Shown here piece after piece: positions 1 to 35,374 of a stretch of 35,374 bases of DNA (positions within the stretch are counted from its first letter, which is position 1; each line of letters starts with the position of its first letter). The notes below the pieces were generated by a model that was not told the origin of the DNA, made no database searches, and was given only the letters and a program-made list of their open reading frames with translations. Source of the stretch: Pseudolabrys sp. (lineage in GTDB: Bacteria; Pseudomonadota; Alphaproteobacteria; Rhizobiales; Xanthobacteraceae). A program made the translations under genes and the position numbers. The stretch is taken from the NCBI GenBank assembly GCA_029255525.1, contig JANLJK010000305.1:1-35374 (forward strand), given 5' to 3'.

Positions 1-2
1 AT

Positions 3-686
3 TCGATCCGCCAGAAATTAGTCCCGATCACTCAGGAGGGCTATCCCTTCATCGGAGACTTGGCGCTGCTCTCGATCTTCCTGTTCTGGGTGTGGAGCCC
101 GCTCGGCTGGATCGTCAACTTGCTCCCGCTCTGGTGCGTCTACTTCTTCCGCGATCCGCCGCGCGTCACGCCGGTGCTCGACGGCCTGGTGGTGTCACCG
201 GCCGACGGCCGCGTCAGCATGATCACCACCGCCGCGCCGCCGCATGAACTGGGCCTGGGCGCCGCGCCGCTGCTGCGCGTGTCGATCTTCATGAGCGTGT
301 TCGACTGCCACGTGAACCGCAGCCCGGTCGCGGGGCGCGTCGAGAAGATCATCTATCAGCCCGGCAAATTCCTTAACGCCGATCTCGACAAGGCGAGCGT
401 CGACAACGAACGCAACTCGCTGGTGATCTCGACCGCCAACACCCGCATCGCCGTGACGCAGATCGCGGGTCTCGTCGCCCGCCGCATCGTCTGCTTCGTG
501 CGCGAGGGTCAGCCGGTCGGCGCCGGCGAGCGCTTCGGCATGATCCGCTTCGGCTCGCGCCTCGACGTGTACATGCCGGAAGGCACCACACCCTTGGTGG
601 CGGTCGGGCAGACGGCCTTGGCCGGCGAGACCGTGCTCGCCGACCTCGCCAGCGCCGATTCCGGCCGCGCCTTCCGCGCCGGCTGA
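3..686 (+). CDS. psd: Phosphatidylserine decarboxylase proenzyme, 5' truncated by the window edge
   Basis: The frame is open upstream of the listed start ([23 protein letters not shown]...). Contains [18 protein letters not shown] and a C-terminal [11 protein letters not shown] matching the pyruvoyl-forming G-S cleavage region. Followed by pssA. Confidence 0.93.
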
Positions 687-770
687 CGCCCGCAGGCACT
701 CGTTAACGGCACCGGCAGTCCGCCTGCCGCGCCGTGGCGGAACCGGCCGCGGGCGTGTATATTGTCCCTC

Positions 771-1658
771 ATGGTCTTTCAGCCCTTCGATCCCGCGCCG
801 CCGCCGTTCCGCCGCCGCTTCAAAGCGATCCCGGTGCGCACACTGCTGCCCAACCTGATCACGCTCCTGGCGCTCTGCGCCGGGCTCACCGCCATTCGTC
901 TCGCGGTCGAGGCCAAGCTGGAGCTGGCGCTGGCGGCCATCGTCTTCGCCGCGCTGCTCGACGGCATCGACGGCCGCGTCGCGCGCATGCTCAAGGGCAC
1001 CTCGAAGTTCGGCGCTGAGCTCGACAGCCTGGCGGACTTCGTCAACTTCGGCGTCGCGCCGGCACTGATCCTGTATTTCTGGGGCCTGCACGAGCTGAAG
1101 TCCGCCGGCTGGATCGCGGCGCTTGTCTTCGCGATCTGTGCGGGCCTGCGTCTCGCGCGCTTCAATGTGATGATCGACGATCCGAACAAACCGGCCTGGG
1201 CCGCCGATTTCTTCACCGGCATTCCCGCGCCCGCCGGCGCCATCACCGTGCTGCTGCCGATCTATCTGTATTTCCTCGGCGTCACCACCAGTCTGGCCGT
1301 GATCTGGCTGACCTTCGCCTATACGCTGGCGATCGCGCTTTTGATGGTGTCGCGGCTGCCGGTGTTCTCCGGCAAGCGCGTGGGCAAACGCGTGCCGCCG
1401 GAGATGGTGCTGCCGGTCTTCGTCGTCGTGGTGCTCTTCGTCGCGCTGCTGATCAGCTACCCGTGGGTGGTGCTCACCATCGGCGCGCTGGTCTATCTCG
1501 CTTTCCTGCCGTTCGGCTGGCTGGCCTATCGCGAGAACGTCCGCAAGGATGCCGAGGCGCTGGCCGCGGGCACACCGGCCGGCACCACGGAAGCGCCGTT
1601 CCAGCCGCCCGCCGACGATGGCGACAGCGACAGCGATCGCCCATCGCGGCTCAACTGA
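771..1658 (+). CDS. pssA: CDP-diacylglycerol--serine O-phosphatidyltransferase
   Basis: CDP-alcohol phosphotransferase motif (DGIDGRVARMLKGTSKFGAELDSLADFVNFGVAP) and multiple TM segments. ATG at 771; an alternative TTG lies at 762. Confidence 0.93.
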   Translation: MVFQPFDPAPPPFRRRFKAIPVRTLLPNLITLLALCAGLTAIRLAVEAKLELALAAIVFAALLDGIDGRVARMLKGTSKFGAELDSLADFVNFGVAPALILYFWGLHELKSAGWIAALVFAICAGLRLARFNVMIDDPNKPAWAADFFTGIPAPAGAITVLLPIYLYFLGVTTSLAVIWLTFAYTLAIALLMVSRLPVFSGKRVGKRVPPEMVLPVFVVVVLFVALLISYPWVVLTIGALVYLAFLPFGWLAYRENVRKDAEALAAGTPAGTTEAPFQPPADDGDSDSDRPSRLN

Positions 1659-1676
1659 ACCCATAAAAGTTTTCTC

Positions 1677-2261
1677 ATGTCGCGCGCCATCCACGCCATT
1701 CCCGCGAGCCATCGCCACGACCATCCGGTCGTCGATACGGTCATCCTCGATTACGCCCAGCGCAGCACGCCGAAAGTGTCGGTCACCGGCGTCAAGGGTA
1801 CGGTATTCGAGATCGACCTACACGAACCGGCGCGGCTGCGCACCGACGATGTGCTGGAGCTCGAGGACGGCACTTTGGTCGAAGTCGTTGCGGCGCCCGA
1901 GCCGCTGATCGAAGCACGCGCGACCGATGTCTCGGCATTGGCGCGGCTGGCCTGGCATCTCGGCGACCGTCATGTGCCGGTGCAACTGCTGCCGAACCGC
2001 ATCCGCGCGCAGCGTGACGCTGGCGTCGAGGCGCTGCTCAAGGCGCTCGGCGCCAAGGTCACGCCGATCGAAGCGCCGTTCGAGCCGGAAGGTGGGGCCT
2101 ATGAGCAGGCCCAGGATCATGCGCACGCGCATGATCATCATCACGATCATGGGCATCACCATCACGGTCATGAACACCATGACCATGCCTGCGATCATCC
2201 GGATCATGCGCATGAGCATGGTCATGCGCACGGCCACGGCCACAAGCATCACGATCATTGA
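1677..2261 (+). CDS. ureE: Urease accessory protein UreE with His-rich C-terminal tail
   Basis: UreE-like core (RLRTDDVLELEDGTLVEVVAAPEPLIEARATD...LAWHLGDRHVPVQLLPNRIRAQRD) followed by a His/Asp/Gly-rich metal-binding tail. Confidence 0.88.
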   Translation: MSRAIHAIPASHRHDHPVVDTVILDYAQRSTPKVSVTGVKGTVFEIDLHEPARLRTDDVLELEDGTLVEVVAAPEPLIEARATDVSALARLAWHLGDRHVPVQLLPNRIRAQRDAGVEALLKALGAKVTPIEAPFEPEGGAYEQAQDHAHAHDHHHDHGHHHHGHEHHDHACDHPDHAHEHGHAHGHGHKHHDH

Positions 2262-2267
2262 AGCGTA

Positions 2268-2930
2268 TCAGGCCGAAGGCTTCGACCCGAACGGATAGCC
2301 GGGCATCAGGTCGTACGGGTGGCTCCAGCCGGGCAAAGCCCGCATGCGTTCGAGCCATGCGCCGATCGACGGATAGTCCTTGGCGATATCGAAGCCGAAC
2401 TCCTCCGCCGGATAATAGAAATAAGCCGTCATCGAAACGTCGGCGATGGTCGGGCGGTCGCCGATGAGGAATGGCGCGGCCGCGAGGCGCTTGTCGACGA
2501 TGGCGAGGCTCGCATCGATGCGCCCCTTCAGGAAGGCCATCACGGCCGGATCGCCGGGCGTCGGCGCGAAGTTCTTGAGGAAGCGATAGGGTCCGAGGAA
2601 GCCGTTGATTTTCTGATTGTCGAAAATGATCCAGCGCAGCGCTTCCAGTTTTTCGTCATCGTCGGCCGGCTGGTACTCGCCGGTGAGATCCGAGAGATAG
2701 GTCAGGATGACGCCGGACTGCGACAGCTTCTTGTGTCGCGCTTTGTCGACGAGCACCGGGGCCTCGCCCATTTCATTGACGTCGCCGCGAAACGCCGGCG
2801 TGCGCTGGACGCCGGCGGCAAAGAAATCCACCCACAGCGGCTCCCAGTCAGCGTCGATGAGATTGAGCATCAATGCGGCGCGATAGGCGTTGCCGGACTG
2901 CGCGAAGCAATAAAGCTGATAATCGGCCAT
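2268..2930 (-). CDS. Glutathione S-transferase family protein
   Basis: Thioredoxin-fold N-terminus (YQLYCFAQSGNAYRAALMLNL), QSGVILTYL and C-terminal FLIGDRPTIADVSMTAYFYYP typical of GSTs. Confidence 0.85.
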   Translation of the reverse strand: MADYQLYCFAQSGNAYRAALMLNLIDADWEPLWVDFFAAGVQRTPAFRGDVNEMGEAPVLVDKARHKKLSQSGVILTYLSDLTGEYQPADDDEKLEALRWIIFDNQKINGFLGPYRFLKNFAPTPGDPAVMAFLKGRIDASLAIVDKRLAAAPFLIGDRPTIADVSMTAYFYYPAEEFGFDIAKDYPSIGAWLERMRALPGWSHPYDLMPGYPFGSKPSA

Positions 2931-3021
2931 GACGATCCTTGCTGGACGGAGGAGGGCGCGCCGCCATCAAACCTTCCGTCCGGCGCCAGATCAAGCGCCG
3001 GCCATGAGCATGGGCGTGGAC

Positions 3022-3639
3022 CTATTGATAAGTCCGCTGACCGCCGGCCTGCAGGTAGAGCTCGGCGATGCGCTTGCGGGCATAGAACATGCGCGTCTTG
3101 ACGGTGTTCTTCGGCACGCCGACGATTTCCGCGGCTTCTTCGACCGACTTCTCGTGGTAGTAGACGAGGTCGACGATCTCGCGGTGTTCCGGCGACAATT
3201 GGTTCAGACACATGCGCAGCAGGGCGCCGTTGTCCTTCTTCAAGGCGGCTTCTTCCGGATCGTCGGCCTCATCGGCGATGGCTTCGGCGACGCAATTCTC
3301 AAGCTCCTCGTCGCGACGCTGCCGGAGCATCGACAGCGCCTTGAAGCGGGTGATGGCAAGGATCCAGGTCGAGACCTGGCTGCGGCCCTCGAAGTTGGCG
3401 GCTTGCCGCCAGACGTCGAAGAACACCTCGCTGACAATGTCTTCCGCCTTGGCTTCGTCGCGGACGAGACGCAGCGCGAAGCGATAGACCTGAACATTGT
3501 GCCGCGCATAGAGCGTCCGCATCGCCAGCCTGTCGCCGGCGGCAATGCTGTCGATGAGATCGCGATCGGAGTTTTGCCGCGTAGCCGCGACGTGCGACCA
3601 ATTCTGCGAGGTCTGCGCCAGAACGAATTCGGTTTGCAT
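3022..3639 (-). CDS. ECF-family sigma-70 RNA polymerase sigma factor
   Basis: Sigma2 (ARHNVQVYRFALRLVRDEAKAEDIVSEVFFDVWRQA) and sigma4 (LSPEHREIVDLVYYHEKSVEEAAEIVGVPKNTVKTRMFYARKRI). ATG (MQTEF) at 3639 is preferred over the longer ORF start. Confidence 0.9.
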   Translation of the reverse strand: MQTEFVLAQTSQNWSHVAATRQNSDRDLIDSIAAGDRLAMRTLYARHNVQVYRFALRLVRDEAKAEDIVSEVFFDVWRQAANFEGRSQVSTWILAITRFKALSMLRQRRDEELENCVAEAIADEADDPEEAALKKDNGALLRMCLNQLSPEHREIVDLVYYHEKSVEEAAEIVGVPKNTVKTRMFYARKRIAELYLQAGGQRTYQ

Positions 3640-3747
3640 GGATGCCCCCTGAGCCCTTTGTGGACCTTGTCGATGGCGCTCAAGTAGCAACGCCGTATTT
3701 CGGACGGTTTTCTCGCCGGGACGAAATGGTTTCACCGGCCGGGCGAA

Positions 3748-3778
3748 TTGTTTCGCAGGACGCGCTCACGCGAAACAA
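3748..3778. promoter_or_regulatory. Perfect inverted repeat TTGTTTCGC-N13-GCGAAACAA (dyad 1)
   Basis: 9-bp arms at 3748-3756 and 3770-3778, read directly. Confidence 0.55.
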
Positions 3779-3787
3779 AGGCGGGCA

Positions 3788-3820
3788 ATTGTTTCGCCGG
3801 TGGTGCCGCCGCGAAACAAT
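3788..3820. promoter_or_regulatory. Perfect inverted repeat ATTGTTTCGC-N13-GCGAAACAAT (dyad 2)
   Basis: 10-bp arms at 3788-3797 and 3811-3820; same core and spacer length as dyad 1. Confidence 0.55.
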
Positions 3821-4064
3821 AGGAGGTATCCTGCTGCGCAGGGGCTATCCGATGAGAGCGGACGTCGGACCGCGTCTTCGCGCGGTGGCGGGGCGGAGCC
3901 CGGCTCGGTCGGCGAAGGGCATGCGCGCTCGTGCGCGATCCGCCATACGCTATACGCCATGCGTAAGCCACGCAGATAGCGGTAGGCTATTAGGGACGGG
4001 ATAGTGTAATCTCGCGCCTGACGGTTCGGGGGCAGCCTTCTGCCAGGGCGACAATGGCACGTGA

Positions 4065-4823
4065 ATGACATCGCAGGACAAACCGCGCCTGATCGTCGTC
4101 GATGACGAGTCCTCGCTGCGCGAGATGTTGGCGGACTATCTCGGCAAGCACGGATTTGCGGTCGACATGGCCGCGGACGGGCGCGCGCTCGATGTCCATC
4201 TGGCGCAAGGGCCGGCGGATCTGATCCTGCTCGACGTCAACATGCCCGGCGAGGACGGTTTTTCGATCGCCCGCCGGCTGCGCGCCACCGGCAATATTCC
4301 CATTCTCATGCTCACCGCCGCGGAAGACGTGATCGACCGCGTGGTTGGGTTGGAGATCGGGGCCGACGATTATGTCACCAAGCCGTTTGACCTGCGGGAG
4401 CTGCGGGCGCGCATCCGCGCGGTGCTCCGCCGCACTGGCGGCAACGGCTCGGCCGCTGCCCCGGCCGATGCGGTGCCGGTACCCCCGCCGGCCCCCGAAT
4501 CGAATAGCCTCGCGCACTTCGGTAAGGCCGCGCTCGATATCGATGCGCGCTGCCTTGTTCACAGTGACGGCACGAAAGAGCCGCTGACCGCCACGGAGTT
4601 CGACCTGCTTTACGTCTTCTCGCAGAACCCGCATCGCGTCCTGAGCCGCGACCGGCTGCTCAGTCTCGCCCACCGTGGCGACAACGAGCCGTTCGACCGC
4701 AGCATCGATATCCGGATCACGCGCATCCGGCGGAAGATCGAGATCGACCCGGCCAATCCGCAGGTCATCAAGACGATCCGCAGCGCCGGCTATATCTACG
4801 TGCCGCCAAAGAGGCCGGAATGA
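4065..4823 (+). CDS. OmpR/PhoB-family DNA-binding response regulator
   Basis: Receiver (LIVVDDESSLREML...LILLDVNMPGEDG...LTAAEDVIDRVVGLEIGADDYVTKPFDLREL) and winged-helix effector (LTATEFDLLYVFSQNPHRVLSRDRLL...IRITRIRRKIE...IKTIRSAGYIY). Confidence 0.95.
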   Translation: MTSQDKPRLIVVDDESSLREMLADYLGKHGFAVDMAADGRALDVHLAQGPADLILLDVNMPGEDGFSIARRLRATGNIPILMLTAAEDVIDRVVGLEIGADDYVTKPFDLRELRARIRAVLRRTGGNGSAAAPADAVPVPPPAPESNSLAHFGKAALDIDARCLVHSDGTKEPLTATEFDLLYVFSQNPHRVLSRDRLLSLAHRGDNEPFDRSIDIRITRIRRKIEIDPANPQVIKTIRSAGYIYVPPKRPE

Positions 4824-6460
4824 CGTCAACACCGGCTGGCACGAATGGGCATAAGGCGCAGGAAGCCGAGATGGCGCAGCGGCTGCGCGCCTATGCCGAC
4901 AACGAAGCGTTGTGGGCGGCGGTGGTCGCGTCCGCGCTCGACTGTATCGTCATCATCGACGAAGCCGGCTGCGTCATCGAATTCAATCCGGCGGCCGAGA
5001 CCGTCTTCGGCTATGTGCGCGCCGATGTGATTGGCCGGCCGATCGTCGATGTGATCGTGCCGCCGGCGCTGCGGGACGCGCACCAGAAGGGCTTTACGCG
5101 CTACCTATCCTCTGGCGTGGCGACGGTGCTCGGCCGTCGCGTCGAGATCGAGGGCATGCGGTCCGACGGCTCGATCTTTCCGGTGGAGCTGGCGATCACC
5201 GAAGTCCGTCTGCCCGGACGTCGGCTGTTCACGGCGCACTTGCGCGATCTCACCGAAGCGCACCGTTCGCGGGCCGAGATCGAGCGCCAGCGCGAGGCCT
5301 TGCACCAGAGCGAGAAGCTCGCCGCGCTTGGCTCGCTGCTGGCCGGCGTCGCGCACGAACTGAACAACCCGTTGTCGATCGTCACCGGTCAGGCGCTGAT
5401 GCTGCGCGAGGCGGCGAGCGGCGCGGCGGGACGTCCAGTCGACGTTCGGGAATTCGCCGAACGCAGCGCCAAGATCGAGGCCGCGGCCGAACGCTGTGCC
5501 CGTATCGTCAAGACCTTTCTCGCCATGGCACGCCAGCGCAAGACGGAACGGCACGATATCGCGGTCTCGGCACTCATTGATGGCGTCCTTGACCTCCTGA
5601 CCTATGGCCTGCGTACCGCCGGCATCGAGGTGGTCGTCGACCTTGCGCCCGGCCTTCCGGCGATTCACGTGGATGCCGATCAGATTCAGCAGGTGTTGAT
5701 GAACCTCGTCGTCAACGGCAAGCAGGCGCTCGAAGAGGTGCAGGGCCCGCGCCGGATCGCGATCCGCGTTCGTGTGGATGCCGCGCGGTCGCAAATGACG
5801 TTCGAGTTCTCGGACAGTGGTCCCGGCGTGCCGGCCGACATTCGCGGCCGCATCTTCGATCCGTTCTTCACGACCAAGCCGCAGGGCGTTGGCACCGGCA
5901 TTGGTCTGGCGGTGTCGCGCGGGCTGGTCGAAGCCCATGGCGGAACGTTGACACTGGCCGAGCCGGATGGCGGCGGCGCGACCTTTGTGATGCGGTTGCC
6001 GCTCGAAGCCGGCGCGCAGCTGGAGGCGAAGGCCGCGCCCGTGACGGCGGAAGCTGCGGCAACATCGGCGACCAGCCGCCGTGCACTCGTGATCGACGAT
6101 GAAGTCGAGATCGCTGGGCTTTTGGCGGAGATATTGCAGCGGCAAGGCTTTGCCTGCGACGCTGCGTCCAGCGGCAATGATGCGAAGTCTCGCATCGGCC
6201 AGAGCGGCACCAATTACGATCTCATTCTCTGCGATATCCGGATGCCCGATGGCGATGGCCCGTCACTGTTTGCGTGGCTGGAAGCCGAGCATCCACAGCT
6301 TGCGAGCCGGATCGCCTTCGTCACCGGCGATACGCTCGGGCCGGCCGCGGGACGTTTCCTGGCCCGTACGGGGTGCCCGGTGATCGAGAAACCGTTCACG
6401 CCGGCCGACATCCAGCGGGTGGTCGGGTTGCTGCTGCCTGAGGCCGTGCCGCGCGCTTAG
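4820..6460 (+). CDS. PAS-domain hybrid sensor histidine kinase with C-terminal receiver
   Basis: PAS (CIVIIDEAGCVIEFNPAAETVFGY), HisKA H-box (LLAGVAHELNNPLSIV), HATPase (QQVLMNLVVNGKQAL, FSDSGPGVP, GTGIGLAVSRGLVEAHGG), C-terminal REC (ALVIDDEVEIAGLL...LILCDIRMPDGDGP). ATGA overlap with the response regulator gene. Confidence 0.94.
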   Translation: MTSTPAGTNGHKAQEAEMAQRLRAYADNEALWAAVVASALDCIVIIDEAGCVIEFNPAAETVFGYVRADVIGRPIVDVIVPPALRDAHQKGFTRYLSSGVATVLGRRVEIEGMRSDGSIFPVELAITEVRLPGRRLFTAHLRDLTEAHRSRAEIERQREALHQSEKLAALGSLLAGVAHELNNPLSIVTGQALMLREAASGAAGRPVDVREFAERSAKIEAAAERCARIVKTFLAMARQRKTERHDIAVSALIDGVLDLLTYGLRTAGIEVVVDLAPGLPAIHVDADQIQQVLMNLVVNGKQALEEVQGPRRIAIRVRVDAARSQMTFEFSDSGPGVPADIRGRIFDPFFTTKPQGVGTGIGLAVSRGLVEAHGGTLTLAEPDGGGATFVMRLPLEAGAQLEAKAAPVTAEAAATSATSRRALVIDDEVEIAGLLAEILQRQGFACDAASSGNDAKSRIGQSGTNYDLILCDIRMPDGDGPSLFAWLEAEHPQLASRIAFVTGDTLGPAAGRFLARTGCPVIEKPFTPADIQRVVGLLLPEAVPRA

Positions 6461-6828
6461 CGCGCCAGCGTGACCGACATGCCGGTCACGGCTTTGCCTT
6501 CGTAACGGTCGCCGGCGAAGGTGAGTTCGCCGAGCGGGTTGTTCTCGTCATCGGATATCGTCAGCGTATTGCCGCTGAGCGACCATTTGCGGCTCAGGAA
6601 AAAGCGGCCAGGGCAACCGCCTTCCGGCGCGAGCGAGCCTTCGGTCGCGCCCGCGGCGCCGCCGAAGCTGATGCCGCAGGGCGGCGCATTGGGTGCGGAG
6701 AGAAACCAGCGGCCGGCCATGCCCGGTCTGGCTTCAGGCGCCGGCGTGTCGCTGAGAGAAACCTGCCCGCCGGCACAGCCGGCGAGCAGGAGCGTTGCGA
6801 GCAGGGTGGCGGTGGTGACCTTGGTCAT
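6457..6828 (-). CDS. AprI/Inh-family metalloprotease inhibitor-like lipoprotein
   Basis: Lipobox LLLAGC; body (AGRWFLSAPNAPPCGISFGG...CPGRFFLSRKWSLSGNTLTISDDENNPLGELTF) resembles the AprI/Inh beta-barrel inhibitor fold. Confidence 0.72.
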   Translation of the reverse strand: MTKVTTATLLATLLLAGCAGGQVSLSDTPAPEARPGMAGRWFLSAPNAPPCGISFGGAAGATEGSLAPEGGCPGRFFLSRKWSLSGNTLTISDDENNPLGELTFAGDRYEGKAVTGMSVTLAR

Positions 6829-6844
6829 CGCGCCCCCTTGGACG

Positions 6845-8341
6845 TCACTTCATCGTCGGGATGACGAACTCGGCGCCTTCCTTGGTGCCGGTCGGCCAGC
6901 GCGAGGTCACCGTCTTGGTCTTGGTGTAGAAGCGGATCGAGTCCGGGCCGTGCTGGTTCAAGTCGCCGAAGCCCGAACGCTTCCAGCCGCCGAAGGTATG
7001 ATAGGCGAGCGGCACCGGAATGGCGAAGTTCACGCCGACCATGCCGACCTGCACCTTATTGACGAAGTCGCGCGCCGTGTCGCCGTCACGGGTGTAGATG
7101 GCAACGCCGTTGCCGTATTCGTGCTCGGTCGGCAGCCGGATCGCTTCTTCGTAATCCTTGGCGCGCACCACCGAGAGCACGGGGCCGAAGATCTCTTCCT
7201 TGTAGATGGTCATGTCCGGCGTGACGTTGTCGAACAGGCAGCCGCCCATGAAGTAGCCGTTCTCGTAGCCCTGCATCTTGAAGCCGCGGCCGTCGACCAG
7301 CAACTTGGCGCCTTCCTTGACGCCGGTGTCGACATAACCCTTGACGCGATCGAGCGCCTGTTTGGTCACCAGCGGGCCGTAGTCGGCCTTATCGTCGGTC
7401 GAGGGGCCGACCTTGAGGCTTTCGACGCGCGGGATCAGTTTCTTGATGAGCGCGTCGGCGGTCTTCTCGCCGACCGGCACCGCCACCGAGATCGCCATGC
7501 AGCGCTCGCCGGCCGAGCCGTAGCCGGCGCCGATCAGCGCATCGACGGCCTGGTCGAGGTCGGCGTCGGGCATCACGATCATGTGGTTCTTGGCGCCGCC
7601 GAAGCACTGCACGCGCTTACCGTTGGCGCAGCCGGTCGTGTAGATGTATTCGGCGATCGAGGACGAGCCGACGAAGCCGATCGCCATGATGCGCTGATCA
7701 TTGAGGATCGTGTCGACCGCTTCCTTGTCGCCGTTGACGACATTGAACACGCCCTCCGGCAGGCCGGCTTCCAGAAACAGTTCGGCAATGCGCATCGGCA
7801 CCGACGGCGCGCGCTCCGACGGCTTGAGGATGAAGGCATTGCCGCAAGCGAGCGCCGGGGCGCACTTCCACAGCGGGATCATCGCCGGGAAGTTGAACGG
7901 GGTAATGCCGGCGACCACGCCGAGCGGCTGGCGGATCGAATAAAGGTCGGTGCCCGGACCGGCGCTGCCGCTGTATTCGCCCTTCATCAGGTGCGGAATA
8001 CCGCAGGCGAATTCCACGACCTCGAGGCCACGCTGGATGTCGCCCTTGGCGTCGGGGAAGGTCTTACCGTGCTCGGAGGAGAGCAGGCGGGCCAGGCTAT
8101 CGTATTCCTTCTGCACCAGCTCCAGAAATTTGAACATCACGCGGGCGCGGCGCTGCGGGTTGGTCGCGGCCCAGGCCGGCTGCGCCGCCTCGGCGACGGC
8201 GATGGCGTGCTCAACTTCCGAGTGCTTGGCGAGCGCCACCTTGGCCTGCACCTCACCGGTATTCGGGTCGAAGACGTCGCCGAAGCGGCCGGAGACCCCC
8301 TTGACGGTCTTGCCGCCGACGAAATGACCGATTTCACGCAT
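6845..8341 (-). CDS. mmsA: CoA-acylating methylmalonate-semialdehyde dehydrogenase
   Basis: ALDH family signatures (TPFNFPAMIPLWKCAPALACGNAFILKPSERAPSVPMRIAELFLEAGLPEGVFNVV, GSAGERCMAISVAVPVG). ATG (MREIGHFV) at 8341. Confidence 0.93.
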   Translation of the reverse strand: MREIGHFVGGKTVKGVSGRFGDVFDPNTGEVQAKVALAKHSEVEHAIAVAEAAQPAWAATNPQRRARVMFKFLELVQKEYDSLARLLSSEHGKTFPDAKGDIQRGLEVVEFACGIPHLMKGEYSGSAGPGTDLYSIRQPLGVVAGITPFNFPAMIPLWKCAPALACGNAFILKPSERAPSVPMRIAELFLEAGLPEGVFNVVNGDKEAVDTILNDQRIMAIGFVGSSSIAEYIYTTGCANGKRVQCFGGAKNHMIVMPDADLDQAVDALIGAGYGSAGERCMAISVAVPVGEKTADALIKKLIPRVESLKVGPSTDDKADYGPLVTKQALDRVKGYVDTGVKEGAKLLVDGRGFKMQGYENGYFMGGCLFDNVTPDMTIYKEEIFGPVLSVVRAKDYEEAIRLPTEHEYGNGVAIYTRDGDTARDFVNKVQVGMVGVNFAIPVPLAYHTFGGWKRSGFGDLNQHGPDSIRFYTKTKTVTSRWPTGTKEGAEFVIPTMK

Positions 8342-8592
8342 GGGTCTCAACTCCTTCAATTCGACTGGATAAAGCCAGTTTGGGATTTTCAGGTCCTGCC
8401 CTGAGGGGGCATGGATTCCGGGGTCTTTTTGCAGAATTTTGCCGTCAGGTCACGGGGTTGTGGGGCCGCAGGGGGCGAATTTCTTTCACCGTAAGTTAGC
8501 CTTTACCCCCCCTTAAGCGGCCACAGTCTAGGGTCGCCCGTGCCGTCGGCTTTGACGCCGCGCAAAGGCTTGGCGTCCGAGTGGGGTAAGTT

Positions 8593-9378
8593 ATGGATAT
8601 CGCGACAAGTCTAGGATACGTGCTGGGCCTTCTCGTCCTCGCCATCGTCATTCTGATGGGTGGCGACCTCAGCATGTTCATCAACGACCATGCCGCGATT
8701 CTGATTTTCGGCGGTTGCCTCGCGTCGACGCTGATCCGCTTTCCGTTCGCCGCCATCGTTCACGGTATGCCGCTCGGCGCGAAATTCGCTTTCACCATGC
8801 GCCGCATGAGCCAGCGCGAGCTCGTCGACGAACTCGCCGGTCTCGCCGAGATCGCCCGCAAGCAGGGCCCGATCGGCCTGGAAAAGGTCGAGATCGACGA
8901 TCCCTTCCTGGCCAAGGGCGTGCGCTTCGTGGCCGACGGCTACGACACCGAATTCATCCGCGATAATCTCGAGCGCGACCGCGACAACTTCCTGACCCAT
9001 CTCGACGAAGGGCAGAAGATCTATCGCTCCATCGGCGACTGCGCCCCGGCCTTCGGCATGATCGGCACGCTGATCGGCATGGTGCAGATGTTTGCCAACA
9101 TGACCGATCCGTCCAAGCTCGGCCCCTTCATGGCGGGTGCCCTGCTGGCGACATTCTACGGCGCGACCGTCGCCAACCTGTTCTGCCTGCCACTGGCCGA
9201 CAAGCTTCACGTCAAGCTGCTCGATGAGGAAATCAACCGCACCCTCATCATCGACGGCATTCTGATGATCCGCGAAGCCAAGAGTCCGACGCTGGTGCGT
9301 GAGATGTTGCTGGCCTATTTGCCGGAGAAGCATCGTCACTCCGAAGACGAGAAAGAGGTCGAGGCGGTCGCGGCGTAA
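8593..9378 (+). CDS. motA: MotA/PomA-family flagellar-type stator protein
   Basis: GDCAPAFGMIGTLIGMVQMFANMTDPSKLGPFMAGALLATFYGATVANLFCLPLADKL, characteristic of MotA/PomA. Confidence 0.88.
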   Translation: MDIATSLGYVLGLLVLAIVILMGGDLSMFINDHAAILIFGGCLASTLIRFPFAAIVHGMPLGAKFAFTMRRMSQRELVDELAGLAEIARKQGPIGLEKVEIDDPFLAKGVRFVADGYDTEFIRDNLERDRDNFLTHLDEGQKIYRSIGDCAPAFGMIGTLIGMVQMFANMTDPSKLGPFMAGALLATFYGATVANLFCLPLADKLHVKLLDEEINRTLIIDGILMIREAKSPTLVREMLLAYLPEKHRHSEDEKEVEAVAA

Positions 9379-9447
9379 GGGGCGGCCTTCGGCGGTTCCC
9401 ATGATCGACGCAATCAAATCGAACCGGCTGAAGGAGCTTGGCGCCTA

Positions 9448-10275
9448 ATGGCGAAGAAGAATCGCGGCGGACACGCAGGTGGTCACGGTTGGTTCGTGAC
9501 CTTTGCCGACCTGATGGCGCTGCTGGTCGCCTTCTTCGTCATGCTCGTCGCCTATTCGACGCAGGACCAGGCCAAGCTGCAGACGGTCGCCGGCTCGATG
9601 CGCGACGCCTTCGGCGTGCAGGACAAGGTCCGCTATTCCGGCATCATCGAAGTGCTCGGCCTGCCGACCCGTCCCAAGCTCAAGAATGCCGCGCATATCG
9701 ATCCGTCGGAGGCCTCGGCGACGCCGTCGCCCGACGAGCATGATCGCCAGCGTACTTATGGCGCGCGCTTCAAGGAGGATCGCAAGTTCGCGCTCGCGTC
9801 TGCCTCGCTACGCCAAGCGCTGCAGGAGATGCCGGAAATGACCGAGATCTCCAAGCACATCATGATGGAGGAGACCAAGCAGGGGCTGAACATCGAGATC
9901 GTCGACCAGGACGGCCGCTCGATGTTCCCCGACGGTCTGAAGGAACCTTACGAGCGGACCCGCAAGATCATCCGGAAGATCGCGCCGGCATTGAAGGCGA
10001 TGCCGTACCGGATCTCGATCGTCGGCCATACCGCCAGCAGCAATATTCCGTCGAAGCCCGGCTACGGGCCGTGGGAACTGTCGGCCGATCGCGCCAATGC
10101 CGTGCGCGAAATCCTGGCGGCGGAGGGGGTTCCGAACAACAACTTCTTGATGGTCGCCGGCAAGGCCGACAATGACCCTCTTTTCCCGGACAATCCGTCG
10201 ATGTCCCCGAACCGCCGGGTGACGATCACGTTGATGCGGGAAGAACCGCCGATTCCGGCCGACCTGACCCCCTGA
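9448..10275 (+). CDS. motB: MotB/PomB-like protein with OmpA-type C-terminal domain
   Basis: N-terminal TM plug (GWFVTFADLMALLVAFFVMLVAYS) with the stator Asp; OmpA-like domain (ISIVGHTASS...WELSADRANAVREILAAEGVP...NRRVTI). Confidence 0.88.
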   Translation: MAKKNRGGHAGGHGWFVTFADLMALLVAFFVMLVAYSTQDQAKLQTVAGSMRDAFGVQDKVRYSGIIEVLGLPTRPKLKNAAHIDPSEASATPSPDEHDRQRTYGARFKEDRKFALASASLRQALQEMPEMTEISKHIMMEETKQGLNIEIVDQDGRSMFPDGLKEPYERTRKIIRKIAPALKAMPYRISIVGHTASSNIPSKPGYGPWELSADRANAVREILAAEGVPNNNFLMVAGKADNDPLFPDNPSMSPNRRVTITLMREEPPIPADLTP

Positions 10276-10360
10276 CACCGCCGAGCGGCCGTTACGCACA
10301 GTTTGCCCCCGGTCAATAGGTCTTGGGGCAGGGCCCGGTATTCTGTTTTTGGCGAGGGTG

Positions 10361-10373
10361 CTATAAGCCCGCC
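10361..10373 (+). promoter_or_regulatory. CTATAAGCCCGCC promoter-like element upstream of first kup
   Basis: Exact 13-bp match to the element upstream of the second kup (12454-12466). Confidence 0.45.
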
Positions 10374-10406
10374 TCTTCGGCCCTTTGGTGGACGCAAAAA
10401 CAGCGA

Positions 10407-12326
10407 ATGAGCCATGGTGTGAACGAGCGGGCCTCTCCGGCCGAGATCGGCGCAGGAACCGGGCACGAAGCGCCCTCAAGCTTCGTCGCGCTCGCCTTGG
10501 GCAGCGTCGGCGTCGTCTACGGCGATATCGGCACCAGCCCGCTTTACGCCTTCCGCGAAGCCGCCATGGCCGCGAGCAGCCATCAGGCGGTCAGCCGCGA
10601 GATCGTGCTCGGCGTGCTGTCGCTGATCCTGTGGGCGCTGATCGTCACGGTCACGCTCAAATACGTGCTGGTGCTGCTGCGCGCCGACAACAACGGGGAA
10701 GGCGGCACGCTCTCGCTCACGGCGCTGGCGACCCGCGCGCTCGGCCGCCGCACCGCCTTCGTGTTCATCGTCGGCGTCATCGGCGCCGCGATGTTTCTCG
10801 GCGACTCGGTCATCACGCCGGCGATTTCGGTGCTGTCCGCGGTCGAAGGCCTGAAGCTCGCGAGCCCGCATTTCGGCGACTATGTCGCGCCGCTCACCGT
10901 CGTCATCCTGGTCGCCTTGTTCGCCGCGCAGAGCCGCGGCACGGCCAAGGTGGCCGCGCTGTTCGGGCCGGTGATGGTGGTCTGGTTCGTCGCCATCGCC
11001 ATCGCGGGCGCGCTTCATATCCTTGACGATCCGCATGTGCTCGCCGCAATCAATCCACTCTACGCCATTTTGTTCATGATCGATCATGGCACCATCGGTC
11101 TGGTGACCTTGGGCGCCGTGTTCCTGTGCGTCACCGGCGGCGAGGCGCTCTACGCCGACCTCGGCCATTTCGGCCGCAAGCCGATCCAGACGGCGTGGCT
11201 CTGCCTCGTGCTGCCGGCGCTGGTGATCAATTATTTCGGGCAGGGCGCCAAAGTGCTGGCCGATCCGGCCGCGATCGAGAATCCGTTCTATCGTCTGGTG
11301 CCGGAAGGCTTCCTCTTGCCGATGGTCGTGCTGGCGACGGCGGCGACCGTGATCGCCAGCCAAGCCGTCATCACCGGCGCCTATTCGCTGGTGCATCAGG
11401 CGATTCAGCTCGGTCTGCTACCGCGCTTGACGATCCTGCACACGTCGGCCTCGCATGTCGGCCAGATCTATATTCCGCGCGTGACGGTATCGCTACTGAT
11501 CGGCGTCCTGCTGCTCGTCGGCCTCTTCCGCACGTCGAGCGCGCTCGCTTCGGCCTATGGCATCGCCGTTGCCACCACCATGGTGGTGGACGGCATTCTC
11601 GCTTTCGTCGTGATCTGGAAGCTGTGGCAATGGCCGCTCTGGAAGGCCTCGCTCTTGGTCGTGCCGCTCCTCATCGTCGACGCAACTTTCTTCTCGGCCA
11701 ACTTTCTGAAGTTGTTCGAGGGCGCCTGGGCACCACTCTTGTTCGGCGCCACGATGGTGCTGATCATTCTGACGTGGCGGCGCGGCAGTGGCATCCTCAT
11801 CAGCAAGACGCGGCGCACGGAAGTGCCGCTCGACACTTTGTTCCGCAGTCTCGAGAAGAAGCCGCCTCACATTGTGCCCGGCACCGCGGTGTTCCTGACC
11901 AGCGATCCTGAGTTCGCGCCGACAGCGCTGTTGCACAATCTCAAGCACAACAAGGTGCTGCACGAGAGCAATGTCATCCTCACGGTGGTGACCGCCGACA
12001 CGCCGCGCGTGCCGGAGGAAGACCGCGTGCGCATCGCGCCCTTGTCCAAGCACTTCTCGCGCGTGTCGCTGAAGTTCGGCTACATGGAGCAGCCGAACGT
12101 GCCCAAGGCGCTGGCCATCGCGCGCAAGCACGGCTGGCAGTTCGACATCATGTCGACGTCATTCTTCCTGTCGCGCCGCGCGCTCAAGCCTTCGCCGCAA
12201 TCCGGCATGCCGGGTTGGCAGGATCACCTGTTCATCTGGCTGGCGCGCTCGGCCAGCGACGCCACCGACTTCTTCCAAATCCCGACCGGACGGGTGGTGG
12301 AGGTTGGGACCCAGGTTACCGTCTAG
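10407..12326 (+). CDS. kup: KUP-family potassium uptake protein (copy 1)
   Basis: [81 protein letters not shown] signatures. ATG at 10407. Confidence 0.95.
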
Positions 12327-12360
12327 GTCGGTCGTGGCCATCGTTTCGGTCTATAAGTAA

Positions 12361-12384
12361 CTGTAAAATATAGATAAAATACAG
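12361..12384. promoter_or_regulatory. AT-rich imperfect palindrome CTGTAAAATATAGATAAAATACAG between the kup copies
   Basis: CTGTA/TACAG outer arms in an otherwise GC-rich region. Confidence 0.35.
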
Positions 12385-12453
12385 AGTTTCGGCGTCTTGA
12401 TCTGCCTCATGATGAGGGCGCTGGGGGCGGCTATGCAGGAGCCCGGCACAGGT

Positions 12454-12466
12454 CTATAAGCCCGCC
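12454..12466 (+). promoter_or_regulatory. CTATAAGCCCGCC promoter-like element upstream of second kup
   Basis: Exact 13-bp match to 10361-10373, similarly placed (about 42 nt from the ATG). Confidence 0.45.
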
Positions 12467-12508
12467 GGCTTATTATCTCGCGCTGCAACAAGCGAAACCA
12501 AATCCTCC

Positions 12509-14422
12509 ATGGCCTCAGTCTCAGCCGACCCTGCCGTCGCGCCCGACGGCTCTGAACACGGCCGCAAGCACAGCTTCTGGGCGTTGACCATCGGCAGCAT
12601 CGGTGTCGTCTACGGCGACATCGGCACCAGCCCGCTTTATGCCCTGCGCGAGTCCGTGCTGGCGGCGACGAGCGGCGGCGGCCTGGCCAACGAGCCGGTC
12701 GTGCTCGGCCTTCTGTCGCTGATCATCTGGGCGCTGTTCGTCGTCGTCACCGCCAAATACGTGATCATCCTGCTGCGCGCCGATAATAATGGTGAAGGCG
12801 GCACGCTGGCGCTGATGGCGCTCGCCTCGCGCGCGCTCGGCCGCAGCAGCGGCCTCGTCATTTTGCTCGGCGTCATCAGCGGCGCCTTGTTCTATGGCGA
12901 CGCCATCATCACGCCGGCGTTGTCGGTGTTGTCGGCGGTCGAAGGTCTCAAGGTCGTGACGCCGCATTTCGATGCTTACGTGGTGCCGATCACGGTGGTG
13001 ATCCTGGTCGCGCTGTTCGCGGTGCAGTCGCGTGGCACCGCCAAGGTCGCGGCCTTCTTCGGACCGCTCACGGTGGTGTGGTTCATCGCGCTGGCCGTCG
13101 GCGGGCTTTGGCATATCGGACAAAATCCGCAAGTACTCTACGCCTTCAATCCCTGGTACGGCATCAACTTCCTCATCCACCACGGCATCATCGCGTTTTA
13201 TACGCTTGGCGCAGTGTTCCTCTGCGTCACCGGTTGTGAGGCGCTCTACGCCGATCTCGGCCATTTCGGCCGCGGCCCAATCCGCTTCGCCTGGCTCACT
13301 TTGGTGCTGCCGGCGTTGCTCTTGAATTATCTCGGGCAGGGCGCGCTGGTGCTTGCCAATCCGAAGGCGATCGAGAATCCGTTCTTCCTGTTGTTCCCCG
13401 ACTGGGCGCTGCTGCCGATGGTGCTGCTCGCCACCGCGGCGACTGTGATCGCCAGCCAAGCAGTGATTACCGGCGCTTATTCGCTCACCCGCCAGGCAAT
13501 CCAGCTCGGACTCCTGCCGCGCTTCGAGATCCGCCACACGTCGGAGGCTCTCGCCGGGCAGATCTTCATGCCGCGCGTCAACTCGCTGCTGCTGGTCGGC
13601 GTGCTGCTGCTGGTCGCCTTGTTCCGCTCGTCGAGTGCGCTCGCTTCGGCCTATGGCATCGCCGTCACCGGCACCATGGTCGTCACCGCGATGATGGCCT
13701 TCGTCGTCATCTGGAAAGTGTGGCGTTGGCCGGTGGTGGCGGCGGCGGCGCTGATCGCGCCGTTCCTGTTCATTGATCTCACCTTCCTCACCGCCAATCT
13801 CTTGAAGATCTTCGAGGGCGGCTGGATGCCGCTGGTGCTCGGCGCGATCGTCATGGTGGTGATGTACACATGGCGGCGCGGCAGCCGGTTGCTGTTCGAT
13901 AAGACCCGCAAGCTCGAAATTCCGCTTGAGGGCCTGGTCGCCGGTCTGGAGAAGAAGCCGCCGCAACGCGTGCCGGGCACGGCGGTGTTCCTCACGAGCG
14001 ATCCGCAGTCGGCGCCGACGGCGTTGATGCACAGTCTCAAGCACTACAAGGTGCTGCACGAGAAGAACGTCATCCTGACGATCGAGACGGCCGACACGCC
14101 GCGCATCAATCCGGCCGAACGTGTGCGCATCGAGCCGGTCGGCGAGACCTTCTCCCGTGTCGTATTGCGCTTCGGCTTCATGGAGACGCCGAACGTGCCG
14201 AAGGCCCTGGCGGTTGCCCGCAAGCTCGGCTGGCAGTTCGACATCATGTCGACGTCGTTCTTTCTGTCGCGGCGCGCGCTCAAGCCGGCGGCCAAGTCCG
14301 ACATGCCGCGCTGGCAGGACCGGCTGTTCATCGGGCTCACACGCTCCGCCAATGACGCCACGGACTACTTCCAGATCCCGACGGGGCGGGTGGTCGAGGT
14401 CGGCACGCAGGTGACGATCTAG
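12509..14422 (+). CDS. kup: KUP-family potassium uptake protein (copy 2)
   Basis: Same signatures and near-identical C-terminus ([20 protein letters not shown]...[19 protein letters not shown]) as copy 1. Confidence 0.95.
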
Positions 14423-14426
14423 TATT

Positions 14427-14568
14427 CGTCATTCCGGGACGGCCCCAACAGGTTCGCGCGAAGCGCGGCCCGATGGCCGGCTCCGGGCCGGCCCCGGAAT
14501 CCAGAAATATTCATGGCGTTCGTGTCTGGATTCCGGGTTCGCGCGCTTCGCGGCGCCCCGGAATGACG
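14427..14568. repeat. Palindromic intergenic repeat (REP/MITE-like), CGTCATTCCGGG...CCCGGAATGACG
   Basis: Outer arms 14427-14438 and 14557-14568; inner arms CCCGGAATCCAGA (14493-14505) and TCTGGATTCCGGG (14525-14537). Confidence 0.8.
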
Positions 14569-14638
14569 CCGGCAAAAGATTGGTGCGAGACCGGCCGATT
14601 CCGGCTAAAACGGCGCCGAATTAAAGGAGTTGCCGTCC

Positions 14639-14980
14639 ATGGCTGACGAAATGGCCCGTGCCAACGAAGTGACCAATCTGACGCCGGCCGAGGTGGCTGC
14701 CGGGGTAAGCGCCGGCCGAATTCTTCTGATCGACGTGCGCGAGCTCAACGAAACCAGCGCCGAGAGCTATCCCGACGCGGTGGTGGTGCCGCTCTCGGCC
14801 TTCGATCCCGGCGCCATTCCCGATCCGCAGGGCAAGCAGGTGGTTTTCGCCTGCCGCTCCGGCCGCCGTTCGGTCACCGCCTCGCTCGCCGCACAGGACG
14901 CCGGCTATCCCTATAAGGCGCACCTTGCCGGTGGCATCATCGGCTGGAAGGCGGCGGGCTTGCCGACGCGGACGGGCTGA
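14639..14980 (+). CDS. Rhodanese-like domain protein
   Basis: LIDVRELNETSAESYPDAVVVPLSAF...VVFACRSGRRSVTASLAAQDAGYPYKAHLAGGIIGWKAAGLP with catalytic Cys in CRSGRR; AAAGGAG SD upstream. Confidence 0.9.
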   Translation: MADEMARANEVTNLTPAEVAAGVSAGRILLIDVRELNETSAESYPDAVVVPLSAFDPGAIPDPQGKQVVFACRSGRRSVTASLAAQDAGYPYKAHLAGGIIGWKAAGLPTRTG

Positions 14981-15703
14981 TCAAGGCCAAGCGAACCGGT
15001 AATTGAGCCCCAGCTTCACGAGATGGGTGCTCAATTTGACATTGGCCGGGGTGGCGGTGAGGCCACCGCCGGTGGTCAGGTTTTCCTCGATCGATTTGAA
15101 CTGCAGGTAATTATATTCGACCTTCGCCGACCAATTGTCCCAGAAGGCGTATTCCAGACCGCCACCAACCATCCAGCCGGTACGGTTGAAAGTGCCATTG
15201 GCGTAGCCGCCGAGACCGTCGGTGACATCCCACTTGTCGCGCGTCCAAGCGGCGCCACCTTTGCCGTAGATCAGCAGGCGGTCGATGGCGTAACCCAGCC
15301 GCACTGCGGCAGTGGCGAAAAAGTCGTTCTTGAGTTTGGCTTCGCCGGCGCCGACGCCGAATATATCGGGCTCGGAATAGCCGACGTTGGCCCAGGAATA
15401 GTCGCCCTCGACGCCGATAACGAATGCGTTGATCTGATAATTGTAGCCAACGGTGACGCCGCCGAGCCAGCCTTTGGCCTTTGCCGGCTCGCCGCCGGCC
15501 GGATCGTCGCCGCTGAAATTGCTCCAGCCGTAGCCGGCGTGGCCGCCGACATAGAAACCGGTCCAGCTATAGACGGGTGCGGGGGCCAGAAGTGGCGGCG
15601 CCTTGTAGACGGGGCGTCGCAAGTCCGCAGCGACAGAGGCTGAACACATCGACAAGAACGCTACAAACGCAACCGATAGCCACACTGCTGCGGATCGGCG
15701 CAT
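14981..15703 (-). CDS. Omp25/RopB-like outer membrane beta-barrel protein
   Basis: Signal peptide, WTGFYVGGHAGYGW, repeated amphipathic strands, C-terminal HLVKLGLNYRF. Confidence 0.88.
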   Translation of the reverse strand: MRRSAAVWLSVAFVAFLSMCSASVAADLRRPVYKAPPLLAPAPVYSWTGFYVGGHAGYGWSNFSGDDPAGGEPAKAKGWLGGVTVGYNYQINAFVIGVEGDYSWANVGYSEPDIFGVGAGEAKLKNDFFATAAVRLGYAIDRLLIYGKGGAAWTRDKWDVTDGLGGYANGTFNRTGWMVGGGLEYAFWDNWSAKVEYNYLQFKSIEENLTTGGGLTATPANVKLSTHLVKLGLNYRFAWP

Positions 15704-15862
15704 GTTGTGCCCTCAGTTTGACGTCGGTCTCTAGCTCCTGCTCCAACCACGCGCTGTGTATCTGATTCCTGCAACCCGGCGATAGCCCAGATGCGGTGCC
15801 CCGCTTTTATCGGCGACGGCAGTTTCGCTAGACTAGCGGCGGGTTCCATCGCCGAGTCGGGC

Positions 15863-16981
15863 ATGAGGTTGTCGATGCGCCAAGTCTTGCTGATGCGCTA
15901 TGTCTTGTCGATTGTCTTGCTGGCCATGGCGGTCGCGGTGCCGCCGGCAGGCGCTCAGAACCCCCGCGTGGTCAACGTCTACAACTGGTCGGACTATATC
16001 GATCCGACCGTGTTGGAAGACTTCACCAAGGAGACCGGCATCAAGGTGCAATACGACACCTTCGACGCCAACGAGATCCTGGAGACCAAGCTGCTCGCCG
16101 GCAAGTCGGGCTACGACGTCGTGGTGCCGACGGCTTACTTCCTTGAGCGGCAGATCAAGGCCGGCATCTTCCAGAAGCTCGACAAGAGCAAGCTGCCGAA
16201 CCTCGCCAATGTCTGGCCGGAGATCGCCAAGCGGCTGTCCTCGTACGATCCCGGCAATCAATACGCCGTCAATTACATGTGGGGTACCACCGGCATCGGC
16301 TACAACGTCAAGGCGATGCGTGAACGCTTAGGCACCAATGCCACCATCGATAGCTGGGACATCGTGTTCAAGCCGGAGATGCTCGCCAAGTTCAAGAACT
16401 GCGGCGTGCATATGCTCGACTCGGCCGACGATATCCTGCCGGCGGCGCTGCATTATCTCGGCCTCAATCCCAACTCGACCGAGCCGAAGGATCTCGACAA
16501 GGCCGCCGAGCTGATGACGAAGATCCGCCCGTCGGTGCGGAAATTCCATTCCTCGGAATATCTCAACGCGCTGGCGAGCGGCGAGATCTGTCTGGTGGTC
16601 GGCTGGTCGGGCGACATCAAGCAAGCGCAGAAGCGCGCGGCGGAAGCCAAGCACGGCGTCGAGATCGGTTATGCGATCCCGAAAGAGGGCGCGCAGATGT
16701 GGTTCGACAACATCGCCATCCCGAAGGATGCCGCGCATGTCGCGGAGGCCTATGCCTTCATCAATTATCTGCTGAAGCCCGAAGTGGCGGCCAAGAACAG
16801 CAATCTGGTATCTTACGCCAACGGCAATCTGGCCAGCCAGAAGCTGATCGACAAAGCGGTGCTCGACGACAAGAGCGTCTATCCGGACGCGATGGCGAAG
16901 CTCTATACGGTGAGCGCGCGCGACCAGAAGGCGCAGCGGCTGACGAACCGGCTGTGGACCAGGATCAAGACGGGTCGTTAG
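15863..16981 (+). CDS. Polyamine (PotF/PotD-type) ABC transporter substrate-binding protein
   Basis: Signal peptide then VVNVYNWSDYIDPTVLEDFTKETGIKVQYDTFDANEILETKLLAGKSGYDVVVPTAYFLERQIKAG. Start uncertain (15791, 15863 or 15893). Confidence 0.88.
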   Translation: MRLSMRQVLLMRYVLSIVLLAMAVAVPPAGAQNPRVVNVYNWSDYIDPTVLEDFTKETGIKVQYDTFDANEILETKLLAGKSGYDVVVPTAYFLERQIKAGIFQKLDKSKLPNLANVWPEIAKRLSSYDPGNQYAVNYMWGTTGIGYNVKAMRERLGTNATIDSWDIVFKPEMLAKFKNCGVHMLDSADDILPAALHYLGLNPNSTEPKDLDKAAELMTKIRPSVRKFHSSEYLNALASGEICLVVGWSGDIKQAQKRAAEAKHGVEIGYAIPKEGAQMWFDNIAIPKDAAHVAEAYAFINYLLKPEVAAKNSNLVSYANGNLASQKLIDKAVLDDKSVYPDAMAKLYTVSARDQKAQRLTNRLWTRIKTGR

Positions 16982-16985
16982 TGAA

Positions 16986-17066
16986 CCTCATCCTGAGGAG
17001 CATCGCCATCAGCGCGTTTTACGCGCGTCTTCGACGCGCTATGGCGATGCGTCTCGAAGGATGAGG
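16986..17066. repeat. Intergenic inverted repeat CCTCATCCT...AGGATGAGG with nested stems
   Basis: Outer arms 16986-16994/17058-17066; nested GCATCGCCAT (17000-17009)/ATGGCGATGC (17041-17050). Confidence 0.75.
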
Positions 17067-17086
17067 GTGGGCAGGGGAGTCCGCGG

Positions 17087-17131
17087 CCTCATGGTTCGAG
17101 ACGCGCCCTTCGGGCGCTCCTCACCATGAGG
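17087..17131. repeat. Second intergenic inverted repeat CCTCATGGT...ACCATGAGG with internal GCGCCC-TTC-GGGCGC
   Basis: Arms 17087-17095/17123-17131 with internal GC hairpin; sits between convergent genes. Confidence 0.72.
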
Positions 17132-17139
17132 GACTTATG

Positions 17140-18081
17140 TTAGCGCTTGTCATCCTCCGGCCGCCAGCGGCGGTGCAGCCACAGCCACTGCTCGGGATGC
17201 TCGCGCACCCAGCCTTCGATCACGGTCATGATCTTCTGCATGGTCGCCGCGATGTCGACCTTGCCGTCGGCGTCGCGCACCGGCTTGATCTCGTCGGTCA
17301 ACTCGGCGCGGAAGCGGTTGCCGGGCAAGCGAACGATGCGGGTGCCGTGGATCGGGCAATCGAAGTGCTGCGCCAGCCGCGCGATCAGCGGATTGGCGCG
17401 CGTCTTGCGGCCGAAGAACGTCACCTCGACGCCGCGCATGTAATATTGATCGACCAGCATGCCGACATGGGCGCCGCGCTCCAGCGCCTGCGAGATCTTC
17501 ATCGGCGCGTCCAGGCTGGTCGAGATCAGTTCACCCATCGTGGCGGCGCGCGTCTCGGTGATCCAATCGTTCAGCTTTTTGATGTTCGGCCGCCGGTACA
17601 GGACCGCGCTGTCGAGCTTGTAGGTCGCCGCGCAGATCGCCGGCAGCTCCCAATTGGCGAGATGCGCGGCGAAGACCAAGGCTGGCTTGCCATCATTGAG
17701 CAAGGTGCGGAAGCGCTCGATGTCGGCGTCGTTGAGCTGGATCCGGCTATTCTTGTTGGGGTTTTCCGGGTCGAAATCCCACAGCCGGTCGAGATGGGCG
17801 AATTCCGCGCCCATGCGGCCGAGATTGTCCCACACGCCGGCGAGGATGGTCTCGATGTCGGCCGGCGACTTCTCAGGGAAAGCGGCGGTCAACTGCGCGC
17901 GGGCGATATTGTTTTCGCGCAACAGCGGTCCGATGGTGCGCATGAAGCGGCCGCCGGCGTTCGCCAGCGTATCGGGGGTAACGACCCGCAGCGCGCGCAA
18001 CAGGCCGATGGCGAGGGCGCCGACGATGGCGTCGCTGGCGCGCTTGGTGCCGCGGCGCAGCTTTCTTTTGAGCGTGCTCAT
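17140..18081 (-). CDS. lpxXL: Lipid A (lauroyl/VLCFA) acyltransferase, LpxL/LpxXL-like
   Basis: HtrB/LpxL family features (ALVFAAHLANWELP, GAHVGMLVDQYYMRGVEVTFFGRKTRANPLIARLAQHFDCPI, WLWLHRRWRP) and operon context. Confidence 0.85.
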   Translation of the reverse strand: MSTLKRKLRRGTKRASDAIVGALAIGLLRALRVVTPDTLANAGGRFMRTIGPLLRENNIARAQLTAAFPEKSPADIETILAGVWDNLGRMGAEFAHLDRLWDFDPENPNKNSRIQLNDADIERFRTLLNDGKPALVFAAHLANWELPAICAATYKLDSAVLYRRPNIKKLNDWITETRAATMGELISTSLDAPMKISQALERGAHVGMLVDQYYMRGVEVTFFGRKTRANPLIARLAQHFDCPIHGTRIVRLPGNRFRAELTDEIKPVRDADGKVDIAATMQKIMTVIEGWVREHPEQWLWLHRRWRPEDDKR

Positions 18082-18131
18082 GGTCGGCAATGGCCTGGGT
18101 CCCCGCTCGCGCGGGGACGAGTGGGGAGAGT

Positions 18132-19154
18132 TTAGAAGTTTACGATGACCTTGCCGAATACCTGCCGGCTTTCGATGCGCGCCAGGCCGCGCTCAAGCTC
18201 GGCGAGCGGCACTTCGGTGTCGATGATCGGGTCCATGCCGGCCGCCATCTTCGACAGGCTGTCGCGGATGTTGCGGATCTGGCAGCCGAACGAGCCGAAA
18301 ATTTTGTACTGCTGCTGGAACAGCTGCATCAGATTGATGGTCACGGTCGGGCCGGCGGTCGAGCCGCAGGTGACGAGACGTCCGCCGCGTTTGAGGACGA
18401 GCAGCGAACCGTTGAAGCCCTCGCCGCCGACATGCTCGAACACGACGTCGACGCCCTTCTTGGCGGTGAGCTTGCGCGTCACGCCTTCGAAGCGGTCCTT
18501 CTTGTAATTGATGACGTGATCGGCCCCTAACGCCTTGGCCTTCTCGGCCTTCTCGTCGTCGCCGACGGTGGTGATGACGGTGCAGCCGAGCGCCTTGGCC
18601 ATCTTGATGGCGACCGAGCCGATGCCCGATCCGCCGGCATGCACGAGCACGGTCTCGCCGGGCTTGAGCTTGGCATTGTCGAACAGCATGTGCTCGGTGG
18701 TGCCGAAGGCGATCGGCGCGCAGGCCGCGTCGCGCAGCGAGACATTATCCGGCACCGGCACGACCAGCCGCGCCGGCAGGTTCAACAGATCGCGGGCGAA
18801 GCCGTCGATATGAAAGCCCATGATGCCGGCGACGTTTTCGCACAGATTGTCGCGGCCCTCGCGGCAGGCGTCGCAATGCCCACAGGTCATGGCGCCGTAC
18901 ATCACGACCTTCTGGCCGGGCTTGAAGTTGGTTACGCCGGCGCCGAGCGCCGCGATCTCGCCGGAAGCTTCGGCGCCCACGACCAGCGGCATCTTGCGCT
19001 TGGCGAAAGCCATGCCGCGGAAGCCCCAGAGGTCGAGGTGGTTCAGCGCCACCGCCTTGATGCGGATCTGCACCTCGCCTTCGGCGGGGGCGGGCGGCTC
19101 GGGAAGTTCGACAAGCTCGAGCTTGCGGTCGGCGATGAGTTGCAGGGCGCGCAT
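18132..19154 (-). CDS. Zinc-type alcohol dehydrogenase/quinone oxidoreductase of the VLCFA cluster
   Basis: MDR family: GAEASGEIAALG, CGHCDACREGRDNLC Zn-binding Cys cluster, VHAGGSGIGSVAIKMAKALG Rossmann motif; position matches adh2XL. Confidence 0.88.
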   Translation of the reverse strand: MRALQLIADRKLELVELPEPPAPAEGEVQIRIKAVALNHLDLWGFRGMAFAKRKMPLVVGAEASGEIAALGAGVTNFKPGQKVVMYGAMTCGHCDACREGRDNLCENVAGIMGFHIDGFARDLLNLPARLVVPVPDNVSLRDAACAPIAFGTTEHMLFDNAKLKPGETVLVHAGGSGIGSVAIKMAKALGCTVITTVGDDEKAEKAKALGADHVINYKKDRFEGVTRKLTAKKGVDVVFEHVGGEGFNGSLLVLKRGGRLVTCGSTAGPTVTINLMQLFQQQYKIFGSFGCQIRNIRDSLSKMAAGMDPIIDTEVPLAELERGLARIESRQVFGKVIVNF

Positions 19155-19179
19155 GGGACTCTTCGAGTTGAGCAGGCGG

Positions 19180-20451
19180 TCAGGCCGGCTCGAGCCCCAT
19201 GACCAGCGAGACGTTCTGCCCGCCGAAGCCGAAGGAGTTCGAGATGGCGTGCTTGAGCTTGGCGTCGCGGGCCTTGTTCGGCACCACGTCGAGCGGGATG
19301 GCCGGATCGGGCGTGTCGTAATTGATGGTGGGTGGAATGCGCTGGTTCTGCAGCGTGAGGATCGAGAACACCGCCTCGACCGCGCCGGCCGCCGACAGAG
19401 TGTGGCCGATCATCGACTTGTTGGACGAGACCGGCAGGCTCTTGACGCGCTCGCCGAACACCGTCGAGCAGCCGAGATATTCCATCTTGTCGTTTTCCGG
19501 CGTCGAGGTGCCGTGCGCATTCACGTAGTCGATGTCGTCGGGCGTAAGGCCGGCGTCGTGGATCGCGCTGGCGATGCAGCCGATGATCGGCTTGCCGTCC
19601 GGGCTCGAGCGGGTGCGGTGGAAGGCATCGGTCATCTCGCCGCAGCCTTCGAGCACGCCGAGGATCGTGGCGCCGCGCGCTTTGGCGGAGTCATAGCTTT
19701 CCAGCACCAAGGCGCCAGCGCCTTCCGCCATCACGAAGCCGTCGCGGGTCTTGGAGAAGGGCCGCGCCGCCTTGGCGGGCTGATCGTTCTGGGTCGAAAG
19801 CGCCGACAGCAGCGAGAAGCGGATGACGGCTTCAGGGTTGATCGAGCCGTCGGTGCCGATGCACAAAGCCGCGTCGGTCTCGCCGCGGCGGATGGCTTCG
19901 ACGCCGAGCTGGATCGCGGTCGCGCCGGAGGCACAGGCGGTCGACAGCGAAATCGGCGTGCCGCGTGTGCCGAACTTCTCGGCCAGATGATCGGCAACCG
20001 AGCCGAACAGGAAGCGCTCGTGATAGGCGGGGAACTTGTCGCTCACCCGCAGCAGGTCGGCATAAGAGACCTTGTCATTGGCGCCGGCCACCGCGCTGAT
20101 CTCCAGCCGCTGCGGCCATTCCATTTCGATCGGCGGCACGGCGAGGAAGAGGGGCCCCGGGAATGCGCCGGGCGTGCCGACGCCGGACTGCCCGATCGCC
20201 TCTTCGGCGGCCAGGTTGGCGAAGCTTTCGGCAAGAGCGGCGGTGCAAGGCTGCGCCGTCAGATAATCGATGGTGCCGGCGATGCGGGTCTTCATGCCGT
20301 CGGTGGCAAAGCGGGTAATGGTGCGGATGCCGGATTCACCGGCGGTCAGCTTGGCCCAGTTGTCCGTCTTGCCGGCGCCGAGCGAGGTAACCACACCGAG
20401 GCCGGTCACCACCACGAGAGGTCGGCCCATCTTATCCTTGCCCGAAGCCAT
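19180..20451 (-). CDS. Beta-ketoacyl-ACP synthase (FabF-like) with intact Cys-His-His triad
   Basis: Active-site Cys in ISLSTACASGATAIQ; VNAHGTSTPENDKMEYLG and SNKSMIGHTLSAAGAVEA His motifs. Confidence 0.92.
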   Translation of the reverse strand: MASGKDKMGRPLVVVTGLGVVTSLGAGKTDNWAKLTAGESGIRTITRFATDGMKTRIAGTIDYLTAQPCTAALAESFANLAAEEAIGQSGVGTPGAFPGPLFLAVPPIEMEWPQRLEISAVAGANDKVSYADLLRVSDKFPAYHERFLFGSVADHLAEKFGTRGTPISLSTACASGATAIQLGVEAIRRGETDAALCIGTDGSINPEAVIRFSLLSALSTQNDQPAKAARPFSKTRDGFVMAEGAGALVLESYDSAKARGATILGVLEGCGEMTDAFHRTRSSPDGKPIIGCIASAIHDAGLTPDDIDYVNAHGTSTPENDKMEYLGCSTVFGERVKSLPVSSNKSMIGHTLSAAGAVEAVFSILTLQNQRIPPTINYDTPDPAIPLDVVPNKARDAKLKHAISNSFGFGGQNVSLVMGLEPA

Positions 20452-20462
20452 GTTCGCTCTCC

Positions 20463-21653
20463 TCAGCCGGCTCGTTCCACCAGCGCCAGGCCTTCGCCGC
20501 GCCAGTGGCCGACACCGGTCACCAGGACCTGATCGAGCGGCCCGTTCATCGGCTTCTCCAGCCCCGACGAGTCGCTGGGCGGAAACAGACTACCATGCGC
20601 CAGCGCCACCGTAGCGAGCGCGAGATTCATGGCGAATTGCGGCTCCAACCCATGTCCGAGATAGGAACCGGTGGCGCGGACGGCAAGGTCGCCGTGCTGC
20701 GCGAGAAACGCGCGTTCTTCGGTCGTGGCCGGCTGGGCGCCGGTCGCCCCCGAGAGCACCGCCGCGCCGCTCTTCACCTTGTCCTTGACCTTGTCCCACA
20801 GGCCGGCGAGCGAGGCGGTAACGGTACCCGGCGTCTTGCGGCTGGCGCGGTCGGAAACGACGGCGGTCAGGCGCGCCAGCGGCTTGGCGCCGCGCGCCTC
20901 GGCATGGTCGCGCGCTTCGATCACGAGGAAAGCGCCGAGCGAGCCGAGCGCAAAGCCGCCCACGCCCTCGCGCTGCCAGACCGGCGCGAGCTTGTCCTTC
21001 AGCGCCAGCTTGGCGAATTCGTAGAGCATCAGCAGGTCTTGGCGTTCGCCATTATGGGCGCCGCCGACGAGCGCGATGTCGCTCTGGCCGGCGACGATGC
21101 GCGAATGGGCGATGCGCACGGCGTCGACGCCGGCGGACTCTTCGCCCATGAAAGTTCGCGACGAGCCGGTCACGCCATGCACGATCGAGATATTGCCGGC
21201 GAGCAGATTGGAAAGCTGCGCCAGGAAGAGGGTGGGGCGCAGGTCGCTCATCAGCCTTTCGTTGAGGAAGGCCGGTGGATTGGCGGCGCCCGGTATGCCG
21301 GACAGGATCGTGGAGTCGACATTGAGATCGCGCTCGCCGCCGCCGGCGGCGACGATCATGTCCATGCGCGAGAGGACATCGCTATTGTCCTTCACGCCAG
21401 CGGAGTCGAGCGCGCAACCGGCCGCATAGGTGCCGATGCGCTGCCAGTTCTCCATCTGGCGCTGCTCTCTTTTCGAGATCTGGGTGTCGAAATTGATCGG
21501 CGCCAGCGGATGCACGACGAAGGGCGCGAAGGTCGTGGCATCGGCCGCAGGCTGCGCCAGCATGAGTTTCTGCCAGTGCGCATCCGGGCCTTCGCCCAGG
21601 CACGACACGATGCCGATACCGGTAATCCAGGCCTCACGTGCGCCCTCAGCCAT
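20463..21653 (-). CDS. Beta-ketoacyl-ACP synthase family protein lacking the usual active-site cysteine
   Basis: Thiolase-fold KS features (ITGIGIVSCLGEG, GGFALGSLGAFLVIEARDHAEARG, RATGSYLGHGLEPQFAMNLALA), but the TACA region reads HGVTGSSRTFMGEESAGVDA. ATG at 21653. Confidence 0.83.
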   Translation of the reverse strand: MAEGAREAWITGIGIVSCLGEGPDAHWQKLMLAQPAADATTFAPFVVHPLAPINFDTQISKREQRQMENWQRIGTYAAGCALDSAGVKDNSDVLSRMDMIVAAGGGERDLNVDSTILSGIPGAANPPAFLNERLMSDLRPTLFLAQLSNLLAGNISIVHGVTGSSRTFMGEESAGVDAVRIAHSRIVAGQSDIALVGGAHNGERQDLLMLYEFAKLALKDKLAPVWQREGVGGFALGSLGAFLVIEARDHAEARGAKPLARLTAVVSDRASRKTPGTVTASLAGLWDKVKDKVKSGAAVLSGATGAQPATTEERAFLAQHGDLAVRATGSYLGHGLEPQFAMNLALATVALAHGSLFPPSDSSGLEKPMNGPLDQVLVTGVGHWRGEGLALVERAG

Positions 21654-22119
21654 GGGCCGGGACCTCACTCGGGAAACCAATACGGTCGGCTTGGGCGCGC
21701 ATCTGTTGGCTCATTTCTTCGTTCGGGAAGGGCATCACGCGCAGTGTGAGCACCGCGTCGCAGATTGGTTTGCCCTTGGTCGAGATACTGGCCTTCGTAA
21801 CGGCGTAGCCAGAGCCCTCATGCAACAGCGTCGCGGTGACGGCGAGCACCATGCCGGGCGTCACGAAGGTGCGGAACTTGGCGTCCTTGACCGCGGCCAG
21901 GAACGGCATGCGCTCAAAACGGTTGGCGGCGACCACCAGCCAGCCGGACGTCTGCGCCATGGTTTCGACGAGCAACACGCCCGGCATCAGCGGATAACCG
22001 GGGAAGTGGCCTTCGAAGATCGTGCTTGTCGTGGGAACCGTGGCCTCGGTGCTGATCGTCCGATCGTCGAGACGAAGCTCGACGATCCGGTCGATCAGCT
22101 GAAAATACTCGAGACGCAT
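21646..22119 (-). CDS. FabZ-like 3-hydroxyacyl-ACP dehydratase of the VLCFA cluster
   Basis: Hotdog motif FEGHFPGYPLMPGVLLVETMAQTSGWLV. True start MRLEYFQLIDRI at 22119, not the longer ORF start. C-terminus overlaps the next CDS start. Confidence 0.9.
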   Translation of the reverse strand: MRLEYFQLIDRIVELRLDDRTISTEATVPTTSTIFEGHFPGYPLMPGVLLVETMAQTSGWLVVAANRFERMPFLAAVKDAKFRTFVTPGMVLAVTATLLHEGSGYAVTKASISTKGKPICDAVLTLRVMPFPNEEMSQQMRAQADRIGFPSEVPAHG

Positions 22120-22130
22120 GAGACCGACTT

Positions 22131-22412
22131 TTACGCCCCTTTGGCAGCGACGAGTTCGTCGATGCGGGCGCTCAGGTTCTTGAGGACGAAATACTGGTCG
22201 GTTGTGGCCTTGCCGTCGTTGACTTCCTGGGTCCACTGCTCGAGCGGCAGCTTGATGCCGAAGGCCTTGTCGATCGCGAAGGCGATATCGAGGAAATCCA
22301 GGCTGTCGATGCCCAGATCGTTGATGGCGTGGCTCTCGGGCGTGATGGAGTCGCGCGGAATATCGCAGGTCTCGGCGATAATATTGGCGATCGTTTCGAA
22401 CGTCGAGGACAT
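22131..22412 (-). CDS. acpXL: Acyl carrier protein AcpXL
   Basis: [29 protein letters not shown] phosphopantetheine site; 93 aa; heads the VLCFA operon. Confidence 0.92.
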
Positions 22413-22610
22413 CGGTAACTCTCTGATTAATAAGGAGTTTAAGATAACGGGCAGCCAAAAGCGCCCGGCCTCGCGCGCTCAGCCCCCGAGCCCGGCTTTG
22501 CTACCGGTAAGTGGTCGGTTGCCCGTATAGCGAAGCGGCGGGCTTAGTTCAATGGCGGCGGGGCTTTAACCCCGGTCACTGGATAACCTCCGCATGGCGG
22601 CGCCGGGCCA

Positions 22611-22928
22611 CTACCAGCGGCTGGTCCCGGCCTCGACGGGCGAACAGCCCCGGCGGCCCGACAGGACGCAGTCCTGGTTCTTACGCATCGAGGCCATGGT
22701 GTCAGCCAGCCAGATCGCCCCACCGATCAGGGCGATCACGAACAGGAAGGCGGCGGCGTTGACCAGCATCCGGTGCCGGTAGTCCTGGGCGTCTTCGGGG
22801 CCCCCTTCGAATTTGGAGAGGTTTTCCGCTGGGGAGGGGCTGGCCGGGGGCTTTTGCGCTGCGTTGCGGCCGGGCCGGAAGGGCACGACCCGCGGCGAGC
22901 TGTCGGGGGATGAATTCGGACCGGTCAT
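22611..22928 (-). CDS. Small single-TM hypothetical protein
   Basis: Pro/Ser-rich N-terminus plus one TM (MLVNAAAFLFVIALIGGAIWLADTM); codirectional with the acpXL operon. Confidence 0.65.
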   Translation of the reverse strand: MTGPNSSPDSSPRVVPFRPGRNAAQKPPASPSPAENLSKFEGGPEDAQDYRHRMLVNAAAFLFVIALIGGAIWLADTMASMRKNQDCVLSGRRGCSPVEAGTSRW

Positions 22929-23104
22929 GATGCCGGCATCCTATCACGCTGACGAAGGGGGGCGAATGCTTGGGCGATTTGCAGCCGGCGATTCAAGGAG
23001 AGATGGTCCGTGGCTATCGGGCTCTCCCGTCCAGCCCGGCTTATCAGGGCACGGTGCCGGCCGCGCCATGGACGCTGCGCGGCGAAGCTCCTAAAACCAT
23101 TCCC

Positions 23105-23461
23105 ATGAGTAAGCCCATGCGCTCCCGGCGGCTGATCGCATTGCTCGCGGCCTATGTGGTCGCGCTGCAGGGCTTGTTGCTGCCGTTGACGCTTGTCGCC
23201 TATGCCGCGCCCGAGAGCGTGCTTTGCACCACGACGGGGCCGGAGACGCCCCAGCCTGCTGGCCACGATACCGGCTGCGCCTGTGCTGCCGGTTGCGGCA
23301 TGCAATGCGGTGCGTCCACGCTGGCCGGTCCTCCGGCACAGGCTCTCATTGCCGCGCGCACGGCGGATGCGATTGTCACCGTGCCGTTGCTCTCGGTGCG
23401 CGTTGCCATCCTGTCCCCGGACGGTACGCCGCACAGCCCGCGCGCCCCGCCTGCCGTCTGA
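23105..23461 (+). CDS. Small Cys-rich secreted/membrane protein (DUF2946-like), adjacent to PCuAC
   Basis: Signal-like N-terminus and CTTTG...GHDTGCACAAGCGMQCGAS; immediately upstream of the copper chaperone gene. Confidence 0.6.
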   Translation: MSKPMRSRRLIALLAAYVVALQGLLLPLTLVAYAAPESVLCTTTGPETPQPAGHDTGCACAAGCGMQCGASTLAGPPAQALIAARTADAIVTVPLLSVRVAILSPDGTPHSPRAPPAV

Positions 23462-23540
23462 CGCTGCCTGAACCGTTTCCCTTCATTCTTGGCAAGCCGC
23501 GGCGTACCCGCGCGCCTTGCCTGTCAGGAGCCAAGACGAC

Positions 23541-24038
23541 ATGACACGCACTGCTTTCCTTCTCGCCGCCGCGCTGGCCGCTTTTGCTGCCACGCCTGCT
23601 TCCGCTGACGACGTTACCATCGGCACGCTCAAGATTACCGCGCCTTGGGCGCGGGCCACGCCGAAGGGCGCTGGCGTCGGCGGCGGCTATTTCAAGATCA
23701 CCAACACCGGCACCGCGCCCGATCGTCTCGTCAGCGGTGTCTCGGAGGTGTCCCAGCGCTTCGAAATCCATGAGATGAGCGTCGTGGACGGCATCATGAA
23801 GATGCGCGAAATGCCCAAGGGCATCGAGATCAAGCCGGGCGAGACCATCGAGTTCAAGCCCGGTGGATATCATGTGATGTTCATGGGCTTGAACAAGCAG
23901 CTCATGCAAGGCGGCACCGTCAAGGCGACGCTGCAATTCGAGAAGGCCGGCAAAGTCGATGTCGATTTCAAGATCGAAGGTATCGGCGCGCAGACCGGCG
24001 GCGGTCATGACATGGGTGGCATGAAGCACGGCCATTAA
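23541..24038 (+). CDS. Periplasmic copper chaperone PCuAC
   Basis: Signal peptide; ITAPWARATPKGAGVGGGYFKITNTG, FEIHEMSVVDGIMKMREM, GGYHVMFMGL metal-binding motifs; Met/His-rich tail. Confidence 0.92.
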   Translation: MTRTAFLLAAALAAFAATPASADDVTIGTLKITAPWARATPKGAGVGGGYFKITNTGTAPDRLVSGVSEVSQRFEIHEMSVVDGIMKMREMPKGIEIKPGETIEFKPGGYHVMFMGLNKQLMQGGTVKATLQFEKAGKVDVDFKIEGIGAQTGGGHDMGGMKHGH

Positions 24039-24049
24039 GCGAACGCTTT

Positions 24050-24153
24050 GTAGGGTGGGCTAAGGCGGTGTAGCCGCCGAGCCCACCGGGGGGCTTCAAG
24101 AAGTCGCACCATCGTTGGTGGGCACGGCGCTAACGCGCCTTTGCCCACCCTAC
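24050..24153. repeat. Intergenic inverted repeat GTAGGGTGGGC...GCCCACCCTAC
   Basis: Perfect 11-bp outer arms (24050-24060/24143-24153) with further inner GCCCACC/GGTGGGC complementarity. Confidence 0.78.
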
Positions 24154-24167
24154 GTGCTTGCTCCAAA

Positions 24168-25490
24168 CTACCAGCCGATCGCCTTCGGCAGCCAGGTCGC
24201 AAGACCGGGGAAGGCGAACACCAACACCAGCGCCAGGACCTGCATCCCCACGAACGGCACAATGCCGCGATAGATGTCGCCGGTGGTGACCTCCGGCGGC
24301 GCGACGCCGCGCAGGAAGAACAAGGCCCAGCCGAACGGCGGCGTGAGGAACGAGGTCTGCAGGTTCACGCAGATCAACGTCGCCAGCCATACCATGTCGA
24401 CATTCGCGGCGGTGAACACCGGCAGGAACAGCGGTACAGCGATGTAGGAGATCTCGATCCACTCGATGAAGAAGCCGAGGATGAAGATGATGAACATCAG
24501 GAACCAGATGTCCGCATTGATGCCGCCCGGCAGGTACGCGAAGAGGTCGTGCACGATCTTCTCGCCCTGAAGGCCTCGGAAGGCCAACGCGAAAATCTGC
24601 GCGCACATCAGGATGAACATCATCATCGCGGTCGTCTTGACGGTCGCCTGACAGGTCTCTCGCAGCACGCGCCATGACAGCCGGCCGGTGACCGCCGCGA
24701 TCAGGATCGAGCCGAGGGCGCCCATGGAGGCGGCTTCCGAGGGTGCGGCGATGCCGGCGATGATCGATCCCAAAACCGCGGCGACGAGCCCGACGGGTGG
24801 CGCCACCACCTTGAAAATCTTGGTCGCAAGCTGGCCGCCGGAAAGGAGCGCGCGTTCCTCGGCCGGAATGGCCGGCACTTCCTTCGGGCGTACGATGCCG
24901 AGGACGAGGATGTAGACGCAGTAGATGCCGGCCAGCATCAGGCCGGGGATCATCGCGGCCGCGAACAATGTGCCGACGGATTCGTTCAGGATATCCGCCA
25001 GCAAAATGAGGATCAGGCTTGGCGGGATGATCTGGCCGAGCGTACCGGAAGCGCAGATGACGCCGCAGGCGAGGCCCTTATTGTAGCCACGCCGCAGCAT
25101 GCCGGGCAGCGTCAGCAGGCCGAGTGTCACGACCGTGGCGCCGACGATGCCGGTGGTCGCGCCCATCAGCACGCCGACCAGCACGATGCCGATGCCGAGT
25201 CCGCCGCGCAGCGAACCGGCCAGATGTCCGATTACATCCATCAGGTCCTCGGCGAGCTTGGATCTCTCCAGCATCATGCCCATGAAGACGAAGAGGGGGA
25301 TGGCGAGCAGCGTCGAGTTCGTCACCACGCCGAACAGGCGGTGAGGCAACAGGTTGAACAAAGTCATCCCGAAGCCGAGATAGCCGAACACGAAGCCCGA
25401 CACCGCAAGGGTCATGGCGACGGGAATGCCGGCCATGAGCAGGACGAAAAACGACGCCAGCATCAGGACGGCGTAGTATTCGAGTGGCAT
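24168..25490 (-). CDS. dctM: TRAP transporter large permease (DctM family)
   Basis: 440 aa polytopic; VLMGATTGIVGATVVTLGLLTLPGMLRRGYNKGLACGVICASGTLGQIIPPSLILILLADI. Confidence 0.93.
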   Translation of the reverse strand: MPLEYYAVLMLASFFVLLMAGIPVAMTLAVSGFVFGYLGFGMTLFNLLPHRLFGVVTNSTLLAIPLFVFMGMMLERSKLAEDLMDVIGHLAGSLRGGLGIGIVLVGVLMGATTGIVGATVVTLGLLTLPGMLRRGYNKGLACGVICASGTLGQIIPPSLILILLADILNESVGTLFAAAMIPGLMLAGIYCVYILVLGIVRPKEVPAIPAEERALLSGGQLATKIFKVVAPPVGLVAAVLGSIIAGIAAPSEAASMGALGSILIAAVTGRLSWRVLRETCQATVKTTAMMMFILMCAQIFALAFRGLQGEKIVHDLFAYLPGGINADIWFLMFIIFILGFFIEWIEISYIAVPLFLPVFTAANVDMVWLATLICVNLQTSFLTPPFGWALFFLRGVAPPEVTTGDIYRGIVPFVGMQVLALVLVFAFPGLATWLPKAIGW

Positions 25491-25990
25491 CAGGCTCTCC
25501 GGTAGGCGAGGGTGCTTTTGATCGCTTCCGAGAGCGACTGGAGGAAATACAGAGCGAAGCCGAGAGGGATCAGGCCTTTGACGATGTAGCGGTGATCGAT
25601 GCCGCCGGGATTGGCCGTGCCCTCATTGATGCTCCACGACTGGTAGACGTAAGGGATGCACAGCTTGATCACGAGCGCGCACAGCAGCATGCCGAGGATC
25701 GCCGTGATGATGTCGACCAGGTGTTTGTTCTTCTCGCTGAAGTATTGGAACAGGACGTCGACGCGGACGTGCTCTCCGTGCAGCAGCGCGTAGCACATGC
25801 CGAACACGCAGATCGGCACCATGATGTGCCACTCGAATTCCTGCATCCAGATCGAGCCGATCGAGAAGCCGTAACGTAAGAGCACGTTCGTGCCCATCAC
25901 GAGCGCGAGGCCGAGCGCCAGCCATGCCGTCGCGCGGCCGACGAGATCGACGAAAGTGTCGATCGCGCCGGCCAGCCGTTCTGCCGTCAT
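25490..25990 (-). CDS. dctQ: TRAP transporter small permease (DctQ family)
   Basis: Four-TM small protein between DctM and DctP; ATGA overlaps on both sides. Start MTAERL at 25990. Confidence 0.88.
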   Translation of the reverse strand: MTAERLAGAIDTFVDLVGRATAWLALGLALVMGTNVLLRYGFSIGSIWMQEFEWHIMVPICVFGMCYALLHGEHVRVDVLFQYFSEKNKHLVDIITAILGMLLCALVIKLCIPYVYQSWSINEGTANPGGIDHRYIVKGLIPLGFALYFLQSLSEAIKSTLAYRRA

Positions 25991-27078
25991 CAGGTCGCCT
26001 TGCGGATCTTGGTGTGGTAGACCGTCTCGCTCTTGTCGGCCCATTCGTCGTACTTGGCTTTATAGGCGAAGTAGGAATCATTCACCTTCTTGGTCACCGG
26101 GTCTTTCGCCACGGCTTCCGCCAGTATCTTCGTGGTGGCAGCGCGCAGCGCCTTCACCACGTCATCCGGCAGCGGTTGTGCGATCACGCCTTGGTTCTTG
26201 ACCAAGTCTTCGTAAGCCTCGGCGTTGTTCTTCTGGCACCACGCTTCGCTGATGACGTTGCAGGCCGCGCAGGCGTTTTCGACGATGGCTTTGAGATCGG
26301 GCGGCAGGCTTTCCCACTTCGCCTTGTTGATGGTCAGCTCGCTGGTGGTGGCCATCTCGTGCCAGCCGGTCGTGTAGTAGTACTTGGCGACCTTGTGTAG
26401 CCCGAGCTGACGGTCGAGATAGGGGCCGACGAATTCGGCCGCGTCGATGACGCCACGCTCGAGGTTAGGGAAAATTTCGCCCGGTGCAATGAGACGCGAG
26501 TCGACACCGAGCTCCTTGTAGACGCGGCCCGCAAGACCGGGGATGCGCATCTTGACGCCCTTGAGGTCATCGACCGTCTTGATCTCCTTGCGGAACCAGC
26601 CGGTCATCTGCACGCCGGTATTGCCGCAGGCGAAGGGCACGAGATTGAAACGATCGTAGACCTCGCGCCACAGCTCACGCCCGCCGCCGTCGTAGTACCA
26701 GCCGTTGAAGCCCTGGAAGTTGAGACCGAAGGGGACGGCCGTGAAATACTGCGCCGCGAAGCTCTTGCCGGTCCAGAAATAGGAATTGGCGTAGTTCATC
26801 TCGACGGTGCCGGACGATACCGCATCGAAACCTTCCGCCGCGGGGATCAGCTCGCCGGCACCGTAGAACTGGATCTTCAACCGGCCGCCCGACATCTCCT
26901 CGATGCGCTTGCAGAGATCTTTGGCGCTGCCTGGGCCGGTTGAATAGAACGCGGCGTTCGGGCCATAGAAGCTGGTCATCTTCCAGTTGAAGGTGGTTTG
27001 CGCCTTGGCAACCGCCGGTGCGGCGATCGTGCCGGCAGTGCCCATCAGGGCATACTTGGTGAAATCGCGACGTCGCAT
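25990..27078 (-). CDS. dctP: TRAP transporter solute-binding protein (DctP family, twin-Arg-like signal)
   Basis: MRRRDFTKYALMGTAGTIAAPAVAKA leader; GRLKIQFYGAGELIPAAEGFDAVSSGTVEM; VKMRIPGLAGRVYKELG. Start at 27078. Confidence 0.92.
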   Translation of the reverse strand: MRRRDFTKYALMGTAGTIAAPAVAKAQTTFNWKMTSFYGPNAAFYSTGPGSAKDLCKRIEEMSGGRLKIQFYGAGELIPAAEGFDAVSSGTVEMNYANSYFWTGKSFAAQYFTAVPFGLNFQGFNGWYYDGGGRELWREVYDRFNLVPFACGNTGVQMTGWFRKEIKTVDDLKGVKMRIPGLAGRVYKELGVDSRLIAPGEIFPNLERGVIDAAEFVGPYLDRQLGLHKVAKYYYTTGWHEMATTSELTINKAKWESLPPDLKAIVENACAACNVISEAWCQKNNAEAYEDLVKNQGVIAQPLPDDVVKALRAATTKILAEAVAKDPVTKKVNDSYFAYKAKYDEWADKSETVYHTKIRKAT

Positions 27079-27336
27079 GACTAACCCCCGCTCTCGTGCA
27101 ATGCGCAGCGAATATGCGCGGCTCTGCATGAGCAAGCGACGTGCCATTTCCGGACTGAATGTGTGATTTCAGCGGTTTGTATCGCGCCCGTATGGGGCGG
27201 ATGACATGCTGCCTAATTGCGCGGCGTGACGCGTATGGACATGGGCAACTAGGCGGCAGGTGTTGCGCCAGTGGTTGCTAAAGCGACCATATCGCTGCGC
27301 GTTAAGGGGTCGATTGTTCAGAATGTTAAAAGGAGC

Positions 27337-27366
27337 GGACATCCCGGCGCTGAGGCCGGGATGTCC
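27337..27366 (-). terminator. Rho-independent-like hairpin downstream of the CMD-family gene
   Basis: Perfect 12-bp stem GGACATCCCGGC-GCTGAG-GCCGGGATGTCC; the minus strand continues CGCTCCTTTTAAC. Confidence 0.75.
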
Positions 27367-27383
27367 GTATGCCAAGCCCGTGC

Positions 27384-27971
27384 TTAGGCCTTCGGCTCGG
27401 TGAAGGCCAGTTCGGTGCTTTCCGGCGGCAGCATGTTGAAAACATTGAGCGTCATCGCGATCAGAGCGTAATAGCCGAGGATGCCGACAAGCTGCACCAG
27501 CGCTTCCTCGCCGAGGAAGGCGTAGACGCGCTCGTAGGTTTTGTCGCTGACGCGCTTGGTTTTGTACAATTCCTCGATGAAATCGTAGAGCGCCAGCTCT
27601 TCCTTGGTGGCGCCGGTCGGGCGCTTGCCGGCCTGAATGTCGGCGATCACTTTCTTAGGCACGCCCTCGCGTTCGGCGATTGCTGCATGCGCGAACCACT
27701 CATACTGCGCGCGCCAATGCCGCGCGGTGCACAGGATCGCGAATTCCGACATGCGCGGGGGCAGGGACGTCTGGTAGCGCACATAGCCGCCCAACGCCTG
27801 CGCCAGGAGGCCCATGTCGGGCGCGTGCATCCAGGCACCGAACGGGCCGCGTGGCATGATGGACTGCCCGCGCGGACCCTCGCGCAGGGCCCGCAGCAGC
27901 GTCCGTTGGACTTTGGTCATTTCCGGTTCGTCGACCGTGGGCAGGCGTTGCGCGGGGCGCTTGGCAGGCAT
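27384..27971 (-). CDS. Carboxymuconolactone decarboxylase (AhpD-like) family protein
   Basis: SEFAILCTARHWRAQYEWFAHAAIAEREGVPKKVIADIQAGKRP; VGILGYYALIAMTLNVFNMLPP. Confidence 0.85.
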   Translation of the reverse strand: MPAKRPAQRLPTVDEPEMTKVQRTLLRALREGPRGQSIMPRGPFGAWMHAPDMGLLAQALGGYVRYQTSLPPRMSEFAILCTARHWRAQYEWFAHAAIAEREGVPKKVIADIQAGKRPTGATKEELALYDFIEELYKTKRVSDKTYERVYAFLGEEALVQLVGILGYYALIAMTLNVFNMLPPESTELAFTEPKA

Positions 27972-28111
27972 GGGGAGCGGTCCTTCGTCTCGGTCCGGCG
28001 GGAAAGGGAGCAATGGATTAGGCTGAATCGCGCGATTATTATAGCGCAAACAAGCCGGCGCAGAATCCCATCATGCGGGACATAGGACCGGCGCAAGGTC
28101 GGGAGGCCGCC

Positions 28112-28864
28112 ATGGACGACGTCGCCACCTTCACCCCCAACATCGCGCGCTACGAGCAGTTCATGGACGTGGTCCGTAACCGGCTCACCACGCGTGCCTT
28201 TCGGCCCGACATTCCGGTGCCGCGCGAGCACGTCGAAATGGTGCTGGAGGCCGCGCGCCATGGGCCGTCCGGCGCCAATGCCCAGCCGTGGCACTACATC
28301 GTCGTCACCGACCCGGCGGTGAAGCGGCAGATTGCCGACTACTTCGTCGCCGAGGCCAGCAAACGCGCCAAGCTGAAGATGAAATTCCCGACACCCAATT
28401 ATCGTGGGCTGGCCGATGCGCCGGGCTTCGTGGTGGTGGCGGCGGATTTCCGTTTCGTGCGGGCTTTTCCCGTGCTGCTCGACGGCTCGGACCTGGACAA
28501 GCAGTATCAGGCCAATGCCGAGCGTATTTTGCTACAGAGCGTTGCCGCTTCCACCATGTCGGCGCATCTGGCCGCCGCGGCGCTCGGCTACCAGGTCTGG
28601 TGGGTGACGGCGATCGGTCAGGACGACGCGCAGTCGTCGTTGCGGCCGCTGCTCGGCGTGCCGGATGATCTCGCCATCATCGACATCATGCTGTTCGGCG
28701 TGCCGGCCAAGGCGCCTTACAAGCGCTGGAAGAAGACGTTGCCCCAGATCATGAGTTGGGATCGCTTCGACATGAAGAATTTCATGACCGTGGGTCAGAT
28801 CGAGGCGTGGGTACAGGAGACGCGCCACAAAGTCATGTACCGCGACGAGACCAAGGTCGATTGA
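28112..28864 (+). CDS. Nitroreductase family protein
   Basis: RLTTRAFRPDIPVPREHVEMVLEAARHGPSGANAQPWHYIVVTD; LQSVAASTMSAHLAAAALGYQVWWVT. Confidence 0.88.
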   Translation: MDDVATFTPNIARYEQFMDVVRNRLTTRAFRPDIPVPREHVEMVLEAARHGPSGANAQPWHYIVVTDPAVKRQIADYFVAEASKRAKLKMKFPTPNYRGLADAPGFVVVAADFRFVRAFPVLLDGSDLDKQYQANAERILLQSVAASTMSAHLAAAALGYQVWWVTAIGQDDAQSSLRPLLGVPDDLAIIDIMLFGVPAKAPYKRWKKTLPQIMSWDRFDMKNFMTVGQIEAWVQETRHKVMYRDETKVD

Positions 28865-28876
28865 TCGAAGAGACGG

Positions 28877-29287
28877 TTAGCGCGGCGCCCGGTCGGAGAT
28901 ATTGGTGGCGGTGGGGGATTCCACCTGCGCCGTCACGCGCGCGACGCCGCGGTTGATCATGCGCAGTTCCTTGGCGGCCGCGAGCGACAGATCAATCATG
29001 CGGCCTTTATTGAAGGGGCCGCGGTCGTTGACCACGACCACGACGCTGCGGCGCGTTTTAAGATCAGTGACCCGCACATGCGTGCCGAAGGGCAAGGTGC
29101 GATGAGCGGCGGTGAATTTCGTAGGATCGTAGTGCGCGCCGGACGCGGTACGACCCCGATAGTCGATGCTGTAGTAGACGGCTGTGCCGGTGAACGACTT
29201 CGGCTGCCGTTCTTGAGCGACGGCTGCACTGTCTGCGACAGTCAATGCGAGTGCGGCACCCATCAGGTTTTGCATCATTGACTTCAT
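28877..29287 (-). CDS. RlpA-like DPBB-domain septal/cell wall protein
   Basis: Signal peptide; GTAVYYSIDYRGRTASGAHYDPTKFTAAHRTLPFGTHVRVTDLKTRRSVVVVVNDRGPFNKGRMIDLSLAAAKEL. Confidence 0.9.
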   Translation of the reverse strand: MKSMMQNLMGAALALTVADSAAVAQERQPKSFTGTAVYYSIDYRGRTASGAHYDPTKFTAAHRTLPFGTHVRVTDLKTRRSVVVVVNDRGPFNKGRMIDLSLAAAKELRMINRGVARVTAQVESPTATNISDRAPR

Positions 29288-29452
29288 TTCAATCCTGCCA
29301 TGCCCCGGCTACGAAGCCGCGCCATGTCGCAGAATAAGTAGCGATGTGGCGAAAAAGCGGCTCACGTTGTGCGCATGCGTCGGCTTCGTGTCATCGCGGT
29401 CCTGCGATGCCTGCAATTGCGGCACAATGCAAAAAAGTTCCGATGACGCTGG

Positions 29453-29953
<501 letters not shown>

Positions 29954-29976
29954 GGAGATCCTCTGTGCGGCGCGTC

Positions 29977-30002
29977 AACGTTTGCGCATGGCGCTGAGTT
30001 CC
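29977..30002 (-). promoter_or_regulatory. EcfG/RpoE2-like promoter: GGAAC-N17-CGTT
   Basis: Minus strand GGAAC (30002-29998), 17-nt spacer, CGTT (29980-29977), 23 nt upstream of the ATG at 29953. Confidence 0.6.
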
Positions 30003-30039
30003 AGAGGCACGAACGGAGAGAGCCAGGATGCCTCTCCGT
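30003..30039. other. Two overlapping, mutually exclusive hairpins 3' of ligD
   Basis: AGAGGCA (30003-30009)/TGCCTCT (30029-30035) versus ACGGAGAG (30013-30020)/CTCTCCGT (30032-30039). Confidence 0.5.
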
Positions 30040-30041
30040 GT

Positions 30042-32654
30042 CTATTTGAATTTCGGTAGTGCCTGTTTGATCCGGCCGATCTCGGCCCATGGATCCTTCT
30101 TCAGTCGCGCCAGGCGCTGGCCGATGTTCTTCACCGTGTACTGGTTGGCGCTTTTGAGCGATCCCAGTTCCGACCAATCGATCGGCGCCGCCACCGGTGC
30201 GCCCGGCCGGGCGCGCGTGGAGGAGGGCGCGACCGCGGTCGCCTCGCGCGAGTTGCGCAGATAGTCGATGAAGATGCGTCCGGCGCGTTTGGCCTTGGTG
30301 GCGGTGGCGACGTATTTGTCCGGGGCATCCGCTTCCATCGCGGCGGCGACCACGCGGGTGAATTCCTTGGCCTCTTCCCAGGGCGTCGGCTTGATCGGAA
30401 GCACGACATGCAAGCCCTTGCCGCCGGACGTCTTCAGGAAGGTTTTGAGCTTGATGCCGGCGAGCCGTTCACGCACATCGCGTGCCGCCGCTACCACATC
30501 TTTCCAGTCCGTGTTTGGGCCCGGATCGAGATCGAACACCAGCCGGTCGGCGTCCTCACGATCATCAATGGTGGTGCCGCGCGTGTGGATTTCCAGGACG
30601 CCGCCTTGCACCAGCGAGATCAGCCCATCGAGATCGTCGAGAGAGATGATCTTGTCGCCTTTCTCCGGCACCAAGTGCAGATGTTCGGTGGAGATGCCGG
30701 CGGTGGCGTGCTTCTGGAAAAAGCATTGCCCCGTGGCACCGTCGGGGCAGCGCACCAAGGAAATCGGCCGGCCGACAAGATGCGGTGCCATCCATTTCCA
30801 GACGCTGGCGTAATAGTCGGCGAGATCGCGTTTGGTGATGCCGGCATCATCCCAATAGACCCGGTCGGGATGGGTCAGTTTGACATGGCCCACCATGTCG
30901 TCGTTTTTCCTTGCCGCCCGGACGGGCGCACTATGTTTGACGGCCGATGCCGCGCGGGCCGCGACGACGTTTTTCCTCTCCCGCACGACCTCGGTCGCCT
31001 TCTTGTCTTCACGTAGGCCCTGAAACGAGGCCTGGCGCACGCGCTCGCCATGCGTCCAGCCATGGAAGTCGACCTCGGCGACAATCTTGGGGCTGACCCA
31101 GACAGGCTTGCGGACGCCGCGTTCTTCGGCAGGGACGGTGTCGAACGGCGATGTCTTTGTCGCTGTGGGCTTGAGCTTGCGATAGAGATCGTGCGCGACC
31201 TGATGCGAGAAGCCGGTGCCGGTGCGCCCGGCATAGCGAAGTGTGCCCATGTCGTAGAAGCCAAGCACCAGCGCGCCGATGGAGTGGGCGTTGGCCGTTG
31301 ACGGGACGAAACCGGCAACGACGAATTCCTGCCGATCCGAGCACTTGGTCTTGACCCAATCGTCTCCGCGGCCGGAGTGATAGCCGGCCTTGGCCTGTTT
31401 CGAAATGATGCCTTCGAGGCCCATCTTGCAGGCGTGTTTGAGCAGCACCGGGCCGCGCTCGTCGATCGACTCGCTCATGCGGAGGGCGCTTCGTTCCGGC
31501 GCGCGGGCCAGGAGCTTGGCCAGGGCCGCCTTGCGCGTGGTTAGCGGCAGTGGCCGCAGGTCCGTGCCGTCCAGATGCATGAGGTCAAAGGCATAGAACG
31601 CCATGCGCTTGCCGTCGCCCTGCTTGAGCGCCTGTTGCAGCAACGAGAAGCTCGATATGCCGTCGTCACCTTCCACGACGACTTCGCCATCGATCAGTGC
31701 GGTCTTGGCCGGCAGCTTGGCGACAGCTTCTGCCACCGCAGGAAATTTCTTGGTCCAGTCCAGGCCGCGCCGGGTCAGCAGCTTCACCTTGCCGCGGTCG
31801 AGCCTTGCTTGCAGGCGGTAGCCGTCGAACTTGATCTCATGCACCCAGTTGTCGCCATCCGGCGCCTTGTCAGTGAGTGTCGCGAGACAGGGTGCGACGA
31901 AGGCGGGCAGGGCGCCAATCGGCGCTTCGTTGGTGTCGGGGTCGTTGTCGTCAACCTTTACGCTTCTGCGCAGCGGCTTGATCGCGGCGGTGCGTGTCTT
32001 GGGTCTCTTCTTGGTCGTCTTTTTCTTGGCGGCTGTTTTCCTTGTCTTTTTCTTCGCCGTCGCTCTGGTTTTCTTTTTGCTCGGCGTGCCTTCGGCAATC
32101 TCATCGAGTGAGCGGCCGGTGGTGATCGACAAAGGTGCTTCGTCGAGAATGTCCTTGTCGCGTGCCGAACGCTCGGCCGCGTCGTGCTGTTTGATCAGCA
32201 GCCAGTTGTCGCGCTTTTCGCCCGGCCGCCGGTGCATGCGCACCAGATGCCAGCCGCCGTGCAGCTTCTCGCCGTCGAGCGTGAAGGCGAGATGGCCTTT
32301 CTTGAGGCCCTTGTGCGGATCGGCTTCGGGCGTCCAGGTGCCGCGGTCCCAGATCATGACCGTGCCGCCACCATACTCGCCCTCGGGGATGGTCCCCTCG
32401 AACGTATTGTACTCGATTGGGTGATCCTCGACTTGGACAGCGAGGCGCTTTTCATCTGGCACTAAGCTTGGGCCGCGCGTCACCGCCCAGCTCTTCATGA
32501 CGCCGTCGAGTTCGAGGCGTAGGTCGTAATGCAGGCGCGTCGCGTCGTGCTTCTGGATGACGAAGGCGTGGCCGGCTTTGCGAGCGACTTTGCCTTTCGG
32601 CTCTGGTGTTACGCCGAAGCGGCGTTTGGCGTTGTAGGTCTTGAGTTCGACCAT
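30042..32654 (-). CDS. ligD: Multifunctional DNA ligase D (phosphoesterase-ligase-polymerase)
   Basis: PE domain (HDATRLHYDLRLELDG), ligase KxDG (EIKFDGYR), polymerase (LVFDLDPGPNTDW); complete 870 aa. Confidence 0.96.
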   Translation of the reverse strand: MVELKTYNAKRRFGVTPEPKGKVARKAGHAFVIQKHDATRLHYDLRLELDGVMKSWAVTRGPSLVPDEKRLAVQVEDHPIEYNTFEGTIPEGEYGGGTVMIWDRGTWTPEADPHKGLKKGHLAFTLDGEKLHGGWHLVRMHRRPGEKRDNWLLIKQHDAAERSARDKDILDEAPLSITTGRSLDEIAEGTPSKKKTRATAKKKTRKTAAKKKTTKKRPKTRTAAIKPLRRSVKVDDNDPDTNEAPIGALPAFVAPCLATLTDKAPDGDNWVHEIKFDGYRLQARLDRGKVKLLTRRGLDWTKKFPAVAEAVAKLPAKTALIDGEVVVEGDDGISSFSLLQQALKQGDGKRMAFYAFDLMHLDGTDLRPLPLTTRKAALAKLLARAPERSALRMSESIDERGPVLLKHACKMGLEGIISKQAKAGYHSGRGDDWVKTKCSDRQEFVVAGFVPSTANAHSIGALVLGFYDMGTLRYAGRTGTGFSHQVAHDLYRKLKPTATKTSPFDTVPAEERGVRKPVWVSPKIVAEVDFHGWTHGERVRQASFQGLREDKKATEVVRERKNVVAARAASAVKHSAPVRAARKNDDMVGHVKLTHPDRVYWDDAGITKRDLADYYASVWKWMAPHLVGRPISLVRCPDGATGQCFFQKHATAGISTEHLHLVPEKGDKIISLDDLDGLISLVQGGVLEIHTRGTTIDDREDADRLVFDLDPGPNTDWKDVVAAARDVRERLAGIKLKTFLKTSGGKGLHVVLPIKPTPWEEAKEFTRVVAAAMEADAPDKYVATATKAKRAGRIFIDYLRNSREATAVAPSSTRARPGAPVAAPIDWSELGSLKSANQYTVKNIGQRLARLKKDPWAEIGRIKQALPKFK

Positions 32655-32657
32655 GCG

Positions 32658-33521
32658 TCAGCCAGTCCTTCGGACTTTCTTGCGGGAAGCCGCGCGTTTC
32701 GGCTTGGCGCGCTTGCGGGCCGCCGGCTTTACGGCCTTGTTGCTCCTGTCGCCTTTGGCGCTCCGGCGCAGAGCGTCCATCAGGTTGATGACGTTGCTCG
32801 GCGTCGGCTCGGACACGATCGGCGGTTTCTTGCCGGCGCGTTTGGCGTCGATCAACTTGTTGAGCGCGATCTCGTAGCGATCCTCGAACTTGTCCGGATC
32901 GAAATGCCCCTGCTTGCTCTCCAGGATATGAGTGGCAAGCTTGAGCATGTCGGCTGGCACTTTGGCGTTCGGGATGTCGTCGAAATAGTCCTTCTCGTTG
33001 CGGACCTCGGTGTTGTAGCGCAGCGCGGTCGCGAGCAATCCCTTGCCGCGCGGCTGCAGCAGCAACAGGCGTTCGCGCCGGTAGATCACGAGCTTGGCCA
33101 GCGCCGCCAACTTCTCCTTGCACATGGCCTCGCGGATCACGGCGAAGGCTTCCTGCGCCGTCTCGTCCTGCGGCACGATGTAGAATGACTCATCGAGATA
33201 GATGCGGTCGATCTCGTCGATCGGCACGAATTCCGTGATGTCGATGGCGTGGGTACTGTCGAGGGCGACATTGTCGAGTTCTTCATCCTCCAGGAGCAGG
33301 TATTCGCCCTTGGCGAATTCGAAGCCTTTCACGCGATCGTCCGGCTCGACCGCGTCACCGGTTTCCGCATCCACGATCTCGTTACGGATGCGGTTGCCAG
33401 TCTTGCGGTTGATGATGTGGAAGCGGACACGTTCCGTGGTCGATGTCGCGGGAAATAGCTCCACCGCGCAGGATACCAGCGACAGCTTCAACAAGCCTTT
33501 CCAGGTCGGCCGCGGCGCCAT
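32658..33521 (-). CDS. ku: Non-homologous end-joining protein Ku
   Basis: WKGLLKLSLVSCAVELFPAT, VDAETGDAVEPDDRVKGFEFAKGEY, ALRYNTEVR; Lys/Arg-rich C-terminal tail; adjacent to ligD. ATG at 33521. Confidence 0.95.
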   Translation of the reverse strand: MAPRPTWKGLLKLSLVSCAVELFPATSTTERVRFHIINRKTGNRIRNEIVDAETGDAVEPDDRVKGFEFAKGEYLLLEDEELDNVALDSTHAIDITEFVPIDEIDRIYLDESFYIVPQDETAQEAFAVIREAMCKEKLAALAKLVIYRRERLLLLQPRGKGLLATALRYNTEVRNEKDYFDDIPNAKVPADMLKLATHILESKQGHFDPDKFEDRYEIALNKLIDAKRAGKKPPIVSEPTPSNVINLMDALRRSAKGDRSNKAVKPAARKRAKPKRAASRKKVRRTG

Positions 33522-33553
33522 TGAGCAACTCCGTCGTGAGTATCCCAACCGGG

Positions 33554-33579
33554 AAACTCTAGGCCAGGGAACGGGTTCC
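33554..33579 (-). promoter_or_regulatory. EcfG/RpoE2-like promoter upstream of ku: GGAAC-N16-AGTT
   Basis: Minus strand GGAAC (33579-33575), 16-nt spacer, AGTTT (33558-33554), about 33 nt upstream of the Ku ATG. Confidence 0.5.
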
Positions 33580-33677
33580 CGTCCCCCACGACTTTCGGCC
33601 GCTTCCAAGCGACTGAATTGGTGAGGCTTTCGTCGCTCCTCTTCCTCATTTAGGCGATCTTCGGCATCGTGTGCTGT

Positions 33678-33851
33678 TTATCCCCTTAGGCGGTGAGCTG
33701 CGACGGCGTCGGCTGCGGTCGTGGCGAGACCGGTTACGTCAAAGGGCGCTTCCTGAAGCCAGGACTTCAACTCGCCGGCGACGATGAAATCATCCGCCAC
33801 GAGCAGGATGCGGAAGCGCGCAGTGCGTTGCGTCAGAATGGATGCCTTCAT
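33678..33851 (-). pseudogene. Truncated response-regulator receiver domain (57 aa)
   Basis: Minus-strand translation MKASILTQRTARFRILLVADDFIVAGELKSWLQEAPFDVTGLATTAADAVAAHRLRG*; start of a REC domain, stopping before the expected phospho-acceptor Asp. Confidence 0.6.
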
Positions 33852-34036
33852 TATTGAACGAAAGGCTGAGGTCTGCGGCGCGTCATGGGCTTCTTGTGAC
33901 CTCCGCCGAACAGATCGCTCCCCACCCCTCCAGCGTGCGCATGGGCGTTATGTTCCGGCCACCGTGCGCGGATACGGTGAATGTGGTTATAGGAGTGACC
34001 GTCGCTGGACCCAAAGTTCTGCGCGGAGAGGTGACA

Positions 34037-34192
34037 ATGGAGCGGTTCATTCGCCGCAAGAACATTGAGCGCTATCGCAAGCTGCTGGCCGAAACGACCG
34101 ATGCCGCGCAGCGGCGGAAGTTGGAAAAGCTACTGGCTGAGGAGGAGGGACGGGGCGCCGGCCTCCAGCCACCCGCAGGCGCGGACGAATAG
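34037..34192 (+). CDS. Small hypothetical protein (51 aa, charged helical)
   Basis: MERFIRRKNIERYRKLLAETTDAAQRRKLEKLLAEEEGRGAGLQPPAGADE, preceded by GGAGAGGTGACA. Confidence 0.65.
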   Translation: MERFIRRKNIERYRKLLAETTDAAQRRKLEKLLAEEEGRGAGLQPPAGADE

Positions 34193-34249
34193 TCACCTAG
34201 GGGGTTTCCCTGAGTTGAGGGAGACAGGGCACCAGGGTACCCGGCTGCC

Positions 34250-34402
34250 ATGGTGTCTTCTGCTGAGCAGCCTTCGTGCCCACGCTGTGGCGAGCCTATG
34301 CGGCTGAGCCGTGTGGTGCCGAGTGTGGCGGGCCATCCTGAGCTACGCAGCTTCGAATGCCGGCCCTGCCACGAGGTTTTGACCGAGGTGGTCGAGGACT
34401 AA
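34250..34402 (+). CDS. Zinc-ribbon-like microprotein (50 aa)
   Basis: MVSSAEQPSCPRCGEPMRLSRVVPSVAGHPELRSFECRPCHEVLTEVVED; paired CPRC...CRPC knuckles. Below the ORF track's length cutoff. Confidence 0.55.
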   Translation: MVSSAEQPSCPRCGEPMRLSRVVPSVAGHPELRSFECRPCHEVLTEVVED

Positions 34403-34579
34403 AGGCGCCGCTGCGTTAGCGAAATCACACCTAGATGCCCGTAATAACGGAACAAAATGAGCCGGCAGCGGTCGGCGCGCGATGGAACTTTTTTCGCTTT
34501 TTGTTCTTATTTTTCAGAATGTTGCATTAAAATACCGCAGCAAATGTCAGGCACATGGCATAGGGCGCCCGAAGTGCCG

Positions 34580-35374
34580 TCAGTCCGCGAACAGCCGGCC
34601 TTTTACGATACGGATGCCGATCCGGTCGTTCACCTTGAGAGGCGATGCGAGGCCTGCTTCGATCTCGATGACGGTACCGCGCGTGCCGAGGCTCACTTGC
34701 GCCCGACGTCCGGCCGCAGTGCGATGGATGTGCGTGATGACGCCTGACAGGGACGAGGCATCGGCGCTCACCACTTCCACATTTCCCGGTCGTAGATAGA
34801 GGTGCCCGCGACCGGTCAGCGTCCCGGCGAAACGCCCCTCGACCGACTGGCCCTCGTGCAGAAGCCGGCCGCCAACGCATTCGACCGGAATGCTGGTGGT
34901 GTCGCCGACAAAGGACATCACGAAAGGCGAGGCCGGCGCGTCGTAAACGTCGTCGGCGCTGCCAACCTGCTCGATCCTGCCGTTGTTGAGGATGGCCACG
35001 CGGTCGGCAAGTTCGAGCGCTTCCTCCTGATCGTGCGTGACGAAGACCGTGGTGTGGCCGGTGCGGTCGTGCAGTTCGCGCAGCCACTGCCGCAGCTCGC
35101 GCCGGACTTTGGCGTCCAGCGCGCCGAACGGTTCGTCGAGCAGCAAGACGCGGGGATCGATCGCAAGCGCGCGGGCCAGCGCCACGCGTTGACGCTGGCC
35201 GCCGGATAATTGAGCCGGAAACCGCCGGTCGAGGCCGGACAATTGCACCAGATCGAGCAACTCGCTCGCCCGCTTGCGGATGTCGGCGCGGCTCGGCCGC
35301 GCGGCCCGCGGCTTCACCTTGAGACCGTAACCGATGTTGTCGGCGACGGTCATATGCTTGAACAACGCGTAATG
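34580..35374 (-). CDS. cysA: Sulfate/thiosulfate-type ABC transporter ATP-binding protein (CysA-like), N-terminus beyond the window
   Basis: [47 protein letters not shown] (signature/Walker B), TOBE-like C-terminus; frame reads [18 protein letters not shown] at the window edge. Confidence 0.88.

Follow-up and report, generated by a model that had tools for sequence, protein, structure and literature searches.

Organization of the locus

The window analysed here is a stretch of 35,374 nucleotides that makes up one whole contig of a Pseudolabrys sp. assembly (4.2 Mb in 456 contigs, 85% complete), and a VLCFA locus lies on its minus strand. Read along that strand, the locus begins with acpXL (22131–22412), which encodes a dedicated acyl carrier protein (NF005079/PRK06508, 176 bits against a cut-off of 83), followed by fabZXL (21646–22119, with the start placed at MRLEYFQ), which encodes a 3-hydroxyacyl-ACP dehydratase with FabA-like/FabZ matches. 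The 3′ end of fabZXL overlaps by 8 nt the start of fabF2XL (20463–21653), the gene for a 396-residue ketosynthase-fold subunit that lacks the nucleophile Cys and that we propose to be a partner resembling a chain length factor (CLF); it matches the NCBIfam equivalog NF005084/PRK06519 (586 bits, cut-off 320) and Pfam ketoacyl-synt. The 423-residue, catalytically complete ketosynthase (KS) partner is encoded by fabF1XL (19180–20451; NF005076/PRK06501, 745.6 bits, cut-off 629). An adh2XL-like gene for a zinc-binding dehydrogenase (18132–19154; Pfam ADH_N and ADH_zinc_N) and lpxXL, encoding the lipid A VLCFA acyltransferase (17140–18090; NF005120/PRK06553, 429 bits, cut-off 273), complete the series.

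The order acpXL–fabZXL–fabF2XL–fabF1XL–(adh)–lpxXL recurs identically in 70 loci with the dehydrogenase gene and in 49 without it. Among the named relatives in our scan, the nearest are MAGs of Pseudolabrys and other Hyphomicrobiales, with FabF2XL proteins about 80% identical to that of the window. The dehydrogenase gene is absent between fabF1XL and lpxXL in 49 of 161 annotated sequences, as in reports on Bradyrhizobium; in A. fabrum the dehydrogenase of the VLCFA locus is needed for VLCFA (PMC11901934).

Elsewhere in the window, a PCu(A)C copper chaperone is encoded at 23517–24038 on the plus strand, and TRAP transporter genes occupy 24168–27147 on the minus strand, with DctQ and DctP recognized by Pfam and the DctM-like large subunit assigned from position only. 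LigD, with ligase, phosphoesterase and polymerase domains (30042–32654, minus strand), lies beside Ku (32658–33608, minus strand); the two are a bacterial non-homologous end-joining pair.

Catalytic residues of FabF2XL and FabF1XL

In a profile alignment built with 18 relatives, the FabF2XL segment ssrtfmGEEaaG lies without gaps over SISIATACTSG of Escherichia coli FabF, and the nucleophile Cys163 corresponds to Glu172. The surrounding segment, HGVTGSSRTFMGEESAGVDA (residues 159–178), is encoded at about 21179–21120, some ten bases from the interval of about 21130–21190 given in the preliminary description; the Glu171–Glu172 pair spans 21138–21143 on the minus strand, with the Glu172 codon at 21140–21138. 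No alternative Cys was found in the nucleophile-motif region of this alignment, and the earlier claim that the ORF at 20463–21653 is a ketosynthase without its Cys thus holds.

Public genomes yielded 157 pairs in which FabF2XL and FabF1XL are adjacent and complete. Position 172 of FabF2XL is Glu in all 157 and position 171 in 156, and the MGEE motif is identical in Sinorhizobium meliloti FabF2XL. Pairwise identity among these sequences has a median of 56% and a minimum of 37%, and invariance of Glu172 over such divergence excludes both sequencing error and chance. In FabF2XL the equivalent of His303 is a residue other than His in 157/157, and the Lys found at position 335 of FabF has been replaced too. 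Of the Cys-His-His-Lys active site of KAS II/FabF, the equivalent of His340 alone remains (His334, 20652–20654, minus strand; His in 142 of 157). Judged by these residues, FabF2XL is dead for condensation. At the loop that holds the gatekeeper Ile108 in FabF, FabF2XL has the motif GGERD (residues 105–109, 21327–21341, minus strand), invariant in the 18-sequence alignment. In one sequence (L134, 5857–7187, plus strand) FabF2XL is split over two overlapping frames by a frameshift or sequencing error, and the downstream FabF1XL is intact.

A KS domain whose Cys is replaced by Gln becomes a decarboxylase, and Glu resembles Gln; FabF2XL might by this analogy be a KSQ-like malonyl-ACP decarboxylase that makes the primer. 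Decarboxylation by KSQ domains uses the two His residues, however, and the His303 equivalent is missing from every FabF2XL sequence and Lys335 is lost as well, while the pathway is primed by long acyl chains rather than by acetate. With Glu in place of Gln at the Cys position and the second His missing, we rejected this role as highly improbable.

The neighbouring gene had been described as a canonical KS, and the larger sample bears this out. FabF1XL contains ISLSTACASG with Cys173 (19933–19935), the active-site nucleophile of the pair, His313 (19513–19515) as the His303 equivalent, and Lys345 and His350 (within 19402–19419) as the equivalents of Lys335 and His340, all on the minus strand and each conserved in 157/157. 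The gate Phe is present in 156 of the 157, the last sequence being gapped there. Where FabF has its gatekeeper loop, FabF1XL has PPxExEW, in which P107 and W112 are near-invariant.

Pairing, distribution and mutant phenotypes

Among 162 strong copies, fabF2XL lies directly upstream of fabF1XL on the same strand in 160, the two genes being separated by a median of 27 nt. The two exceptions are a copy at a contig edge (L041) and a lone extra copy (L182, 5992–7284, minus strand), which has KGEEMAG and no adjoining FabF1XL; a complete pair lies on another contig of that genome. We surveyed 386 alphaproteobacterial genomes and found strong matches to FabF2XL in 20; 19 of these also have FabF1XL, and in the twentieth the FabF2XL gene runs into a contig edge. 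FabF2XL is present in 60 of 61 sampled genomes of the window's own family. Outside the window's order the locus is patchy: the class-wide sample contains 17 strong cases, spread over several further alphaproteobacterial families. This suggests that bacteria beyond Hyphomicrobiales make lipid A with VLCFA or put the pair to some other use.

Three sequences from one family (L174, 13445–14296; L175, 2635–3810; L177, 4087–5073) have a second FabF2XL/FabF1XL pair beside acpXL–fabZXL, about 6–8 kb from a full-length pair. The second-pair FabF2XL retains Glu-Glu and has a shortened or degenerate C-terminal half; a frameshift in L174 is possible.

Published mutants bear on the function of the pair. 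In A. fabrum, an insertion in fabF2XL leaves lipid A without any VLCFA, and supplying just fabF2XL on a plasmid rescues VLCFA partially (PMC11901934); the insertion may be polar on fabF1XL. In Bradyrhizobium ORS278, mutants in acpXL, fabZXL, fabF1XL and fabF2XL were unobtainable (PMC5613085), and transposon mutants of the cluster in S. meliloti, including fabF1XL and fabF2XL, grow poorly in low salt (PMC5539429). These mutants establish a requirement for FabF2XL in making VLCFA, which is not evidence that it measures chain length.

The C-terminal half of FabF2XL is variable, and the extra copies in L174 and L177 have lost much of it, as one might expect of a duplicate decaying without function. 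Against such decay, MGEE, GGERD and the LRPT motif described below are invariant and FabF2XL is kept wherever FabF1XL occurs. The absence of VLCFA from the A. fabrum mutant and its partial rescue by fabF2XL alone already contradict decay, unless the phenotype is purely polar, and we consider this explanation the least credible of those discussed here.

Predicted structure of the pair

The model of FabF2XL alone (pLDDT 89.7, pTM 0.90) has a KS fold with both halves modelled. A Foldseek search with this model placed FabF at the top (TM about 0.78) and a ketosynthase chain of a KS/CLF pair (6kxd_A) at rank 44, and did not separate CLF from FabF. Both genes lie in a single frame in 31 rows of our data, and one such relative (L048) served for an AlphaFold model of the pair, in which FabF2XL and FabF1XL were fused in frame with the stop read as Gly (877 residues). 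Despite a disordered linker of about 56 residues, the fused model has a pTM of 0.90. In comparison with the PDB, its alignment with the KS-CLF didomain of PfaC (6riw) spans 1001 columns at a TM of 0.68, whereas single ketosynthase chains match one half of it, at a TM of at most 0.43 of the query. The fused model is of L048 rather than of the window pair and AlphaFold is prone to dock any two KS folds; the prediction supports the standard KS/CLF arrangement, and homodimers are compatible with it when it is taken alone.

Conservation of the ACP-docking patch and of the active site differs between the two proteins

In FabF crystal complexes, the ACP serving one active site is contacted mostly by the other monomer, through Lys65, Arg68, Lys69 and residues 127–132 and 205–206 (PMC7138838). 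Given such docking in trans, a heterodimer with its sole active site in FabF1XL should conserve the docking patch on FabF2XL and let it vary on FabF1XL, with active-site positions showing the reverse. We defined the patch as FabF positions 62–71, 125–138 and 205–206 and compared mean weighted entropies, using 410 circular shifts as the null. In FabF2XL the patch averages 0.59 bit, against 2.41 in FabF1XL, a difference that 0 of 410 shifts reach, and the active-site core averages 1.35 in FabF2XL and 0.14 in FabF1XL, with 11 of 410 shifts as low. In 30 canonical homodimeric FabFs from the same order, patch and active site are both conserved (0.44 and 0.12). Lys and Arg in the docking helix number 0.2 per sequence in FabF1XL compared with about 3.2 in canonical FabF. 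The FabF1XL alignment is uncertain around FabF positions 60–70 and 104–118, and entropy values shift with the alignment; an earlier alignment gave an asymmetry of the same sign and smaller size, reached by 1.5% of shifts for the patch and 2.7% for the active site. The direction of the asymmetry is robust and its size is alignment-dependent.

The near-invariant segment of FabF2XL is LRPTLFLAQLSNLLAGN (residues 138–154, 21192–21242, minus strand), equivalent to FabF 129–145, which combines the hydrophobic part of the ACP-docking patch with a pocket and interface helix. Its entropy percentile is 6% in FabF2XL and 95% in FabF1XL, and L138, R139, P140, T141 and L144 are each found in 157/157. FabF2XL reads LRPT where FabF has ISPF, and of the classical basic docking residues R68 is kept and 127, 128 and 206 are lost. 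A patch that is conserved yet differs in part from that of FabF is as we would expect for a dedicated carrier protein.

These patterns bear on whether the two proteins could instead form separate homodimers, with FabF1XL condensing and FabF2XL serving as a pseudo-enzyme or regulator. FabF-type enzymes are normally homodimeric, and the model of FabF2XL by itself is a confident KS fold (pLDDT 89.7). A FabF1XL homodimer, however, would need the patch for its own ACP, and there it has lost both conservation and positive charge; the obligate pairing of the genes, in order and in occurrence, also speaks against separate assemblies, which we regard as improbable.

A model for a probable FabF1XL/FabF2XL heterodimer

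That FabF1XL and FabF2XL form a heterodimer is, in our judgement, very likely. A KS/CLF-type heterodimer had been raised as a possibility in the preliminary description, and it is now well supported by the loss of Cys, His and Lys, the obligate pairing, the asymmetry of ACP docking in trans with its homodimer control, the match of the fused model to PfaC KS-CLF and the published finding that a fabF2XL mutant lacks VLCFA. Which catalytic residues are lost or kept, how the genes pair and how the conserved surfaces are divided can be read from the sequences, and the geometry of the heterodimer is predicted from the model. We also think it likely that the pair is an obligate KS/CLF-type heterodimer that carries out repeated condensations on AcpXL on the way to the lipid A VLCFA.

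In the model, the heterodimer would extend a C16–C18 chain to the C26–C30 VLCFA of lipid A. FabF1XL would supply the only active site, Cys-His-His-Lys with its Phe gate, and would condense malonyl-AcpXL onto the growing chain. While serving FabF1XL, AcpXL would sit mainly on FabF2XL, which would provide the docking surface in trans and, where the two subunits meet, would also line the acyl pocket from the partner side. The acyl chain would reach this interface, where GGERD of FabF2XL and PPxExEW of FabF1XL would replace the FabF gatekeeper loop, and we infer that contact with FabF2XL there both accommodates the very long chain and restricts how far it grows. The Glu171–Glu172 pair may close or shape the vacant FabF2XL site.

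The preliminary description had also suggested that the Cys-less partner could set the C26–C28 acyl length. How much of the length control lies in FabF2XL is a separate question, and we put the chance that it is the main determinant at about even. The heterodimer could instead use FabF2XL for AcpXL docking and stability only, with length set by the FabF1XL pocket, by LpxXL or by other steps. The strongest constraint measured in FabF2XL falls on the ACP-docking and interface segment, FabF1XL carries its own remodelled and conserved PPxExEW segment, and the mutants lose VLCFA without making shorter ones, all of which would fit a docking role. The conserved FabF2XL segment should, however, also face the acyl pocket of the partner, and CLF pocket residues change product length in known KS-CLF pairs (PMC12664062). 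We regard docking without length control as a plausible arrangement, if one that we do not favor. Tentatively, and with confidence short of even, we suggest the more specific possibility that FabF2XL is a dead ketosynthase capped by Glu-Glu, of a lineage apart from the polyketide CLFs, that both docks AcpXL and limits the acyl tunnel.

The heterodimer would answer why the VLCFA locus always contains two ‘fabF’ genes. The NCBIfam families NF005084 and NF005076 are both named ‘beta-ketoacyl-ACP synthase’, and FabF2XL, the NF005084 member, is without the residues for that activity. VLCFA contributes to a strong outer membrane, to symbiosis and, in certain species, to viability, and the proposed arrangement yields single-residue predictions for the making of C26–C30 chains. 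If the model is correct, the logic of KS/CLF pairs would extend outside secondary metabolism. If FabF2XL is in addition a Glu-Glu-capped subunit of separate lineage that limits the acyl tunnel, length control by a dead ketosynthase partner would have arisen in the essential primary metabolism of a large bacterial group, possibly independently of antibiotic synthesis in origin.

Comparison with known KS/CLF systems

In the open-access literature we found no description of FabF2XL as lacking the Cys, as CLF-like or as a heterodimer subunit. Like CLFs, FabF2XL lacks the nucleophile Cys and is paired with an active KS, which it adjoins in 160 of 162 copies; its loss of catalytic His is partial. 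In the tree, FabF2XL forms its own clade (100/100) on a long branch, on the CLF side with 96/77, a placement that is not secure, and a grouping with FabF1XL is not rejected (p-AU 0.136). ‘CLF-like’ serves as a working analogy, and FabF2XL may or may not descend from the CLF clade.

The fold and the best sequence match of FabF2XL are those of KAS II (FabF), but KAS II is a homodimer with Cys, His303 and Lys335, and FabF2XL has none of the three. The KS-alpha/CLF pairs of three Streptomyces sequences (L228, L230 and L231) resemble the VLCFA pair in having adjacent genes and a CLF without the nucleophile Cys and His303, and the CLF motif S-[ED]-Q-A-G-G-[LV]-D recalls G-E-E-[SA]-A-G-V-D of FabF2XL. 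The nucleophile position is Gln in these CLFs and Glu in FabF2XL, however, and Streptomyces CLFs keep Lys335 and have Arg for His340, the reverse of FabF2XL. Type II polyketide operons place KS-alpha first, whereas fabF2XL comes first in the VLCFA locus, and FabF2XL lies about 2 substitutions per site from the type II polyketide KS-alpha/CLF in the tree.

Two smaller systems offer further parallels. Aryl-polyene ApeO-ApeC, from a FAS-like pathway of Gram-negative bacteria, likewise couples a KS to a dead partner, and conserved Arg residues of ApeC are thought to contact ACP (PMC8358021). ApeC is half-size, with one thiolase domain (about 210–240 residues), whereas the window FabF2XL has 396 residues and both halves; the shortened second-pair FabF2XL of L174, L175 and L177 recalls this half-size CLF. 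In cispentacin synthesis, AmcF-AmcG pairs a KS with a partner lacking the motif, the cyclization factor; the heterodimer is confirmed, and AmcG needs AmcF to be soluble (PMC10698177). This pair differs in performing a single C2 extension with cyclization, and AmcG lacks some CLF secondary structure elements.

The KS-CLF didomain of PfaC in bacterial PUFA synthases (6riw) also consists of a KS and a dead partner of the KS fold, and the fused FabF2XL-FabF1XL model superposes on both of its domains. PfaC KS-CLF is reported to act on long reduced acyl chains, performing their final elongation steps (PMC12895367). It is one polypeptide with the KS first, within a type I synthase, whereas the VLCFA pair is encoded by two genes with the CLF-like subunit first, in a type II system with a lipid A product. 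That FabF2XL/FabF1XL works like KS/CLF pairs, and above all like PfaC KS-CLF, is well supported.
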